Source of the DNA: Bacteroidia bacterium
GTDB taxonomy: Bacteria > Bacteroidota > Bacteroidia > Chitinophagales > UBA2359
Length of the DNA: 62,378 nucleotides
NCBI GenBank assembly: GCA_030427245.1
Contig: JAUHXA010000041.1
Coordinates: 1-62,378 of the forward strand
Direction of reading: 5' to 3'
Of this stretch, positions 1 through 62,378 are shown one piece after another. Position 1 is the first letter of the stretch; each line of letters begins with the position of its first letter. Below the pieces are notes generated by a model. The model made no database searches, was not told the origin of the DNA, and saw only the letters and a list, made by a program, of their open reading frames with translations. The translations under genes and the position numbers were made by a program.

Positions 1-131
1 TTTTTACTTATAGCTTAAGGAAAAAAGACAGGACGCAAATTACAAAATATGACGAATCCACAGTATCAAAATGCGTTTTATTTAGCCTGTATAATAATTA
101 TATCCTTCTTATCCTCTTTTTTTAAATATTT

Positions 132-234
132 CTATCTGTTTATGTGTATTTTTTGAAGGTCAGATGGAACTTACCATAAATTAAATAATCATTCCTCTTT
201 GTGTTTAAATGATTATTAAATCATGGACGTTTCA
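132..234. repeat. Dispersed hairpin repeat, copy 1
   Basis: About 100 bp that recurs in inverted orientation at 32736-32836. The shared part includes a GAAGGTCAGATGGAACTTACC block followed by an AT-rich imperfect hairpin (arms near 172-192 and 208-226, loop around CTCTTTGTG). It abuts the stop codon of the minus-strand LRR gene, so it would lie in that transcript's 3' end and could act as a terminator or RNA-stability structure. The two copies differ at scattered positions. No protein is encoded. Confidence 0.7.
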
Positions 235-3200
235 TCAATTTCCTACCAACAATTTTCCAACTTGCATTCCCTCCAATGGCTTACTTTGCAGCAAACGATA
301 TGCATATACCCCACTCTCCAATCCCTGCAAATCAACCCTTTGCTTTCCTTCAATAATCCCCACGCTGCGTACAAGTCGCCCAACAGCATCAAAAATTTGT
401 AACTCGCCAACTTCTACTGCCATCACTTCAATACTATTTTGAGCAGCATTGTACCAAACCTTTGCAGTGTGTTCATTTTGAAGAGAAAGCGCAATCACTT
501 TGGAATGGGTGAATTGACCATTGAAGTCGGTTTGCTTCAAGCGAAAATAAACGGTTGAAGTATTGGTAGGTAAATTGGAGTCTTCAAAACGATAAGAGTG
601 AATTTCACTTGAAGTGCCTTTTCCCGCCATTTTTCCGATGGCTTCAAAATCTTTGCCATTGCTGCTGCGTTGGACTTCAAAGTGGGAATTGTTGATTTCG
701 GAGGCGGTTATCCATATCAGTTGGGCTTTTTGGCGATTGTCGAGATAGGCATCAAATTGGAGGAGTTCGATGGGCAAAGTCACGTCCAATTCGGGTATGC
801 CGATGGTGTTGAAAACGGTGTTGGTCGTGATGGGTTGGTTGTAGTCGAAATAGATGTCGCCGAGGTTGGTGATGATGGATTTTTTTGGGGCATCTTGGAA
901 GGGAGTGATTTTGTATTGCACAAATCCATGACTCTCCAATTCGTTGGTCGTGCTGTCGGGCAATAGAATGTTGTTGAATTCGACGATTAGCACATTTCGG
1001 TCGGTGATTCGGACATCGTAGGGATGGCTGGTGTTGGTGATTTTGAAGGTTTGGAGGTCGAGAAATTCGCTTTGCAGGGTGTCGATGATGGTGACTCTGA
1101 AAGCGGTGTCGTTGCCTGTATTTTGGAAGCGGATTTTGTAGGTCAGTTCTGTACCTTCTTCGATGTAGTGTTGGGCAGCAATGCCTGTGGGATGCACGCT
1201 TTTGTCGTTGGGGTCAAAAGAACCGATGATTTCTTGACAATCTATGTCGATGAAATGCTCCAAATCGGAATTGGGCTGCGAAGTGACAAAACCCAAAGCA
1301 TAAGGCGCATCTCCACACAATTCGACCACGACCTGCGGCTGACTCTCCAAAGGGTGAAAAGCCGTTTGTGCTGCCTTCAATCGGTAGGTCGCTCCTGTGG
1401 CTGCAATGCTCAATTGGGTGCTTTCTCCTCCCATCAACTGCAATTTGTGTAGGGCAGACAAGACATCGTTTTCATAGATTCGGTATTCAATGCTGTCCTG
1501 CATATCCTCCCCTTCGTTGGTCAGCGTGAACTCAATGTACTCATTCTCCACACATTCCCCTTCGACCACAATATCCGAACCGTCCCAAAGTGAATCGACC
1601 TCCCGACACAAAAATGCGGGATAAATGCGCCCCTCTACACAAGCGGTACTTCCCAAAACCGCTTCACAACTCACCGAATCCGTCACCGTAAACGAGCCAC
1701 ATGCACCTATCGCCAAAGCCTCCAAATCAAAGCTCAATACATTGCCGTCTTGACTGTAAGGAATCGAAGCGTCCAAAGGAATGAGTTCATCGGGAAAGGT
1801 CAATTCGATGAAAGGATTGTCGGCTGTTCGTGTGCCTTCATTGCAGTAGGAAACGGTATAGGTATTCTGGAAACATCTTCTCTGCAAAGGACTTGCGACA
1901 TCAATGGTCAGCAAAGTACACTCGTCTTCTATCGTGTATCCAAAGTTTTGGTTCGAAATAGTGTCGGTATAATTCTCGAAGGTGACGGTATAGGAATTTT
2001 CGGGGCAGTTTTGACTCCATAGGAAATTGGGTGATGTGGCGGTGATTTGGTAGGTGCCTGTGTCTAATTGGAGGGTGTAGAAACCGTTTTCATCGGTGAA
2101 GGTGGTGTATAGGCTGTCGTTGACGGTGATTTTGGCGTTTTTTAGTGGTTCTTCTCCTTCGTCTTGAAGGCAGTTTTGGTTGAGGTCGTGGTAGGCTGTG
2201 CCTGTGAGGATTGGGGTTTGGATGCAGGAGAAGTCGGATTCCTCAAAGTTGAAAAAAGGAGAGTTTTCAAAATTTGGAATTGAACCGATTAAGTTATTGG
2301 GACAAAGGTTTACTACATATAATGATTTTAAACTTGAGAAATCAGGAATATATCCAGATAATTTATTATTATTTATATGTAAAGTGTTTAAGTTTTCCAA
2401 GTTTAAAAAGTTAGGTATAGTGCCTGTTAATTCATTATGATTTAATATTAAAAGTCTTAAAAAAGAAATATGGCTAAAATCAGGTATAGTGCCTGTTAAT
2501 TTATTATTGGAGAGATAAATGGAGTTTAATTCAGTAAGATTCGCAAAAGTAGGAATATTCCCAGTGAGTTCATTGTGTGCCAAATTTAGAGTACGTAAGT
2601 TTGGCAAACCAGAAAAATTTGGAACATCTCCAAATAGATTGTTGTGAGATAAATTAATATACTCTAGTTTTGGCGACTTATCAAACTCAGGTATAGTTCC
2701 ACTCAATTGATTATGATTAAGCAATAAATTTATTAATTTCAATAATTTTTCAAAATTAGGAATATCATTGATTAACTGATTCCCTTCTAATTCTAATATT
2801 ATTAGTTGAGATAAATTGATAAAGTTAGGAATGTTGCCACCTAAATTATTGTAACCTAAATGCAGTCTTTCTAAATTTGGTAATTGAGAAAAATTAGGTA
2901 TATTTCCACTTAGTTGATTCTCTCTTAGAGACAAGAATTGTAAAATTGGTAATTGAGAAAAATCAGAAATATTACCAGTAAGTTCATTACGTGATAAATT
3001 CAGCGCTTGTAAGTTTGATATTTGTGAAAAATTTGGAATAAACCCATTTAAAAAATTATTACTCAAGTTCAATGATTCTAAATTGGGCAAATAAAGAAAA
3101 TTAGGGATAGCCCCATTAAATTTATTGTGAGATAAATTTAATGTGGTTAAATTTGGAATGTTTGAAAAATTGGGTATATCCCCACTTAATTCATTGTTAT

Positions 3201-3570
3201 ATAAGATTAGTCTTTCTAAATTTGGTAACTTAGTAAAATCAATTAGATTCCCTATTAATTCGGTAGATTCGATACGTAATTCTAATAGATTAGGTAAATT
3301 AATATCAAATAATTTCCCCTTTAGTTTATTGTAATATGAACCTAACCTTTCCACATTACACCCATCCACACTTAAGAATACCCCCTTCCACTCCTTAACA
3401 GGCTCTACCAACCATCCACTATTATCCGTCCAATCATCCCCTCCCAAAGCCTCATAAAACTTCACCAACTCCAAAGAATCCGATTCCGACACGCCATTAC
3501 ATTGCGCTTGCAGTTGATTGTCAAAGCTGAATAAGATTGCGAGAAGTAAAAAGTAGAAAAATGGTTTCAT
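235..3570 (-). CDS. Secreted leucine-rich-repeat protein with T9SS sorting domain
   Basis: 1111 residues. The start is placed at 3570 (MKPFFYFLLLAILF...) rather than the in-frame ATG 39 bases upstream, because it opens directly into a signal peptide ending near QLQAQ. Residues about 73-443 are some 15 plant-type LRRs of about 23 residues (LxxLxLxxNxLxGxIPNF). A carboxypeptidase-regulatory/SdrD-B-like domain follows (about 450-515), then a low-similarity region, a 'FDPNDK' conserved surface-protein domain (DUF7619-like, about 780-890), and a C-terminal beta domain (about 1040-1111) with GRLVRS and SGVYAYRL motifs typical of type A T9SS sorting signals. Expected to be exported by Sec, then T9SS, and anchored on or released from the cell surface for binding. 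The LRR-coding DNA is much more AT-rich than the rest of the gene, suggesting a separately acquired or expanded array. The ligand is unknown. Confidence 0.9.
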   Translation of the reverse strand: MKPFFYFLLLAILFSFDNQLQAQCNGVSESDSLELVKFYEALGGDDWTDNSGWLVEPVKEWKGVFLSVDGCNVERLGSYYNKLKGKLFDINLPNLLELRIESTELIGNLIDFTKLPNLERLILYNNELSGDIPNFSNIPNLTTLNLSHNKFNGAIPNFLYLPNLESLNLSNNFLNGFIPNFSQISNLQALNLSRNELTGNISDFSQLPILQFLSLRENQLSGNIPNFSQLPNLERLHLGYNNLGGNIPNFINLSQLIILELEGNQLINDIPNFEKLLKLINLLLNHNQLSGTIPEFDKSPKLEYINLSHNNLFGDVPNFSGLPNLRTLNLAHNELTGNIPTFANLTELNSIYLSNNKLTGTIPDFSHISFLRLLILNHNELTGTIPNFLNLENLNTLHINNNKLSGYIPDFSSLKSLYVVNLCPNNLIGSIPNFENSPFFNFEESDFSCIQTPILTGTAYHDLNQNCLQDEGEEPLKNAKITVNDSLYTTFTDENGFYTLQLDTGTYQITATSPNFLWSQNCPENSYTVTFENYTDTISNQNFGYTIEDECTLLTIDVASPLQRRCFQNTYTVSYCNEGTRTADNPFIELTFPDELIPLDASIPYSQDGNVLSFDLEALAIGACGSFTVTDSVSCEAVLGSTACVEGRIYPAFLCREVDSLWDGSDIVVEGECVENEYIEFTLTNEGEDMQDSIEYRIYENDVLSALHKLQLMGGESTQLSIAATGATYRLKAAQTAFHPLESQPQVVVELCGDAPYALGFVTSQPNSDLEHFIDIDCQEIIGSFDPNDKSVHPTGIAAQHYIEEGTELTYKIRFQNTGNDTAFRVTIIDTLQSEFLDLQTFKITNTSHPYDVRITDRNVLIVEFNNILLPDSTTNELESHGFVQYKITPFQDAPKKSIITNLGDIYFDYNQPITTNTVFNTIGIPELDVTLPIELLQFDAYLDNRQKAQLIWITASEINNSHFEVQRSSNGKDFEAIGKMAGKGTSSEIHSYRFEDSNLPTNTSTVYFRLKQTDFNGQFTHSKVIALSLQNEHTAKVWYNAAQNSIEVMAVEVGELQIFDAVGRLVRSVGIIEGKQRVDLQGLESGVYAYRLLQSKPLEGMQVGKLLVGN

Positions 3571-3612
3571 AAGTGTAAGGCTTTTGTTGTGATTACAGAA
3601 TTTGTTCAATAG

Positions 3613-3654
3613 CGGTGGGTTTACCGAGTTCTCGGCACAAGTCGAAACCCTCCG
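3613..3654. repeat. Interrupted palindrome of the GGTGGGTTTC family
   Basis: Left arm CGGTGGGTTT (3613-3622) and right arm GAAACCCTCCG (3644-3654) are complementary apart from one base and are separated by 21 bp that contain a small hairpin (CCGAG-TT-CTCGG). The arms match the centre of the perfect palindrome at 27746-27793, so this looks like a family member carrying a short insertion at its apex. Confidence 0.55.
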
Positions 3655-3825
3655 TTAGTGAGCGTACAATGATTAAACGGTTTTTCTCAAAAAGGTAAAT
3701 CGAAATATAGGCATTTCAGAAATTAATTTGTAGGTTTCGTTTTTGTAATGATTCTATTTGTAGTCCATGAATTAATAAGTTTCAAAAATTACTTTGCGTT
3801 TCTGTGATGTCTTAAACCCCTGTGC

Positions 3826-3873
3826 AACATCCCCCCTGCCCTCCCGAGTACTCGGGAGGGCAGGGGGGATGTT
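3826..3873. repeat. Perfect 48-bp palindrome
   Basis: Arms 3826-3849 and 3850-3873 are exact reverse complements, C-rich on the left and G-rich on the right (CCCCCCTGCCCTCCCGAGT, then its complement), with no loop. It lies about 80 bp upstream of the acyltransferase start. It resembles the CCCACCCC...CCCCTCC arms inside the 191-bp elements near 27 and 30 kb. It may be a REP-like element or a strong terminator-like hairpin, but there is no adjacent T-run. Confidence 0.8.
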
Positions 3874-3954
3874 AGGAAAAGTGCGGAAAACCATGAATTG
3901 AATATCAAAAGTCAATAAATCTTAGACTATGAATGGGAAAAACACATCTAAACT

Positions 3955-4695
3955 ATGTTCGGAACACTTCGAGCCATCTTCCGCTTACTCATTTTCCCGC
4001 TACTGATTTTCCTATTTTTGGGCTATTATGTGTTGACCTCCATCTTTTTCGGCATGAACTTGCAGCGCATTTTACCCATCCGAAGGAATTGGGCAAAAGT
4101 AGCGACCAAATTGTTGGGAATGAAGATTGAAGTGAAGGGGAATTTACCCATACAACCGAGTTTGTTGGTCTATAACCATCGGTCTTATGTCGATTTGTTT
4201 GCTGCTTTTCAGCACATTGAAGCCATTCCTGTGGGCAAGGCAGAGGTGAGCAAGTGGCCGGTGATTGGTTTGGCGGGGCGAATGACGGGGGCGATTTTTG
4301 TGGATAGGGGGAATCAAAACAGCCGAACAGCGACCCGTGAGACGATTGCGAACACCTTGAAGGAAGGGCATCACGTTATTATTTACCCCGAAGGTACGAG
4401 TCATTTGGAAGCCCAAACGATTGATTTTAAGATTGGTTCGTTTGAAGTGGCAGCAGCAGAGGATTTTCCCGTAGTACCTGTGGCGATTCACTATGAACAC
4501 TTGCGAGAGGCAGCTTTTGTGGATGACGATGAGTTTTTGGGGCATTTTATGCGGTGCTTTCGGAGAAGGAAAATTCCGATTCGATTTTCTTATGGTCAGC
4601 CCTTGGAGTCGTCAGATGGGAAATGGTTGATGGATAGGGCTAAGGAATGGATAGATGGAGAATTGAAGATGGGTAATGAAAAAATGCTTTACTGA
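3955..4695 (+). CDS. plsC: 1-acyl-sn-glycerol-3-phosphate acyltransferase family protein
   Basis: 246 residues. An N-terminal membrane segment (about 9-32) precedes a PlsC/LPLAT domain. The catalytic HX4D motif is NHRSYVD (His75, Asp80) and the substrate-binding EGT motif is in YPEGTSH (146-148). The family moves an acyl chain from acyl-ACP or acyl-CoA to lysophosphatidic acid to make phosphatidic acid at the inner membrane. The length is normal for the family. The next gene begins 62 bp downstream on the same strand, so the two may be cotranscribed. Assignment to the general family is firm. Whether it is the main PlsC or a paralogue for another lysolipid cannot be told from sequence. Confidence 0.88.
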   Translation: MFGTLRAIFRLLIFPLLIFLFLGYYVLTSIFFGMNLQRILPIRRNWAKVATKLLGMKIEVKGNLPIQPSLLVYNHRSYVDLFAAFQHIEAIPVGKAEVSKWPVIGLAGRMTGAIFVDRGNQNSRTATRETIANTLKEGHHVIIYPEGTSHLEAQTIDFKIGSFEVAAAEDFPVVPVAIHYEHLREAAFVDDDEFLGHFMRCFRRRKIPIRFSYGQPLESSDGKWLMDRAKEWIDGELKMGNEKMLY

Positions 4696-4757
4696 TAAAC
4701 TGTTAAATTGCTGCATTGTTGCCCTTATAGTTCTTCAACCATTCAACCATTCAACCA

Positions 4758-5717
4758 ATGAAATACCTCAATTCTCAAGACCTCCGCCAAGTAATTTCTC
4801 CACTTGAAGTCATTGCAGCCGTAGAAAGGGCAATGGTGTTATACGAAACAACGGATTATTTTATGCCTCAAAGACCGCATTTTGACAGAGGCGAAAATAC
4901 ACTTTTGTTGATGCCCTGTTTTACCCCAAGTAGTTTTGGGACGAAACTGGTGAGCGTTTTCCCCGATAATGTGAACCGAAATTTACCAGCTATTCAAGGT
5001 TTGATGGTTTTGAATGATGCTGAAACGGGGCAGGCATTGGCGATTTTGGATGCGGGAACTTTGACGGCTTTGCGAACGGCGGCAATTGGTGCGGTGAGTG
5101 TGAAATATTTGGCGAAAAAGGAGGTGGCGAGTTTGGGGATTGTGGGAACGGGAAGACAGGGAATCGAACAGGCAGTTTTTGCTTCAAAGGTGCGAAACAT
5201 TCAAAATATTTGGCTCTACAATCGCTCTACTGAAAGGCTGCAAAAAGCACAAGCTGAACTGCAAAAACGACTGCCGAATATCGAGATTCACCTTGCAGTG
5301 AATACCACTGAACTTCTTCAAAATGTAGAGGTTGTCATAACTACCACCAATTCAGAAATACCTGTTTTGCCAAATGATGCAGCCTTATTGAAGGGAAAAC
5401 ATTTTGTAGGGATTGGCTCTTACAAACCGAATATGCGGGAATTTCCACAAGCTCTTTTTCCACTTTTGAAGGAGGTTTATACCGATACCGAACACGCATT
5501 GAAGGAGTGTGGAGATTTGGCGACTCCTATTGCAGAAGGTTGGATAAAATTGGAACAGGTGAAACGCTTGGGAAAAGTTATTGAAGGAAAGGCAGTTATG
5601 GCAGAAACGGAAACTACTTTTTACAAGTCGGTTGGAATGGCTTTGTTTGATGTGGTGGTGGCGGAAGAGATTTACCGAAAAGCAGTTGAACTTGGCTTAG
5701 GGGTGGATTTGGATTGA
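4758..5717 (+). CDS. Ornithine cyclodeaminase / mu-crystallin family NAD(P)-binding protein
   Basis: 319 residues, the usual length. The Rossmann dinucleotide motif GTGRQG lies at 130-135 after a beta strand (ASLGIVG), and an active-site-type Asp sits near 298 (GMALFDVVVAEE). Members include ornithine cyclodeaminase (ornithine to proline plus ammonia), alanine dehydrogenase and imine or ketimine reductases, so the substrate is not determined here. No arginine- or ornithine-catabolism genes flank it. A repeated hairpin sits 37 bp after the stop (5754-5779). Confidence 0.85.
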   Translation: MKYLNSQDLRQVISPLEVIAAVERAMVLYETTDYFMPQRPHFDRGENTLLLMPCFTPSSFGTKLVSVFPDNVNRNLPAIQGLMVLNDAETGQALAILDAGTLTALRTAAIGAVSVKYLAKKEVASLGIVGTGRQGIEQAVFASKVRNIQNIWLYNRSTERLQKAQAELQKRLPNIEIHLAVNTTELLQNVEVVITTTNSEIPVLPNDAALLKGKHFVGIGSYKPNMREFPQALFPLLKEVYTDTEHALKECGDLATPIAEGWIKLEQVKRLGKVIEGKAVMAETETTFYKSVGMALFDVVVAEEIYRKAVELGLGVDLD

Positions 5718-5785
5718 ACACAGGGACACGGAGGCACAGAAGTTTTCGAAACTTTGCCAACGGTTGAAAACCTTGGCAACAGTTG
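5718..5785 (+). repeat. 3'-end hairpin repeat, copy 1
   Basis: Immediately after the stop codon comes a GGAGGCAC...GTTTTC segment, then a hairpin: TTGCCAA (5754-5760), bulged C, GGTT, loop GAA, AACC, TTGGCAA (5773-5779). The same arrangement follows clpB at 47060-47136. It is probably a REP-like 3'-UTR element that stabilises or ends transcripts. Confidence 0.6.
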
Positions 5786-5842
5786 GAACGAACGTGGATT
5801 TTTATTTGTAATCTGTCAATCATTCACCGTCTATCACAAAAT

Positions 5843-6151
5843 TCACTTTACCTCTTCATAATCAATATACTCCCCTTCATCCAACGGTATATTGGATGAG
5901 TGTTTTTCAGGATCCACAGTAATCGTGACATTTCCTTCTTGTTGAGACTGAGTTTGTGCTTGACCATAAGCATGCCCTTGTTCAGCAGCTCTGTGACGAT
6001 AAGTTTCTTGTCCACCTCTTTGTTTGTTAATCGCCTCTTCTTGAAGTTTTTGAATTTTGCGAACCAACAAAACAGGCACGACTCTTACCAAAACAAACTT
6101 AAGGGTGATGTAAATTAAATAGGCAACAAGGAGAAATTTAAGTAAAGCCAT
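5843..6151 (-). CDS. DUF4834-like small membrane protein
   Basis: 102 residues from the ATG at 6151 (MALLKFLLVAYLIYIT...). An upstream in-frame ATG at 6211 would put 20 polar residues before the hydrophobic helix. One N-terminal transmembrane segment (about 2-28) is followed by a basic stretch, a Gln/Ala-rich linker and an acidic tail (DEGEYIDYEE). The layout matches DUF4834 proteins of Bacteroidota. The function is unknown. The C-terminal part probably faces the cytoplasm. It is separated from the PHP gene upstream by 92 bp on the same strand. Confidence 0.7.
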   Translation of the reverse strand: MALLKFLLVAYLIYITLKFVLVRVVPVLLVRKIQKLQEEAINKQRGGQETYRHRAAEQGHAYGQAQTQSQQEGNVTITVDPEKHSSNIPLDEGEYIDYEEVK

Positions 6152-6243
6152 TTTAAGTTCTTTTCTATTAATAACAAGATAGCTACGGCAAAGTTCCAAA
6201 TTTTTTCCCAAAACAGCTTTGTCACTGCTTCATAAACTATGAT

Positions 6244-6999
6244 TTAAGACTTGACAGACTTCCCATTAGAGAAAAAATATTTTGTATGATTTTTGGTAAT
6301 GATCCAGCCTGTTTTCATTTTTTTCACCTTTGTACTTACCGTATAGCGGGCAAAGTTATTGGCCTTCAATTCATCATAAAGCGTTTGAGAATCGTTGATT
6401 AAGTAATCTTTTTTGAGTTCCACGTTTATCAGTCCAAGCGACTCTATTTCATGTCCATCACTTCCCAAGGTAAACTTCTTGCCCAATTTATCTTTGAGCG
6501 ACAATGCTTTATTGTTTTGAGCCCGAGAAAGACTGCCATTGAAGATTTCAACAGCGTCAATACCTTCATAAAGATAATTCAACATAGGATTGTTGGTATG
6601 TTTGTCCACCGATTTCTTTTTGAAGGCATAAGGATGCGCTAAAGATACAAAGGTATCCATATCATTTGCAGCTTCCAACATAGCTTCTGCCGAATTTTTC
6701 AATTTGACCATGAATCGCTTCACTCGAAAAGGCTCGATTTGTTTCTTATAAAATTCCTCCAGTTCCGATGGGTTTTTGAAGTAAATCAACAACTCTATCC
6801 CCTCCTTCGTTCCCGCTTCAATGGCTGGAATAGTGACAATATTATTTCTTTCTAAAAGCTTCAAGGAGCCTCTGATTTCGTTGTGATCTGTCAAAACCAC
6901 TCCTATATTCTCTCGCAAACATTTTTCTTCAATGTCTTCAATAGAAGCCACTCCGTCTGAATAATTAGAGTGAAAATGTAAATCGTATTTTGTCTGCAT
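6244..6999 (-). CDS. PHP-domain metal-dependent phosphoesterase
   Basis: 251 residues. PHP signatures are clear: DLHFHSNYSDG (HxH, His8 and His10 region), LTDHNE, IEAGTKEG, SLAHPY and GSDGHE supply the metal ligands expected for a trinuclear site. PHP proteins hydrolyse phosphoesters such as nucleoside 3',5'-bisphosphates or histidinol phosphate. This one is a stand-alone short form. The C-terminal ~50 residues are basic. The substrate cannot be read from sequence, and the neighbours give no pathway clue. Confidence 0.85.
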   Translation of the reverse strand: MQTKYDLHFHSNYSDGVASIEDIEEKCLRENIGVVLTDHNEIRGSLKLLERNNIVTIPAIEAGTKEGIELLIYFKNPSELEEFYKKQIEPFRVKRFMVKLKNSAEAMLEAANDMDTFVSLAHPYAFKKKSVDKHTNNPMLNYLYEGIDAVEIFNGSLSRAQNNKALSLKDKLGKKFTLGSDGHEIESLGLINVELKKDYLINDSQTLYDELKANNFARYTVSTKVKKMKTGWIITKNHTKYFFSNGKSVKS

Positions 7000-7198
7000 G
7001 ATTGTTTTTTTAATTAGAATGGTTTTGAGGCAATAATGTTTAATTTAATTATTATTTCCATATTTAAAATAGAGTAGTGATGAGGAAGAATAGTAATTTA
7101 TTCATGGTGTAGTATTTTGAAGGTGCCTCTTTACTAAGATACAATTTTGGGGGCAAAAAACCTCAAAAAAATATAGCCTCTCTTAAGTTACAATAGCA

Positions 7199-7206
7199 TA
7201 CCTTTG
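7199..7206 (+). promoter_or_regulatory. Candidate -7 promoter box TACCTTTG
   Basis: It matches the Bacteroidota TAnnTTTG consensus about 63 bp upstream of the amidohydrolase start at 7269. I see no good TTTG at -33. Confidence 0.35.
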
Positions 7207-7268
7207 ATTCTCTGACAAAATTTGTGAAAGGAGACTTCGCAAAATTTAGCAACCTTCAATTCTCTGCC

Positions 7269-8981
7269 ATGTCCCAATACCGTTACTTTTCTGTGTTACT
7301 TCTGAGTTTAATCTTCTTAATAAACTTCGCATCCTGCAATGACCCAAAAGAATCCACCCACACCATCTACTTCAATGGCAACATCTTAACCATGGAGGAC
7401 GACCTTCGACAAGTCGAGGCAGTATTGGTCAAATCGGGAAAAATTGCAGGAATAGGTAATTCGGATTCGATTGAAAAATGGCAAGAGGAAAGCGTAGAAA
7501 TAGTGGATTTGAACGGAAAAACCCTATTACCCGGATTTATTGATGCACACAGTCATTTTGCGATTGCCTCTTCTATGATGCAACAAGCCAATGTTTCGTC
7601 TCCTCCTGCAGGAGAAATTCAGAACATTACAGAATTGGTAGCGACCTTGAAAAACCATCAAGAAAAAAATGAGATTACTGAAGGAAATTGGCTCGTAGGT
7701 TGGGGGTATGACCCCGATTTGCTGCAAGAAAAACGCCATCCCAACAAACTCGATTTGGATGCAACTTTTCCAAATCATCCCGTTTTTTTATTGCATGTTT
7801 CGGCACACATGGCAGTTTTGAACTCCAAAGCCCTTGAAATTGTGGGAATTACTGACACAAGTAAAGCCCCCAAAGGAGGAGTGATTATCCGCCTTCCCGA
7901 CTCCAATGAACCGAGCGGTTTATTGCAGGAAAAAATGGTCGAACAGGTCATTAAAATCCTACCAAGACCTTCTATGATGGAGTCTTTGTCCCTTTTGGAG
8001 GAAGCACAAAATTTTTATGCAAGTCGAGGAATCACCACTGCACAAGACGGTTTGACGGATCTGCCGATTTTCAGAGCATTGGAAAAAGCTGCCATGTTGG
8101 GTTACTTTACTTTGGATTTGGAAGTATTGGGCAGCTACCAACAGGCCGATGAATGGTTGAAAGACTACAAAGATAAGTTTGGAAAAAACTACAAAGGTCT
8201 TCGTTTGGCAGGTATCAAAATCGTGGGCGATGGTTCACCACAAGGAAAAACGGCTTTTTTCAGCAAACCCTATTTGACCGAAGTTCCTGGCTGTGTCCAT
8301 ACTTGCAGAGGATTGCCGACTGTCACCGAAAAACAACTCGATTACATTCTCGAAAATGCTTACCGTCAAGATATTCAGATTTATATGCACGCCAATGGCG
8401 ACAGTTCGATTGACATGCTATTGGATGCCCACGAAGCGGCAATTGGCAAGATTAAGAGAAAAACGGATGATTTGCGGACGGTCGTAATTCACTCCCAATT
8501 TGTACGTCCCGATCAACTACAGCGATACAAACAATATGGTTTTGTCCCCGCTTATTTCACCAATCACGCCTTCTTTTGGGGTGACATTCATGCCGAAAAT
8601 TTAGGTGAAGAAAGAGCCGCTTTTTTGAGTCCGATGAAGACCACTCTGGACATGGGAATCACTTGTACAAACCACACTGATTTCATTGTCACCCCTTTGA
8701 ACCAGCTATTTTTGACTTGGACAGCCGTAAATCGCAGGACTCGAAGCGGAAAAATCTTGGGTGAAGCCGAGCGATTGAGTCCTTGGGAAGCATTGAAGTG
8801 CATCACCATCAATGCCGCCTTCCAACACAAAACCGAAAAAATCAAAGGCTCTATTGCAGTCGGAAAACTAGCAGATTTTGTGGTTTTGAGTGACAATCCT
8901 TTGACAATTGACCCAATGAAAATCAGGGACATTGAAGTACTGGAAACTATCAAAGAAGGAGTGACGGTTTTTAAAAAGTAA
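7269..8981 (+). CDS. Amidohydrolase family lipoprotein (YtcJ-like)
   Basis: 570 residues. The start is set at 7269 because it gives a lipoprotein signal with lipobox FASC (Cys23); a further in-frame ATG-like start at 7224 adds 15 residues with no obvious role. The metal-dependent hydrolase fold is shown by GFIDAHSHF (His94, His96), a mid-protein QDG, IKIVGDGSPQG, YMHANGD, VVIHSQF, CTNHTDF and a C-terminal GKLADFVVLSDNPL. This is the YtcJ/exoenzyme-regulatory amidohydrolase group, which cleaves C-N bonds of small amides or cyclic compounds. The predicted lipid anchor places it at the cell envelope. The substrate is unknown. Confidence 0.87.
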   Translation: MSQYRYFSVLLLSLIFLINFASCNDPKESTHTIYFNGNILTMEDDLRQVEAVLVKSGKIAGIGNSDSIEKWQEESVEIVDLNGKTLLPGFIDAHSHFAIASSMMQQANVSSPPAGEIQNITELVATLKNHQEKNEITEGNWLVGWGYDPDLLQEKRHPNKLDLDATFPNHPVFLLHVSAHMAVLNSKALEIVGITDTSKAPKGGVIIRLPDSNEPSGLLQEKMVEQVIKILPRPSMMESLSLLEEAQNFYASRGITTAQDGLTDLPIFRALEKAAMLGYFTLDLEVLGSYQQADEWLKDYKDKFGKNYKGLRLAGIKIVGDGSPQGKTAFFSKPYLTEVPGCVHTCRGLPTVTEKQLDYILENAYRQDIQIYMHANGDSSIDMLLDAHEAAIGKIKRKTDDLRTVVIHSQFVRPDQLQRYKQYGFVPAYFTNHAFFWGDIHAENLGEERAAFLSPMKTTLDMGITCTNHTDFIVTPLNQLFLTWTAVNRRTRSGKILGEAERLSPWEALKCITINAAFQHKTEKIKGSIAVGKLADFVVLSDNPLTIDPMKIRDIEVLETIKEGVTVFKK

Positions 8982-9042
8982 AGTCTATTATTAGGCTTTA
9001 GATTAAAAAACTCAAAATGAGATTTCAATTAGGTTAAAAAAT

Positions 9043-10146
9043 ATGATGACAAAAATTTCTCTAAAGAACACGCATCCCAAACACTGGCGTGTTTCCTTCC
9101 ATAAAATCGCCCTCCTTGGGCTGACAATCTTGTGGGCGACTTCCATAACTGCAAAAGGGCCTATACTGTCGACCAAAAAACTACAATCTCCTCCGCCACG
9201 CATCATTCGTACTTGCTGCTCTTTTGGCGTAAAGGTAAGCCTCTTTCGATTGCCCATCAAAATCACCGAAATCACCAGTATCGAAAAGATAGGCACTCAT
9301 GAATATATGGGAAGTACCAAAGAAAAAAACGGCATCATTTATACCCAAAAAGGAGGATTCATTGACTTAGGACATGTGCGTGATCAAGCAGATTGGACCG
9401 CCTATTTATATACCCAGATTTTGCAGCATCAATCGAAGGGTGAATTTGTTCAAAAAATTGGTTACGAAGGAGGTGTAAAAGAATTGAAGGTTCAGATATC
9501 TAAGGATTTGAGCCAAGAAGATATAGTAAAATTGGCAGGAAAAATCGCTTATGACCTTTCTGTATGGCACGAAATTTCTACTTGGTTTGGGGCTTCGACC
9601 ATTCCGCTCGTCCCAGAACGTTATTCCAGTTTTTCGGTGGAAGATGCCTATTCCAATTTATTGGGAGCAACTTTGGGCATGAAAGCTCTTCAAAGCAATC
9701 TGCCTTATGAAACAGCAATGACCCAATTGATTGAAGATACATTAGAGGATTTGGAGGCAGTCAAAACAGAAGAAGAAACACAGGCTGCAATGGAGGAAGT
9801 ACGAGAAATATGGTGGAGCGGGAAAAAGACCTTGCCGAGCCGAAACGTATTGATAGCAAGGGAATTGAATGTTTACCCAACGGTTTACCCTTGGCTGATT
9901 CCCCAGAAAGCGAAAGACATAGAAACTCGCTCTCTGACGGTTCCTCAGAAAAGCCACAACGGAAAGCTTTTAGCCGACTTTTACCAATTCTCTATCAAAC
10001 TGAATTACAAATTTCCTTTCAAAAAGATATTTCCCAATCGAAAAAACCGAATCATTACACAAGCAGATTTCGGGACATTGCTTCTATATGCTGAAAAAGA
10101 ACTAAATAGTTCAAAGCATGATTGGTTGAGTCAGGCAAGTCTTTAG
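9043..10146 (+). CDS. DUF4056-like protein
   Basis: 367 residues. An N-terminal hydrophobic stretch (about 21-38, ending SITAKG) could be a signal peptide after a long basic lead. The following PPPRIIRTCCSFG, GGFIDLGHVRDQADWTAY and WHEISTWFGAS segments resemble DUF4056 proteins, in which conserved His residues suggest a metalloenzyme. No experimentally known function. It starts 61 bp after the amidohydrolase on the same strand, so cotranscription is possible. The family assignment is from memory of the motif pattern and should be treated as moderate. Confidence 0.6.
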   Translation: MMTKISLKNTHPKHWRVSFHKIALLGLTILWATSITAKGPILSTKKLQSPPPRIIRTCCSFGVKVSLFRLPIKITEITSIEKIGTHEYMGSTKEKNGIIYTQKGGFIDLGHVRDQADWTAYLYTQILQHQSKGEFVQKIGYEGGVKELKVQISKDLSQEDIVKLAGKIAYDLSVWHEISTWFGASTIPLVPERYSSFSVEDAYSNLLGATLGMKALQSNLPYETAMTQLIEDTLEDLEAVKTEEETQAAMEEVREIWWSGKKTLPSRNVLIARELNVYPTVYPWLIPQKAKDIETRSLTVPQKSHNGKLLADFYQFSIKLNYKFPFKKIFPNRKNRIITQADFGTLLLYAEKELNSSKHDWLSQASL

Positions 10147-10279
10147 AGCCCTGACACACCACAACTCCCTTCAATGAGGTTATAATCAAATTGAAAGAAT
10201 TACAAAACAATTTAGAATATCCTTACCTTTACATCTAAATTTTTCGAAGCCAAACAAACAATCTTAAAAATCAAAAAAT

Positions 10280-11362
10280 ATGGCAACATCTACTAAGTTT
10301 CGTCCTGGAGTATTGCATGGTGATGAAGTAACCGAATTGCTCAATTATGCCAACGAACACAATTTTGCACTTCCTGCTGTCAATGTGGTAGGAACAAACA
10401 CAGTGAATGGTGTTTTGGAAACCGCAAGAGATTTAAACTCTCCTGTTATCATCCAGTTTTCGAATGGAGGAGCGAGTTTTTATGCAGGCAAAGGCTTGTC
10501 TAACGAGGGACAACGAGCTGCTATTTTGGGTTCTATTTCGGGCGCAAAACACGTACATGAGTTAGCAGAAGCTTATGGCGTGACAGTTATTTTACATACC
10601 GACCACTGTGCTAAAAAAATCCTTCCTTGGATAGCGGGATTGGTGGATTATAGCGAAAAACACTTTGAGCAATATGGCAGACCTTTGTATAGTTCTCACA
10701 TGATTGATTTGAGTGAAGAACCCATTGAAGAGAATGTGGAGATTTGTAAGGAATACTTGAAACGCATGGACCCAATTGGTATGACCCTCGAAATCGAATT
10801 GGGTGTAACAGGAGGTGAAGAAGATGGGGTAGATAACTCAAATGTGGACAGCTCACGCCTTTATACACAGCCCGAAGAAGTGGCGTATGCATACGAAGAA
10901 TTGAAGAAAGTGAGTCCAAAAGAACGTTTTACCGTTGCGGCCGCTTTCGGAAATGTACATGGAGTCTATCGTCCTGGTAATGTGGAATTGAAGCCGATTA
11001 TTCTCAAAAATTCTCAGGATTATATCCAAAAGAAATTTAACACAAGCGACAACCCCATCAATTTTGTATTTCACGGTGGTAGCGGTTCTTCTCGTGAAGA
11101 AATCAGAGAGGCAATCGAGTACGGAGCCGTGAAGATGAACATTGATACGGATATGCAATGGGCTTTTGCGTCGGGTATTCGTGACTACTTTGCTGACAAT
11201 CATGACTACCTTCAAACACAAATCGGTAATCCCGAAGGCCCTGATTCTCCAAACAAAAGCAAATACGACCCTCGCAAATGGTTGAGATATGCAGAAGGTT
11301 ATTTTGTAGAACGTTTGAAAACAGCCTTTGAAGATTTGAACTGTGTGGGCAAAAACGCTTAA
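10280..11362 (+). CDS. fbaA: Class II fructose-bisphosphate aldolase
   Basis: 360 residues, close to the E. coli FbaA length. The zinc/catalytic motif HTDHCAKK spans 106-113 (Asp108 general acid/base, His109 zinc ligand), with LEIELGVTGGEEDGVD, an FAAAFGNVHGVY-like segment and FHGGSGSS for zinc and phosphate binding. It catalyses reversible cleavage of fructose-1,6-bisphosphate to dihydroxyacetone phosphate and glyceraldehyde-3-phosphate in the cytoplasm. It appears monocistronic, with a 133-bp leader region upstream. Highly conserved and confidently identified. Confidence 0.96.
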   Translation: MATSTKFRPGVLHGDEVTELLNYANEHNFALPAVNVVGTNTVNGVLETARDLNSPVIIQFSNGGASFYAGKGLSNEGQRAAILGSISGAKHVHELAEAYGVTVILHTDHCAKKILPWIAGLVDYSEKHFEQYGRPLYSSHMIDLSEEPIEENVEICKEYLKRMDPIGMTLEIELGVTGGEEDGVDNSNVDSSRLYTQPEEVAYAYEELKKVSPKERFTVAAAFGNVHGVYRPGNVELKPIILKNSQDYIQKKFNTSDNPINFVFHGGSGSSREEIREAIEYGAVKMNIDTDMQWAFASGIRDYFADNHDYLQTQIGNPEGPDSPNKSKYDPRKWLRYAEGYFVERLKTAFEDLNCVGKNA

Positions 11363-11454
11363 ACTGTTTGATGATTGTATTGTTGAATTGCTAAATGGGG
11401 GCTATCTTTTTTTGTAAAGTGCCTGTTTAGCAATTCTTCAAAAACAGCTTGAAT

Positions 11455-11679
11455 ATGAACTACAAAGATATTATCACTATTGAAGCAGGAAAACGAGGCG
11501 GAAAACCTTGTATTAGGCGCATGAGAATTACCGTTTATGATGTACTTTCATGGCTTGCTTCTGGAATGAGTATAGCCGAAATAATAGACGATTTTCCCGA
11601 GTTAACTCATCAAGATGTACTCGCAAGCCTTCAATTTGCAGCAGAGCGGGAAAATCAAATTATGTATTGTAGAGCATAG
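11455..11679 (+). CDS. DUF433-domain protein (putative antitoxin)
   Basis: 74 residues from the ATG at 11455; a TTG 6 bases upstream is an unneeded alternative. The sequence ITIEAGKRGGKPCIRRMRITVYDVL...GMSIAEIIDDFPELTHQDVLASLQFAAERE is the classic DUF433 pattern, a small helix-turn-helix-like fold. Such proteins usually sit directly upstream of a DUF5615 PIN-like toxin. Here the DUF5615 gene begins 286 bp downstream instead of overlapping, an unusual spacing. It presumably binds the toxin, the promoter, or both. Confidence 0.85.
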   Translation: MNYKDIITIEAGKRGGKPCIRRMRITVYDVLSWLASGMSIAEIIDDFPELTHQDVLASLQFAAERENQIMYCRA

Positions 11680-11904
11680 GATTCGACTCCGCTTGTGGCA
11701 CAGACATGCTCTTTTTAACAGCTATCAGATTAGGGTTAAAACTTTTTAGATATTGTTGTCCTATAATTTTCCTTATTCCCACACAACTAAAAACCAATCA
11801 CTTATCTCGGATGCACATAAAATTACTACTCTGCTGTTAATTGATAGCAATCATGAGCAACTTTATTTTGAATGTTTTTCATTAATAAAGTAAGATGCCC
11901 TGCC

Positions 11905-11912
11905 TATATTTG
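11905..11912 (+). promoter_or_regulatory. Candidate -7 box TATATTTG before the DUF5615 gene
   Basis: A TAnnTTTG match about 54 bp upstream of the ATG at 11966, with a TTTG at 11877-11880 at a slightly long spacing of 24. If functional, the toxin-like gene has its own promoter separate from DUF433. Confidence 0.35.
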
Positions 11913-11965
11913 CATTTAGTTTTCACTTTCTTATCTATATTCGCAAAATTAAATAGCAGTGAAAG

Positions 11966-12298
11966 ATGAAATTACTTTTAGACCAAAACCTTTCCTATAA
12001 GTTAGTGAATAGATTAGCCATTTTATATCCGGACTCATCTCATGTCCGTCTAGAAGGAATGGATACAGAAGAAGATGTAGCTATTTGGGATTTTGCAGAA
12101 ATGAATGATTTCACAATAGTTACTCAAGACGCCGATTTTGTTGATATAGGAATTCTAAAAGGCTATCCTCCAAAAGCTATTTGGCTAAGGTGTGGCAATA
12201 CTTCAACTATCAACGTCCAAAATATATTAACAGAGAATTATGAGATAATAAAAGATTTCATTGAAAATCAAGAAAAAAGTTGCTTGGAGCTTTTTTAA
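11966..12298 (+). CDS. DUF5615 PIN-like protein (putative toxin)
   Basis: 110 residues. It opens MKLLLDQNLSYKLV (PIN-like acidic residue in LLDQNLS) and carries DSSHVR, ATWD-like VAIWDFAEMNDFTIVTQDADFVD and PPKAIWLRCGN, all typical of DUF5615. PIN-like members are predicted metal-dependent RNases. The conserved acidic residues (DQN, E in the helix, QDADF) are present, so it looks intact. Predicted partner is the DUF433 protein, but the 286-bp gap makes tight cotranscription less certain. Confidence 0.85.
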   Translation: MKLLLDQNLSYKLVNRLAILYPDSSHVRLEGMDTEEDVAIWDFAEMNDFTIVTQDADFVDIGILKGYPPKAIWLRCGNTSTINVQNILTENYEIIKDFIENQEKSCLELF

Positions 12299-12342
12299 AT
12301 CACTTACTTCAAATATACGGTAAGCAAAATCCAGTATTTATT

Positions 12343-12990
12343 TCAGTCTTCATCCTCAATCAAAAACAAATACACCTCCTTCGGGCCATGCGCCCCCAAT
12401 ACCAATGTCTTTTCAATATCCGCTGTTCTGCTCGGCCCTGTTGCCAAACTGATCATAGAAGGCATATTCAAGCCATATTTTTGTTGAATAAGTGTCAACC
12501 CTTCTCCAATATCATAACACAACTGCGAAGTATAAGCAACCACAAGGTGAACAGGTGGAAAAATACTCAGTTGACGACCGCTTGCCAAAGCTGATGATAA
12601 AATAATCGTGCCTGTTCGAGCAATCAATACTTCACAAAAGGTCAGTCCAGCATGGGACTTCTCCAAATTTCGACCAATCCTGCAATTGCGAAAATCCATT
12701 TCTTCAAAAAGTTGTTGAAGACTTTCATTCCAACAATATAAATACTGCCACCCCTCAGTCTTTGACAATTCGGTAAGAGACTCCAAAAACACCGCTTCAT
12801 CTTCACAATACACAAACTTCCCTGATACATTCGTGAATTCTTCTGCAAACAAAACCGCCAAAGGAGTATCGGCTTCGGGTGTTTGGTAGAAAGAATTGGG
12901 ACGTTGGAAGTCGGGATAGGGTTTGGGAGTTGGCTGCTTCAATGCCTTTTTGATGCGATTCAAGATGTTGGTTTTGGCTGTTTTGCTCAT
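12343..12990 (-). CDS. LUD-domain protein (LutC/YkgG family)
   Basis: 215 residues. LUD features: N-terminal helix (KTNILNRIKKAL), a central sandwich, VLIARTGTIILSSA, GRQLSIFPPVHLVVAYTSQL and C-terminal ATGPSRTADIEKTLVLGAHGPKEVYLFLIED. LutC acts with LutA and LutB in lactate oxidation. No lutA or lutB is present here, so a stand-alone role is possible. It is convergent with the DUF5615 gene and divergent from dut. Family assignment is firm, pathway uncertain. Confidence 0.88.
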   Translation of the reverse strand: MSKTAKTNILNRIKKALKQPTPKPYPDFQRPNSFYQTPEADTPLAVLFAEEFTNVSGKFVYCEDEAVFLESLTELSKTEGWQYLYCWNESLQQLFEEMDFRNCRIGRNLEKSHAGLTFCEVLIARTGTIILSSALASGRQLSIFPPVHLVVAYTSQLCYDIGEGLTLIQQKYGLNMPSMISLATGPSRTADIEKTLVLGAHGPKEVYLFLIEDED

Positions 12991-13047
12991 ATTTGAAGGT
13001 CATTAAGATTTTGAAAATCAAAGCCGTTTTTAATTTTCATTTTTTAC

Positions 13048-13082
13048 TTTGATTTTCATTTACGCTGAATGGTGTATCTTTG
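13048..13082 (+). promoter_or_regulatory. Candidate dut promoter (TTTG ... TATCTTTG)
   Basis: TATCTTTG at 13075-13082 with TTTG at 13048-13051 (spacer 23, slightly long). The -7 box ends only 5 bp before the dut ATG at 13088, so transcription would begin at or next to the start codon, giving a leaderless or nearly leaderless mRNA. Confidence 0.45.
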
Positions 13083-13087
13083 CAGTT

Positions 13088-13519
13088 ATGGTAGTAAAAA
13101 TAGTCAATAAATCCAACAATCCATTACCTAAATACGAAACATCAGGTTCGGCAGGTATGGATGTTCGAGCTTTTTTGGAGGAGGACATGACCATCGCTCC
13201 TCATGAACGCAAATTAGTTCCTACTGGCTTATATGTCTCTTTGCCAGAAGGTTACGAGATGCAGATTCGAGCAAGAAGCGGTCTGGCGTACAAAAAAGGC
13301 TTGATTTTGCCGAATGCACCGGGAACTGTGGATTCTGATTTCAGGGGACATGTTCATGTTATTTTGGCGAATATTTCGACCGAAACTCACCTTATCCAAA
13401 ATGGTGATCGCATTGCCCAATTAGTATTTGCGAAGTACGAACAAGTGACTTGGGAAGATGTCGAAGTGCTGGACGAAACAGAAAGAGGAACGGGTGGATT
13501 TGGAAGTACAGGAGTTTGA
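13088..13519 (+). CDS. dut: dUTP diphosphatase
   Basis: 143 residues from the ATG at 13088. The frame is open 39 bases further up, but that segment overlaps the promoter box and lacks family similarity. All five trimeric dUTPase motifs are visible: GSAGMDVRA, RARSGLAYK (catalytic Ser region), PGTVDSDFRG (catalytic Asp, uracil hairpin), NGDRIAQLV and the C-terminal arm RGTGGFGSTG. It hydrolyses dUTP to dUMP and pyrophosphate, keeping uracil out of DNA and feeding dTMP synthesis. Cytoplasmic homotrimer. Confidence 0.97.
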   Translation: MVVKIVNKSNNPLPKYETSGSAGMDVRAFLEEDMTIAPHERKLVPTGLYVSLPEGYEMQIRARSGLAYKKGLILPNAPGTVDSDFRGHVHVILANISTETHLIQNGDRIAQLVFAKYEQVTWEDVEVLDETERGTGGFGSTGV

Positions 13520-13593
13520 TATTCAAATCTAAATAAATCCTTGAAAATGAACACCAAAAAAATGCAAATCACTCAACCACAAAAACAGTTTGA

Positions 13594-14601
13594 ATGAATG
13601 TAATTATACCTATGGCAGAGCGAGGTAATTCGCTCCGCCCACATACATTGACCACTCCAAAGCCCTTGCTACACATTGCAGGCAAGCCCATTATACAACG
13701 TTTAGTGGAGAGTATTGTAGCAATGAGTGAAGAACCCATTGAAAAAATTGGTTTTGTAGTCGGGAATTTTGGCAAAGAGGTGGAAGATCAATTGGAACAG
13801 ATAGCTAAAAATGTGGGTGCAGAAGGACATATTCTGTATCAAGAACACAAAATGGGAACAGCTCATGCCATTCTTTGCGCTCAAAGTTTGTTGAACCAAT
13901 CCGTCTTGATTGCCTTTGCAGATACCTTGTTCATAGGGAATTTAGACATTGAAGGAGATTGGGACGGTATTATTTGGACCTGTAAAGTAGAAGAACCTAC
14001 CCGATGTGGAGTTGTGAAACTGGACGAAAACAATGTCATCACCAAGTTTGTCGAAAAACCCGATGAATATGTATCCGACATGGCGATTATTGGCGTATAT
14101 TATTTCAAAGATGGAATGTTTCTGAAAAACGAACTCCAATATTTGCTTGACAATGAACTATCCGAAAGCGGGCAGTATCATTTGACGGTTGCTTTGGATA
14201 TTATGAACCAAAAAGACGCACAGTTTGGCGTAGCTATTGCAGAAGAATGGTTAGACTGCGGAAATAAAGCTGCTTGTCTGCATACGAATGAACGGATTTT
14301 GGAGTTAAACAATGAGGGGGAAGAACTGATTTCGCCTTCTGCTGTTATAGAAAATACAACCATTGTTCAACCTTGTTATATCGGACCAGGTGTACGCCTT
14401 AAAAATTCAGTGATTGGTCCCTATGTGTCAATTGAAGCAGGAACGACAATCGAAGATTCCATTATTCGCAACAGCATTATTCAATCTCATTCCTACATTC
14501 GCCATCAGGTATTGACAGACTCCATGATTGGAAGTTCGGTACGCCTTGAAGGACAAGCCAAAGCTCTTGATGTAGGAGACTTTTCAACAACACAATCGTA
14601 A
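13594..14601 (+). CDS. Sugar-phosphate nucleotidyltransferase
   Basis: 335 residues. N-terminal nucleotidyltransferase fold (about 1-235) with an MAERGNSLRPHTLTTPKPLL signature, where the usual GxG appears as ERGNS, plus ADTLFIG (metal-binding Asp), VEKPDEY and WLDCGN. A left-handed beta-helix-like hexapeptide tail follows (about 250-335: IENTTIVQPCYIGPGVRL, IRNSIIQSHSYI). It probably makes an NDP-sugar from a sugar-1-phosphate; the sugar is not determined. Its TAA overlaps the ATG of the next gene by one base (TAATG), indicating translational coupling with the TPR gene. Confidence 0.87.
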   Translation: MNVIIPMAERGNSLRPHTLTTPKPLLHIAGKPIIQRLVESIVAMSEEPIEKIGFVVGNFGKEVEDQLEQIAKNVGAEGHILYQEHKMGTAHAILCAQSLLNQSVLIAFADTLFIGNLDIEGDWDGIIWTCKVEEPTRCGVVKLDENNVITKFVEKPDEYVSDMAIIGVYYFKDGMFLKNELQYLLDNELSESGQYHLTVALDIMNQKDAQFGVAIAEEWLDCGNKAACLHTNERILELNNEGEELISPSAVIENTTIVQPCYIGPGVRLKNSVIGPYVSIEAGTTIEDSIIRNSIIQSHSYIRHQVLTDSMIGSSVRLEGQAKALDVGDFSTTQS

Positions 14602-16370
14602 TGAAGCTTAAGTTTTTAAATTCCCTCGTTTTTTGTTTACTAACAGTTTGCACGTTTTGTATAACTGCTCATCCTACCTTTGCTCAGTCGAAAAAGAAGA
14701 AAGACAAAAAAACCAAATTGGTGAGTGCTAAGGTAGACGAAGGACAAGAAATGAAAGTGCAGCAACTGTTTTTTGAAGGCATGACTGCAAAGCTAAAAGA
14801 CGATATGAAGTCTGCAAAAGCGGCTTTTACGGAGGTGTTGAAATTGGATTCCGAAAACGATGCGGCAATCTATGAACTTGCCAAGATATATTTTGATGCT
14901 CAGGACAAAGAGAGGTCTTTGGAGTATGCAAAGCAAGCAGCAGAATTGGATCCTACCAACAAATGGTATCAGTTTTTGTATGCCGAAACCTTGGCTCTAA
15001 ATCAACAGTTTGACGATGCGGCAAAGGTCTATGAGGAAATGGTGAAGAACGACAACAGCAATTATGAATATTACTTTGATTGGGGCTACATGCTCATCAA
15101 AGCGGATAAAATGGAGGAAGCGATTAAGGTCTATGACCTCATTGAAGGAAAGATTGGCGTGACCGAAAACGTCAGTTTACAGAAACAACGCTTGTTCATT
15201 CAGACAGGCAATATGGAAGGAGGAATTGCGGAATTAAACAAATTAATTGCCGAATTTCCTAAAGAAACTCGTTACTACCAGTTGTTGGCAGAACTCTACG
15301 AACAGACAGGAAAGGAAGAAATGGCGATTGAAGTTTATAAAAAATTGGCAGAAGTTTCTCCCGATAATCCCTTGTCGCAGTTGGCGATGGCAGATTACTA
15401 CAAAAAACAGGGCAATGAAGAAAAATATCTCGAAACGCTGGAATTAGCACTCAGCAACCCTGACTTGCCGATTGACCTAAAAGCCAAAATATTTTACCCT
15501 TATATTGACGACATCAAAAAAGGAGCAGATGAGACGGCCAAAAAAGAAGCTTTTCGATTGATGGACATCATCAAATCGGCACACGAAAAAGAAGCACTGA
15601 CCTATACTTTGTATGGCGAGTTGTTGTTTGCGGATAAGAAATCGGAAGAAGCTTTGGAGGCTTTTCGACATTCGGCAGAATTGGACAAGAAACGTTTGGA
15701 GGTTTGGCAGCAGGTGATGTTGCTGCAATTTGAAACGCACAAATATACCGAACTGACCAAAGACAGCAAATTGGTCATGGAGCTTTTCCCGAATCAACCG
15801 ATGCCTTACTATTTCAATGGTTTGGCATATACAGAGTTGAAAGAATACGACAAAGCGGTGAAAATATTGAAAAAAGGAGCGATGATCAGTGTCAGCAATC
15901 CCAACTTGCGGGCGCAGATGTATTCGATTTTGGGTGAAAACTACAATACCCTAAAAGACTACGAGAACTCTGATAAATACTTTCAGAAAGCATTGGAAAT
16001 CAGTCCCAATAATGCTACTGTATTGAACAATTATGCTTACTTCTTGTCGGTCAGAAACGAAAACTTGGAGGAAGCAGAAGCTATGTCCAAAAAATCCAAC
16101 GACATTGAACCCAACAACTCTTCCTTTTTGGATACCTACGGTTGGATCATGTACCAAAAAGGCAACTATGAAGAGGCTAAAAAATGGCTCGAAAAATCGT
16201 TGAAAGCAGATGATAGAGAAAGTGCTACGACTTTTGAACATTTGGGAGACACCTTCTATAAGTTGGGCAACATCGAAAAGGCAGTTAGTAATTGGGAACA
16301 GGCAAAATCTAAAGGCGGCGGTTCTGAACTATTGGAAAAAAAGATTGCAGACAAGAAACTCTACGAATAA
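14601..16370 (+). CDS. Exported tetratricopeptide-repeat protein
   Basis: 589 residues. A signal peptide (about 1-28, ending HPTFAQ) and a short Lys-rich segment precede TPR units from about 45 to the C terminus (AAIYELAKIYFDAQDKERSLEYAKQAAELDP and similar), some 12-14 repeats. The start overlaps the stop of the nucleotidyltransferase by one base. TPR solenoids scaffold protein complexes; in Bacteroidota such exported TPR proteins are common and often essential, but the partner is unknown. It ends 18 bp from the convergent glycosidase gene. Confidence 0.85.
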   Translation: MKLKFLNSLVFCLLTVCTFCITAHPTFAQSKKKKDKKTKLVSAKVDEGQEMKVQQLFFEGMTAKLKDDMKSAKAAFTEVLKLDSENDAAIYELAKIYFDAQDKERSLEYAKQAAELDPTNKWYQFLYAETLALNQQFDDAAKVYEEMVKNDNSNYEYYFDWGYMLIKADKMEEAIKVYDLIEGKIGVTENVSLQKQRLFIQTGNMEGGIAELNKLIAEFPKETRYYQLLAELYEQTGKEEMAIEVYKKLAEVSPDNPLSQLAMADYYKKQGNEEKYLETLELALSNPDLPIDLKAKIFYPYIDDIKKGADETAKKEAFRLMDIIKSAHEKEALTYTLYGELLFADKKSEEALEAFRHSAELDKKRLEVWQQVMLLQFETHKYTELTKDSKLVMELFPNQPMPYYFNGLAYTELKEYDKAVKILKKGAMISVSNPNLRAQMYSILGENYNTLKDYENSDKYFQKALEISPNNATVLNNYAYFLSVRNENLEEAEAMSKKSNDIEPNNSSFLDTYGWIMYQKGNYEEAKKWLEKSLKADDRESATTFEHLGDTFYKLGNIEKAVSNWEQAKSKGGGSELLEKKIADKKLYE

Positions 16371-16388
16371 ACCATTTTCTGGGCTTCG

Positions 16389-18281
16389 TCAAAGCTTCAC
16401 CATCTTCAAAACCTGCTTCTTGCCGTTCACTTCAATTCCTAGAAAATACACTCCATTCCCCCACTCCTGACCATCAATTTTCAATTTATAAATCCCCCTA
16501 CTCTTCACTGTTTCCTTTAAGAGGATTTGAATTCGCTTACCTTGAAGGTCAAAAACCTCCATACGGATTTTGGCATTTTTCTTCAATTGAAGCTCCAAGG
16601 AAGTCTTGTCTTTGAATGTGTTAGGAAACAATTTTACTTCAAAATGTGAGGGATTCACATCTTCAATAGAAGTGCTGATATCATCGCTTGTAGCCGTCAA
16701 GAAAACAGGTATTCCCGTCAAAACCACCTGCTGACTTGATACCACCGAGTAAGCCTCCGTCAAACCAAAATCCCATTCCATTTGCTTCACATTGGACAAT
16801 TTCCACGATTCTGGAAACGAGTAAGTAGCGTTTGCAGTTTCACTTTGGTCGGTTTCCGTTGCAGCCCAAAGGGTGTAAATGTAGGTTTCATCTGGTTTCT
16901 TGAAAGCGCCTCCTTTCACTTTTTCAGGTAATTTCATGGCTGCCGTTCTTTCTGCATCGTATTTTGTTCCAAACAAAAGCTCCGAAGTCGTTTTGTAGCC
17001 AATCGCAGAAGGATACATTTTGGCTTGCGTAATCGGCAAGTCGGAAAGGGGTTCATATAGGCCCATGCGATTGAAGCCTGCATCGGTAGCCATCCACGGT
17101 CCACCTTCACTCAGTGCGTAAATGTGGTATTGAAGGATATTGTTTTGTTGGCAAAGAATGGGCGTTTTCATCAGAAAATTGCGTTGTGCTTCCATCGAAC
17201 CAATTGAGCCATTGAAGGATTCACGAGGAATATTCGACTCGGTGATAATCCACAGTTTTTCGGGAAAAGTCGAGCCATTGTAGCCATACTCAAACAGGGT
17301 TTCTTCAAAGCGTTTTTTGCGGTCAATCACCGATTTTGCAGCCGCATCTGAATGTCGGGTGTAGCGAAAATCCATAATGGAATTGTCCCAATAGTCCAAG
17401 CTTCCATCGTGATGTGGATAAGTGTGATAACTCAACACATCAAAATAAGCGCCGCCCTTGTTCGGAAAATTGGGATGCACATTCCCTTCATCGGGATTGT
17501 CCGTATTCCGCAAAAGCACATCCAAAAAACTATACGTTCCGATTCCGCCTACTGCCACATAAGCCGTTGGGTCAATGGATTTGATGACCTCATAGCTGAT
17601 TCTCAACATCCGAATATAGTGATAGACAGGGGCGTGTAAAACAAAATCGCAAGGAGGCGGATCATATGTCCACCAACTGCCTTCTTCATTGGCGGGTTTG
17701 ATGGCATCGTAGCCCCAATTCACATCAGGCTCGTTCCATATCTCCCAAAATTTGACTTGATTTTTGTAGCGAGGCACCATTTTGTAGAGGTAGAGGGCGT
17801 AGTAATTGTCTTCATTGACAGGCGTTCCATGTTCGCCATCGTCCCAAATCGGTTCATACAAATTGGCAAACAAATCGGTTGGTGCGTCGGGACAGTACAT
17901 CGTTGTATCTCGGTGTTCTTCGGTTGGATATCCCACAAAAACTGTATTGTCTTCAATCCCAATGGATTCGTAATACTCAAAAACGTCCTCTCGAATGTGG
18001 TAGCCCCAATACTCCAAAAAATGTGCTGGCAAAGTTATCCGAAAGCCATTGACACCAATCCCTTCAATACCCAAATCTGGATTGCCCTTCGCAATATTCG
18101 CCAAATCGGTATCCAACCACCCAGGATAAGCTCCTGTATTTACCCCATATCGAAAATCTCCATGATAGGGAGTAATAAAGTCATTGGCGGTGTAGTTGGG
18201 AGTCTGGGAATAGAGATGAAAGTGAAGGGTGAGTAAAAAGCATACAAATAGCCCTGACCACTTTGTAAAAAAATGTTGCAT
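16389..18281 (-). CDS. Secreted glycoside-hydrolase-like protein with T9SS sorting domain
   Basis: 630 residues from 18281. The open frame continues upstream, but MQHFFTKWSGLFVCFLLTLH begins a clear signal peptide. The central domain looks like a clan GH-A (beta/alpha)8 barrel: FWEIWNEPD offers the NEP acid/base Glu, YHTYPHH lies mid-barrel, and KLWIITESNI offers the nucleophile Glu. A beta-sandwich follows (about 470-550), then a type A T9SS C-terminal domain (VKLFPNTF...GNGVYFLGIEVNGKKQVLKMVKL). Expected to be exported to the surface or medium to attack a polysaccharide. GH39- or GH5-like affinity is possible, but the family and substrate are not settled. Confidence 0.8.
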   Translation of the reverse strand: MQHFFTKWSGLFVCFLLTLHFHLYSQTPNYTANDFITPYHGDFRYGVNTGAYPGWLDTDLANIAKGNPDLGIEGIGVNGFRITLPAHFLEYWGYHIREDVFEYYESIGIEDNTVFVGYPTEEHRDTTMYCPDAPTDLFANLYEPIWDDGEHGTPVNEDNYYALYLYKMVPRYKNQVKFWEIWNEPDVNWGYDAIKPANEEGSWWTYDPPPCDFVLHAPVYHYIRMLRISYEVIKSIDPTAYVAVGGIGTYSFLDVLLRNTDNPDEGNVHPNFPNKGGAYFDVLSYHTYPHHDGSLDYWDNSIMDFRYTRHSDAAAKSVIDRKKRFEETLFEYGYNGSTFPEKLWIITESNIPRESFNGSIGSMEAQRNFLMKTPILCQQNNILQYHIYALSEGGPWMATDAGFNRMGLYEPLSDLPITQAKMYPSAIGYKTTSELLFGTKYDAERTAAMKLPEKVKGGAFKKPDETYIYTLWAATETDQSETANATYSFPESWKLSNVKQMEWDFGLTEAYSVVSSQQVVLTGIPVFLTATSDDISTSIEDVNPSHFEVKLFPNTFKDKTSLELQLKKNAKIRMEVFDLQGKRIQILLKETVKSRGIYKLKIDGQEWGNGVYFLGIEVNGKKQVLKMVKL

Positions 18282-18471
18282 GGTGAAAAAATCCTTTTGA
18301 AGTGTATGAATAAATGGTGGGCTTGGTGGACTTTGGAAAAAGGTAGGCTTGTTTTGTGTGGTTCTATGACATCGTACAAAAACAATGACAATTTTGTGAC
18401 TGCAAAAGTAGTTAAAATTTGGCTTCAAAAGGAATGTAGATTCTATATAAACTTTCAAAAGTCGAATTATG

Positions 18472-18479
18472 TATCTTTG
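18472..18479 (+). promoter_or_regulatory. Candidate -7 box TATCTTTG upstream of aldehyde dehydrogenase
   Basis: Matches TAnnTTTG, 78 bp before the ATG at 18558, in the divergent region with the glycosidase gene. No convincing -33 element. Confidence 0.4.
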
Positions 18480-18557
18480 TGAAGAATTCAAATAGTCAAT
18501 ATAATTTCTTATTTTGCTACGATTTGATGTTTTCCCTAACAACAATATTCCACTGAA

Positions 18558-20021
18558 ATGCTCAAACAAAAAAAAGAAGACAAATACTTCAAAAACTATA
18601 TAGGGGGTGATTTTCACGCTCCAATTTCTCAGAATTATTTAGAAAATTATAGCCCTCCCATTGGTCAGGTTTATTCATACATTCCCGATTCGGACGAAAG
18701 AGATGTAGAGTTGGCAGTAGAAGCAGCTCAAAAAGCATTTCCGATGTGGTCGAATACGACTTTGGAAATGCGCTCTCGGATGTTGATGCGAATTGCAGAT
18801 TTGATAGAACAGAACGTCGAACGATTGGCATTGGCTGAAACAGAAGACAATGGAAAGCCTTTGTCGCTTTCTTCTACGGTTGATATTCCAAGAGCAGCAT
18901 CCAATTTTCGTTTTTTTGCTACTGCAATATTACATTTTGCTTCTGAATCTCATGCGATGGGCAAAGATGTGGTGAACTATACTTTGCGGAAACCCTTGGG
19001 GGTCGTAGGTTGTATTTCTCCTTGGAACCTACCTTTGTATTTGTTTACTTGGAAAATCGCACCTGCTTTGGCGGCTGGAAATACAGTAGTTGCCAAACCT
19101 TCAGAGGTGACTCCTCGAACGGCTTTTTTGTTTTCCGAAATTTGTCAAGAAGCAGGACTTCCTGAAGGTGTATTGAACATCGTGCATGGTTTGGGAACAA
19201 AGGCGGGTCGGGCAATTGTGACAAATCCCGATATCAAAGCGATTTCGTTTACGGGCAGCACACGGGCAGGAAAAGAAATTGCACAGACGGCTTCGCCGAT
19301 GTTTAAAAAATTGTCTTTGGAATTGGGTGGTAAAAATCCCAATATCATTTTTGCAGATTGTGATTTTCAGCAAATGCTCACGACTACGATTCGTTCTTCT
19401 TTCTCCAATCAAGGGCAGATTTGTTTGTGTGGTTCTCGCATTTTTGTTCAAAGACCGATTTACGAGCGTTTTAAAACCGAATTTACTGCTAAAGCTTACC
19501 TATTGAAAGTCGGTGACCCTATGGAAGAAAATACACATATTGGAGCATTGGTATCAAAGGAGCATACAGATAAGATACTGCACTACATAGATTTGGCTCA
19601 GAAAGAAGGTGGCACAATTTTAGCGGGAGGTAAACAGGTACATCCCAAAGGACGTTGTAGCGAAGGATGGTTTGTAGAGCCTACGGTCATTGAAGGTTTG
19701 CCTTATGACTGTCGAACCAATCAAGAAGAAATTTTTGGTCCTGTGGTAACGATTATGCCTTTTGATACAGAAGATGAAGTGATTAAATACGCAAACAGTA
19801 CCGAATATGGTTTGGCTGCAACGGTTTGGACTTCTAATTTGCAGAAAGCACATCGAGTAGCAGAAAGGCTGGAAAGTGGGATTGTTTGGGTCAATTGTTG
19901 GATGGTGAGGGATTTACGAACTCCTTTTGGAGGGGTCAAAAATTCAGGTGTCGGACGTGAAGGTGGCTGGGAGGCTCTTAGGTTTTTCACCGAACCCAAG
20001 AATGTTTGCATCAAGTTCTAA
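18558..20021 (+). CDS. NAD(P)-dependent aldehyde dehydrogenase
   Basis: 487 residues, typical length. Landmarks: SPWNLPLYLFTWKIAPALAAGN (cofactor-binding region), KPSEVTPRTA, FTGSTRAGKEI, LELGGKNPNI (catalytic Glu), NQGQICLCGSRI (catalytic Cys), EEIFGPVVTI and PFGGVKNSGVGREGG. It oxidises an aldehyde to a carboxylate with NAD(P)+ in the cytoplasm. The overall pattern recalls 2-hydroxy- or 2-aminomuconic-semialdehyde dehydrogenases, but no kynurenine or aromatic-degradation genes are adjacent, so substrate is open. Confidence 0.93.
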   Translation: MLKQKKEDKYFKNYIGGDFHAPISQNYLENYSPPIGQVYSYIPDSDERDVELAVEAAQKAFPMWSNTTLEMRSRMLMRIADLIEQNVERLALAETEDNGKPLSLSSTVDIPRAASNFRFFATAILHFASESHAMGKDVVNYTLRKPLGVVGCISPWNLPLYLFTWKIAPALAAGNTVVAKPSEVTPRTAFLFSEICQEAGLPEGVLNIVHGLGTKAGRAIVTNPDIKAISFTGSTRAGKEIAQTASPMFKKLSLELGGKNPNIIFADCDFQQMLTTTIRSSFSNQGQICLCGSRIFVQRPIYERFKTEFTAKAYLLKVGDPMEENTHIGALVSKEHTDKILHYIDLAQKEGGTILAGGKQVHPKGRCSEGWFVEPTVIEGLPYDCRTNQEEIFGPVVTIMPFDTEDEVIKYANSTEYGLAATVWTSNLQKAHRVAERLESGIVWVNCWMVRDLRTPFGGVKNSGVGREGGWEALRFFTEPKNVCIKF

Positions 20022-20322
20022 TACAGTGATTTTTTAATTTTAGACTGATGATCTGTTTCTCAATACAGCTGAATTGAAGTGATTAGTGAAAAAAATACAC
20101 AGTTTTTAAATGTTTTCTACTATCACACTTGCGTTATTATAGTGGTTATTTGTTTTATTTCTTGAACATTGGTTATCAAATCTATTGCAGCAACAAATAA
20201 ACTGTCATAATAATGTCGAATTAAAAGGTTGTAAGGAATTTAGATTATAGATTACCAACATATTATGTAATGATTTTTGGTATGATTTAAGCCATTAAAT
20301 AGTTAAGAATTTAAAGGAAGTG
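20022..20322. other. AT-rich intergenic DNA
   Basis: This is the left part of the 527-bp gap before the M23 gene. I see no ORF, hairpin of note or repeat in it. Confidence 0.5.
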
Positions 20323-20355
20323 TTTGTTTTTCTGATTTAATAATTATTATCTTTG
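20323..20355 (+). promoter_or_regulatory. Promoter TTTG-N21-TATCTTTG of the M23 peptidase gene
   Basis: TTTG at 20323-20326 and TATCTTTG at 20348-20355 are separated by 21 bp, a good match to the Bacteroidota housekeeping sigma consensus. The implied leader to the ATG at 20549 is about 190 nt, with no strong structure noticed. Confidence 0.6.
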
Positions 20356-20548
20356 CAGTCCCTCCTAAAAACCAACAAGTCCATTCCTTTTACTACACCC
20401 GTGAATACATACATGAAAATAATAATAGAAAAATGCAACAATGTGTCACTTTACCACGGATTAAGCATTGTTTAAATAAGCATTTTTGAAGGAAAAGCTA
20501 TGGATTAATTTATTTATGATTTCCAATCACTAAATTAAAAACAAAGTA

Positions 20549-22297
20549 ATGTCTTACAGATACCATGTTTATATATTAATTTTAATTATTGTTTTTTCTT
20601 TTGGTAATGGCTTGTATGCAGAAGAGGATGACAAAGACAAGAATAAAAAAGCAGAACAAACAACTGAAACCAATACAATAAATAACGAAAACGACAAACC
20701 TACAAATATATCTGAAGACGATACATCTACAGACACATCAGCGAAAAAAGATATCCGAATTGTAGATGGTGTATTGTTTATAAATGGAAAAGAAGTCAAA
20801 GACCCACAGGTGATTGCCAAATATTTGGGCAAGAGCCAGCAAATATCTTTGGGTGCTGAAAATGTTGACGATACGGATGGTTTGATAGGGGCAAATTTAT
20901 TAGACTTCAAGATAGAAGGTGACTGTAAAGATGGAGCCTCAGCCCAATCAGGTATTTGTGATATTAAGATGATTGACGGTGTATTGTATAAGGATGGCAC
21001 GGTTGTTCCCGAAGAAGAATGGGAGGATGTGCTTCGAATCAATACGACTATGGAAGACTTATTGGACTTGACTCCCAGTTCTTTTGAAGAGAAGGATGGA
21101 ACTTTTGTTTCTGAGCAAGAGGTAGGTAAAGTTATTGAGGCAGATTGGAGAAAGGAATCAGATAGCAATTTCAACAAGCAATCTGGCTTGAGTTTTGACG
21201 ATGCGGTATGGAATATGATGGATGGGGAATTGTCTGAAAATCAGCTAAATTACATTGCTCGTCAATATGAAGTAAGCCCTACTATGGTGGCGAATCATGT
21301 TCGAGCGATTGAAACTGCCAATAACATCAAAGAGGTTTCTGACAATAGTGTGGGAGCAACAAGAATCAAAGACCCTGAAACTTGGGTAAATAATACGTTG
21401 GAGGAACTGAAGAAAACGGAGGAGGAAGCGGTCATGATGCATACGGTGGGCGTTTCGGCAACTACCTATAACAAGACAACGGATATTGTGCCTGTCAATC
21501 CTGCCACTTTGGTAGAGGGTAGAAAAATCCTACTGAGCGATGTATACGGAGAAGATATACCCGCCTTCAATCACTATCACGGTGCTTGGGATACTCAAAA
21601 AATCCACAACTACAAATATGACCTCTCACAGATGCGAGATACCGTTGAGTTTTTCTTGACCCATGGATTAGATGATGACTTCAAAATGCCAACAATGGGT
21701 CATGTGACCTCCAATTTTGGCCCCAGACGTTGGAGATACCACAATGGTATTGACCTAAAATTGGACAAAGGCGACCCTGTATTGAGTATGTTTGAAGGCA
21801 AAGTTCGGATAGCACAATACTCTCGTTCTTATGGATATGTAGTGGTAGTTCGTCACTTCAATGGCTTAGAAACTTTGTATGCCCATCTTTCCAAATTACA
21901 AGTTAAATCGGGCGATGATGTAAAGGCTGGTCAATCATTGGGTTTGGGCGGAAGTACAGGACGCTCTACGGGTAATCACCTTCACCTCGAAGTGCGCTAC
22001 AAAGGACATCCCATCAATCCAAATGAGTTGATTGACTTCAATGCCAAAAGGCTCAAACACCATACTTTCACTGTTGATAGAAGTTACTTCACTTCTACCA
22101 ATCCTTATGAAAGTGTTCATGGGGGCAATAGTGACGAAAACAGTGTAAGTGGCAAAAAATACCACAAAATTCGCAAAGGAGACACTTTGGGTAGAATCGC
22201 TCAGAGAAATGGCACTTCCATCAAACAGCTTTGCCGATTGAATGGCATTTCAACTCGTACTACTTTGAGAGTGGGGAGAACGCTTCGAGTGAATTAG
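20549..22297 (+). CDS. M23 family metallopeptidase with LysM domain
   Basis: 582 residues. Signal peptide (about 1-24, ending GLYA), then an acidic low-complexity linker with two similar 'IVDGVLF-NGKEV / MIDGVLYKDGTVV' segments, then an LytM/M23 domain about 395-500: SNFGPRRWRYHNGIDLKL supplies the HxxxD zinc ligands and GNHLHLEVR the HxH motif. A single C-terminal LysM (about 535-580, YHKIRKGDTLGRIAQRNG) binds peptidoglycan. It should cleave peptide cross-links in the periplasm, and the zinc ligands look intact. Convergent with a lytic transglycosylase across the repeat-rich spacer. Confidence 0.92.
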   Translation: MSYRYHVYILILIIVFSFGNGLYAEEDDKDKNKKAEQTTETNTINNENDKPTNISEDDTSTDTSAKKDIRIVDGVLFINGKEVKDPQVIAKYLGKSQQISLGAENVDDTDGLIGANLLDFKIEGDCKDGASAQSGICDIKMIDGVLYKDGTVVPEEEWEDVLRINTTMEDLLDLTPSSFEEKDGTFVSEQEVGKVIEADWRKESDSNFNKQSGLSFDDAVWNMMDGELSENQLNYIARQYEVSPTMVANHVRAIETANNIKEVSDNSVGATRIKDPETWVNNTLEELKKTEEEAVMMHTVGVSATTYNKTTDIVPVNPATLVEGRKILLSDVYGEDIPAFNHYHGAWDTQKIHNYKYDLSQMRDTVEFFLTHGLDDDFKMPTMGHVTSNFGPRRWRYHNGIDLKLDKGDPVLSMFEGKVRIAQYSRSYGYVVVVRHFNGLETLYAHLSKLQVKSGDDVKAGQSLGLGGSTGRSTGNHLHLEVRYKGHPINPNELIDFNAKRLKHHTFTVDRSYFTSTNPYESVHGGNSDENSVSGKKYHKIRKGDTLGRIAQRNGTSIKQLCRLNGISTRTTLRVGRTLRVN

Positions 22298-22785
22298 ATT
22301 TTTATGACCGCTTTGCTGTGAGAGGTAAGAACACTTCGTTGTAGGAAGTAAGAATACTTGGTGTGAGAAGTCAGATTCATGTGTATAATACTGCCCTTAC
22401 ATCTTACTTCCCTCATCCTACTTTCTTCGTCACCAATACTTATTTTACCTCTTCATAGTTCTCAAATAGGATGGATGTATGATGTACGATAGAGGATATT
22501 TGAGGTATGATTTACTTTATAAATTCACTCTCGTATCTCGCTTCCCACATCCTGCTTCCTGCTTCCTGCTTCCTGCTTCCTACATCTTACTTCCCTCACC
22601 CTACTTTCTTCGTCACCAATACTTTATTTTACCTCTTTATAGCTCGTAAATAGGATGGATGTATGATGTACGATAGAAGATATTTGAGATATGATTTACT
22701 TTGTAATTTCACTCTCGTATCTCGCTTCCCATATCTTACTTCCTGCTTCCTACATCTTACTTCCTACACCCTACATCCTGCTTCC
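22298..22785. repeat. Tandem repeat region between convergent genes
   Basis: Two tandem copies of a ~180-bp unit: 22400-22582 (183 bp) and 22583-22752 (170 bp), each starting CATCTTACTTCC and containing CTACTTTCTTCGTCACCAAT and GGATGGATGTATGATGTACG. A partial third begins at 22753. Copy 1 ends in a heptamer run (GCTTCCT repeated four times) that is reduced in copy 2. Reverse-complement fragments (GGAAGTAAG) occur at 22340-22350. No ORF of note. It fills the whole gap between the two cell-wall enzyme genes. Confidence 0.75.
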
Positions 22786-23700
22786 CTACTTCGGTATCTT
22801 AATATCATATTTCTTACCTGGCTTGGCTCTCAAATACGTCTTTTGCAGCCAAGGGTTCATGACCTTAATGTCCTTGTAATTTACCCCATAACGTTTCGCA
22901 AAATCTGCAATATCGGGAATTTGGTCAATGGTGATGGTCGTGTATTGAAGTGGAGGATAGAGGTCGGCTTGTGACAAATTGAATCCGTAAGTACTTGGAT
23001 TGGACATCAATTGTTTGAAAGCCAAAATCCGATAGATATAGCGAGCCGTTTCGGTATTGAGGTACAAGTCGTAGTAATCATCCAGTTGTTGGTCTTCAAT
23101 GTGTCCTCTCATGCCTGCCATACCTCGATTGTAAGAAGCGGCGGCATTTGTCCAATTTCCAAATTTTCGGTAGGCTTCATGCAAATACTTTGCTGCCGCA
23201 TCGGTGGATTTCTCAACATGATAACGCTCTTCTACATCGCTGCTGATTTCCATTCCATACGACTTGGCAGTAGCCGACATCAACTGCCAAAACCCTCTGG
23301 CTCCCGCAGGTGAGGTCAAATTTTCCAAACTACTTTCTGCTACCACCAAATATTTAAAATCATCGGGGATTCCATGTTTTTTCAGCAAAGGTTCTAAAAC
23401 GGGAAACCAACGATTGGCCAATTTGAGCAAGCGAATCGTACTCGAATGACGAAAAGTAATGCTTGTCAATTCTCTGTCCAATCGTTCACGGGCATCTTGC
23501 TCGTCAAGCGGCACAGACTCCCCTGCAAAGGTCATGGTTTCGGGAATGTACACCTGCTGAATGTTTTGTGAAATAGTAGCTGAGTGAGTGCCCAATTTGG
23601 TATGGACAGCCGTTATAGAATCGGTGCTGCCACTGAAGGCCAAATACACACCAACTAAAACTACGAGTAAGCCGATAGAGGCAAGAATATTTTTCATCAT
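22786..23700 (-). CDS. Lytic transglycosylase (SLT domain)
   Basis: 304 residues. Starts MMKN with an N-terminal hydrophobic anchor (about 5-24), so it is probably membrane-attached and periplasmic. The goose-type SLT domain (about 100-230) shows KYLVVAESSLEN (catalytic Glu), SPAGARGFWQLMSATAKSYG and NAAASYNRGMAGM. The C-terminal ~60 residues (LYPPLQYTTITIDQIPDIADFAKRYG) resemble a LysM-like or MltD-tail binding segment. It cleaves the glycan strand, forming 1,6-anhydroMurNAc. Either of the two ATGs at the start is possible. Confidence 0.9.
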   Translation of the reverse strand: MMKNILASIGLLVVLVGVYLAFSGSTDSITAVHTKLGTHSATISQNIQQVYIPETMTFAGESVPLDEQDARERLDRELTSITFRHSSTIRLLKLANRWFPVLEPLLKKHGIPDDFKYLVVAESSLENLTSPAGARGFWQLMSATAKSYGMEISSDVEERYHVEKSTDAAAKYLHEAYRKFGNWTNAAASYNRGMAGMRGHIEDQQLDDYYDLYLNTETARYIYRILAFKQLMSNPSTYGFNLSQADLYPPLQYTTITIDQIPDIADFAKRYGVNYKDIKVMNPWLQKTYLRAKPGKKYDIKIPK

Positions 23701-23805
23701 GAAGATAGAGGATATTTAAAAATTGAAATTGGAAGAAAGTTGATTTGGAAAGTGAAATGTAGTTTTCTTTTGTTTAAAACGCAAGAATCGGGCTATATAT
23801 TTTTG

Positions 23806-25377
23806 TTAGACCCAAACGGCAAAGATTTCTTTTCCCTTGTGTAAAACTTCTTTTTGAGCCCAAGTCTTTTTCTTTCTTTCATCGAAAATCAACAAATATC
23901 CTTTCTCCAAACCTTCCTTGTCCAAATAATCTGCCAATTGATTCAAACCCTCTTTGTGCGCTTTTGCACCTCGCCAAATCTTCAATTCCAACACGTATTT
24001 GTACTCAAAAAAAGTGACCACAATATCCAATCGTCTTTCTTCTGATATTTGAGGTTCTTTGAAGTCATATCCTTTGCCGTTGATTATGGGCTTCAAAAAT
24101 GCCATGAACAATACCCGCCATTCTTTCTCCAAATAGTGTTCGAGTTTTTGGCTGTATTGTTCCTTCATAAACTGCTGAAACTTCAATAAAACTCCTTCAA
24201 GATTCAAGGAGTTGTCCTCATTCACAAAGGTTGTTCCGAGATAGAAACTGCGCTTAGCCAAATCTCCTGTTTCTATCTTGGAAATCAAATAATTGTAGAT
24301 AAGCTGTTCGTAAATTCGATTGTAAATTTGCAGCTTAATGGTGTTTTGTTTAAATATACCATATAAAACCCCCTTGTGAATCAAAGGATTACTGATATTA
24401 TAACTCACTTCTATACTATTGACCAATAATTGATAGACCAAATCATATAAGTCTGGGTTTTGCTCTAAGTTCTTAATCAGACTCTCAAAATTGGTATTGT
24501 TTTCCTTCAAAAGCATCTTAACCGACTCCTCCACATCTCTTACAAGCCAAGTTCGCTCCTCCTTTTGCGGGACTATTTTTTCTGCAATAGTTTTGCACAA
24601 TTTGCTCACCAAAAACGCATAACCCGAAGTATGGTAATACAAACGTTTGGCAATGACAGAAACATCCATTTTTACTTTCTCCGCTTTCGCATACTCCTCC
24701 AACATAGGAGCAATTTCTTTTGGATTGAAACTCAACTCTACTTCAAAATCTGCTGCAATGTTCCACGGACTTTCGTATTTGACATCTTCTGGGTTTCGGA
24801 TTTTGTACTTCAATGTTTTGATGTCGTGTACTCCTGCCAAGACAATGCTGTGAAAAGTGGCATGTTGAGGTGAAAAACGAGCCAAGTACTTGGTTCGCAA
24901 CATTCCCAAAAAGCGCAGAAATGGCTCAAAATTGCTGCACGCATCTACCTCGTCAATGAGCAAAACCAGCTTCTTTTTGGATTGATGGGCAAGGCGGGTA
25001 ATGAATTGTGATAGGCTATCCATGTCCTCGACCTGCTTTTTTTTGGCTTCAATAAATTCTTGTAAATCACTTTTTTGAAACTCAAAAAAACGAGCAATTT
25101 GGTCGACAAACATTTGGGAGAAAGCAGCATCCGATTCATGCCATTTGCTATCAATTCCCTGAAAATTCATAGAAATCTGCAAATAGTCCTCCAACTGCTG
25201 AACAGATTCTCCAATAAAATGCAACATTGTCGACTTGCCATACTGTCTTGGTCGGGTGATGACAAAATAATCTCCCCTTTCCACCATTTCCATGATTTGG
25301 CGCAGTTTTTCGCTTGTATCTGCTACATAGTGAATGTGTGGGTAGCAAACGCCTGTGATGTTGAAGGTTTTTTTCAT
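23806..25377 (-). CDS. AAA-ATPase-like protein with C-terminal PD-(D/E)XK nuclease-like domain
   Basis: 523 residues. The Walker A variant RPRQYGKST is at 42-50 and Walker B (KLVLLIDEVDA) near 145. The middle is helical. The C-terminal ~90 residues have ERRLDIVVTFFEYKYVLELKIWRG, giving the D...ExK core of the PD-(D/E)XK superfamily. This is the pairing seen in the 'AAA-ATPase_like / PDDEXK_9' proteins found in many copies in Bacteroidota, which are thought of as accessory or mobile-associated, though their function is not established. Starts 210 bp downstream of the TIR-FGE gene on the same strand, preceded by its own TATATTTG box at 25394-25401 (minus strand), so cotranscription is not required. 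Confidence 0.85.
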   Translation of the reverse strand: MKKTFNITGVCYPHIHYVADTSEKLRQIMEMVERGDYFVITRPRQYGKSTMLHFIGESVQQLEDYLQISMNFQGIDSKWHESDAAFSQMFVDQIARFFEFQKSDLQEFIEAKKKQVEDMDSLSQFITRLAHQSKKKLVLLIDEVDACSNFEPFLRFLGMLRTKYLARFSPQHATFHSIVLAGVHDIKTLKYKIRNPEDVKYESPWNIAADFEVELSFNPKEIAPMLEEYAKAEKVKMDVSVIAKRLYYHTSGYAFLVSKLCKTIAEKIVPQKEERTWLVRDVEESVKMLLKENNTNFESLIKNLEQNPDLYDLVYQLLVNSIEVSYNISNPLIHKGVLYGIFKQNTIKLQIYNRIYEQLIYNYLISKIETGDLAKRSFYLGTTFVNEDNSLNLEGVLLKFQQFMKEQYSQKLEHYLEKEWRVLFMAFLKPIINGKGYDFKEPQISEERRLDIVVTFFEYKYVLELKIWRGAKAHKEGLNQLADYLDKEGLEKGYLLIFDERKKKTWAQKEVLHKGKEIFAVWV

Positions 25378-25393
25378 TGTCTTGCTTTTCCTA

Positions 25394-25401
25394 CAAATAT
25401 A
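25394..25401 (-). promoter_or_regulatory. Candidate -7 box TATATTTG of the AAA/PD-(D/E)XK gene
   Basis: Exact TAnnTTTG match on the minus strand, 16 bp before the start codon at 25377, implying a short leader. No clear -33 element. Confidence 0.4.
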
Positions 25402-25587
25402 CTCAATTGGATTTTCTTTTCCTTTTTATAGCGGGCCTCGCTTCGCTCGGCAAAAAATGTCCACTCGATGTAAACCATTTCTGATACTTTTGCTTTGCTC
25501 GTTGTTGGCTGCATTCGCTTGCCGATGCTCACAAGTAAGGCTCAGAAATGATTGGCTCAAAATTAGAAGAAGCCGAAAAGACTGCCT

Positions 25588-26865
25588 TTAGAACTGGGGC
25601 AACGCAAGACGCAACCCGAAGTGGGAGTAACGAGAGTAGGCATCTCCGCTGCCACGGAAAACAACACGGCAAAAGTAGTTATCATGACCGCACGAACCAC
25701 CCCTAACAAGTCGCCTATCTGTTCGAGGTTGGGCTTTCCAAGCCATACCATCACTAGGCGCACTTTCATAAGAACTGTGCCAGTCGTCTTCACACCATTC
25801 CCAAACATTTCCACTCATATCGTACAAACCCAATTCATTTGCCTTTTTTTCTCCAACGAGATGTGTTTTTCCGTCTGAATTATTTCCATACCAAGCTACT
25901 TCCTCTACATCATTGCTGCCCGCATATTCAAAACCTTTGCTTTTGATTCCTCCTCTTGCTGCAAATTCCCATTCTGCTTCACTCGGCAGTCGGAATTTTT
26001 TTCCTGTCAGTTCATTCAGTTTTTCGATAAATTCTTTAGCATCGTCCCAACTTACCGTTTCTACAGGACAATCCTCACAACCTATGAAGCGACTTGGATT
26101 ATTTCCCATGACTGCTTGCCATTGAGCTTGTGTGACAGGGTATTTTCCTATTTGAAAGGTGGGGACTGTTACTTTGTGGACAGGTTTTTCATCATCATGA
26201 CCTTTTTCAGAACCCATCATGAAAGTTCCTCCCTCTACCAAAACCATATCTTGCAGAATCTTTTGAATTTGAAGAGGGTATTCTGGATTTTTGATAATTT
26301 TTGGAGTGGGTCTTTGCAGTACTTTTGTAGGCGTTTTTTCTTGTGGTTGCATAGTTTCATCTTTCTTTTCTTCAATTGATGGTTTTGCTCTTTTAATTTT
26401 AACCGCCCTTATCCCTACTACCACTCTATGCAGCTCTTCCACCACATTGGTATAGGCTTCTGCATCATCTGACCAATGACTCAAAGGAATCCCATCTTTG
26501 GGAAGGGCTTGCAGTTCACTTAGTTCATCAAACAAACGCCAAGTACAATATCTCAAAATTACTGGAATCACCTTTGCTTCTCCTTTTTCGTGGCGTTGTA
26601 GGGCTTTCTGCATTTCTTCGTTGTAGAAGTAGTCAGAACTGAGCGAATTGGCGGTGATGAGTAGTAGAATAATGTCAGCAGCGTTGAGGTGCTGATTGAT
26701 TTCAACAGCCCATTTGGTGCCAGGTATGATTTCGCCATCATACCATATTTCAATCGTCTTCTTGCGGTTGAGTGGACGGAGGTATTTTTGCAGTTCCTTT
26801 AGATAGTCTGCATCCAACCGAGAATAAGCGATGAATATTTTGATGGGAGGAGTTTGTATTGCCAT
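25588..26865 (-). CDS. TIR domain - FGE-sulfatase (C-type-lectin fold) fusion with candidate DGR variable region
   Basis: 425 residues from 26865; the frame stays open for 54 more codons, but MAIQTPPIKIFIAYSR starts the TIR fold. TIR (about 7-150): IFIAYSRLDADYLKEL, IEIWYDGEIIPGTKW and SSDYFYNEE, whose Glu83/84 sits where the NADase glutamate lies in bacterial TIRs. A charged linker (about 155-200) leads to an FGE-sulfatase/SUMF1 domain (207-425): VEGGTFMMG, PVTQAQWQ, CPVETVSWDDA, FRLPSEAEWEFAARGG, GLYDMSGNVWEWCEDDW, RLVRGGS. Residues 393-416 then vary in the pattern of a DGR target and the protein ends FGLRLALPQF. A plausible reading is a sensor or immune effector whose ligand-binding face is diversified and whose TIR signals or depletes NAD+. 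Enzymatic FGE activity is unlikely to be the role. Flanked upstream by the nested palindromic element and downstream by the AAA/nuclease gene. Confidence 0.85.
   Translation of the reverse strand: MAIQTPPIKIFIAYSRLDADYLKELQKYLRPLNRKKTIEIWYDGEIIPGTKWAVEINQHLNAADIILLLITANSLSSDYFYNEEMQKALQRHEKGEAKVIPVILRYCTWRLFDELSELQALPKDGIPLSHWSDDAEAYTNVVEELHRVVVGIRAVKIKRAKPSIEEKKDETMQPQEKTPTKVLQRPTPKIIKNPEYPLQIQKILQDMVLVEGGTFMMGSEKGHDDEKPVHKVTVPTFQIGKYPVTQAQWQAVMGNNPSRFIGCEDCPVETVSWDDAKEFIEKLNELTGKKFRLPSEAEWEFAARGGIKSKGFEYAGSNDVEEVAWYGNNSDGKTHLVGEKKANELGLYDMSGNVWEWCEDDWHSSYESAPSDGMAWKAQPRTDRRLVRGGSCGHDNYFCRVVFRGSGDAYSRYSHFGLRLALPQF
25591..25689 (-). other. Candidate DGR variable region (VR) and adjacent constant block
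   Basis: Minus-strand codons 393-416 (25618-25689) read GGT CAT GAT AAC TAC TTT, TGC CGT GTT GTT TTC CGT, GGC AGC GGA GAT GCC TAC, TCT CGT TAC TCC CAC TTC. 23 of 24 end in C or T and most could come from AAC/AAT by changes at A only. This falls exactly where FGE-type DGR variable regions lie, between RGGS and GFRLAL. The next 27 bases (25591-25617), GGGTTGCGTCTTGCGTTGCC and beyond, have few A and resemble an initiation-of-mutagenic-homing site. The template repeat and reverse transcriptase were not seen in this window. Confidence 0.6.
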
Positions 26866-26872
26866 AATGTAG

Positions 26873-26880
26873 CAAATATA
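26873..26880 (-). promoter_or_regulatory. Candidate -7 box TATATTTG of the TIR-FGE gene
   Basis: Minus-strand TAnnTTTG match 8 bp upstream of the start at 26865, between the gene and the nested palindromic element. Transcription would start close to the ATG. Confidence 0.4.
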
Positions 26881-26911
26881 AAAAGATTTGGCTGATTCCA
26901 TCGCATCCACA

Positions 26912-27300
26912 CCATCAATAGCGAGAGGTTTGTAGTGTAGCAAATAAACAATTAATATTACTCTGCAAACTATGTACTTGTACGGTTTAACCCACCCCCT
27001 GCCCCTCCCAAGAGGGGATTTCTTCACTCTGTACGAGTATTACCCTCCTATTGATGTTCAAAAATTAATCGGGTAATATATTTCTTATCGCAGCACAGGG
27101 TTTAAACCCTGTGCTCCGATAAGCTGCGATAAGAACAAGACTAAAATTTGGAATTTCCAACCTTAATTGGATTACCCAAAATACCCGTTTATTTTTTGTA
27201 TCGTAATCGGAGGGGCAGGGGTGGGTTCCAATAGATGACTTGCCTACTTATGAATATTAAAAATTTATTTTCGGAGCTAGAAACCCCTCGTTATTGATGG
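26912..27300. mobile_element. Nested palindromic element: palindrome A split by element B, split by element C
   Basis: Layer A: 20-bp arms 26912-26931 and 27281-27300, complementary at 18 of 20 positions and similar to the palindrome at 27746-27793. Layer B: 26932-27049 plus 27208-27280, together 191 bp, matching the unsplit inverted copy of 193 bp at 29855-30047. Layer C: 27050-27207, 158 bp, inserted exactly at B's centre between CCTCCT and CGGAGG. All layers have inverted-repeat ends. None encodes a protein, and no target duplication is seen. The A-B-C nesting suggests non-autonomous elements that insert at the tips of hairpins. It lies 47 bp upstream of the TIR-FGE start. Confidence 0.8.
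27050..27207. mobile_element. 158-bp insertion (element C) with imperfect terminal inverted repeats
   Basis: Ends ATTGATGTTCAAAAATTAAT and the complement ATTACGATACAAAAAATAAA are similar over about 28 bp, both followed by CGGGTA. Inside is a nested hairpin at 27083-27134: arms TCTTATCGCAGC and GCTGCGATAAGA around the perfect 22-bp palindrome GCACAGGGTTT/AAACCCTGTGC at 27093-27114. No ORF. MITE-like or REP-like. Confidence 0.7.
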
Positions 27301-27311
27301 TATTCATGTGC

Positions 27312-27731
27312 TTATTCAATATTCCCCACCTCATCCATCTTCAAAAACGGATTAAAGGCAATCTCCCACAAATTCCCCTCAGAATCTGCAATATACCCAC
27401 TATAACCGCCCCAAAACGCCTTGTGAGGTTTTTTGACAATCCGCACACCCTTCGCTTCAAAATCGGCAAACAAATTATCTACTTCCTCTTCGGTTCGGGT
27501 ACAATATGCCATCGTAAAACCTTTGAAGCCATTTCCTGCGGCTTCGACTTCGGCATCTTCCGCCAATTTCTCTCTTGGATAGAGTGCCAATTGCAGCCCA
27601 TTCAATTGAAGGAAGGTGATACTCTCGCTGCTTTGCGGGCTTTTTGTCCAGCCAAACTTTTCGAGATAGAATCTTTCTGCTTCTTGCAGATTTTCAACGC
27701 CTAAGGTGATGATTGAGAGTCTTTGTTCCAT
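27312..27731 (-). CDS. VOC (glyoxalase/bleomycin-resistance fold) family protein
   Basis: 139 residues. Two beta-alpha-beta-beta-beta modules: LSIITLGVENLQEAERFYLEKFGW...FLQLNGLQLALYPR and GFTMAYCTRTEEEVDNLFADFEAKGVRIVKKP...YSGYIADSEGNLWEIAFNP. The final Glu in NLWEIAFNP is the usual metal ligand; His1 of the glyoxalase motif is replaced (SIITLGV), so glyoxalase I activity is doubtful. VOC members include dioxygenases, isomerases and drug-binding proteins, and substrate is unknown. The palindrome at 27746-27793 lies just before its start, between it and the symporter gene upstream. Confidence 0.88.
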   Translation of the reverse strand: MEQRLSIITLGVENLQEAERFYLEKFGWTKSPQSSESITFLQLNGLQLALYPREKLAEDAEVEAAGNGFKGFTMAYCTRTEEEVDNLFADFEAKGVRIVKKPHKAFWGGYSGYIADSEGNLWEIAFNPFLKMDEVGNIE

Positions 27732-27745
27732 TTGTTTTTACTTGT

Positions 27746-27793
27746 AATAGCTCAATAACGGTGGGTTTCGAAACCCACCGTTATTGAGCTATT
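27746..27793. repeat. Perfect 48-bp palindrome (family A type element)
   Basis: Arms 27746-27769 and 27770-27793 are exact reverse complements (AATAGCTCAATAACGGTGGG-TTTC), with no loop. Sits between the VOC and symporter genes, both on the minus strand, so it could terminate the symporter transcript or precede the VOC gene. The inner CAATAACGGTGGGTTTC resembles the arm CAATAACGAGGGGTTTC of the nested element's outer layer and the arms at 3613-3654. Confidence 0.8.
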
Positions 27794-27802
27794 GAGGAGT
27801 TT

Positions 27803-29389
27803 TTACGCAAAATAGATATAAATAAAAATCACCACCGCACAAATTGCACCGCCAACAGGCATCAAGTATTTGTAAGGAGTAATCTCTACTTGCTCTGTAT
27901 AAGCCAATTCAAATGCTGTTTCACGAGGCTGCAATTTGCCAATCACCAGCATGATACTCACATTCAAGACAAACAAAATCGCCATAACGTGTAAGAAATG
28001 CGGGTAACTTTCTGCGCCGACTACAAAAGGCTTCAAGATAAACTGACTAATCGAGTACAAGACCACACCCGAAACAATGGCAATTTTTGCAGCAATGGCA
28101 GGCACTCTTTTGGTGAGGTAACCGACCACGATAATGGTCAAAATCGGAATACTGTAACAGCCGTTCACCTCTTGAAGATAACCAAACAATCCATCGGGCG
28201 CATTCGCAATAAAAGGCGCAATAAACATGGCCAAGATTGCCAAGAAGATTCCAAACATTTTGCCATATTTGACCACTGTTTTTTCGTCTGCATCGGGGTT
28301 GATATGGGCTTTATAGATGTCCAAACCAAAGAGCGTCACCGAGCTATTCAAGGCACTATTGAAGGAACTCAAAATTGCCCCAAACAATACGGCAGCAAAG
28401 AATCCGACCAACCCAACAGGTAAGACGGTGCTCACCAATTTGGGGTAAGCTTGGTCTGCTATTTCCAAGTTTCCTTGAAAAATTTGGTAGGCAATTACAC
28501 CTGGTAAAACCACGATTAAAGGACCTAAGATTTTGAAGAAAGCCGCCAATAGCAGACCTTTTTGACCTTCCTCCAAGTTTTTTGCAGCCAAAGCACGTTG
28601 GATAATCGCTTGATTTGTACCCCAATAAAACAACTGCACGAGCATCATCCCCGTAAAAATCGTGGCAAAAGGCACAGAGGCATCGCTTCCTCCAATAGAA
28701 TTGAATTTTTCGGGCGCTTCTGCCATCAAGATACTCATACCCGCGATCATACTGCCATCGCCAATGTGCATCAATCCAAAAATGGGAATCATCAAGCCAC
28801 CCACCAATAAACCAACTGCATTAATGGTATCCGAAACGGCAACGGCTTTTAAGCCACCAAAAATCGCATAAATAGAGCCAATGATACCAATTCCCCAGAC
28901 ACAGAGCCATACGGAAGCGTTTAAGGAAATGCCGAGCATGGTAGGAATATCAAACATGGTAGAAATCGCCAATGAACCAGAGTACAATACAATCGGCAAA
29001 AACACGACTACATAACCCGACAAAAACAAAGCAGAGGTGATGCTTTTGGTCGTTTTGTCGTATCGTTCTTCCAAAAACTGCGGGACAGTTGTAATTCCGC
29101 CCTTCAAATAACGAGGTAGTAGAAAAACTGCTGTCACCACCATTGCGATTGCGGCAAGAGTTTCCCAGGCCATCACCAAAATCCCTTCGGTGTATGCCTG
29201 ACCGTTGAGTCCAACGATTTGTTCGGTAGATAAATTGGTCAGCAACAGCGAACCCGCAATGACTCCTGCGGTCAAACTCCGACCTCCTAAAAAGTAACCA
29301 TCGGAAGAATTTTCATCTGTTCCTCTTGTAGCCATGTACGAAATGACGGCTACCAATAGTGTAAATGCTAAGAATGATAATATTGCCAT
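27803..29389 (-). CDS. Sodium:solute symporter family (SSS/SLC5) transporter
   Basis: 528 residues with about 13-14 hydrophobic helices. Family marks: TDENSSDGYFLGGRSLTAGVIAGSLLLTNLSTEQIVGLNGQAY near the N terminus, GGLKAVAVSDTINAVGLL, FYWGTNQAIIQRALAAKNL and FGAILSSFNSALNSSVTLFGLDIY (Na+ site region). It imports a small solute, possibly a sugar or carboxylate, with sodium across the inner membrane. The substrate cannot be inferred. Length is normal for the family and the sequence appears intact. Confidence 0.92.
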   Translation of the reverse strand: MAILSFLAFTLLVAVISYMATRGTDENSSDGYFLGGRSLTAGVIAGSLLLTNLSTEQIVGLNGQAYTEGILVMAWETLAAIAMVVTAVFLLPRYLKGGITTVPQFLEERYDKTTKSITSALFLSGYVVVFLPIVLYSGSLAISTMFDIPTMLGISLNASVWLCVWGIGIIGSIYAIFGGLKAVAVSDTINAVGLLVGGLMIPIFGLMHIGDGSMIAGMSILMAEAPEKFNSIGGSDASVPFATIFTGMMLVQLFYWGTNQAIIQRALAAKNLEEGQKGLLLAAFFKILGPLIVVLPGVIAYQIFQGNLEIADQAYPKLVSTVLPVGLVGFFAAVLFGAILSSFNSALNSSVTLFGLDIYKAHINPDADEKTVVKYGKMFGIFLAILAMFIAPFIANAPDGLFGYLQEVNGCYSIPILTIIVVGYLTKRVPAIAAKIAIVSGVVLYSISQFILKPFVVGAESYPHFLHVMAILFVLNVSIMLVIGKLQPRETAFELAYTEQVEITPYKYLMPVGGAICAVVIFIYIYFA

Positions 29390-29454
29390 GTTGGATTGAT
29401 TGGATAAGTTGTAAAGTATTGAAGCAACAAAGTAATGATTTTTTTCAAATAATC

Positions 29455-29790
29455 TTAACCTATTCTAAGTCCATTCTCTACTTTCCGTTCGGGCTGAAGC
29501 AATGTCACCAAATTGTTGTCTCCTACCGCTCCCAACACCAAACATTCACTCATGATATTGGCAATTTGTTTGGGCGGAAAATTCACCACTGCAATGACTT
29601 GTTTACCAATCAAATCTTTGGGATTGTATTGTTCGGTGATTTGAGCCGATGTTTTTTTGATTCCATAGTCTCCAAAATCTATTTGCATTTTGTAGGCAGG
29701 TTTTCGGGCTTCTTTGAAGAACTCGACTTCAATGACTGTTCCTACCCGCATTTCGACTTTTAGGAAGTCTGACCAAGATAATGTGTTCAT
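29455..29790 (-). CDS. CsaA-like tRNA-binding-domain protein
   Basis: 111 residues, a single OB-fold: MNTLSWSDFLKVEMRVGTVIEVEFFKEARKPAYKMQIDFG, GIKKTSAQITEQY, GKQVIAVVNFPPKQIANIMSECLVLG and C-terminal LLQPERKVENGLRI. This is the EMAP/CsaA-type tRNA-binding domain. CsaA was described as a chaperone-like factor linked to secretion in Bacillus; tRNA-binding homologues are widespread. Cytoplasmic, probably a dimer. The symporter gene follows 66 bp downstream on the same strand. Confidence 0.9.
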   Translation of the reverse strand: MNTLSWSDFLKVEMRVGTVIEVEFFKEARKPAYKMQIDFGDYGIKKTSAQITEQYNPKDLIGKQVIAVVNFPPKQIANIMSECLVLGAVGDNNLVTLLQPERKVENGLRIG

Positions 29791-29839
29791 GTATTTTATG
29801 TGTTTGAGTTGCTAATCTTTTTGTTCTAAAGTCTTGTGA

Positions 29840-30062
29840 AACAACGGCAGTCTTCTAGCTCCGCAAATAAGTTTTTAATATTCTTTTCCAAGTTGGCAAG
29901 TGATACGAGAACCCACCCCTACCCCCTCCGAGGAGGGGAATACTCGTACAGAGTGAAGAAATCCCCTCCTCGGAGGGGTTGGGGTGGGTTAAACCGTACA
30001 AGTACATAGTTTGCAGAGGAATATTAATTGTTTATTTGCTACACTACGAGACTACCGTTGTT
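29840..30062. mobile_element. Palindromic element B, unsplit inverted copy in a palindromic site
   Basis: Core 29855-30047 (193 bp) is the reverse complement of layer B at 26932-27280 with only scattered differences. Outer arms 29840-29854 (AACAACGGCAGTCTT) and 30048-30062 match each other at 13 of 15 positions but differ from the outer arms of the other copy. So B is again found at the centre of a palindrome, of different sequence. Within B, C/G-rich arms at 29910-29939 and 29962-29990 form a strong hairpin, and its ends (TAGCTCCGCAAATAA and TAGTGTAGCAAATAA) form imperfect inverted repeats. Confidence 0.8.
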
Positions 30063-30093
30063 TTAAAACGTCTCTACATGTATTTTTCATTTT

Positions 30094-30948
30094 TCAAAAA
30101 GGACCTTCATCCCTTTTGATTTGAATAATTGCCTGTCGTCCATCTGAAGCCTCACTTAGTAAATCGTAGCCTGTTTGGGCTTCAATTTCGTCAATTGTGG
30201 TGATGTATTCGTACCAAGATTTGTCGTTTGCCGAATTTTTATTGTCCACCCATACGGCAATCGCCCTTGTATCTTCACCCAAGCGTTTGAGGTCGTTGTT
30301 TCCTTCGGGCAAGACAATCATTACCCGCCACAAATAGCGAGGAACGGTCAGTTGACCATCTGCCCAAAACTTTCGATAGCCATTGTCGCCTGTGCCGCCT
30401 TCATCGTAAACGCCCATTATGACATAGACCTCATTGCCGCCATTGGTGAGTTCTCGGGTGAAATCTTCCATTTCCGCCCAAAGACCACGGTTTACCCTTG
30501 GAGCTTGCGGAATGATGTTAAGCATCAAGAAGGTTTCATCGTTTTTGGCAACCGAGCAACTGCGGTCAGCAGAGGGGCAATTGTGTCCTCTATCAAAGCC
30601 ACTTCCTGTATAGTCTTTAGTCGTAATCACATTGCAGCCAGAAGGATAAAGGTCGAAGGCATTGAAGCTGTTTTGTCGGGGAACTTCACCTGTCCATCGG
30701 CCGTCCAAATGCCAACTTACCCAATTGGGTGTGCCTTTGCTGCAATTGTAAGACAAGGCATAACTGTCAAATACATACAGGAAGTTGTCATTGTCAGTCA
30801 AATTGGCTTCGCTTGGATTGCCCAAAGTGAGATGCACACCTGCGGGATAAACGGGACAAGTATTGATGTCTTCAATACTGATTTCGTTTTCACAAGCTGC
30901 AACGCCAATGATAAAAGGAAGCAGAAAGAGTCTTATGAGTTTTTTCAT
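30094..30948 (-). CDS. DNA/RNA non-specific endonuclease lipoprotein (NUC1 family)
   Basis: 284 residues. Lipoprotein signal with GVAAC (Cys19). The NUC1 motif FDRGHNCPSADR is at 118-129 with catalytic His122 in DRGH, followed by the metal-binding stretch LNIIPQAPRVNRGLWAEMEDF (Asn and Glu ligands). All expected catalytic residues are present. A surface or periplasmic Mg-dependent nuclease of this type degrades DNA and RNA, for nutrient salvage or defence. Slightly longer than minimal members owing to its C-terminal tail. It stands alone between element B and the P450 gene. Confidence 0.9.
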   Translation of the reverse strand: MKKLIRLFLLPFIIGVAACENEISIEDINTCPVYPAGVHLTLGNPSEANLTDNDNFLYVFDSYALSYNCSKGTPNWVSWHLDGRWTGEVPRQNSFNAFDLYPSGCNVITTKDYTGSGFDRGHNCPSADRSCSVAKNDETFLMLNIIPQAPRVNRGLWAEMEDFTRELTNGGNEVYVIMGVYDEGGTGDNGYRKFWADGQLTVPRYLWRVMIVLPEGNNDLKRLGEDTRAIAVWVDNKNSANDKSWYEYITTIDEIEAQTGYDLLSEASDGRQAIIQIKRDEGPF

Positions 30949-31147
30949 ATATTTAACAACTTTGATTTTAAGGCTACTCTTCTAATTTTTTGAAGAATAA
31001 AAATTATACGAAGGAGTATTCAATTTGGAAAAACACTCACATTTCTATCTTACCATAAAGCTGCGAATCTAAGGAATTCTTTAAATTCTAAAAGTTTTAT
31101 ATTCAACAGGTTCTCAATCAATAGAGACTGCTCCTAAATGGCAAAAA

Positions 31148-32503
31148 CTACTTCACCTTCAATCGTATTCCATATTTAGGGCGCAGAGTAATCAAAGGCT
31201 CCATCACAATATGCTGCCCTTCAACCAATTCAAAGTCAAAACTTTGCACCATTGCCGCCAAAATCAACTGCATTTCCATCATCGCAAAATGAGTGCCAAT
31301 ACAAAATCGAGGCCCTGCTCCAAAAGGCATATAGTGATGACTTGGACGAGCCTTCACATTAGCTGCGGTAAACCTTTCGGGGTCAAAGGCATCGGGATTG
31401 GGATAGTATTTTGATGACCGATGCAAAGCATAAATACAACACTGTATATTTTGGTCTTTTTCGATGGTCAAACCTTCAAATTCATCTGCTTCAATCGCCT
31501 CTCTTCCTACAATCCATGCTGGCGGATAGAGTCTCATTCCCTCCTCCAATACTTGCCGAGTATAGGTCAGTTGCTTCAATTCCTCAAAAGTCGCTAATCG
31601 TCCATCCAAAACACGCTGCGCTTCCTCCTTCAATTTGGCAACAATCTCTGGGTGTTGAACCAAAAGGTACCAAGTCCAGGCCATTGCGTTGGCAGAAGTC
31701 TCATGTCCTGCGCTGAACATGGTCAGGAGTTCGTCTCTCAGTTGTTCGTATTCCATTTTTTCACCTGTATCTTGGTATCGTGCATCCATCAACATTTGCA
31801 GTAAATCGTCTTTAGTTTCGCCACTTTCCTTACGTTCTTTTATTAGTTTTTGAATAATATTGTTCATTACTTCAAAAGACCTTTGATAGCGGCTGTGTCG
31901 TCCATTGAAGTGGAAAAAAGGTTTGAAAATAGGCTTGTGAATTCGCAAAATCATGTATCGTTGAATATCGGTCATGCTTTTATAGACCTTCAATAAATCT
32001 CCTTCCAAATCTGCGCTGAACAGAGATTTGATGGCAATTTTGGCAGTAATAGCCATCATTTCGTGGGCAATGTCAACTTCCTGCCCTCGTTTGTTGTTCA
32101 ATTCTTCAATAAAATCCTCTACAACCTTTCCCATAGACTGAAATAGGTTGGCGAGGTTCTTTTTGGAGAAAGCGGGTTGGGCCAATCGGCGTTGTTTGCG
32201 CCAAAAATCACCTCTACTTGTCACCAATCCATTGCCCAAAAGTAGTTGCATTTCATCATAGGCTTTGGTTTTGCGATAGTTGCGGTGGTTTCCCTGCAAA
32301 ACGTACTTGATTAAATCGGCATCACAGGTCATAACGAATTTGCGAGTAGGGATTTCGGCTTCAAATGTATCTCCCAGTTCGCTTATATTCTTCATAATGA
32401 ATTCAATGGGGCTGGGCGCAAAATCTTTCATGTGTTTCCAAAGCCAGTGTTTTTTAGGAGTAGGGAGTTTTTGGGAATGTATTGGGGAGATTACTTTGTT
32501 CAT
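31148..32503 (-). CDS. Cytochrome P450
   Basis: 451 residues. Heme-binding loop FGAGPRFCIGTHFAMME with Cys401 as thiolate ligand; I-helix AGHETSANAMAW; EXXR (EEGMRL); PERF-type motif FDPERFTAANV; and the WRKQRRLAQPAFS segment of the C-helix. No membrane anchor, as usual for bacterial P450s. It should use electrons from a ferredoxin and reductase for monooxygenation; no redox partner is adjacent. The sequence recalls CYP102/CYP4-like bacterial fatty-acid hydroxylases, but the substrate is unproven. Confidence 0.95.
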   Translation of the reverse strand: MNKVISPIHSQKLPTPKKHWLWKHMKDFAPSPIEFIMKNISELGDTFEAEIPTRKFVMTCDADLIKYVLQGNHRNYRKTKAYDEMQLLLGNGLVTSRGDFWRKQRRLAQPAFSKKNLANLFQSMGKVVEDFIEELNNKRGQEVDIAHEMMAITAKIAIKSLFSADLEGDLLKVYKSMTDIQRYMILRIHKPIFKPFFHFNGRHSRYQRSFEVMNNIIQKLIKERKESGETKDDLLQMLMDARYQDTGEKMEYEQLRDELLTMFSAGHETSANAMAWTWYLLVQHPEIVAKLKEEAQRVLDGRLATFEELKQLTYTRQVLEEGMRLYPPAWIVGREAIEADEFEGLTIEKDQNIQCCIYALHRSSKYYPNPDAFDPERFTAANVKARPSHHYMPFGAGPRFCIGTHFAMMEMQLILAAMVQSFDFELVEGQHIVMEPLITLRPKYGIRLKVK

Positions 32504-32735
32504 CTTTTATTGAAGTTGTTTGTTTATTTTACAGGACAAGTAAAATATTTGCCCAATTTAACAATGTTATTGAAGTTTGTTTTGTTTTTGAGCGTCAAAC
32601 CCGATAAATATCCGAAACAAGTTTTGTACATTGCTTTGAATCTCGATGCATCAAAAAAGTTGAAGTTTTGCCAAGCAAATCTTTTTTACTATCAATAGGC
32701 ACATTATTTTCACAATGCCCTTTATATCAAACAAG
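32504..32735. other. Intergenic DNA upstream of the P450 gene
   Basis: The 332-bp gap between the divergent P450 and SRPBCC genes. The left part, given here, has no clear signal; the right part is repeat copy 2. Confidence 0.5.
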
Positions 32736-32836
32736 ATGAAATGTCCATGATTAAATAATTATTAAAACACAAAGAGAAATGATTATTTAATTCATGGTAA
32801 GTTCCATCTGACCTTCAAAAAACGAAAATAAACAGA
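32736..32836. repeat. Dispersed hairpin repeat, copy 2
   Basis: Inverted copy of 132-234. Imperfect hairpin with arms near 32745-32763 (CCATGATTAAATAATTATT) and 32778-32797 (AATGATTATTTAATTCATGG), loop AAAACACAAAGAG. It runs right up to the ATG of the SRPBCC gene, so it forms that gene's whole immediate leader. Confidence 0.7.
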
Positions 32837-33339
32837 TGAAAAAAAACAAAGAAAAATTTCTCCCAAACCGTATCACCCAAACTGAAACATTTTATTTAAA
32901 TGCCTTGCCAGAGGTGGTATTTCCTTTGTTTGGCCCCATTGCAGAGAAAAAATGGGCAGATAGTTGGAATCCCGAAATCGTGTATTCTGAGACAGGAGAG
33001 TTGGAGCGAAATATGGTTTTCAAGACTTATGGTTTCAAAAACGGAAAGACGGTTTACCTTTGGATGGTTTCGTATTTGAACTTTAAAGAAACAGAAGTTG
33101 TCTATACGGTTTCTTCCAAAAATAGAATCTGGACGATTCATGTGGACTGTAATGTTATGGAAACGGATCCTACCAAAACGGCTGTGGAAGTGACCTATAC
33201 TTACGTTGGATTGAACAAGAAAGGAGACAAACAAAACCGTAAAGCATTGAAGGCAAAATATCAGTACAATTTGAAGGATTGGGAAGAATCCATTAATTAT
33301 TTTTTGGAAACAGGAGAAAAACTGAAAGTTTCAACTTAG
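32836..33339 (+). CDS. SRPBCC-fold protein
   Basis: 167 residues, no signal peptide. ITQTETFYLNALPEVVFPLFGPIAEKKWADSWNPEIVYS, MVSYLNFKETEVVYTVSSK and AVEVTYTYVGLNKKG, plus a C-terminal amphipathic helix, match the SRPBCC/START-like ligand-pocket fold. Such proteins bind lipids or polyketide-like ligands or act as small enzymes; no ligand is indicated. The gene is immediately preceded by repeat copy 2, so its upstream region may derive from the repeat. Confidence 0.78.
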   Translation: MKKNKEKFLPNRITQTETFYLNALPEVVFPLFGPIAEKKWADSWNPEIVYSETGELERNMVFKTYGFKNGKTVYLWMVSYLNFKETEVVYTVSSKNRIWTIHVDCNVMETDPTKTAVEVTYTYVGLNKKGDKQNRKALKAKYQYNLKDWEESINYFLETGEKLKVST

Positions 33340-33452
33340 CGTTAATTGGTTTTTCGTCATTTCTGAAATGTTACAAAAAGCAAAAACACAGTCTTAAAAA
33401 CACAGTAAGGAAATTTTTCTACCTGTTTATTTCTAATTTAAATTGATTATCA

Positions 33453-33902
33453 ATGAATTCAGCAGCAAAAGAATCAAACACAACCAATAACCCAAAACCC
33501 AATACTCCGAAAAAGAAAGGCGCAAAATCGTTTTTCAAGCGTATGGGTTTGATAATTTTAGCCATTCTATTAATAGGAGGAACAGCTTTTTTTGGCGTTT
33601 CCAATATGACTTACAGCGAAGGAACAAGAGCTGGTTATTTGATTAAAATCTCCAAAAAAGGATTTGTATTTAAAACCTATGAAGGGCAATTGAATTTAGG
33701 CGGTGTAGGTTCGGCAGGAGATGTCACTGCAATAGTAGGCAACGATATTTGGGAATTTTCAGTAGGCAATGATGAAGTCTATAGAAAACTACAAGAATAC
33801 GAAGGCAAACGGGTGAGTTTAGCCTACAAAGAAAAAATGAATGCCTTTCCTTGGCAAGGGGATACCAATTATTTTGTAACGGATGTAACCGCTGTCGAAT
33901 AG
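33453..33902 (+). CDS. Small single-pass membrane protein of unknown function
   Basis: 149 residues. A cytoplasmic basic N terminus (PKPNTPKKKGAKSFFKRMG) leads into one transmembrane helix (about 31-50), then a periplasmic domain with MTYSEGTRAGYLIKISKKGFVFKTYEGQL, DIWEFSV, VSLAYKEKMNAFPWQGDTNYFV. This is the short conserved Bacteroidota protein often mis-annotated as 6-phosphogluconate dehydrogenase; no such enzyme features are visible. Followed by a terminator-like hairpin at 33933-33972. Confidence 0.75.
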   Translation: MNSAAKESNTTNNPKPNTPKKKGAKSFFKRMGLIILAILLIGGTAFFGVSNMTYSEGTRAGYLIKISKKGFVFKTYEGQLNLGGVGSAGDVTAIVGNDIWEFSVGNDEVYRKLQEYEGKRVSLAYKEKMNAFPWQGDTNYFVTDVTAVE

Positions 33903-33932
33903 GGAATTCATACAAAATACAATCATCCATGG

Positions 33933-33972
33933 AAAATCTCATCGTTCTTTTAATCTCAAGCGATGGGATTTT
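33933..33972 (+). terminator. Probable intrinsic terminator
   Basis: Arms AAAATCTCATCG (33933-33944) and CGATGGGATTTT (33961-33972), one wobble pair, followed by a T-rich run. About 30 bp after the small membrane protein gene. Confidence 0.65.
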
Positions 33973-34041
33973 TCTTTTTAGATAGGCAGCATATTTTGTC
34001 CTATACAAGTCTATTAGGTATAGACAAACTCTTAAAAATTA

Positions 34042-34070
34042 TTGTATTCGGGATTTACTCTGTATTTTTG
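34042..34070 (+). promoter_or_regulatory. Candidate murB promoter (TTG ... TATTTTTG)
   Basis: TATTTTTG at 34063-34070 with TTG at 34042-34044, 18 bp between. The ATG follows 32 bp later. Confidence 0.45.
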
Positions 34071-34102
34071 TACCTCATTAACCTTCTACATTTTAGGCAA
34101 AC

Positions 34103-35119
34103 ATGACCATCAAAAGCAATGTGTCCTTAAAGCCCTTCAATACATTTGGAGTCTCGGCTACTACAAAATATTTTACTCGAATTGAAAAAATAGCTGACCT
34201 TCAAACTCTTCTTAAAAATCCTATTTACCAACAAACCCAAAAACTCATACTTGGAGGAGGAAGCAATGTATTGTTTACCCAAGACTTTGAAGGTTTGTTG
34301 CTGTACAACAACCTGAAAGGCATCCAAAAAGTCAAAGAAACAAAAGAGCATGTATGGGTAAAGGCAAATAGTGGAGAGAATTGGCATCAATTCGTTCTAT
34401 ACTGTGTAGAAAAAAACTGGGCGGGTATCGAAAATTTGTCTTTGATTCCAGGTTCTGTTGGTGCAGCTCCGCTTCAAAATATTGGTGCTTATGGTGTAGA
34501 GTTGAAAGATGTATTCAAAGAATTGGAGGCCTTTGACCTTCAAACAGGTGAAATAGTTATTTTCAAAAACCAAGACTGTCGGTTTGGCTATCGAGAAAGT
34601 GTCTTCAAAAATGTTCTAAAAGGTCGCTATTTTGTCCTATCAGTGACCTTGAAATTAGACAAAAACCCACAATATAAACTTGATTATGGGGTTATACGAC
34701 AACAATTAGATGCTATGAACATCAGCAAATTGAGTGTCAAAGAAGTAAGTAATGCTATTTGTATCATTCGACAAAAAAAGCTTCCAAATCCAAAAAAAAT
34801 TGGAAACGCAGGCAGCTTTTTTAAGAATCCCGTAGTCTCCCAATCGTTCTTTGAAAAGTTACAAAACCAATTTCCCGATGTTCCTTTTTACCGTTTGGAT
34901 GCAGACACAATAAAAGTACCTGCAGGATGGCTCATTGAGCAATGTGGATGGAAAGGTAAGAAAGTAGGGCAAACAGGCACGTATAAAAACCAAGCACTCG
35001 TATTGGTCAATCATGGTGCCGCAACAGGCAAAGAAGTGGCAAAATTGGCAAGAGACATTCAGTTTTCTGTAACAGAAAAATTCAATATTAAATTAGAACA
35101 AGAAGTCAATACAATCTAA
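34103..35119 (+). CDS. murB: UDP-N-acetylenolpyruvoylglucosamine reductase
   Basis: 338 residues, type I (E. coli-like) length. FAD-binding LILGGGSNVLFT and SLIPGSVGAAPLQNIGAYGVELKD; CRFGYRESVFK contains the tyrosine loop typical of type I; catalytic Ser in NAGSFFKNP; PAGWLIEQCGWKGKKVG; and the C-terminal LEQEVN carries the likely acid Glu. It reduces UDP-GlcNAc-enolpyruvate to UDP-MurNAc with NADPH, the second committed step of peptidoglycan synthesis, in the cytoplasm. No other mur genes are adjacent. Apparently monocistronic. Confidence 0.96.
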   Translation: MTIKSNVSLKPFNTFGVSATTKYFTRIEKIADLQTLLKNPIYQQTQKLILGGGSNVLFTQDFEGLLLYNNLKGIQKVKETKEHVWVKANSGENWHQFVLYCVEKNWAGIENLSLIPGSVGAAPLQNIGAYGVELKDVFKELEAFDLQTGEIVIFKNQDCRFGYRESVFKNVLKGRYFVLSVTLKLDKNPQYKLDYGVIRQQLDAMNISKLSVKEVSNAICIIRQKKLPNPKKIGNAGSFFKNPVVSQSFFEKLQNQFPDVPFYRLDADTIKVPAGWLIEQCGWKGKKVGQTGTYKNQALVLVNHGAATGKEVAKLARDIQFSVTEKFNIKLEQEVNTI

Positions 35120-35198
35120 GCCCCAAATCTAAAGTTTTACCCTAAAAATAAATAAAAAGATAAATTTTAAATTTGTTAATATCACTAAATGTTTTCTT

Positions 35199-38100
35199 AT
35201 GAAAAGAGTTTATACACTAATACTCTCTCTACTCCTATGTACTCCCATGTTTTCTCAAATCGGAGTAATCAATTCCCCTCCACTACTTGCTGATACTTTG
35301 GCACAACGGCTTGTGGGATATGGATTAGAGGTTGAGAACGCTCAGTTAATTTGCCCTGACAATGCTTCTGGGTACTTTTTTGGAGCAGCAAGTGCGAATT
35401 TACCCATGAATTCGGGAATCTTGTTGACAAGCGGTTCTACCGCAGTTGCGTTAAGCCCAAACACAGTAGGAAGTGCATCCTCTTCTAATGGAGGACCAGG
35501 ATATGGACCATTGGAGGAGTTTCCTTGGTCTTATAATGGAACATTTAATGCGTGTGTATTGGAGTTTGATTTTACCCCAGTAGGTGACACCATTAAGTTC
35601 AACTATGTATTTGGTTCGGAAGAGTATCCCGAATATGTAGGTTCTTCGTTCAACGATATTTTTGCCTTCTTGATTTCGGGTCTTCCCGAATATCCCGAAG
35701 ATATGCCTGTTCCAGAAAGAAATATTGCGATTATTCCTACTTCTCCTAATATTCAGGTTGCGATTAACTTTTTGAATGGAGGTGCTTATAGCGAATATTA
35801 TATTGACAATACTGGCGGACAGTTTATTCAATATGATGGTTTCACAACCAATCTAACTGCAAAAGCAAAAGTTACACCATGTAATACCTATCACTTGGTA
35901 TTGGCAGTAGCGGATGTAAGTGATGCCGTTTGGGATTCGGGGGTATTTCTCGAAGAAGGAAGTTTCAAAAGTAACTCCTTCTTTGTAGAACCACCTGTAT
36001 CCGATATTTCTGATGTAGAAGCCTTAGATTTTGTGGTCGAGAATTGTGGAAAAGGAACTGTAACTTTTTCGACTGAGTTTCCGACAGAAGATGGCTACAA
36101 CCTTCCTTTGGTTACAGTACAAGATCCAAATAATCCTGACAAAGTAGTAGTAGGCGGAACGGCAACCCTGTTTAGTGACTATACTTTATCTGGTGCATCA
36201 GTCATCATTCCGCCAAATGCTACAGAAGGTCATTTAGACATTTTTCCTGTCGTAGATGGCACTGTAGAAGGAGACGAATACATCACTTTTGCTTTCTATG
36301 CTTCCTGTAGCCCATTCCCATATCAAGTAGATACTTTTTGGATTTACGATGAAATCAGAGCAGTTGTAAATGACGACATTGACATTTGCGATCCTGGAAC
36401 AGAGGTACAGTTGCACGGTGAAGAATCCAATGGTATCAATTTGGAAAGAGACCGTTTCTTCATTCGGTGGGAACCCGCTGAAGGTCTGAGTTGTACCGAT
36501 TGTTTGGATCCAATTGCAACCGTTAATAGCACCGTCACTTATACATTTGTGATTGGTTATGAGGGAACGGTTTGTTCTGATCAAGAATCTGTCACCATTA
36601 ATGTCGATCCAAATACCATCAATTTTGGTGCGACTCCAGAATTTAATATTTGCGCCAATCAAACAACAAATTTAAGTGCGTCAGGTGGTGTTACTTATTC
36701 GTGGATAGATACAAACGGCAATCCCGCAACCAATTTGAGTTGTACTAATTGTCCCAATCCGACATTTGACCCTCCTAATAATGATGCAACAACCTACTTT
36801 TATGAAGTAATTGTTAGCTCTGGTCCTGGCTGTACAGAGACTTTCCCTGTTGAAGTAACCGTAGATTTATCTGATTTGGTTCTTGAACCACATGAACCTA
36901 TTTGTCCCGGTGATTTGGCAACCTTATCGGTAGCATCGGGTGATGGGACCAACTTTGTATGGACACGAGCCAATGGCTTGCCAGCAGGTTCGGGTACAAG
37001 TATTCAAGTAAGTCCACAAGTAACTACTACTTACAATGTTGTTGCAACAGGCGTTGCTTGTCCCAATCCTAAATCCATTACTTTGGTAGTAGATCAAGTA
37101 GATGCAGCTTTCAATCCAGTACAAACAGTTTGTGCAGGAGAAGCGACTACTTTAGTAGGTCAAGGTGGACAACAATACCAATGGCTAGATGCAGACGGAA
37201 ATGTATTGAGTACCAGCCAAACCTATAATCCTGTTATTGAAGAAAATACTACTTTCCAATTGGTTGCTCAAACCAACAATTGTTTTGATACTATTCCAGT
37301 ACTGGCACCTATTGAGCCTATTCGAGAGATTCAATTCATTACCGAAAATCCTGTTATCTGTGGAGACATTACATCTGTAGATTTAGCAATTGAGCCAATC
37401 CCTGGTGTGACTTTTACTTGGGAACCTGCGGGTGCGTTTACTATGAATAGTGCAGATGGGTCAGTTGTAACAGCAACTCCTCCAAGTGATGGATTTACAT
37501 ATACCGTGACAGCAGTTACTCCTTTAGGATGTACGCCTCCTCAAACTATTAGTGTTGCAGTGGGTGATGAATTAGAAATTACGGTGGATGCTCCCGAAGT
37601 ATTGTGTATTGATTTATCAACTCCACAACCGTTTACTATTAATGCCTTTGGTGCAGCGACTTATACTTGGGGACCCACAGGGGGCTCTCTTATTCCTACA
37701 AGTGTGGGAGCTAGTTCAGCCCTATTCATTCCTAATGCAAATAACAATGGAATCACTTATACCATTTCTGGTACAGATGCAGCAGGTATTTGTACAGGTG
37801 AGACAACTTTTACCGTACAAGTCATTCAAGAACCTGATGTTGCTATCAGCGTGCCTGTAATATGTGCAGGAGAATCAGGTACCATGAGTGCAGAAATTAC
37901 AGACGGAAGTGGCCAGTTTGAATACGAATGGATACCCTCAACGGGACTTTCCAATCCAAATAGCAGCACTACAAATGTGACCGTAGAAGAACCGACTACC
38001 TATACACTGATTGCAACGGACATAGTAGGTGGATGTGAAGTACAACAAGAAGTACTTGTTGAAGTAAACGAATATCCAGATATAACCCTCGTACCAGAAG

Positions 38101-41100
38101 TAGCAGCTTGTAGTGGTGAAGAAGTAAGCATTTCAGTAGAAGGTGGCGAAGGATTTGATATGACATGGACAGATGGTAATGGAACCGTCATTACAACAGG
38201 TGAAACACTTACCGTTACACCTGCGGCAACGACTACATACACACTTACGGCAGGAACAGATTGCCCAATAGAATTGCAAACAACCTTAGAGGTTATTGAA
38301 GTAGAAGTTGTGGCTGATGCAAGTGCTGCTCAAATTTGCGATGGCGAAGATGTTCAATTAACTGCAACAGGAGAAGGAGTTGCTACCTTTGAATGGACAC
38401 AGGCAAATGGCTTACAGGGAACAAATGGAGCCACTCAAACGGCCTCTCCAACTGCAACTACTACTTATATCGTAACAGGATATGACGCAAGTGGAAACTG
38501 TTCGGCAACAGCGGAAGTAACCGTTGAAGTTGCAGCTATTCAGGTTCAATTACCTGCAAATCCTTCTACTTGTGGAGCAGACGATCCTGCTGTCTTGACA
38601 ATTGACGCAGGAGCGGGAGCTACTTATCTTTGGGATCCTCCAACAGGCTTATCTTCTACTACCACAGGAACTGTAACTGCAAATCCTGATCAAACCACTA
38701 CTTACAATGTACAAGTAGTCAATGCACAGGGTTGTGAAGAACAAGTTTTTGTGACAGTGAATGTTTTCCCTCCAATTCAAATCAACATCGATCCGCCAGT
38801 AGCTTCTGTTTGTCCCGATGAAATTGCGACTTACACAATAACAGGCGCACAAACCTATACTGTTGAAGAAGTAAACGGAGGAGCTTTCCAAATTATTAGC
38901 AATGCCAACGGACAACTTCAAATTTCGGCAGACGCAAGTGCTTCCTTCAATATTACTGGTATTGACGCAAATGGATGTAGTGCGGAAACAACAGCTGATT
39001 TGACCGTAAATGTTCCTGAAACAGATGCAGGAGGAGACGATACGGTTTGTTTTGGCTCAGAAGTGCCTTTATTTGCCGATGGTGGCCCAGGCGCTACTTA
39101 TCAATGGAACAATGCAGAGTCTTTGGATGATGCAACAAGTGCGAATCCTATTGCAACTCCTGACCAAATCACCACTTATACAGTCCTCATTACCGATGCT
39201 AATGGCTGTACGGGAACAGAACAAGTAACAGTGGTCGTAGAATCAGAGTTAACAGCCAATTTGAGTGCAACTCCTAATACAATTTGCCCAGGCACGCCAG
39301 TTACATTACAAGCAGGAAGCAATACCGAAAACACTTATACTTTCTATGATGGAAATGGAACGCAAATAGCTCAAAACAATACGGGTACAACAACCATCAA
39401 TCCTACAGAGGATATGACCTATTCAGTAATTGTAGCGACTCCTTTAGGTTGTGAAGACGAAGCAGTAGCCACTGTGACCTTCAATGAAGACCCTGTACTA
39501 CAAGCACAGAATAGTACAGCTTGTCCTGGTGGAAGTACGATTATGACCGTTTCGGGTGGAGGTACAGGTGCTACTTACAATTGGACTCCTAACAACATCA
39601 TTACTTGTAATACCCCTAATTGTAGTTCTGTTACCGTTACACCTACAGACAACAACCCTGTGAACTTTACCATAACAGGTACAACGCCCGCAGGATGTTC
39701 TTCACAAACACAAGCCACCGTAAACGTTGAAGCAGCATTGAATATAACTGTTTCTCCTGCTAATCCTCAATTATGTCTTGGAGAAACCATAACATTGGAT
39801 GCAGGTGGTGCGACACAGTTTGAATGGGAGGGACCAGGATTATCTTCTACAACGGGTGGCACAGTCACCATTGACATCGACACACCAGGTACTTACAACT
39901 ATACTTTGGTAGGTATGGACAACGATTGTTCTGGCAACACTACCTTCTCAGTAGTCATCAACGATCCTCCAACTATTGATGCAGTATTGGCTCCTACGCT
40001 TTGTGTAGGCGATAGTCATACCCTTTCTGCAACAGGTGGAGTTTCCTATGTTTGGACACAAAACGGAAACCCTGTTTCCAACTTAAACGTGTCTCCAACA
40101 ACGACAACTACTTACGATGTAATTGGTACGGATGCCAACGGTTGTACCAACGTTTCGCAAGTGACAGTAGAAGTAGAAGAACCTATTCAGTTGAGCGTAA
40201 TGGCAAATGATGATGCCATCTGTTTTGGCGAAAGCACAGCAATTATGGCAACAGGTGCAGTAAGTTTTGAATGGTCGACAACTGATGTCACGACAGAAGG
40301 AGAATTGCTAGATGTTTCGCCTGATGTTACCACTACTTATACTGTTATCGCAACGAGCGCAAACGGTTGTACGGCGGAAGACCAAATTACCATTGAAGTA
40401 TCAGAACCACAAGTAGATGTTGCAGCAGCTCAATTGGGTTTCTGTACAGGTGATAATACTACTTTGACCGCAACAGGTACAGGTAACTTTACTTGGGAAG
40501 GCGAAAACGTAATAGGTACAGGTGCAAACGTAAGTATCGAACCCGTTACACCTGGTCTTTACACCTACATCGTTACTACAGACATCAATGGTTGTCCTGC
40601 AACTGCTTCGATTGACATTGAAGTATATGCAGAGCCAAACGTAGTTGTTCCACAACAATTGCAGATTTGCCAAGATGGTTCTACTGATATTACCGCAACA
40701 GGCGCAGCAACCTATGAGTGGATTGCGACGGACGGTTCACTAAGTGCTACTACTGGTTCTACCGTAACAGCATCTCCTGCAGCAGCGACTTCTTATACGG
40801 TCATCGGCACAAGTGCCAATGGATGTACAGCTTCTGCCATCGTGAATATTGACGTAAGCACCGAATTGTTGTTAGATGCTCCCGACCAAGAAATTTGCAT
40901 TGATGATGCAGCAGGTGCAACTTTGACGGTAAGTGGAGCTCAGAACTACACTTGGACAGGTGATGTTGCAAGTTTGAGTGCTACCACTGGAAACAATGTT
41001 ATTGCAACTCCTTCTTTGACAACGACTTATACCATTATAGGTACAGACGATCAAGGTTGTACGGGCGAAACAGAAGTAACCGTAGTGGTAAATGAACTGC

Positions 41101-42371
41101 CACAAGCAGATGCAGGAGCAGCAGGATTAATTTGTGCAGGAGAAGAATATTCTTTGGCTGCAAGTGGTGGAGTTCAGTTTATTTGGGACGACCCAACCGG
41201 AACTTTGAGCAATGCCAACATTGCCAATCCAATCGCAACGCCTACCGAGCCTACTACTTATACCGTAACAGTTATCAATGAAAACGGCTGTTCTTCAACC
41301 GCAGAAGTATTTGTAGATTTAGAGCCTTTGGCGACTGCAATAGTTCCTGAAACAGGAGAAACTTGCTCCAATGCTTTGTTTGAAGTAACTGGTGCGGATG
41401 CTGAAAATGCTTTGGGTATCACTTGGACAAGTACAGGTAATGGTACTTTTACTGACCCGAATAGCCTACTCACAAGCTATCAGCCTGATGCGACCGATGT
41501 AGGAACAGTAGTTCTTACCTTGAATGTAGAAGGTTGTGGTTCTCCATCTGCAAGCTTCAACTTGGATGTAAAACAATCTACCGCAGAGTTGTTCATCGAA
41601 CAACCTGATGCAGTTTGTCCTGGCGAAACCATCTCTTTGAGAGGTTCTAACATTGGTATCGGCGACATTTCCAATATCAACTGGGTTGGTGGAAATGGCA
41701 CATTCAGTATCAACAGCAACCTAGAAACCGTTTATACTCCTTCCGAAAACGAAGTAGGAGACATCACCATTACTTTGAGTGCGGATGATGAATGTGGTTC
41801 TGCAAGTGAGCAAATCACGATTACCGTTCTACCCAATGTATTGATGGATGCAGGTGAAGACAACAAGGTTACTGACGGAGAAAGCATTCGCTTGGAAGGT
41901 AGCGGAGGATTGACCGCAGATAGTTATATTTGGGCAGTGGCACAAGGTTCTGACCCAGCAACAGCAGGCTTAGACCCATCAGAAGCGAATTCTCAAAATC
42001 CATTGGTTACACCTACTGTAACGACTACATACGAGCTGTCAAGTAGCGATGCTTGTTCGGATGTGGATATGGTTACGATAGAAGTCATACCAACAGGAAC
42101 AATCGCTATGCCTAATTCTTTCTCTCCAAACAATGATGGTTTCAATGATGTCATCTATCCTGAAGGCTTCAATTTTGAATTGGTGAGCTATAGAATTTAT
42201 AGCAGATGGGGCGAGAAAGTATTTGAAACCGACCAATTAGACGATGGTTGGGATGGTATTTTCAAGGGTGAAGATGCTGAATTGGGTGTGTATGCGTATG
42301 TGATTGAATACAGCTTAGGCGGCAGAGGAAATGTCGAAATCTTAGCTGGTTCTATTACCTTGATTCGATAG
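35199..42371 (+). CDS. Giant Ig-like repeat surface adhesin with gliding-motility C-terminal domain
   Basis: 2390 residues. Signal peptide (about 1-20, ending CTPMFSQ), then a choice-of-anchor-L-type domain (about 25-250: NAQLICPDNASGYFFGAAS, GSEEYPEYVGSSFNDIFAFLISG), a Calx-beta-like stretch (about 270-380), and more than 20 Ig/PKD-like repeats of 70-90 residues built on ICxGExxxLxAxGxxxYxWxxxxG...TTTYTVIGTDANGC, each with conserved Cys, Trp and TTTY. It ends with the CHU_C gliding-motility-associated C-terminal domain (about 2300-2390: MPNSFSPNNDGFNDVIYPEGF, RWGEKVFET, GVYAYVIEY), a type B T9SS signal. It is expected to be exported by the T9SS as a SprB-like filamentous adhesin. The ligand is unknown. 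Single gene with a strong terminator after it. Confidence 0.92.
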   Translation: MKRVYTLILSLLLCTPMFSQIGVINSPPLLADTLAQRLVGYGLEVENAQLICPDNASGYFFGAASANLPMNSGILLTSGSTAVALSPNTVGSASSSNGGPGYGPLEEFPWSYNGTFNACVLEFDFTPVGDTIKFNYVFGSEEYPEYVGSSFNDIFAFLISGLPEYPEDMPVPERNIAIIPTSPNIQVAINFLNGGAYSEYYIDNTGGQFIQYDGFTTNLTAKAKVTPCNTYHLVLAVADVSDAVWDSGVFLEEGSFKSNSFFVEPPVSDISDVEALDFVVENCGKGTVTFSTEFPTEDGYNLPLVTVQDPNNPDKVVVGGTATLFSDYTLSGASVIIPPNATEGHLDIFPVVDGTVEGDEYITFAFYASCSPFPYQVDTFWIYDEIRAVVNDDIDICDPGTEVQLHGEESNGINLERDRFFIRWEPAEGLSCTDCLDPIATVNSTVTYTFVIGYEGTVCSDQESVTINVDPNTINFGATPEFNICANQTTNLSASGGVTYSWIDTNGNPATNLSCTNCPNPTFDPPNNDATTYFYEVIVSSGPGCTETFPVEVTVDLSDLVLEPHEPICPGDLATLSVASGDGTNFVWTRANGLPAGSGTSIQVSPQVTTTYNVVATGVACPNPKSITLVVDQVDAAFNPVQTVCAGEATTLVGQGGQQYQWLDADGNVLSTSQTYNPVIEENTTFQLVAQTNNCFDTIPVLAPIEPIREIQFITENPVICGDITSVDLAIEPIPGVTFTWEPAGAFTMNSADGSVVTATPPSDGFTYTVTAVTPLGCTPPQTISVAVGDELEITVDAPEVLCIDLSTPQPFTINAFGAATYTWGPTGGSLIPTSVGASSALFIPNANNNGITYTISGTDAAGICTGETTFTVQVIQEPDVAISVPVICAGESGTMSAEITDGSGQFEYEWIPSTGLSNPNSSTTNVTVEEPTTYTLIATDIVGGCEVQQEVLVEVNEYPDITLVPEVAACSGEEVSISVEGGEGFDMTWTDGNGTVITTGETLTVTPAATTTYTLTAGTDCPIELQTTLEVIEVEVVADASAAQICDGEDVQLTATGEGVATFEWTQANGLQGTNGATQTASPTATTTYIVTGYDASGNCSATAEVTVEVAAIQVQLPANPSTCGADDPAVLTIDAGAGATYLWDPPTGLSSTTTGTVTANPDQTTTYNVQVVNAQGCEEQVFVTVNVFPPIQINIDPPVASVCPDEIATYTITGAQTYTVEEVNGGAFQIISNANGQLQISADASASFNITGIDANGCSAETTADLTVNVPETDAGGDDTVCFGSEVPLFADGGPGATYQWNNAESLDDATSANPIATPDQITTYTVLITDANGCTGTEQVTVVVESELTANLSATPNTICPGTPVTLQAGSNTENTYTFYDGNGTQIAQNNTGTTTINPTEDMTYSVIVATPLGCEDEAVATVTFNEDPVLQAQNSTACPGGSTIMTVSGGGTGATYNWTPNNIITCNTPNCSSVTVTPTDNNPVNFTITGTTPAGCSSQTQATVNVEAALNITVSPANPQLCLGETITLDAGGATQFEWEGPGLSSTTGGTVTIDIDTPGTYNYTLVGMDNDCSGNTTFSVVINDPPTIDAVLAPTLCVGDSHTLSATGGVSYVWTQNGNPVSNLNVSPTTTTTYDVIGTDANGCTNVSQVTVEVEEPIQLSVMANDDAICFGESTAIMATGAVSFEWSTTDVTTEGELLDVSPDVTTTYTVIATSANGCTAEDQITIEVSEPQVDVAAAQLGFCTGDNTTLTATGTGNFTWEGENVIGTGANVSIEPVTPGLYTYIVTTDINGCPATASIDIEVYAEPNVVVPQQLQICQDGSTDITATGAATYEWIATDGSLSATTGSTVTASPAAATSYTVIGTSANGCTASAIVNIDVSTELLLDAPDQEICIDDAAGATLTVSGAQNYTWTGDVASLSATTGNNVIATPSLTTTYTIIGTDDQGCTGETEVTVVVNELPQADAGAAGLICAGEEYSLAASGGVQFIWDDPTGTLSNANIANPIATPTEPTTYTVTVINENGCSSTAEVFVDLEPLATAIVPETGETCSNALFEVTGADAENALGITWTSTGNGTFTDPNSLLTSYQPDATDVGTVVLTLNVEGCGSPSASFNLDVKQSTAELFIEQPDAVCPGETISLRGSNIGIGDISNINWVGGNGTFSINSNLETVYTPSENEVGDITITLSADDECGSASEQITITVLPNVLMDAGEDNKVTDGESIRLEGSGGLTADSYIWAVAQGSDPATAGLDPSEANSQNPLVTPTVTTTYELSSSDACSDVDMVTIEVIPTGTIAMPNSFSPNNDGFNDVIYPEGFNFELVSYRIYSRWGEKVFETDQLDDGWDGIFKGEDAELGVYAYVIEYSLGGRGNVEILAGSITLIR

Positions 42372-42416
42372 AGATTATTAGATAAATACCTTTTGGTTTT
42401 ATCTTTTGATAATACA

Positions 42417-42454
42417 AAAAAGGGCGATTGAAGTAAACTTCAATCGCCCTTTTT
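42417..42454. terminator. Bidirectional intrinsic terminator
   Basis: 17-bp perfect arms (42417-42433 and 42438-42454) around TAAA, flanked by A and T runs. Serves the adhesin gene and the convergent comM gene. Confidence 0.92.
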
Positions 42455-42505
42455 GTTTTTACTTCAATGTTGAATTTGTATTTGAGTTTTGAGATTGAAC
42501 TTCCA

Positions 42506-44056
42506 TCACCCCGCCCAATTCGCCCTATCCAACGTCCGAAACTGAATCGCCTCTGCAATATGCTCAAAACTAATCTTCTCTTCCCCAGACAAATCCGCAA
42601 TCGTTCGAGCCACCTTCAAAATTCGGTCATAAGCACGAGCCGATAAACCGAGTTTATCCATAGCCGCTTTGATAAGGTTTTGACTAAGTTGGTCAATTTT
42701 GCAGACCTTTCGCACCATATTAGCAGGCATTTGGGCATTGGCGTGAATACCTTTGAGCGATTCAAAGCGTTTACCTTGCAGTTGTCTCGCCTGTATCACC
42801 CGTTCCCTAATCACCTCACTTTTTTCGCCTTCTTTTTCGCTAGACAATTCTTCAAACGAAACAGGTGTTACTTCTACATGCAAGTCAATACGGTCTAAAA
42901 GAGGTCCAGAAATTTTGTTTAGGTATTTTTGGACAACACCGGGAGCACAGACACAATCTTTGTCGGGATGATTGTAGTAACCGCAGGGACATGGGTTCAT
43001 AGAAGCAATCAACATAAAATTAGCTGGGTAATCCACCGACATTCTCGCCCTCGAAATCGTCACTTTTCTGTCCTCCATCGGCTGCCGCAATACCTCCAAT
43101 ACCGTTCGGTTGAATTCGGGCAACTCGTCCAAAAACAACACGCCATTGTGCGCCAAAGAAATTTCACCAGGCTGTGGGTTGCCGCCTCCACCCACCAATG
43201 CGGCATAACTAATCGTGTGGTGTGGAGAGCGAAAAGGTCGAATCGCAATGAGAGAGGTTTCCGCAGGAAGTTTGCCTGCTACTGAATGTATTTTGGTGGT
43301 TTCGAGGGCTTCATGTAGCGAGAGAGGGGGTAAAATACTGGGTAATCGTTTGGCGAGCATGGTTTTTCCTGCACCAGGAGGACCAATCAAAATGACATTG
43401 TGACCTCCTACGGCTGCAATCTCCAAAGCTCTTTTGATGTTTTTTTGCCCTTTTACATCCGAAAAATTGAACAGCGCATCCGCAGAGTTGGCATTAAATT
43501 CCTCTCTTGTATCTATTTCAACAGGAGACAAAGGAGCTGTTCCCAAGATAAAATCCACCACTTGTGAAATATGCTCTACGCCATAGACCTCCAAGTCGTT
43601 TACTATTGCAGCTTCACGAGCATTTTGTTTGGGAAGAATAAAACCCTTGAATTTTTCCTTTCTGGCTCGAATCGCAATCGGCAAAGCACCTTTGATGGGA
43701 CGCAACATTCCATCCAATGCCAATTCTCCCATAATCACATATTTTTCAATGTCTTCTACAGGCTTTTTGAGTTGATTGCTTGCCGCCATGATACTGATGG
43801 CAATGGTCAAATCATAAGCCGATCCTTCTTTGCGGAGGTTGGCAGGAGCGAGGTTGGCGACTATTTTTTGGCGGGGCATTCGGTAGCCGTTGTTTTTGAG
43901 GGCAGCTTCAATGCGATGTTGCCCTTCTTTGACCGCAGCATCAGGCAGTCCGACAATGAAATAATGGGGCTGTGAGCCATCTACATTTACTTCTACTTTT
44001 ATCAATGTGGCATTGACCCCATGAACTGCGCCTCCATGCGTTGTTGCTAAACCCAT
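42506..44056 (-). CDS. comM: YifB/ComM family Mg-chelatase-like AAA+ ATPase
   Basis: 516 residues. N-terminal ChlI-like domain (HYFIVGLPDAAVKEGQHRIEAALKNNGY), then AAA+ with Walker A GPPGAGKTM, Walker B VLFLDELPEF, SRARMSVDYPANFMLIASMNPCPCGYYNHP and sensor segments, then a C-terminal DRIDLHVEV...LSARAYDRILKVARTIADLSG. In naturally competent bacteria ComM is a hexameric helicase that aids branch migration of incoming DNA. A DNA-processing role is likely here as well, though competence in this organism is not shown. Confidence 0.93.
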   Translation of the reverse strand: MGLATTHGGAVHGVNATLIKVEVNVDGSQPHYFIVGLPDAAVKEGQHRIEAALKNNGYRMPRQKIVANLAPANLRKEGSAYDLTIAISIMAASNQLKKPVEDIEKYVIMGELALDGMLRPIKGALPIAIRARKEKFKGFILPKQNAREAAIVNDLEVYGVEHISQVVDFILGTAPLSPVEIDTREEFNANSADALFNFSDVKGQKNIKRALEIAAVGGHNVILIGPPGAGKTMLAKRLPSILPPLSLHEALETTKIHSVAGKLPAETSLIAIRPFRSPHHTISYAALVGGGGNPQPGEISLAHNGVLFLDELPEFNRTVLEVLRQPMEDRKVTISRARMSVDYPANFMLIASMNPCPCGYYNHPDKDCVCAPGVVQKYLNKISGPLLDRIDLHVEVTPVSFEELSSEKEGEKSEVIRERVIQARQLQGKRFESLKGIHANAQMPANMVRKVCKIDQLSQNLIKAAMDKLGLSARAYDRILKVARTIADLSGEEKISFEHIAEAIQFRTLDRANWAG

Positions 44057-44446
44057 AATAGTTTGTGCTTGGTTTTGATTTTGGTTGTTTTATAAAATTC
44101 GATTAAAGATAAGGTTTTTTGCAAAAAACCAGTTGGAGACATCAGAAGTTTTAAAAAACCTCCAATGTCTACACTTCAATGAATTCGATAAAAACTGTTT
44201 GGAGAACAATTTTAGATAAAGAAGATTGGTTAATGAATTGTTTTTTGTCATACAAAAGCCACTTAGATAAAAAATTACCTTGAATTAAGCTTTATAGAAA
44301 GGCAAATAAGCATCAGATTTTGAGCAATTGCGTCTTTTTGTCATGCAAAACCATTACAATCTGCCATTATTACCGATTTCACCCAATGGCACAAGAGTTG
44401 ACTTTAATAGACCAAACAACAACAAATAAAAAAATCAATTTAAAAT
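44057..44446. other. Intergenic DNA with a degenerate hairpin
   Basis: A 390-bp gap between divergent comM and clpB. A quasi-palindrome (AGACATCAGAAGTTTT, 44137-44152, against AAAACCTCCAATGTCT, 44155-44170) pairs at 13 of 16 positions. I see no heat-shock-type promoter or other clear signal for clpB. Confidence 0.45.
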
Positions 44447-47059
44447 ATGAAACAAGATAATTTCACCATCAAAGCATTGGATGCACTGCAAGCGGCACAG
44501 CAAGCCGCCTTCAATGGCAGTCACCCCAATGTTGACACACCTCACATCCTCAAAGGAATATTGGAGGTGGATAAGGACGTAGTTCCTTTTTTGCTGAACA
44601 AAATGGAGGTAAACAAAAACATTTTGTTGGGCAAAGTAGAAGAAGCTTTGGGCAAATTACCGAAGGTAAGCGGAACAGAAAAACAATATACTTCCGATGC
44701 ATGGAGCAAAGCCCTCATGACCGCTAACAAATTGGCACAAGACTTTGGCGACCAATATATTTCATTGGAACATTTGTTTTGGGCATTGCTCAAAGTCGGA
44801 GATTCTACTTCAAAATTATTGAAGGAAGTGGGCATTAGAGAAAGTAACCTAAAAGCAGCTTTACACGAATTGCGTAGAGGCTCAAAAATCACCGACCAAC
44901 ACGCTGAAAGCAGCTACAATGCCCTAGAAAAGTATGGCAAAAACTTGAACCAAATGGCTCGTTCGGGCAAACTCGACCCTGTGATTGGACGGGATGAAGA
45001 GATTCGCAGAGTCATGCAAATTTTGGCGAGACGTACCAAAAACAACCCGATTTTGATTGGACATCCTGGGGTAGGTAAAACCGCTATTGCAGAAGGTATC
45101 GCCTATCGAATTGTGAATCAAGATGTTCCCGAAAATTTGAAGTCCAAAATCATTTATGCTTTGGACATGGGAGCATTGATGGCAGGAGCGAAATATCGAG
45201 GGGAATTTGAAGAAAGATTGAAGGCAGTAGTGAAGGAAGTAACCGAATCGGACGGAACGATTGTATTGTTCATTGATGAGATTCATACGCTCATTGGCGC
45301 AGGTGCAACAGAAGGCTCTATGGATGCAGCCAATATTTTGAAGCCAGCATTGGCGAGAGGTGAACTGAGAGCAGTTGGAGCAACAACTTTGGATGAATAC
45401 CAAAAGCATTTTGAAAAAGATAAAGCTTTGGTGCGAAGATTTCAGCCTGTTGTTATTGATGAGCCGACTTTGGAGGACAGCATTGCGATTCTTCGAGGAT
45501 TGAAGGAACGCTATGAGAATCACCACAAAGTGCGAATTCAAGACGATGCGATTATTTCAGCCGTTACGCTATCTGACCGCTACATTACCGAGCGACATTT
45601 GCCCGATAAGGCGATTGATTTGATTGACGAGGCGGCAGCTCGTTTGCGGATTGAGATTGACTCGATGCCCGAAGAACTGGACAAAAAGGAGCGTGAATTG
45701 ATGCAGTTGGAGATTGCAAGAGAGGCGATTAAGCGAGAAAGCAACGATGCTAAACTGGATTCTATCAATGAGCGCATTGCCAATGTAAGTGAAGAACGCA
45801 ACCGATTGAAGGCGAAATGGCAACAAGAGAAAGTCTTGATTGACAACATTCAAGCAAAGAAAAAAGACATTGAAGACTTCAAAATCCAAGCGCAGCAATT
45901 CGAGCGAATGGGAGATTATACCAAAGTAGCTGAAATTCGCTATGGTAAAATCCAAAACACAGAGAAGGAAATCAAAGCCTTGGAAGAGGAGTTGAACAAC
46001 TTAGGAGAGGGTAGAATGTTGCGAGAGGAAATTGATGCGGAAGCGATTGCAGCCGTTGTGTCGAAGTGGACAGGCGTTCCTGTCACTCGAATGATGGAAG
46101 GCGAGCGTGACAAATTGATTAAACTCGAAGGTCAATTGGCAAAGCGTGTGGTTGGTCAAGAAGAAGCGATTCAGTCTGTGGCAGAAGCGATTCGCAGAAG
46201 CCGAGCGGGTTTTCAAGATCCAAATCGTCCGATTGGTAGCTTCCTGTTTTTAGGGACTACGGGCGTGGGTAAAACCGAATTGTCGAAGGCTTTGGCGGAG
46301 TTTATGTTTGATGACGAACATTTGATGACCCGAATTGATATGTCGGAATTTCAGGAGCGTCATGCCGTTTCTCGTTTGATTGGTTCACCTCCAGGCTATG
46401 TGGGCTATGAGGAGGGCGGTCAATTGACCGAAGCCGTGCGCCGCAAACCTTATTCAGTGATTCTCTTGGATGAAATCGAAAAGGCGCATCCCGATGTCTT
46501 CAATATCTTACTGCAAGTCTTGGACGATGGGCGTTTGACCGACAACAAGGGCAGAACGGCTAACTTCAAAAATACGATTGTGATTATGACCTCCAATATT
46601 GGTTCGGACATCATCCAACGCAATTTTGACGACATCGAGCCTGAGCAAGTGAGTGGCATAGTTGCTGCAACAAAAGCCGAAGTAATGCAACGTTTGAAGC
46701 AAACGGTTCGCCCCGAGTTTTTGAACCGAATTGACGATATTTTGATGTTCCATCCTCTGATGATGCCTCAAATCCGCAACATTGTCCAACTGCAATTGAA
46801 AAAGGTAACAACTTTGGCAGCTAAAAATGGTTTGCAGATTGAGTTTACGGATGAAGCAATTGATTGGATTGCGAAAGAAGGATATGAACCGCAGTTTGGC
46901 GCACGTCCGATTAAGCGGGTGATTCAAAAGTATGTGGTGAATGAATTGAGTATGAGAGTTCTGAAAGGCGATGTGAACAAGGATGGGAAGGTATTGATTG
47001 ATGCTTTTGAAGGAGAAGGACTGGTGTTTCGGAATGTGACGGATTCGGTTTTGGTTTAA
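44447..47059 (+). CDS. clpB: ATP-dependent disaggregase chaperone ClpB
   Basis: 870 residues. N-terminal Clp repeat domain (1-145), NBD1 with Walker [10 protein letters not shown] near 205 and Walker [16 protein letters not shown], a coiled-coil middle domain (about 405-520, [22 protein letters not shown]), NBD2 with GTTGVGKTE near 605 and [14 protein letters not shown], and a C-terminal D2-small domain. All ATPase motifs are intact, and the middle domain marks it as ClpB rather than ClpA or ClpC. It threads aggregated proteins through its hexamer, with DnaK. Followed by the 3' hairpin repeat and a bidirectional terminator. Confidence 0.97.
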
Positions 47060-47136
47060 ATATGGAGGCACTGAGACACAAAGGTTTTCATTGGAGTGGA
47101 AACTTTACCAACGGTTGAAAACCTTGGCAACAGTTG
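47060..47136 (+). repeat. 3'-end hairpin repeat, copy 2
   Basis: Same arrangement as 5718-5785: GGAGGCACTGAGACACAAAGG-TTTTC then hairpin TTACCAA-C-GGTT-GAA-AACC-TTGGCAA at 47105-47130. Starts right after the clpB stop. Confidence 0.6.
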
Positions 47137-47290
47137 CACAATATAGAGTTTGAACACGAAGAATTTTTAGGGTTGATAAATAGGTTACTCCCTTCATTGC
47201 AGATAGCGGTGTAGGGAGTTTTTTTCTTTGGAGTCGTGAACTCAGCATTAAAAAATAACTGCGATGGTGTATTCTTTCCTTTTTGAAGTA

Positions 47291-47339
47291 AAAACAAAAA
47301 CGGCTTTCTCAAAAATATTGAGAAAGCCGTTTTTGTTTT
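47291..47339. terminator. Bidirectional intrinsic terminator
   Basis: 22-bp perfect arms 47291-47312 and 47318-47339 (core ACGGCTTTCTCAA) with loop AAATA, between convergent clpB and porV. Confidence 0.92.
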
Positions 47340-47385
47340 AAAATAGATTCTGTTTCACAGAACAACATTTAATCTTCATTCACAA

Positions 47386-48567
47386 TTATCCTTCTTCTCC
47401 AAAATCAAAGTTCAATTGGAAACGAAGTGTATTGTCCAACGGGCTTGGCTGACTTGAAGCAGGAATGATGTAAGAAAAGTTCAAACCAAAAACGCTGTAC
47501 TTCAAACCAATACCTGCGGTGATATACTTACGGTTACCTTTGAGTTTGTGCTCATTGAAGTGACCTAAGCGTACTGCAAAACGCTTGTTGTACCAGTATT
47601 CAGCACCAATTGAATACATCAATTCTTGTATTTCTTCGCTGAATCCATTGGGAGCATCTCCAAACGAACCAAACATACCACTCAACAAAGATTTTTCACG
47701 GTGTGCTTGTGTTTGGTCTTCTGGATCAGGAGTAGGAACCATCAGTTTGTTGATGTCAAAAGTAAACATCAAACTGTTGTATTCATCCATTTCCATGTCA
47801 ATCGCTGTACCAATTCCCAAGTTGATAGGAATGAAATCTTTGGTTTGGTCTTCGGTATACGATACCTTGTTACCGATGTTGGTAATCGCTGCCCCCCATG
47901 AGAAAGTGGCTTCATTCCCTAAGAAAGTCGCCTCAGGATTTTGGTAATAAACCGAAATATCTGCTGCCACTACATTTGCCGCTTTCACGATGTTGCCGCT
48001 GCTGACTTCTTGACCTCTTGCCAAGTCCGAACGACCATACTTCAAGGTAATACCTGCCGACATTCTATCAGAAAGTTTGCGAGCATAGCCTATGTCCAAT
48101 GCAAGTTCATTAGGACTATAATTTCCTGCGTCTGCTCCTACAATATCGGTAAATTGGATATTTCCTAAAGAGAAATATCGAAGCGATACCCCAATAGATT
48201 GCAATTCGTCAATACGTTTGTAGCCAGACAAATAAGCCAAGAAAATATCATCAACCAATCGAGTGAGCCAAGGCGTGTAAGTAAGCCCCAAACTCATATC
48301 TTCTTCTACGAAAGCGAGTTTGGAAACATTGTGGTACAATGCCCCTGCGTCTGGTGAGGTAGCAATACCTGCCTCGCCCAAACCACCTGTCCGACCATCT
48401 GGATTGATTCTCAAAAAAGGAATAGCCGTAGCTACTGTATTGATTGTTTCATCTTGCCCATTGATAGGAGGGGGATTGCTAGTACCTTGTGCCTGTATCA
48501 TATTGGAGTGAGTCACCATGCACAAAGCCACGATAATAATAGATAAAATAGAAAAATTAAGCTTCAT
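47386..48567 (-). CDS. porV: Type IX secretion outer-membrane protein PorV
   Basis: 393 residues. Signal peptide MKLNFSILSIIIVALCMVTH...IQAQG (about 1-27). The mature part is a beta-barrel of the FadL-like PorV family: FLRINPDGRTGGLGEAGIATSPDAGALYHNVSKLAF, SLGLTYTPWLTRL, GYKRIDELQSIGVSLRYFSLG, and a C-terminal beta signal ending LRFQLNFDFGE. PorV shuttles cargo from the Sov translocon to the PorU sortase on the outer membrane. It lies downstream of porU on the same strand with a 595-bp gap, so both may also have their own promoters. Confidence 0.9.
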   Translation of the reverse strand: MKLNFSILSIIIVALCMVTHSNMIQAQGTSNPPPINGQDETINTVATAIPFLRINPDGRTGGLGEAGIATSPDAGALYHNVSKLAFVEEDMSLGLTYTPWLTRLVDDIFLAYLSGYKRIDELQSIGVSLRYFSLGNIQFTDIVGADAGNYSPNELALDIGYARKLSDRMSAGITLKYGRSDLARGQEVSSGNIVKAANVVAADISVYYQNPEATFLGNEATFSWGAAITNIGNKVSYTEDQTKDFIPINLGIGTAIDMEMDEYNSLMFTFDINKLMVPTPDPEDQTQAHREKSLLSGMFGSFGDAPNGFSEEIQELMYSIGAEYWYNKRFAVRLGHFNEHKLKGNRKYITAGIGLKYSVFGLNFSYIIPASSQPSPLDNTLRFQLNFDFGEEG

Positions 48568-49000
48568 AATACCTTAATATAATTTAAACTAAAGAGTTGG
48601 TTACTAAAATCATTGTTTGTTCAGAATAATAACTGCTATGCCTTGTTTTTATTGTCGTAGAATGGGGTAGAATTAGGAGAATATTAACAATTTATAAACC
48701 TTTTTTTATTTGGTTGTAGGGAGTATTCAGGGTGAAATTCAAATCGGTTTGAAGGGCAAAAATACGCTTTTTTTAGAATTAATTTTATTTGCTTCAAATG
48801 CTCTTTTTATACTGCGATAACTGTACCAAAAGAGGATTTTGGAGGGAGAGCTTGAATAGATTGAAATCATTACTCCTATATTCAATTGTCGCTAAACTTT
48901 GGAAGTATTGGCGAATTTTCATTTGGAAAGTGGAAATTTTCTGATTTTGGTTGCATCTAATGAATAATAGTTGACGCTAGACACATCTGCAAAACGAGCT
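48568..49000. other. Intergenic DNA upstream of porV
   Basis: Part of the 595-bp porU-porV gap. AT-rich; I see no gene or clear promoter box. Confidence 0.5.
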
Positions 49001-49033
49001 CCTTGATTGAAGGAAAATGGACTTCAATCAAGG
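49001..49033. terminator. Hairpin terminator after porU
   Basis: Arms CCTTGATTGAAG and CTTCAATCAAGG around a 9-base loop, with T-rich sequence on both sides (GGTTTCGTTTTT on the plus strand, CTCGTTTT on the minus). Suggests that porU and porV are not a simple read-through operon. Confidence 0.7.
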
Positions 49034-49162
49034 GGTTTCGTTTTTGATAAGCCTTGAACAAGAAGAAATAATGGAAAGGAAACTTACTTGATTTAGCACT
49101 GTTTTGGTTTGGCTTTCACACCATACGAGCTTCCTTTTGATTAAACCTTCCTGTTCGAGACT

Positions 49163-52100
49163 CTATTTCAATATCACCAACTGCTCGTGTTTCCTCACAG
49201 TCGTACTATTAGAATCCGTTACTTTCACCTCATAAAAATACATTCCTGCACCCAAAGCCATGCCTTCACTGTCCGTTCCATCCCATTCTACTTTGGTGCG
49301 GAATCCCGTGGCATCAATCGTTTGTCCCAAACTTCTGACCAAACTACCTGCGGTGGTATAAATGTTGATTTCCACTTGAAGCTCCTCCCCTGCCCGATTG
49401 TGTTCAAACGAAAAAGCTGTTTGGTCAATCACAGGATTTGGAAAATTCAAAACAGCATCCAAAGCCAATTCTGCCGATTCTGCCACCCAAAACTCAGTAA
49501 ACCCCTTGCCCGAATTGTTGTAAACATCCCAAGCCTTCACTTCAATTTGGTGCAAACCTGGTGCTAAGTTAGACAAAGGATACTCAATAAATCCTTCTTG
49601 ATAAGAATCCAAAGTCGCATTGTAGTGTTCGTTCAGCACCAAAGTATTGGCCGTCTCTTCGTCCATCAAGCCTGTGATATCGTGACCAATGCCCGTACTG
49701 ACCGTATTGATACCGCTTTCATCCTTCAATTTGACATACAATATAGGATTTGGACTCGTCATTCCGCCCGAAACAAAACTTTCATCGTTCATAAACACGT
49801 GCACCTCTGGCCCTTCATTGTCTTGTATGATTCCATCATCGTCAATTCCTCCAATCACAATATCATCGTTGAAGCCATTCGCATCAATCGTTCCATCTTC
49901 GGCATAATAGCTGATTCTACCATTCCCAAACTGATAGGAAATATCTTTGGGCATCACAAACGAAAAGGTAAATTTGCCATTCACCGCACTTGCCCTACCC
50001 TTAAAAATTACACTTTTGCGAAGGTTAAAATCTGCTACATAGCTTTTTTCATCTTGTCCAAGTGTTTTCAAGTGCAGGGTTTTGTCGTAAATCGTTGGAT
50101 AGACCACACCATTGAAGTTTTCCAAAACCTCACCGCTTCTGCCGACTACTTCGCCTGTCACCGTCACTTTGGTCAAGGCTTTCAAAGTATCAGCAGTTTC
50201 ACTTACTTCCTGTGTAGAAATTGAAGTCGTAGTGACATCGTAATAAGGATATGCCAATCGAAGCGAAGGATCGCCCAAAAGCCCAAACTTACGGTTGTTT
50301 TTCCCCGTACTTGCCGCATCGTTTTTCGCCAAGCGAGCGATTTCGCCAATGCGAGGAATTTCGCCATTGATGGGATTGAACAAAGCCCTCAAAAAATCTT
50401 CATTGAGTTGTTGGTTGGAATGAGCCAACACAATTCGGGTAGTCGTCATAATTGCAATCGAACCTCCTTTGGAAGACAAGACTGTTTCCTCTCCTGCCGA
50501 TACACGAGAAGGATCATCAAAGCGACTGAAGCTGCAAGTTGCGGTGATGAAGAAAGGCATTTTGTCCAAATTATTCCAATTGTTGATGTCGTTCAATCCC
50601 AAAATGCGTTCATGCGCCCAACTTTCCTCGCTACCATGCCCTACATAATTCATAATCAACGACCCATTGAAAACTCGGGTATTGATAGCTGTATTCGCAC
50701 CGGGATAACGCCCACCTCCAGGCGTTACCACTTGTTCAAAAGCATCCAAGTAAATTTTGTCAATTAAGTATTCAGGGAATTGAGTCTCCAACAATTCTGT
50801 GTGACTTTCAGCATCCTTGAAGTGTCGGTTGCTGTCCTCATCATCTGCTACGAAAGTCAACACATTTCGCCATTCACCCAAAGATTGATTGCTCGCATAA
50901 TGTATCAATTTGTCGACCACTGCTTTTGCATCCTTTTCATTTGATATAGGCAATCTACCCACTCCTATGTCGAGTCGGTGGTCAATGCTGTTGATGTTGC
51001 TGCCTTCATTGTCGTCTAAGAAAGCAAAATAATCATCACTGCAATAAGTACTCAAAGATTGAATCGAAGTCGGCGTTTCGTAAGTCGGCACAAAATTGTG
51101 ATCTTCTCCTCCCAAAATCTTTTTGTAGTCAAAAGAAGCATCTCCAAACAACAACAAGTACTTAACCATATCGCTGCCATCTTTTGCCCTATCGTAGTAC
51201 ATTTTCATATAGTCTCGAATGGCAGTAATGTCAGGCGTTCCAGATGAAAATTCGTTGTAAACTTCTTCAATCAACACTACTTTCACATCCAAGCCATCGT
51301 TGGTCAAACGAAATTCTGCCAATCTATTTGCTTCTTCAATGAAATTGGGATGTGTAATCAAAATCATATCGGGAACTTCCACTGTATGCAGATTTTGACG
51401 GGCAACTTTTCCGACTGCTCTCGAAGGAGTGAAAAACTGCGAGCCATCAAACACCACATATTCCCGAAGTTCTTCGGCATTGTTCACAAAACTGCGGTTA
51501 CTACCCGAACCCGTCAAATTTATTTTTTTAACTGCACCTATATCCGTTACCTCCCAAACTTGTACACCACTGCTCAATCCACTTAGATTGAATTTGGCAA
51601 TACCATTGAAAGAAACCGATTGAGCATCCCTAAAGTCCATTTGTCCCCCACTGAAAACGAGTTTTCTACGAACATTCAATGCAATATAATCCAACCATCC
51701 TGTTGCGTCAATATCGTTGCGGCTGTATTGTGCGCTGATGGTAATGACATCGCTTGTTGCATCAAATTCTTTATTCAAAGTTGAAGCACGAGCATAATCG
51801 TCGGTTTGCTCGCCTCGCACTTTGGTCATGCTATGTGTATAAAGGGGTTGACTGTTGGCAAAAATATTGAAGGTATTGGTCGTCAATGAAGAACGGGAAG
51901 CCATTCGGGTTTCGACGTAGACAGGACTACTGAGGTCAAGATCTTGGAATTGGTCAAAAACAAAATTGGTTGGCGTGGAGCTTTTAAATACCTCACCATA
52001 CCAAATGCGTCCACTCAAATTGAGGTGCTGTTCTTCTTCTTCGTGAAAAGCAAAATCGTCAAAAGTATTCACTTCAATGGTAGGTGTTCCTGCACTTTCT

Positions 52101-52999
52101 TGCACTGCAATCCGCTTTCCTGCGCCCAAATCAAAATTTAAGAAATAACTTGTAAATTCGGTATAGGGATGAAGGGTGTGTTTGAAGCGTTCAGTATTCG
52201 TATTGTAAGACCATGTGTGTGGGCCTTCGGCGTAGAACAAAATATAATCTTGGTCATCCAATTGACCATTGTTGTTGTTATCAACCACTTCAATGGAATT
52301 TTCGAGCAAGTCGTCCACCCGTTCGGCTCCTGCCAATTCGGGCAACATTCCACCTCCATTCCCATACAGGCGAATATTAGCTGTAGAAATGTTTCCTTCA
52401 AACCCTAGCTCTCGGATAAAATTCAAACCTATTTTGTGAATACCCGTATTTGTCACTTCAAACTTGTAGAAATCACCTTGATTCAAAACCGAATTATCCG
52501 TATAAGTTCGTGCTTTTTGCAGAGAATTTTGGGCTGCAATAGGAGTATATTGAAGGAGAATGTCTGCGCTGACCAATTTTTCGTATTGACCTGTCCATTT
52601 ATTTTGACGAATAGGAATAAACAGGACGACTGCTTCAACCTTTTTTCTATCATGAGCGATATAGGTTTCCACTGCAATTTCTGTAGAAATATGCTCGTTG
52701 ATGTTCAGCACTTTGGGCAGCGAAATAGGCTCAAAAACAGCATTGCTCAAAACCGCCTCCACTTTCCCATTTTGAGCTATCGGAAAACTTGTAGTGAAAA
52801 TCGGAAAATTGTGGTCTTCTAATTGAAAAGCTGCTCCTTTAAATTCAGCAACCTTTACATAATCTGATTCTAAAACCGTACTTTCGGCATTGTTTGATTC
52901 ACTCCATTGAAGCTCTATGGACTTTTGAAGGGTATTTTGTGCGTACAAACTGACAACAGATAGTAAAGTGAATAGTAAGAGTGATGTTTTTTTATACAT
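49163..52999 (-). CDS. porU: Type IX secretion system sortase PorU
   Basis: 1278 residues. Signal peptide MYKKTSLLLFTLLSVVSLYAQ. Large N-terminal beta region, then a gingipain-like (C25) peptidase fold: DMILITHPNFIEEANRLAEFRLTNDG, YLLLFGDASFDYK, the catalytic His788 in NYVGHGSEESW and Cys822 in FFITATCSFSRFDDP. It ends with a beta-sandwich domain (LNFPNPVIDQTAFSFEH...GAGMYFYEVKVTDSNSTTVRKHEQLVIL). PorU removes the C-terminal sorting domain of T9SS cargo and links cargo to anionic LPS at the outer membrane. The length and catalytic pair fit PorU well. Confidence 0.93.
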   Translation of the reverse strand: MYKKTSLLLFTLLSVVSLYAQNTLQKSIELQWSESNNAESTVLESDYVKVAEFKGAAFQLEDHNFPIFTTSFPIAQNGKVEAVLSNAVFEPISLPKVLNINEHISTEIAVETYIAHDRKKVEAVVLFIPIRQNKWTGQYEKLVSADILLQYTPIAAQNSLQKARTYTDNSVLNQGDFYKFEVTNTGIHKIGLNFIRELGFEGNISTANIRLYGNGGGMLPELAGAERVDDLLENSIEVVDNNNNGQLDDQDYILFYAEGPHTWSYNTNTERFKHTLHPYTEFTSYFLNFDLGAGKRIAVQESAGTPTIEVNTFDDFAFHEEEEQHLNLSGRIWYGEVFKSSTPTNFVFDQFQDLDLSSPVYVETRMASRSSLTTNTFNIFANSQPLYTHSMTKVRGEQTDDYARASTLNKEFDATSDVITISAQYSRNDIDATGWLDYIALNVRRKLVFSGGQMDFRDAQSVSFNGIAKFNLSGLSSGVQVWEVTDIGAVKKINLTGSGSNRSFVNNAEELREYVVFDGSQFFTPSRAVGKVARQNLHTVEVPDMILITHPNFIEEANRLAEFRLTNDGLDVKVVLIEEVYNEFSSGTPDITAIRDYMKMYYDRAKDGSDMVKYLLLFGDASFDYKKILGGEDHNFVPTYETPTSIQSLSTYCSDDYFAFLDDNEGSNINSIDHRLDIGVGRLPISNEKDAKAVVDKLIHYASNQSLGEWRNVLTFVADDEDSNRHFKDAESHTELLETQFPEYLIDKIYLDAFEQVVTPGGGRYPGANTAINTRVFNGSLIMNYVGHGSEESWAHERILGLNDINNWNNLDKMPFFITATCSFSRFDDPSRVSAGEETVLSSKGGSIAIMTTTRIVLAHSNQQLNEDFLRALFNPINGEIPRIGEIARLAKNDAASTGKNNRKFGLLGDPSLRLAYPYYDVTTTSISTQEVSETADTLKALTKVTVTGEVVGRSGEVLENFNGVVYPTIYDKTLHLKTLGQDEKSYVADFNLRKSVIFKGRASAVNGKFTFSFVMPKDISYQFGNGRISYYAEDGTIDANGFNDDIVIGGIDDDGIIQDNEGPEVHVFMNDESFVSGGMTSPNPILYVKLKDESGINTVSTGIGHDITGLMDEETANTLVLNEHYNATLDSYQEGFIEYPLSNLAPGLHQIEVKAWDVYNNSGKGFTEFWVAESAELALDAVLNFPNPVIDQTAFSFEHNRAGEELQVEINIYTTAGSLVRSLGQTIDATGFRTKVEWDGTDSEGMALGAGMYFYEVKVTDSNSTTVRKHEQLVILK

Positions 53000-53162
53000 A
53001 ATATATTACTTTTGCGAGCCACAAAATTTGAAAACCGAAATTGAAATTGGCAATGAAAAGACGTATTTATCGTTTCTTATGTTCAAAGCAATAACGTTTC
53101 TTTCTTCTAAAACGTTGGTTTATGCCAAAAGTAATTGAAAGACACAGTAATTTTTGTTTGGA

Positions 53163-54275
53163 ATGAGACAGAAGAGCTATTTGATAGAAAAACAGCATAA
53201 TAAATTGAAGTTGAACACAACACTGAATAAGATAAAAAGGGTTTTTAGGTTGCTTTTGGGTATTGAATTGAAAATACTCAAAAGAGGTTATTGGATTGTA
53301 TTATTGAGCCTAATAGGAATCAATGCACAAGCACAAGACGCTGAATTCAGTCAGTTTTATGCTGCTCCTGCTTATCTCAATCCTTCTATGATTGGTTTTA
53401 CCAACGAAGCAAGAGTGGGTTTAAACTATCGGCTACAAATGCCCGACTTTGGAGATGCTTTCGTGACTTTGGCGCTTGCTTATGACCAACATTTTGAACA
53501 ACAAAACAGCAGTATTGGCTTGTTACTGACAGGCGACCGAGCTGGTCAAGGACTCTTCAATACGTATGGGGCAAGTGCATTGTATGCTTATCAAATGCAG
53601 CTAACGAGTCAAATGACCCTCAAAGCAGGCGTTTCTGTAGGAGTTTTTCACCAATCTATTAGTTGGGGCGACTTGATTTTTGGAGACATGATCAATCCTT
53701 CAACAGGAGCAGCCATCATTCCGACATTGGAAAATCCACCTGCTCGCACGAGCCTCACTAAATTAGATTTTGGCTTGGGCATGACCACATTCACAGAAAA
53801 TTTTATTTTTGGAATCTCTGCCAAACACATTACCCAGCCCGAAACTTCTTTTACAGATTCGGATGATTTGGACAATAAGTTAGCTGTCAGAGTTGCCATC
53901 AATGCAGGATATGTATTGTACTTAGAACCCAAGTCATTGGGCAAAAACCCATTGTATATCAGTCCCAATGTTTTGTTGGTACAGCAGGCCAAGTTCAATC
54001 AACTGAATGTAGGAGCGTATATGGGTAGAGGGGCAATTTTTGGAGGACTTTCTTATAGGCATACTATATCCAATGCAGATGCGTTAATAATGTTGTTGGG
54101 ACTCAAAACAGGCATCTTCAAGATAGGTTACAGCCATGATTTCAACATTTCTAATCTTGGAATACCTGCCAATGCTCATGAGATTTCGATTGTTTTTGAT
54201 TTTGGCAAAACAGGAGATGCAGATAGGCAAAACAGACTGCGAAAAGCAGCAGAATGTCCCGAAATGTTGAAGTAA
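53163..54275 (+). CDS. PorP/SprF-family type IX secretion outer-membrane protein
   Basis: 370 residues. The ATG at 53163 is chosen; a TTG 9 bases earlier is weaker, and the signal sequence GYWIVLLSLIGINAQAQ only appears at about residue 40, so an internal TTG at 53268 is another candidate. The mature part is the PorP/SprF pattern DAEFSQFYAAPAYLNPSMIGFTNEARVGLNYR, GLLLTGDRAGQGLFNTYGASALYAY and a C-terminal ISIVFDFGK strand. Family members bind T9SS/CHU_C cargo such as SprB in the outer membrane. It may serve the giant adhesin, though that is inference. gldJ follows 104 bp downstream. Confidence 0.88.
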   Translation: MRQKSYLIEKQHNKLKLNTTLNKIKRVFRLLLGIELKILKRGYWIVLLSLIGINAQAQDAEFSQFYAAPAYLNPSMIGFTNEARVGLNYRLQMPDFGDAFVTLALAYDQHFEQQNSSIGLLLTGDRAGQGLFNTYGASALYAYQMQLTSQMTLKAGVSVGVFHQSISWGDLIFGDMINPSTGAAIIPTLENPPARTSLTKLDFGLGMTTFTENFIFGISAKHITQPETSFTDSDDLDNKLAVRVAINAGYVLYLEPKSLGKNPLYISPNVLLVQQAKFNQLNVGAYMGRGAIFGGLSYRHTISNADALIMLLGLKTGIFKIGYSHDFNISNLGIPANAHEISIVFDFGKTGDADRQNRLRKAAECPEMLK

Positions 54276-54379
54276 AAGAAAAGGGAGTATTAAAAATTGT
54301 GTTATTTTTGCTCGCCTTTAATGGATAAAATACAATTAAAAAATATTATCAATCATCATTTTAAAAAATTGGTATAAGG

Positions 54380-55837
54380 ATGAATAGGTTTTTTAGACTT
54401 GCAGGACAATTTGTGTTACTCTTTGCGATCATGGGCATGTACTCATGTAGTAAAAAACAAACATCTTCCGCTACAGGTTGGGAATACAATGACCCTGATT
54501 GGGGTGGATTTCACGTAGCTGAAGAAAAAGAACAAAAAACAGGACCTGGTTTGGTATTGGTTCCTGGAGGTACTTTTACAATGGGAAATGTCGAAGAAGA
54601 CGTTATGTATGATTATCACTCTGTTCCTCATCGTGTGACGGTCTCTTCTTTCTACATGGATGAATCAGAGGTAACGAACGTAGCTTATCGAGAGTACTTG
54701 TATTGGCTGGAAAAACTTTTTGGAGATACCTATCCCGAATTGTATCAAAAAGCCGTACCGGATACTTTGGTTTGGTTGGAAGAGTTGGCTTACAATGAGC
54801 CTTTTGTTAAAAACTACTTCCGTCACCCTGCTTACAACAACTATCCCGTAGTAGGTGTAAGTTGGTTGCAAGCAAACGAATTTTGCAAATGGCGTTCGGA
54901 CCGTGTAAACGAGATGCTTTTGATTAAAGAAGGTATTTTGGATCAGGATCCTAATCAGTATGGCGCAGAACACTTTTCTACAGATGCTTACCTTTTGGGA
55001 CAATATGAAGGTGTCGTAAACAAAGGAATGAAAAATCACGACCCGAATGGACCTGAGACTCGTTCTGTTCGTTTCGATGATGGAATCTTATTGCCTGACT
55101 ACCGTCTACCAACAGAGGCAGAGTGGGAATATGCTGCTTTGGGTATCATTGCAGAAGGAAACGAGGAAAGATTTACCGATCGTAAACAATATCCTTGGAA
55201 AGGTGGTGGAGTACGTTACAGCGAACATGGCAAATGGCATGGTGACATCTTAGCAAACTTCAAAAGAGGTCGTGGTGACTACATGGGTATTGCTGGAAAA
55301 CTCAACGATAATGCAGAAATTACAGCTCCTGTAAAAAGCTATATTCCCAACGATTTTGGACTCTACAATATGGCTGGTAATGTAAGTGAATGGACTCTGG
55401 ATGTGTATCGTCCAATGACTTCAACAGATGCTCAGGACTTCAATGCTTTCCGTGGTAATGTATTCAAAACGATGGAAAAAGATGAAGAAGGAAAGATTGC
55501 TCCTAAAGACAGCTTGGGTCGAATCAAATATAGAGAATTGACCGAAGATGAAATTGGTAGCCGTACCAACTTCCGCAAAGCAAACGTTATCAACTACCGT
55601 GATGGTGATGAGGATTCTGCAGTAGGTTACGAAACCAATGCAACGACTTTGATTAGTGATAAATCAAGAGTTGTGAAAGGTGGTTCTTGGAAAGATGTAG
55701 CTTATTGGTTGGCTCCTGGTGCTCGCCGATACATGGACGAAGACAACGCTGCAAGTTGGATTGGATTCCGATGTGCTATGATTCGCGTGGGTTCACCTGA
55801 TGGAAAGAAATTTCCTAAAGCGAAGAAAAAGAAATAA
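54380..55837 (+). CDS. gldJ: Gliding motility/T9SS lipoprotein GldJ
   Basis: 485 residues. Lipoprotein signal with lipobox MYSC (Cys23). A SUMF1/FGE-like fold fills most of it: TGWEYNDPDWGGFHV, LVLVPGGTFTMGNVEEDVMYD, SSFYMDESEVTNVAYREYLYW, PVVGVSWLQANEFCKWRSDRVNE, YRLPTEAEWEYAALG, FGLYNMAGNVSEWTLDVYRP, RVVKGGSWKD, WIGFRCAMI. The ATGW/GGF start and the MDESEVTNVAYREYL stretch match GldJ better than its paralogue GldK. GldJ is needed for gliding and T9SS function at the outer membrane. It is not an active formylglycine enzyme. The basic tail (KKFPKAKKKK) is unusual. Confidence 0.85.
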   Translation: MNRFFRLAGQFVLLFAIMGMYSCSKKQTSSATGWEYNDPDWGGFHVAEEKEQKTGPGLVLVPGGTFTMGNVEEDVMYDYHSVPHRVTVSSFYMDESEVTNVAYREYLYWLEKLFGDTYPELYQKAVPDTLVWLEELAYNEPFVKNYFRHPAYNNYPVVGVSWLQANEFCKWRSDRVNEMLLIKEGILDQDPNQYGAEHFSTDAYLLGQYEGVVNKGMKNHDPNGPETRSVRFDDGILLPDYRLPTEAEWEYAALGIIAEGNEERFTDRKQYPWKGGGVRYSEHGKWHGDILANFKRGRGDYMGIAGKLNDNAEITAPVKSYIPNDFGLYNMAGNVSEWTLDVYRPMTSTDAQDFNAFRGNVFKTMEKDEEGKIAPKDSLGRIKYRELTEDEIGSRTNFRKANVINYRDGDEDSAVGYETNATTLISDKSRVVKGGSWKDVAYWLAPGARRYMDEDNAASWIGFRCAMIRVGSPDGKKFPKAKKKK

Positions 55838-55883
55838 TACTTTTGTAGTAATTGACTGGTGATTGATAAACTGGTCATAAAGC

Positions 55884-55922
55884 AAAAATCCCCAAACAAT
55901 TTGATATTGTTTGGGGATTTTT
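55884..55922. terminator. Bidirectional intrinsic terminator
   Basis: 17-bp arms (AAAAATCCCCAAACAAT and its complement) around TTGAT, followed by a T run, between convergent gldJ and asnB. Confidence 0.92.
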
Positions 55923-55942
55923 TTTGTTTGGAGGAAAAGATA

Positions 55943-57868
55943 TCACCTTATCCTCTTCCCCCACCAATTCTGAAAAACCAATAACTTCCAAAGCGTAATC
56001 GCCGAATCTTCGGGGTTGGAAGAATGGATTTTTTGGAGTAGGTTTTGAATGGCTTCAAAATGAAAAATCCCTTGGTGTTCGATGAAATCACGCCCGAACA
56101 ATTCCTTGAAGGTCTGTTGGTGCATATCCGTTCTGAACCACTGCAATAAAGGAACTTCAAAACCTTGTTTGGGACGATTGTATAGGGCTTTTGGAAGTAG
56201 GTGACGACAAGTATCTTGCAAAATTCGCTTTTTCAGTTGCTTATTGATTTTGTAAGAAGCAGGAAGCGAAAAGGCAAACTCAACTAATCGGTGGTCTAAA
56301 AAAGGCGTGCGTACTTCCAAACTTTGACACATACTCATGCTGTCGACCTTGTGCAGCATATCGCCCTGCAAAACCAAGTGCATATCTGTGTAAAGCACTT
56401 CATTGAAGTCTCCTCCCCTTGCAGAAATATATTGCAGAATGTCTTGCTTTCGTTTTTCGTATTCTGCTTTATCGAAGTCCACTGCCATGTACTGCAATGC
56501 TTTTTCGGTAGGCAGCCACTGAGCCCATTGCCAATACCGTTCTTTGTTACCCGCTTTCATTCCCTTCGCAAATCGATCCAATTGTCTTGCCAAATTGCTG
56601 CTTTTGGAGTGACGACCTTTGGGCATCATCCGCCAAAATGGGCTACCCATTTTGACCAAACCCGACAAAAACCCTTTTTCTCTCGCCCTAAATTCCGCTG
56701 CATGTTTGTTGTAGCCCGCCAACAATTCATCCCCGCCATCTCCCGACAATGCTACTTTGGCATATTTGCGGGTGTGCATACTCAATATATTGACCGCCAA
56801 AGCCGATGAATCTGCAAAGGGTTCGTCAATGTAGTCGAGTACCGTTTGAAGGTTGGCAAAAAGTTCTTCGTTGGTCAATCGGAAAACAGTATGGTTGGTT
56901 CGGTATTTAGAAGCGACCAATTCTGCATAACTCGTTTCGTCAAAATGGGGCTGGTCTTCAAAACCAATCGAAAAGGTGTTGAGCTTTTGGGTGTGATTGG
57001 AAGCCAAAGCAACAATCACAGAGGAGTCTATTCCGCCACTCAAAAATGCGCCCAAAGGCACATCTGCCACCAATCTCATTCGCACCGAATCCTCCAATAA
57101 TTGAAGGAATGTTTTTTGGGCATCTTCATAAGTCAAAGGTGTTTTTTGCAGCCAAGCATTGAAGGGAATCTGATACCATGATTTTTGCAGAATGGGGGCT
57201 TTCTTTTCTTTTAGTCGAACTATTAGGTAATCACCTGGACGCAGCTTGCGGACATTTTGAAAAATGGAATGTGGTGGTGGGATGTAATTGAATTCTAAAT
57301 AATTGAAGAGTGAAACAGTGTCTAATTGAAGTGGAAATGCTTGTCCCGAAACCTCGGGATTGAAGGCCAACAAAGCTTTCATTTCAGACGCAAAAATCAG
57401 TTTTTCATCGTCTTGATAGACCAAGAGGGGTTTGATTCCCATTCGGTCACGAGCGATGAAAAGCGTTTCTTCTTGATTATCATAAATTGCAAGGGCAAAA
57501 AAGCCATTTAATTTTTGAAGCATTTCGGCTCCCCACTGAATGTAGGCATAGAGCAACACTTCGGTATCGCCATTGGAGCGATAAAAAGATTTATCTATAC
57601 CAAGTTCTTGTTGTATTTCTCGAAAATTGTAAATCTCTCCATTGAATACAAGTGTGTATCGTTTGGATGAATCGGTAAAAGGTTGAGCTGCCGCAGTAGA
57701 GGTGTCAATGATGGATAAACGGGTATGTCCGAGGACGACTTTTGAGTTTTGATAGGTACTGTAAAGGTCAGGGCCTCTATGCCTTAAGGTCTGAACTGCT
57801 TGTGAAATAAGATGAAAATGGGATGTTCCTTTGGGAGAAAGAGCTGCAATGCCTACAATACCGCACAT
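55943..57868 (-). CDS. asnB: Asparagine synthase (glutamine-hydrolysing)
   Basis: 641 residues from 57868, so that processing exposes Cys2 in MCGIVGIAAL; the frame continues 7 codons further up, which would block that. The glutaminase domain (1-220) has NFREIQ, NGDTEVLLYAYIQWG and GFFALAIYD. The synthetase domain has the PPi loop LSGGIDSSVIVAL near 275, ALSGDGGDELLAGY and HKVDSMSMCQSLEVRTPFLDHRLVEF. It makes asparagine from aspartate, ATP and glutamine, or amidates a surface-polysaccharide or antibiotic precursor as many paralogues do. Divergent from secDF. Confidence 0.94.
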   Translation of the reverse strand: MCGIVGIAALSPKGTSHFHLISQAVQTLRHRGPDLYSTYQNSKVVLGHTRLSIIDTSTAAAQPFTDSSKRYTLVFNGEIYNFREIQQELGIDKSFYRSNGDTEVLLYAYIQWGAEMLQKLNGFFALAIYDNQEETLFIARDRMGIKPLLVYQDDEKLIFASEMKALLAFNPEVSGQAFPLQLDTVSLFNYLEFNYIPPPHSIFQNVRKLRPGDYLIVRLKEKKAPILQKSWYQIPFNAWLQKTPLTYEDAQKTFLQLLEDSVRMRLVADVPLGAFLSGGIDSSVIVALASNHTQKLNTFSIGFEDQPHFDETSYAELVASKYRTNHTVFRLTNEELFANLQTVLDYIDEPFADSSALAVNILSMHTRKYAKVALSGDGGDELLAGYNKHAAEFRAREKGFLSGLVKMGSPFWRMMPKGRHSKSSNLARQLDRFAKGMKAGNKERYWQWAQWLPTEKALQYMAVDFDKAEYEKRKQDILQYISARGGDFNEVLYTDMHLVLQGDMLHKVDSMSMCQSLEVRTPFLDHRLVEFAFSLPASYKINKQLKKRILQDTCRHLLPKALYNRPKQGFEVPLLQWFRTDMHQQTFKELFGRDFIEHQGIFHFEAIQNLLQKIHSSNPEDSAITLWKLLVFQNWWGKRIR

Positions 57869-57979
57869 ATAATCAGGTTTTATTTTCAAAATTAACCAAA
57901 ATCTAACTTATACTCAAAAATTAGTTGTCACACGGTTCTTAAAAACCAAACCTTCCTATGATTCCATCAGATAAAGATT

Positions 57980-57987
57980 TATATTTG
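57980..57987 (+). promoter_or_regulatory. Candidate secDF promoter -7 box TATATTTG
   Basis: Exact TAnnTTTG. With transcription starting just after it, secDF mRNA has a leader of about 250 nt. No clear -33 element. Confidence 0.45.
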
Positions 57988-58050
57988 CACTCCAATTTTA
58001 TGCCGTAGCGGATTCTGGCTATAGCTACTGTATAAAATTAGTTTATATAA

Positions 58051-58182
58051 GGACTCAAAAAACTTAGTACAAGTTTAGGTTTTGAGGTAACGAAAAGGTG
58101 TCCTCTCAAAACCGATGGAAAGATGTCACCTTTTACATTTCACTTCAAGGATTACACCTTTCCTCTAAAACTGTACTTAGTT
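58051..58182 (+). promoter_or_regulatory. Structured secDF leader (possible attenuator or riboswitch-like element)
   Basis: Three interleaved inverted repeats lie 60-190 nt before the secDF ATG. Outer: ACTTAGTACAAGTTT (58062-58076) with AAACTGTACTTAGT (58168-58181). Stem A: GGTTTTGAG (58078-58086) with CTCAAAACC (58105-58113). Stem B: AAAAGGTG (58093-58100) with CACCTTTT (58127-58134). B's left arm lies inside A's loop and its right arm outside, so A and B form a pseudoknot or are alternatives. A further CACCTTT occurs at 58155-58161. No known riboswitch class recognised. Confidence 0.45.
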
Positions 58183-58244
58183 CGAAGAGTTTATGTTTTA
58201 ATTTATATTTATTTTATTCTTTTAAAAAATTAAATGGTATAACC

Positions 58245-61200
58245 ATGCAGGCAAAAGGATTAGTGAAATTTTTTGGAATCGCTCTAGTACTTGTATGCCT
58301 AATTCAGTTATCGTTTACCTTTATAGCCAAAAAGGTAGAAGGAGATGCGAAAGACTATGCCTTAGCTGAGATGGGGACTTCAGAAGTTCCTACCGAACAA
58401 GCTCCTTTGGAGCAGTATCGTATCCTCAGAAGGCAGTATCTTGATTCTATGTCCACAGAACAGGTGTATCCTATTTGGAATTTCACCTACAAGGATGTGA
58501 AGGAACGCGAACTGAATTTAGGTCTGGATTTACAGGGTGGTATGAGTGTGGTACTTCAGGTATCCCTCGAAGAATTGGTGAGAGCAATGGCAAACAACAG
58601 CACAAATGCTACGTTTACACAAGCTATTGCAGAAGCTAAAGAAAAGATGAAAAGTGACAACAGAGGTTTTGTCACACTTTTCGGTGAGTCATTCGAAAAC
58701 ATTGATGGCAATGCTCGATTGGCTTCTATCTTTTCTACAGTAGAAAACCAAGGCATTATCGGTCCTAACGATTCCAATGAGGCAGTATTGGCAGCAATTC
58801 AAAAAGAAGCCGATGATGCAGTAAATCGTACGTTTGAAATCTTACGTGCTCGTATTGACAAATTTGGGGTGACTCAGCCAAACATTAATTTGTTGGCGGC
58901 TACCAACCGAATTGTCGTAGAGTTGCCTGGTGTGGATGATCCTGAAAGGGTTAGAAAACTGTTGCAGACGACTGCACAGTTAGAATTTTGGGAAACTTTC
59001 GCTCTTGATCAAGATTTAGCAAACCGATTTGCAGAAGCCGACAGAATCGTTAAAGAAAGATTGGATTTGGGTAATGGTAATTCTACTACTCAAACCAAAG
59101 TTGATACAGAAAGCGATGAGGAAGACGCAGATAGCGATGTTGAGAATGTAGTGGAGGAAGTAGCAGAAGACATCGAAGAAGCTGCTACTGATGCAGCAGA
59201 AGATGTTGCAGAGGCAGTAGAGGATGCGACAGATGGAGAGGACGAAAATACGCTCTTAGCAAATGCAGATAATGATTCTACTGACCAAACCTCTTTGCTT
59301 CCTGAAGAAGGCGATGCAAGTACTCAAAACCCATTTTTGAGTTTGATTCAGTTTGGTCGTCAAGGTTCTGCTATTTTGGGATATGTGGACGGAAATGATA
59401 CTTCTAAACTATTTGAATATCTCAAGATTCCTGAAGTACGCACAGCTTTCCCCGAAAACTTCAAATTGTTGGTGGGTGCAAAGGCTGCTGGCATTGAAGA
59501 GAATCCCAACTTGTTTGAGTTTTACGGTATCAAAAGCCGTTATGGTAACAACTTCAAAGCTCCAATGGAGGGTGATGTAATTACCGATGCTCGCCAAGAC
59601 AATGATTACCAACAGCAGATTGTGGTAAGCATGGATATGAATGCAGAAGGTGCAAAAAAATGGAAACAATTGACACGAGAAAACCTCCAAAAGAGTGTGG
59701 CAATCGTGTTGGACAATCAAGTATATTCCGCTCCTGTGGTTCAGGCCGAAATCGGTGGCGGACGCTCACAAATTACTGGAAACTTTGACGTAACAGAGGC
59801 ACAAGACCTTGCAAACGTGTTGAAAGCGGGTAAACTTCCTGCAAAAGCACGAATCGTTGAGGAAGCTATCGTTGGACCTTCTTTGGGACAGCGTTCTATC
59901 AATGCGAGTTTGACTTCCTTGATTGTAGGGATGGTTTTGGTATTGATTTTTATGATTTTCTACTACGGAAGTAGTGGGGTCGTTGCCAACTTAGCTTTGG
60001 TCGCCAACTTGTTTTTTGTGATTGGTATTTTGGCTTCTTTGGGTGCTACACTTACCTTGCCAGGTATGGCGGGTATTGTATTGACGATTGGTATGGCTGT
60101 GGATGCAAACGTGATTATCTTTGAGCGTATTCGTGAGGAACTGGCGAGAGGCAGTGGACTGCGAAAAGCGATTCACGATGGTTACACCAAATCCTACTCT
60201 GCGATTATTGATGCGAACTTAACAACCTTGATTACTGCTGCAATTCTTTACTACTTCGGTTTAGGTCCTGTATTGGGTTTTGCAACGGTATTGATTATCG
60301 GTATTTTCTCTTCTTTGTTTACGGCAATTCTTCTTACTCGTTTGATTATCGACTGGTGGTTGGCTAAAGGCAAAGAAGTAAACTATTCGACCAAACTTAC
60401 AGAAGGTATGTTCAAAAACTTGGACATTGACTTTGTAAACCGTCGTAAAATCACCTATATCTTATCGGGTGTATTGATTGTCATAGGTTTGATTTCTTTC
60501 ACCTTCAAAGGTTTTGAATTGGGGGTTGACTTTAAAGGAGGCTGGACGTATGTAGTTGATTTGAAACAGGACGTGACCAATGAGCAAGTCAAAAGTGCTT
60601 TGGATGCTCCTCTGGAAGAAGAAAGTATTTTGGTGAGAGATTATGATACCAATACCCAAAAGAAAATTACTACAAGTTATTTGATTGGCAGTGATGACGA
60701 GCAAGCAGGTGGAATGGTCGAACAAAAACTTTTTGAAGGATTACAGTCTATTACTGGAGCAACAAGTCTAGAAGATTTCCAATCGAACTATATACAGAGT
60801 TCTCAAAAAGTAGGTCCGACTATTGCAGATGATATTACAAGAGGTGCTTATTATGCAACGATTTTTGCATTGTTGGGCATCTTCCTCTATATCGTGGTTC
60901 GTTTCCGCAGATGGCAATTTGGTTTGGCAGCGGTCTTGACGATTATTCACGATACCTTGATACTACTGACTTTGTTCTCTATTTTCCCAGGTATTTTGCC
61001 TTTCTCGATGGAAATTGACCAAAACTTTATTGCAGCCTTGCTGACAGTAATTGGTTATTCTATCAACGATACAGTGGTTGTATTTGACCGTATCAGGGAG
61101 TATTTGCAATTGAGACCCAAGGATGATGAAAAGAGAGTTATCAACGATGCGATTAACAGCACCTTGAGTAGAACAATTATTACATCACTTACAACTTTGT

Positions 61201-61427
61201 TAGTTGTCTTAATATTGTTTATCTTTGGTGGAGAAGTGATACAAGGTTTTGCATTTGCATTGCTTGTTGGTATCATCGTAGGTACTTACTCTTCTATCTT
61301 CGTGGCAACACCACTTGTTGTAGATTTGTCGGAATACATGGCAAAACGAAAAGCTGCTCAAATGCCAATTGAGAAAAGCAGAAACAACAATAGAAGAGGA
61401 AAAGGTAAGAAAGTAAGTGCTAAATAA
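58245..61427 (+). CDS. secDF: Fused protein translocase SecDF
   Basis: 1060 residues from the ATG at 58245; the open frame runs 49 codons further up through the structured leader, but the first helix begins MQAKGLVKFFGIALVLVCLI. SecD half: periplasmic P1 head with LGLDLQGGMSVVLQV, RIDKFGVTQPNI, IVVELPGVDDPERV, then about six membrane helices (GMAVDANVIIFERIREEL). SecF half begins near residue 720 (MFKNLDIDFVNRRKITYILSG, GVDFKGGWTY, VGPTIADDITRGA, GYSINDTVVVFDRIREYL). Twelve helices expected. It pulls exported proteins across the inner membrane using proton motive force. Fused SecDF is normal in Bacteroidota. An unusual acidic stretch (residues about 283-372) interrupts the P1 region. Confidence 0.96.
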   Translation: MQAKGLVKFFGIALVLVCLIQLSFTFIAKKVEGDAKDYALAEMGTSEVPTEQAPLEQYRILRRQYLDSMSTEQVYPIWNFTYKDVKERELNLGLDLQGGMSVVLQVSLEELVRAMANNSTNATFTQAIAEAKEKMKSDNRGFVTLFGESFENIDGNARLASIFSTVENQGIIGPNDSNEAVLAAIQKEADDAVNRTFEILRARIDKFGVTQPNINLLAATNRIVVELPGVDDPERVRKLLQTTAQLEFWETFALDQDLANRFAEADRIVKERLDLGNGNSTTQTKVDTESDEEDADSDVENVVEEVAEDIEEAATDAAEDVAEAVEDATDGEDENTLLANADNDSTDQTSLLPEEGDASTQNPFLSLIQFGRQGSAILGYVDGNDTSKLFEYLKIPEVRTAFPENFKLLVGAKAAGIEENPNLFEFYGIKSRYGNNFKAPMEGDVITDARQDNDYQQQIVVSMDMNAEGAKKWKQLTRENLQKSVAIVLDNQVYSAPVVQAEIGGGRSQITGNFDVTEAQDLANVLKAGKLPAKARIVEEAIVGPSLGQRSINASLTSLIVGMVLVLIFMIFYYGSSGVVANLALVANLFFVIGILASLGATLTLPGMAGIVLTIGMAVDANVIIFERIREELARGSGLRKAIHDGYTKSYSAIIDANLTTLITAAILYYFGLGPVLGFATVLIIGIFSSLFTAILLTRLIIDWWLAKGKEVNYSTKLTEGMFKNLDIDFVNRRKITYILSGVLIVIGLISFTFKGFELGVDFKGGWTYVVDLKQDVTNEQVKSALDAPLEEESILVRDYDTNTQKKITTSYLIGSDDEQAGGMVEQKLFEGLQSITGATSLEDFQSNYIQSSQKVGPTIADDITRGAYYATIFALLGIFLYIVVRFRRWQFGLAAVLTIIHDTLILLTLFSIFPGILPFSMEIDQNFIAALLTVIGYSINDTVVVFDRIREYLQLRPKDDEKRVINDAINSTLSRTIITSLTTLLVVLILFIFGGEVIQGFAFALLVGIIVGTYSSIFVATPLVVDLSEYMAKRKAAQMPIEKSRNNNRRGKGKKVSAK

Positions 61428-61528
61428 ATTAATGAAGAAAAGTAAACCAACTATATTTTATCATTTGGTGTTCCGTTTTTTCTAATGGAATATCGTGATT
61501 CGAGTAGTGCCTAAATTTGGGGATAAAT

Positions 61529-61558
61529 GCCGAGCTTAATTTTTAAGCTCGGCTTTAT
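61529..61558 (+). terminator. Probable secDF terminator
   Basis: Arms GCCGAGCTTAA (61529-61539) and TTAAGCTCGGC (61543-61553), loop of three T, followed by TTTATTC. About 100 bp after the stop. Confidence 0.8.
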
Positions 61559-61969
61559 TCATTATGGGCTTACTGTTAATTGATAAAAAAGTTTATGACA
61601 ACAAATAGTGTAATCCCAAAAGAAAGGTCTTCATAATCATAATACCGCCAACGATAGTTATTAGTTTTTCATCAAACTAATATTTTAATTCCCTTCCTCA
61701 AAACAGACAAATAAAAATAGAGTTATTCTATTTTCTACCAAACTTCAATTCTGTTTAGTTTGATAGAGTATTCCATTTACAATATACAGTAAATTATATT
61801 TTGGTTTCCTTTGGTTATCAAAGAAAATTAAGATACTTTCCCACTGATTTATTGACACATCTCAACTGACTGAACAATAGTTTAATGAGCGAAAATTCCC
61901 AACTCAAATAAAACTGATTATCCAGTTATTACATAACATTACTATAATTTCAAAATTGCCACATTTTTT
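61559..61969. other. AT-rich intergenic DNA
   Basis: A gap of about 410 bp with no ORF, hairpin or repeat that I can support. Confidence 0.5.
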
Positions 61970-62353
61970 ATGAACAAAAATGATAATTTAGATAACCAAA
62001 ACCCAACAACAAAAAAATATTTGACTGTATATCTAATTATTTTTGGAGCTTTATTGCTATGTTTTAGAGCTTTTCAAAATCATTACCCCTTATTGTATTC
62101 TGATACAGGCACTTATATACGCTCTGGTTTTCTAGGTACAGTTCCATTAGATCGTCCAATAATATACGGATTGTTTTTAAGACACATTAGCCTGTCTGTA
62201 ACTCCATGGCTGGTTATTTTCACCCAAGGATTGCTTATTAGTATCCTAATGTATTTAGTGCCTGACCGAAAACAGGCTTTATTTAAAAAAAACGGATTAA
62301 AAAAAAACATCTATGATGATGTTTTTCTGAATTTTAAGACATTTTTTTTCTAA
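61970..62353 (+). CDS. Short membrane protein, probably a truncated gene
   Basis: 127 residues. Two hydrophobic segments (about 16-36 and 73-97) flank HYPLLYSDTGTYIRSGF and VPLDRPIIYGLFLRHISL, which read like the N-terminal part of a larger polytopic envelope protein, possibly a glycosyltransferase-like one. After residue ~98 the sequence turns into poly-Lys/Asn/Phe encoded by A and T runs, including a terminator-like hairpin at 62303-62326 (AAAAACATC / GATGTTTTT). This suggests that the original gene was cut by a frameshift, recombination or a terminator insertion. It could also be a real short protein. The window ends 25 bp later. Confidence 0.5.
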   Translation: MNKNDNLDNQNPTTKKYLTVYLIIFGALLLCFRAFQNHYPLLYSDTGTYIRSGFLGTVPLDRPIIYGLFLRHISLSVTPWLVIFTQGLLISILMYLVPDRKQALFKKNGLKKNIYDDVFLNFKTFFF

Positions 62354-62378
62354 ATCATTAACATAGAGTGTATTATGT

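What the first reader, a model, noticed from the sequence alone, without database searches (positions are those of the whole stretch)
26912..27300. Three-layer nested palindromic elements: each inserted at the centre of the last
Palindrome A (arms 26912-26931 / 27281-27300) is opened at its centre by element B (191 bp, defined by the unsplit 193-bp copy at 29855-30047), and B is opened exactly at its central CCTCCT|CGGAGG by element C (158 bp). C in turn contains a palindrome inside a palindrome (27083-27134). No target duplication is visible. Known: a few transposon classes (some IS110-like and REP/IS200-like systems, group IIC introns) target hairpins. Inferred: non-autonomous elements mobilised in trans that home to hairpin tips, building Russian-doll structures.
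Basis: seen in the sequence. Interest (0 to 1): 0.8.

Follow-up and report, generated by a model that had tools for sequence, protein, structure and literature searches.

The report
Mobile hairpins nested at hairpin tips
Short mobile DNA pieces in this bacterium have repeatedly landed at the tips of DNA hairpins, apparently without copying any target bases, and because each piece is itself a hairpin they stack inside one another like Russian dolls.

Summary
B is one of 8 complete genomic copies of an element with ends TAG...CTA. C belongs to an unrelated family, D, with 11 two-ended copies. 8 of 8 B and 8 of 11 D copies have flanking inverted arms (intergenic background p about 2e-13 and 3e-9). 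B junctions lie 0-0.5 nt from the dyad in 8 of 8. Paralogous empty palindromes were found for 6 of 19 insertions; 5 align without a gap across the junction. Two ordinary MITE families in the same genome show 7-9 bp duplications and no comparable arms. Arms differ between most sites, so structure rather than sequence seems to be read. The locus has about five layers: A > X arms > G core > D/C > P. Correction: C sits at the tip of a sub-hairpin of B, not at B's centre. No mobilising enzyme was found with five transposase models. The nearest precedent, IS1272/TnSha1 (IS1182 family), inserts blunt into hairpins, but in the stem and with deletion. New variant of a known kind; mechanism inferred.

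The parts
26912..26932 (.). left arm of outer palindrome A
   Evidence: pairs with 27280-27300; insertion at the dyad, offset 0
27280..27300 (.). right arm of outer palindrome A, about 12 bp past the end of the 139-aa ORF 27312-27731 (-)
26933..27279 (-). element B (X arms plus G core) carrying C; TAG...CTA ends
   Evidence: one of 8 complete copies in the genome
26933..26988 (-). X arm of B (TAGTGTAGCAAATAAACAATTAATATT side)
27228..27279 (-). X arm of B (TAGCTCCGAAAATAAATTTTTAATATT side, read on the minus strand)
26989..27049 (-). G core, first part (AACCCACCCC...CCCTCCT), split by C
   Evidence: the core also occurs outside X elsewhere in the genome
27208..27227 (-). G core, last part (CGGAGGGGCAGGGGTGGGTT)
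27050..27207 (+). element C, 158 bp, member of family D (ends ATTGATGTTCAAAAATTAATCGGGTA / TACCCGTTTATTTTTTGTATCGTAAT); inserted at the apex of hairpin CCCTCCT|CGGAGGG of B
   Evidence: ungapped empty site in other B copies
27084..27123 (.). palindrome P (CTTATCGCAGCACAGGGTTT|AAACCCTGTGCTCCGATAAG) inside C; a dispersed 40-bp palindrome, elsewhere a target of B and D
29841..29855 (.). left arm of the palindrome around the second B copy (ACAACGGCAGTCTTC)
29856..30046 (+). second B copy, uninterrupted (191 bp): X arm 29856-29909, G core 29910-29990, X arm 29991-30046
30047..30061 (.). right arm of the palindrome around the second B copy (CGAGACTACCGTTGT)
32734..32783 (+). uninterrupted relative of the palindrome hit by the D copy on contig C129 (paralogous empty site within this window)
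   Evidence: 50 bp ungapped, 88% identity to the joined flanks

Best explanation
B and C are non-autonomous, MITE-like palindromic elements of two unrelated families. They insert at the apex of pre-existing DNA hairpins or cruciforms by a blunt, duplication-free reaction that reads structure rather than sequence. Shown: shared precise ends, copies at many different palindromes, dyad-centred junctions, no target duplication, and uninterrupted paralogous palindromes. Inferred: extrusion of the target as a hairpin or cruciform; cleavage at the apex by a transposase supplied in trans, acting like the IS1182-family element IS1272 although not shown to be one and possibly lost from this genome; and joining of the element's ends to the opened apex. 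Because each element has inverted ends and a palindromic core, every insertion lengthens the stem and presents a new apex, so dolls build up: A > X > G core > D/C > P.
For: Flank-palindrome scores: 8 of 8 B copies at >=14 and 8 of 11 D copies at >=12, where 2.5% and 4.6% of 15,000 random intergenic points reach those scores (binomial p 1.7e-13 and 2.9e-9; thresholds set at the lowest passing copy, copies taken as independent). Junction 0 or 0.5 nt off the dyad for 8 of 8 B copies; for the 8 passing D copies 0 in six, 0.5 and 1 nt in the others (B_C99 rests on a weak ungapped diagonal, score 10). Empty paralogous palindromes for 6 of 19 copies, 5 with ungapped matches, one with a 1-nt gap. P is hit by D at C55 and C18 and by B at C173, while 7 free-standing P copies are uninterrupted. 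Control MITEs: E, 6 distinct copies with 7-9 bp direct repeats and palindrome scores 2-7; F, 2 distinct copies with 7-8 bp repeats and scores 4-9 (12% of intergenic points reach 9). None of 19 copies is spanned by a called ORF. IS1272/TnSha1 precedent: PMC4923244, passages read.
Against: No transposase with these ends was found, and many transposase families were not searched. D copies C84, C14 and C130 do not have two pairing arms (scores 5, 3, 9). Some passing copies are weak alone: C in B and C79 score 12, B_C97 14. IS1272 cuts in the stem with deletion; here the apex is opened without loss. Empty sites are paralogous, not orthologous, and 13 of 19 copies gave none. Copies and arms have diverged, so no ongoing movement is shown.
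Confidence: 0.62

Rival explanations
1. Ordinary MITEs moved by a DDE transposase with a 2-bp TA (or AT) duplication, whose preferred target happens to be AT-rich and symmetric.
For: B starts TAG and ends CTA in 8 of 8 copies, so a TA duplication is formally possible for B; most free P copies have TA at the dyad.
Against: Empty sites for B_C47 (CGTTTTA|GTAAAACG), D_C129 and C-in-B align ungapped with no TA to spare at symmetric ends. D_C144 (GTTTC|ATTG..CAAT|GAAAC) has no TA. A 2-bp preference would not select arms of 7-20 bp.
Confidence: 0.1
2. Single-strand (IS200/IS605-like) transposition by the RAYT-like gene at C78:90019, acting on hairpins in lagging-strand DNA.
For: One Y1 transposase gene is present, classed IS200/IS605 family (65.9 bits, cut-off 55), followed by tandem repeats with short GTAGG...CCTAC motifs. 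Such systems make no duplication (recalled).
Against: IS605-type insertion needs a fixed short sequence 5' of the element (recalled); the bases flanking B and D vary widely (read). B and D have inverted ends, the gene's repeats do not resemble P, A or the B and D ends (read by eye), and no B- or D-end match lies near it.
Confidence: 0.08
3. Capture without a dedicated transposase: a host hairpin nuclease (SbcCD-like) opens cruciform tips and loose palindromic fragments are joined in by end joining.
For: Explains insertion at the apex, blunt joints and two unrelated families with one target habit; hairpin cleavage by SbcCD is recalled, not tested here.
Against: Captured fragments should have ragged ends; B and D copies share precise ends. 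5 of 6 empty sites show no loss.
Confidence: 0.1
4. Palindrome growth by replication slippage or template switching at hairpins rather than insertion.
For: 10-bp duplications next to P inside the D copies at C124 and C130 look like slippage (by eye).
Against: The inserts are dispersed families with fixed ends found at unrelated palindromes, with uninterrupted versions elsewhere.
Confidence: 0.05
5. Assembly artefact or chance.
For: Draft assembly of 187 contigs.
Against: Many arms are diverged, not perfect mirror copies; many loci agree; background is low. In the 1.26-Mb sample 59 palindromes with spacer up to 10 and score 28 or more were found against 0 after one block shuffle.
Confidence: 0.02

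Closest known systems
IS1272 / TnSha1 (IS1182 family), PMC4923244
   Same: Targets hairpins with no primary sequence consensus, blunt joints, no target duplication; hairpins A-E of seven were confirmed as terminators (passages read).
   Different: TnSha1 cuts in the stem and deletes part of the target, and carries a transposase. Here insertion is at the apex without loss in 5 of 6 testable cases, the inserts are about 150-290 bp with no transposase, and no IS1182 transposase over cut-off is in the genome.
REP-targeting insertion sequences (ISPsy8, ISPa11, ISPpu9/10, IS621, IS1397), PMC1525189
   Same: ISPsy8 inserts at the symmetry axis of a REP hairpin (passage read).
   Different: Their target is the host's REP sequence, and ISPsy8 leaves a 3-bp repeat; here target sequences vary, there is no repeat, and the inserts are MITE-sized.
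Classical prokaryotic MITEs (passages of review PMC10969869)
   Same: Short, inverted ends, multicopy, intergenic.
   Different: Families E and F in this genome show 7-9 bp duplications; B and D show none and sit at dyads.
REP/RAYT (IS200-like) systems
   Same: A RAYT-like gene with neighbouring repeats exists here; no duplication expected (recalled).
   Different: Ends, target flanks and repeat sequences do not match (read by eye).

Membership tests
IS1182 / IS1272-like | IS1182-type DDE transposase in the genome | tested here: not met
   NF033551: best 29.6 bits against cut-off 270, and that protein is IS1634 family (396.8 bits, cut-off 100); PF05598: no match. A lost or distant source cannot be excluded.
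IS1182 / IS1272-like | hairpin targets without target duplication | tested here: met
   8 of 8 B and 8 of 11 D with arms; 0 of 19 with a convincing direct repeat. Lack of sequence consensus was read by eye.
IS1182 / IS1272-like | cut in the stem with deletion of part of the hairpin | tested here: not met
   5 of 6 empty sites ungapped, the sixth differs by 1 nt; junction at the dyad
IS110/IS1111 (bridge RNA) | Transposase_20 domain of the DEDD recombinase | tested here: not met
   PF02371: 0 matches in G000, found in 4 of 14 control genomes; PF01548 not searched
IS200/IS605 and RAYT | Y1 transposase present | tested here: met
   one gene, C78:90019-90357
IS200/IS605 and RAYT | fixed short sequence 5' of insertions | tested here: not met
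   flank bases vary, read from the listing; no formal test
MITE with inverted ends and duplication | terminal inverted repeats, multicopy, short | tested here: met
MITE with inverted ends and duplication | target site duplication | tested here: not met
   0 of 19 B and D copies; 6 of 6 E and 2 of 2 F controls have one
Group II (IIC) introns | intron ribozyme and reverse transcriptase | not tested
   no search run; at 147-284 bp (191 for B) the elements look too short for a complete intron (recalled)

The most novel reading that the evidence does not exclude
An undescribed apex-reading recombinase or transposase joins unrelated palindromic elements bluntly to opened hairpin tips, choosing targets purely by structure. 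Since every insert brings its own apex, the reaction is self-renewing and builds hairpins layer by layer.
Probability: 0.3. Interest if true: 0.78.

Novelty: new variant of a known kind. Interest (0 to 1): 0.6.

Why it matters
Structure-directed insertion is known from a few insertion sequences. Here two unrelated small element families in one genome share an apex-centred habit without duplication, with paralogous empty sites and in-genome negative controls. It offers a natural test of whether hairpins or cruciforms extrude in living cells, and a route by which long bacterial hairpins can grow stepwise.

Tried and rejected
Rejected: a TA duplication (empty sites); IS110 by its Transposase_20 domain; a present IS1182 transposase over cut-off; the ~1.24-kb element at C78:87971-89208 as the source (ends CCGAGAACTCGC..., flanks not palindromic). 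For the DDE_Tnp_1 matches at C146, C145 and C78:88431 and the Y1 gene at C78:90019, no B- or D-end pattern match lies on C145 or C146, and those on C78 are at 2889 and 10441. No two end matches lie 0.3-5 kb apart as an autonomous copy would show, except the two B copies of this window (the A-locus copy with C inside, and the two copies relative to each other).

Led nowhere: the D-end pattern in genome contigs gave one hit, a Treponema MAG, where the 200 bp read showed no further D-like sequence; records of the window's own genome may be left out of that scan. One B-end pattern in 396 genomes of the order (G000 included) hit only G000. A DNA search of 60 genomes (G000 plus 59 relatives) matched 7 relatives, only within bases 49-141 of B, around the core; 18 of those loci were read for their surroundings. 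A plasmid search with D gave no match; with B, one 31-bp core match on a Nostoc plasmid. The host could not be named.

Rows dropped: the degenerate ninth B copy at C78:10441 (right end not delimited); one-ended D remnants at C123, C39:141804, C75, C78:2889 and the outer left end at C130:8811; eight further single D-end matches (C21, C26, C39:57410, C45, C71, C84:31730, C95, C106), read and treated as chance, although the reversed-pattern control gave only 3 matches, so a few may be remnants; and nine B-end matches with 2-3 mismatches (control 6), not read. F controls were printed in both orientations and are counted once. Element Y at C26 was not counted: it lies between inverted arms, but with 24 extra bases on one side.

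Full report
Where it lies. The window is contig C124 of an unnamed 7.58-Mb draft genome in 187 contigs. A protein tail at L176 looks like a type IX secretion sorting domain, which would point to Bacteroidota; that is recalled, not tested. None of the 59 relatives searched is of the same genus.

The observation. Palindrome A (26912-26932 / 27280-27300), B (26933-27279 here; 29856-30046 unsplit) and C (27050-27207) are all present. The joined flanks of C align ungapped over 50 bases with three other B copies, at 96, 94 and 86%. C sits at base 76/77 of the 193-base B query, at the apex of a sub-hairpin (CCTCCT|CGGAGG), not at the centre of B. The second B copy in the window is itself inside a palindrome (29841-29855 / 30047-30061).

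Two families. B has 8 complete copies in the genome and a ninth degenerate one. Its ends follow TAG....GCAAATAA....TTAATATT on both sides, imperfectly inverted. C belongs to a different family, D, with ends close to ATTGACGTTCAAAAATTAATCGGGTA. Eleven copies could be delimited at both ends, ten from the BLAST and pattern searches and one from the search for palindrome P. Their lengths are 147-284 bp. No longer element bounded by B or D ends showed up in the pattern searches.

Targets. Flanks of the 19 copies were scored for pairing within 4 nt of the junction. Against 15,000 random intergenic points of a 1.26-Mb sample, B copies score >=14 in 8 of 8 (background 2.5%) and D copies >=12 in 8 of 11 (background 4.6%), giving binomial p of 1.7e-13 and 2.9e-9. 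The thresholds are the lowest passing copy, copies are treated as independent, and P accounts for three of the passing targets (D_C55, D_C18, B_C173). Eight of eight B junctions lie 0 or 0.5 nt from the dyad, B_C99 on a weak ungapped diagonal; of the eight passing D copies six lie at 0, one at 0.5 and one at 1 nt. The three D failures look like copies with one flank exchanged or lost: C130 has a half of P on its left and, on its right, an arm matching the left flank of the one-ended copy at C39; C14 has half of P on its right; C84 has on its right an arm resembling a hairpin on contig C80. That reading is inference.

No duplication. Joining each pair of flanks and searching the held DNA gave a junction-spanning paralogous empty site for 6 of 19 copies. 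D_C55 matches P 39/39. D_C18 matches P ungapped over 47 bp (89%). C matches other B copies as above. D_C129 matches window 32734-32783 ungapped over 50 bp (88%); one of its three matches has a gap. B_C47 matches C173:42474 ungapped over 31 bp (97%). B_C173 matches P only with a 1-nt gap. The other 13 gave none. No copy has a convincing direct repeat. Two other MITE families in the same genome behave conventionally: E (133 bp, 6 distinct copies, 7-9 bp repeats, palindrome scores 2-7) and F (222 bp, 2 distinct copies, 7-8 bp repeats, scores 4-9). So the method does not find palindromes everywhere.

More layers. B is composite: the 81-bp G core (AACCCACCCC...GGGGTGGGTT) lies between X arms of 54 and 56 bp. 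The core also occurs outside X, for example at C26:118055 between the arms of another outer element, Y (about 30 and 29 bp). Y lies between inverted arms too, but with 24 extra bases on one side, so it is not exactly centred as it stands. No X or Y without the core was found in the held sequence listed. P is a dispersed 40-bp palindrome: seven free-standing uninterrupted copies were read, and it lies inside C and inside the D copy at C14. The H core seen by eye in many D copies occurs at 11 places in the sample; two lie in D copies by position (C55:110593, C78:2797), none passed my strict end pattern, so the share outside D is not firmly counted. The A locus therefore reads A > X > G > D/C > P; that X received G, and D received P, as separate insertions is inferred. 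It folds as one long hairpin as single-stranded DNA (z -9.6).

Context. None of the 19 copies is spanned by a called ORF (90 aa or more), but the listed ORF 25588-27027 reads into B at the A locus. A gene 3' end borders 15 of 19; B_C97 and D_C84 lie between two 5' ends, and two have one side unresolved (simple ORF calling, not gene prediction; C and the B around it are one locus). A lies about 12 bp past the end of the 27312-27731 ORF. Whether the targets are terminators was not tested.

Search for the enzyme. In G000: IS1182 model, nothing over cut-off; Transposase_20, none; DUF772, none; Y1, one gene, IS200 family, followed by about 89-bp tandem repeats with short GTAGG...CCTAC motifs seen by eye (the repeat tool listed no inverted pair there); DDE_Tnp_1, three matches: an IS1634-type gene at C146, a decayed one at C145, one at C78:88431. 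None lies near a B- or D-end match. Other transposase families and introns were not searched, so the enzyme may be in an unsearched class.

Literature. PMC1525189 (passages): ISPsy8 inserts at the symmetry axis of a REP hairpin with a 3-bp repeat. PMC10969869 (passages): a MITE review whose main text has no 'hairpin', 'nested' or 'Bacteroid'. PMC9587614 (passages) was not relevant. Seven searches listed no paper that, by title and the abstract start shown, describes MITEs nested at palindrome apices in bacteria; one listed paper concerns palindromes as targets of nested plant LTR retrotransposons (PMC6911290, listing only). The library is open-access, so this is weak evidence of absence.

Verdict. 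Apex-centred, duplication-free insertion of two small element families is well supported. Structure rather than sequence as the target is likely. The enzyme and chemistry are unknown.

Noticed in passing
C173:3736-3874, C26:131345-131479, C39:18310-18442, C55:99961-100093 and copies in L099, L115: MITE family E, 133 bp, ends CATACTACTGTACA, with 7-9 bp target duplications.
   Followed up: partly
C26:125-351 and C31:152648-152874: MITE family F, 222 bp (GTGCYTGAACGGAAAC ends), 7-8 bp duplications.
   Followed up: partly
L247 (C78:90019-90357 and the 300 bp after it): IS200/RAYT-like gene followed by about 89-bp tandem units with short GTAGG...CCTAC motifs.
   Followed up: partly
C78:87971-89208: About 1.24-kb element with inverted ends CCGAGAACTCGCATTTG... 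and a DDE_Tnp_1 match; flanks not palindromic.
   Followed up: partly
C26:117982-118186: A different outer element (Y) around the same G core, between inverted arms with 24 extra bases on one side: possibly another doll.
   Followed up: partly
C55:16598-16741 and C173:30431-30618: Further nested inverted repeats (outer arms 21 and 14 bp) of unknown origin.
   Followed up: no
L071-L094 (relatives) and Nostoc plasmid NZ_AP017296: The CCCACCCCTNNCCCCTCC...GGAGGGG core, or half of it, recurs in other genomes of the family and order, and as a 31-bp match on a cyanobacterial plasmid.
   Followed up: partly
window 25588-27027: The listed ORF reads into the doll; by eye the real start is probably the ATG at 26865, the N-terminal extension being element sequence.
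   Followed up: no
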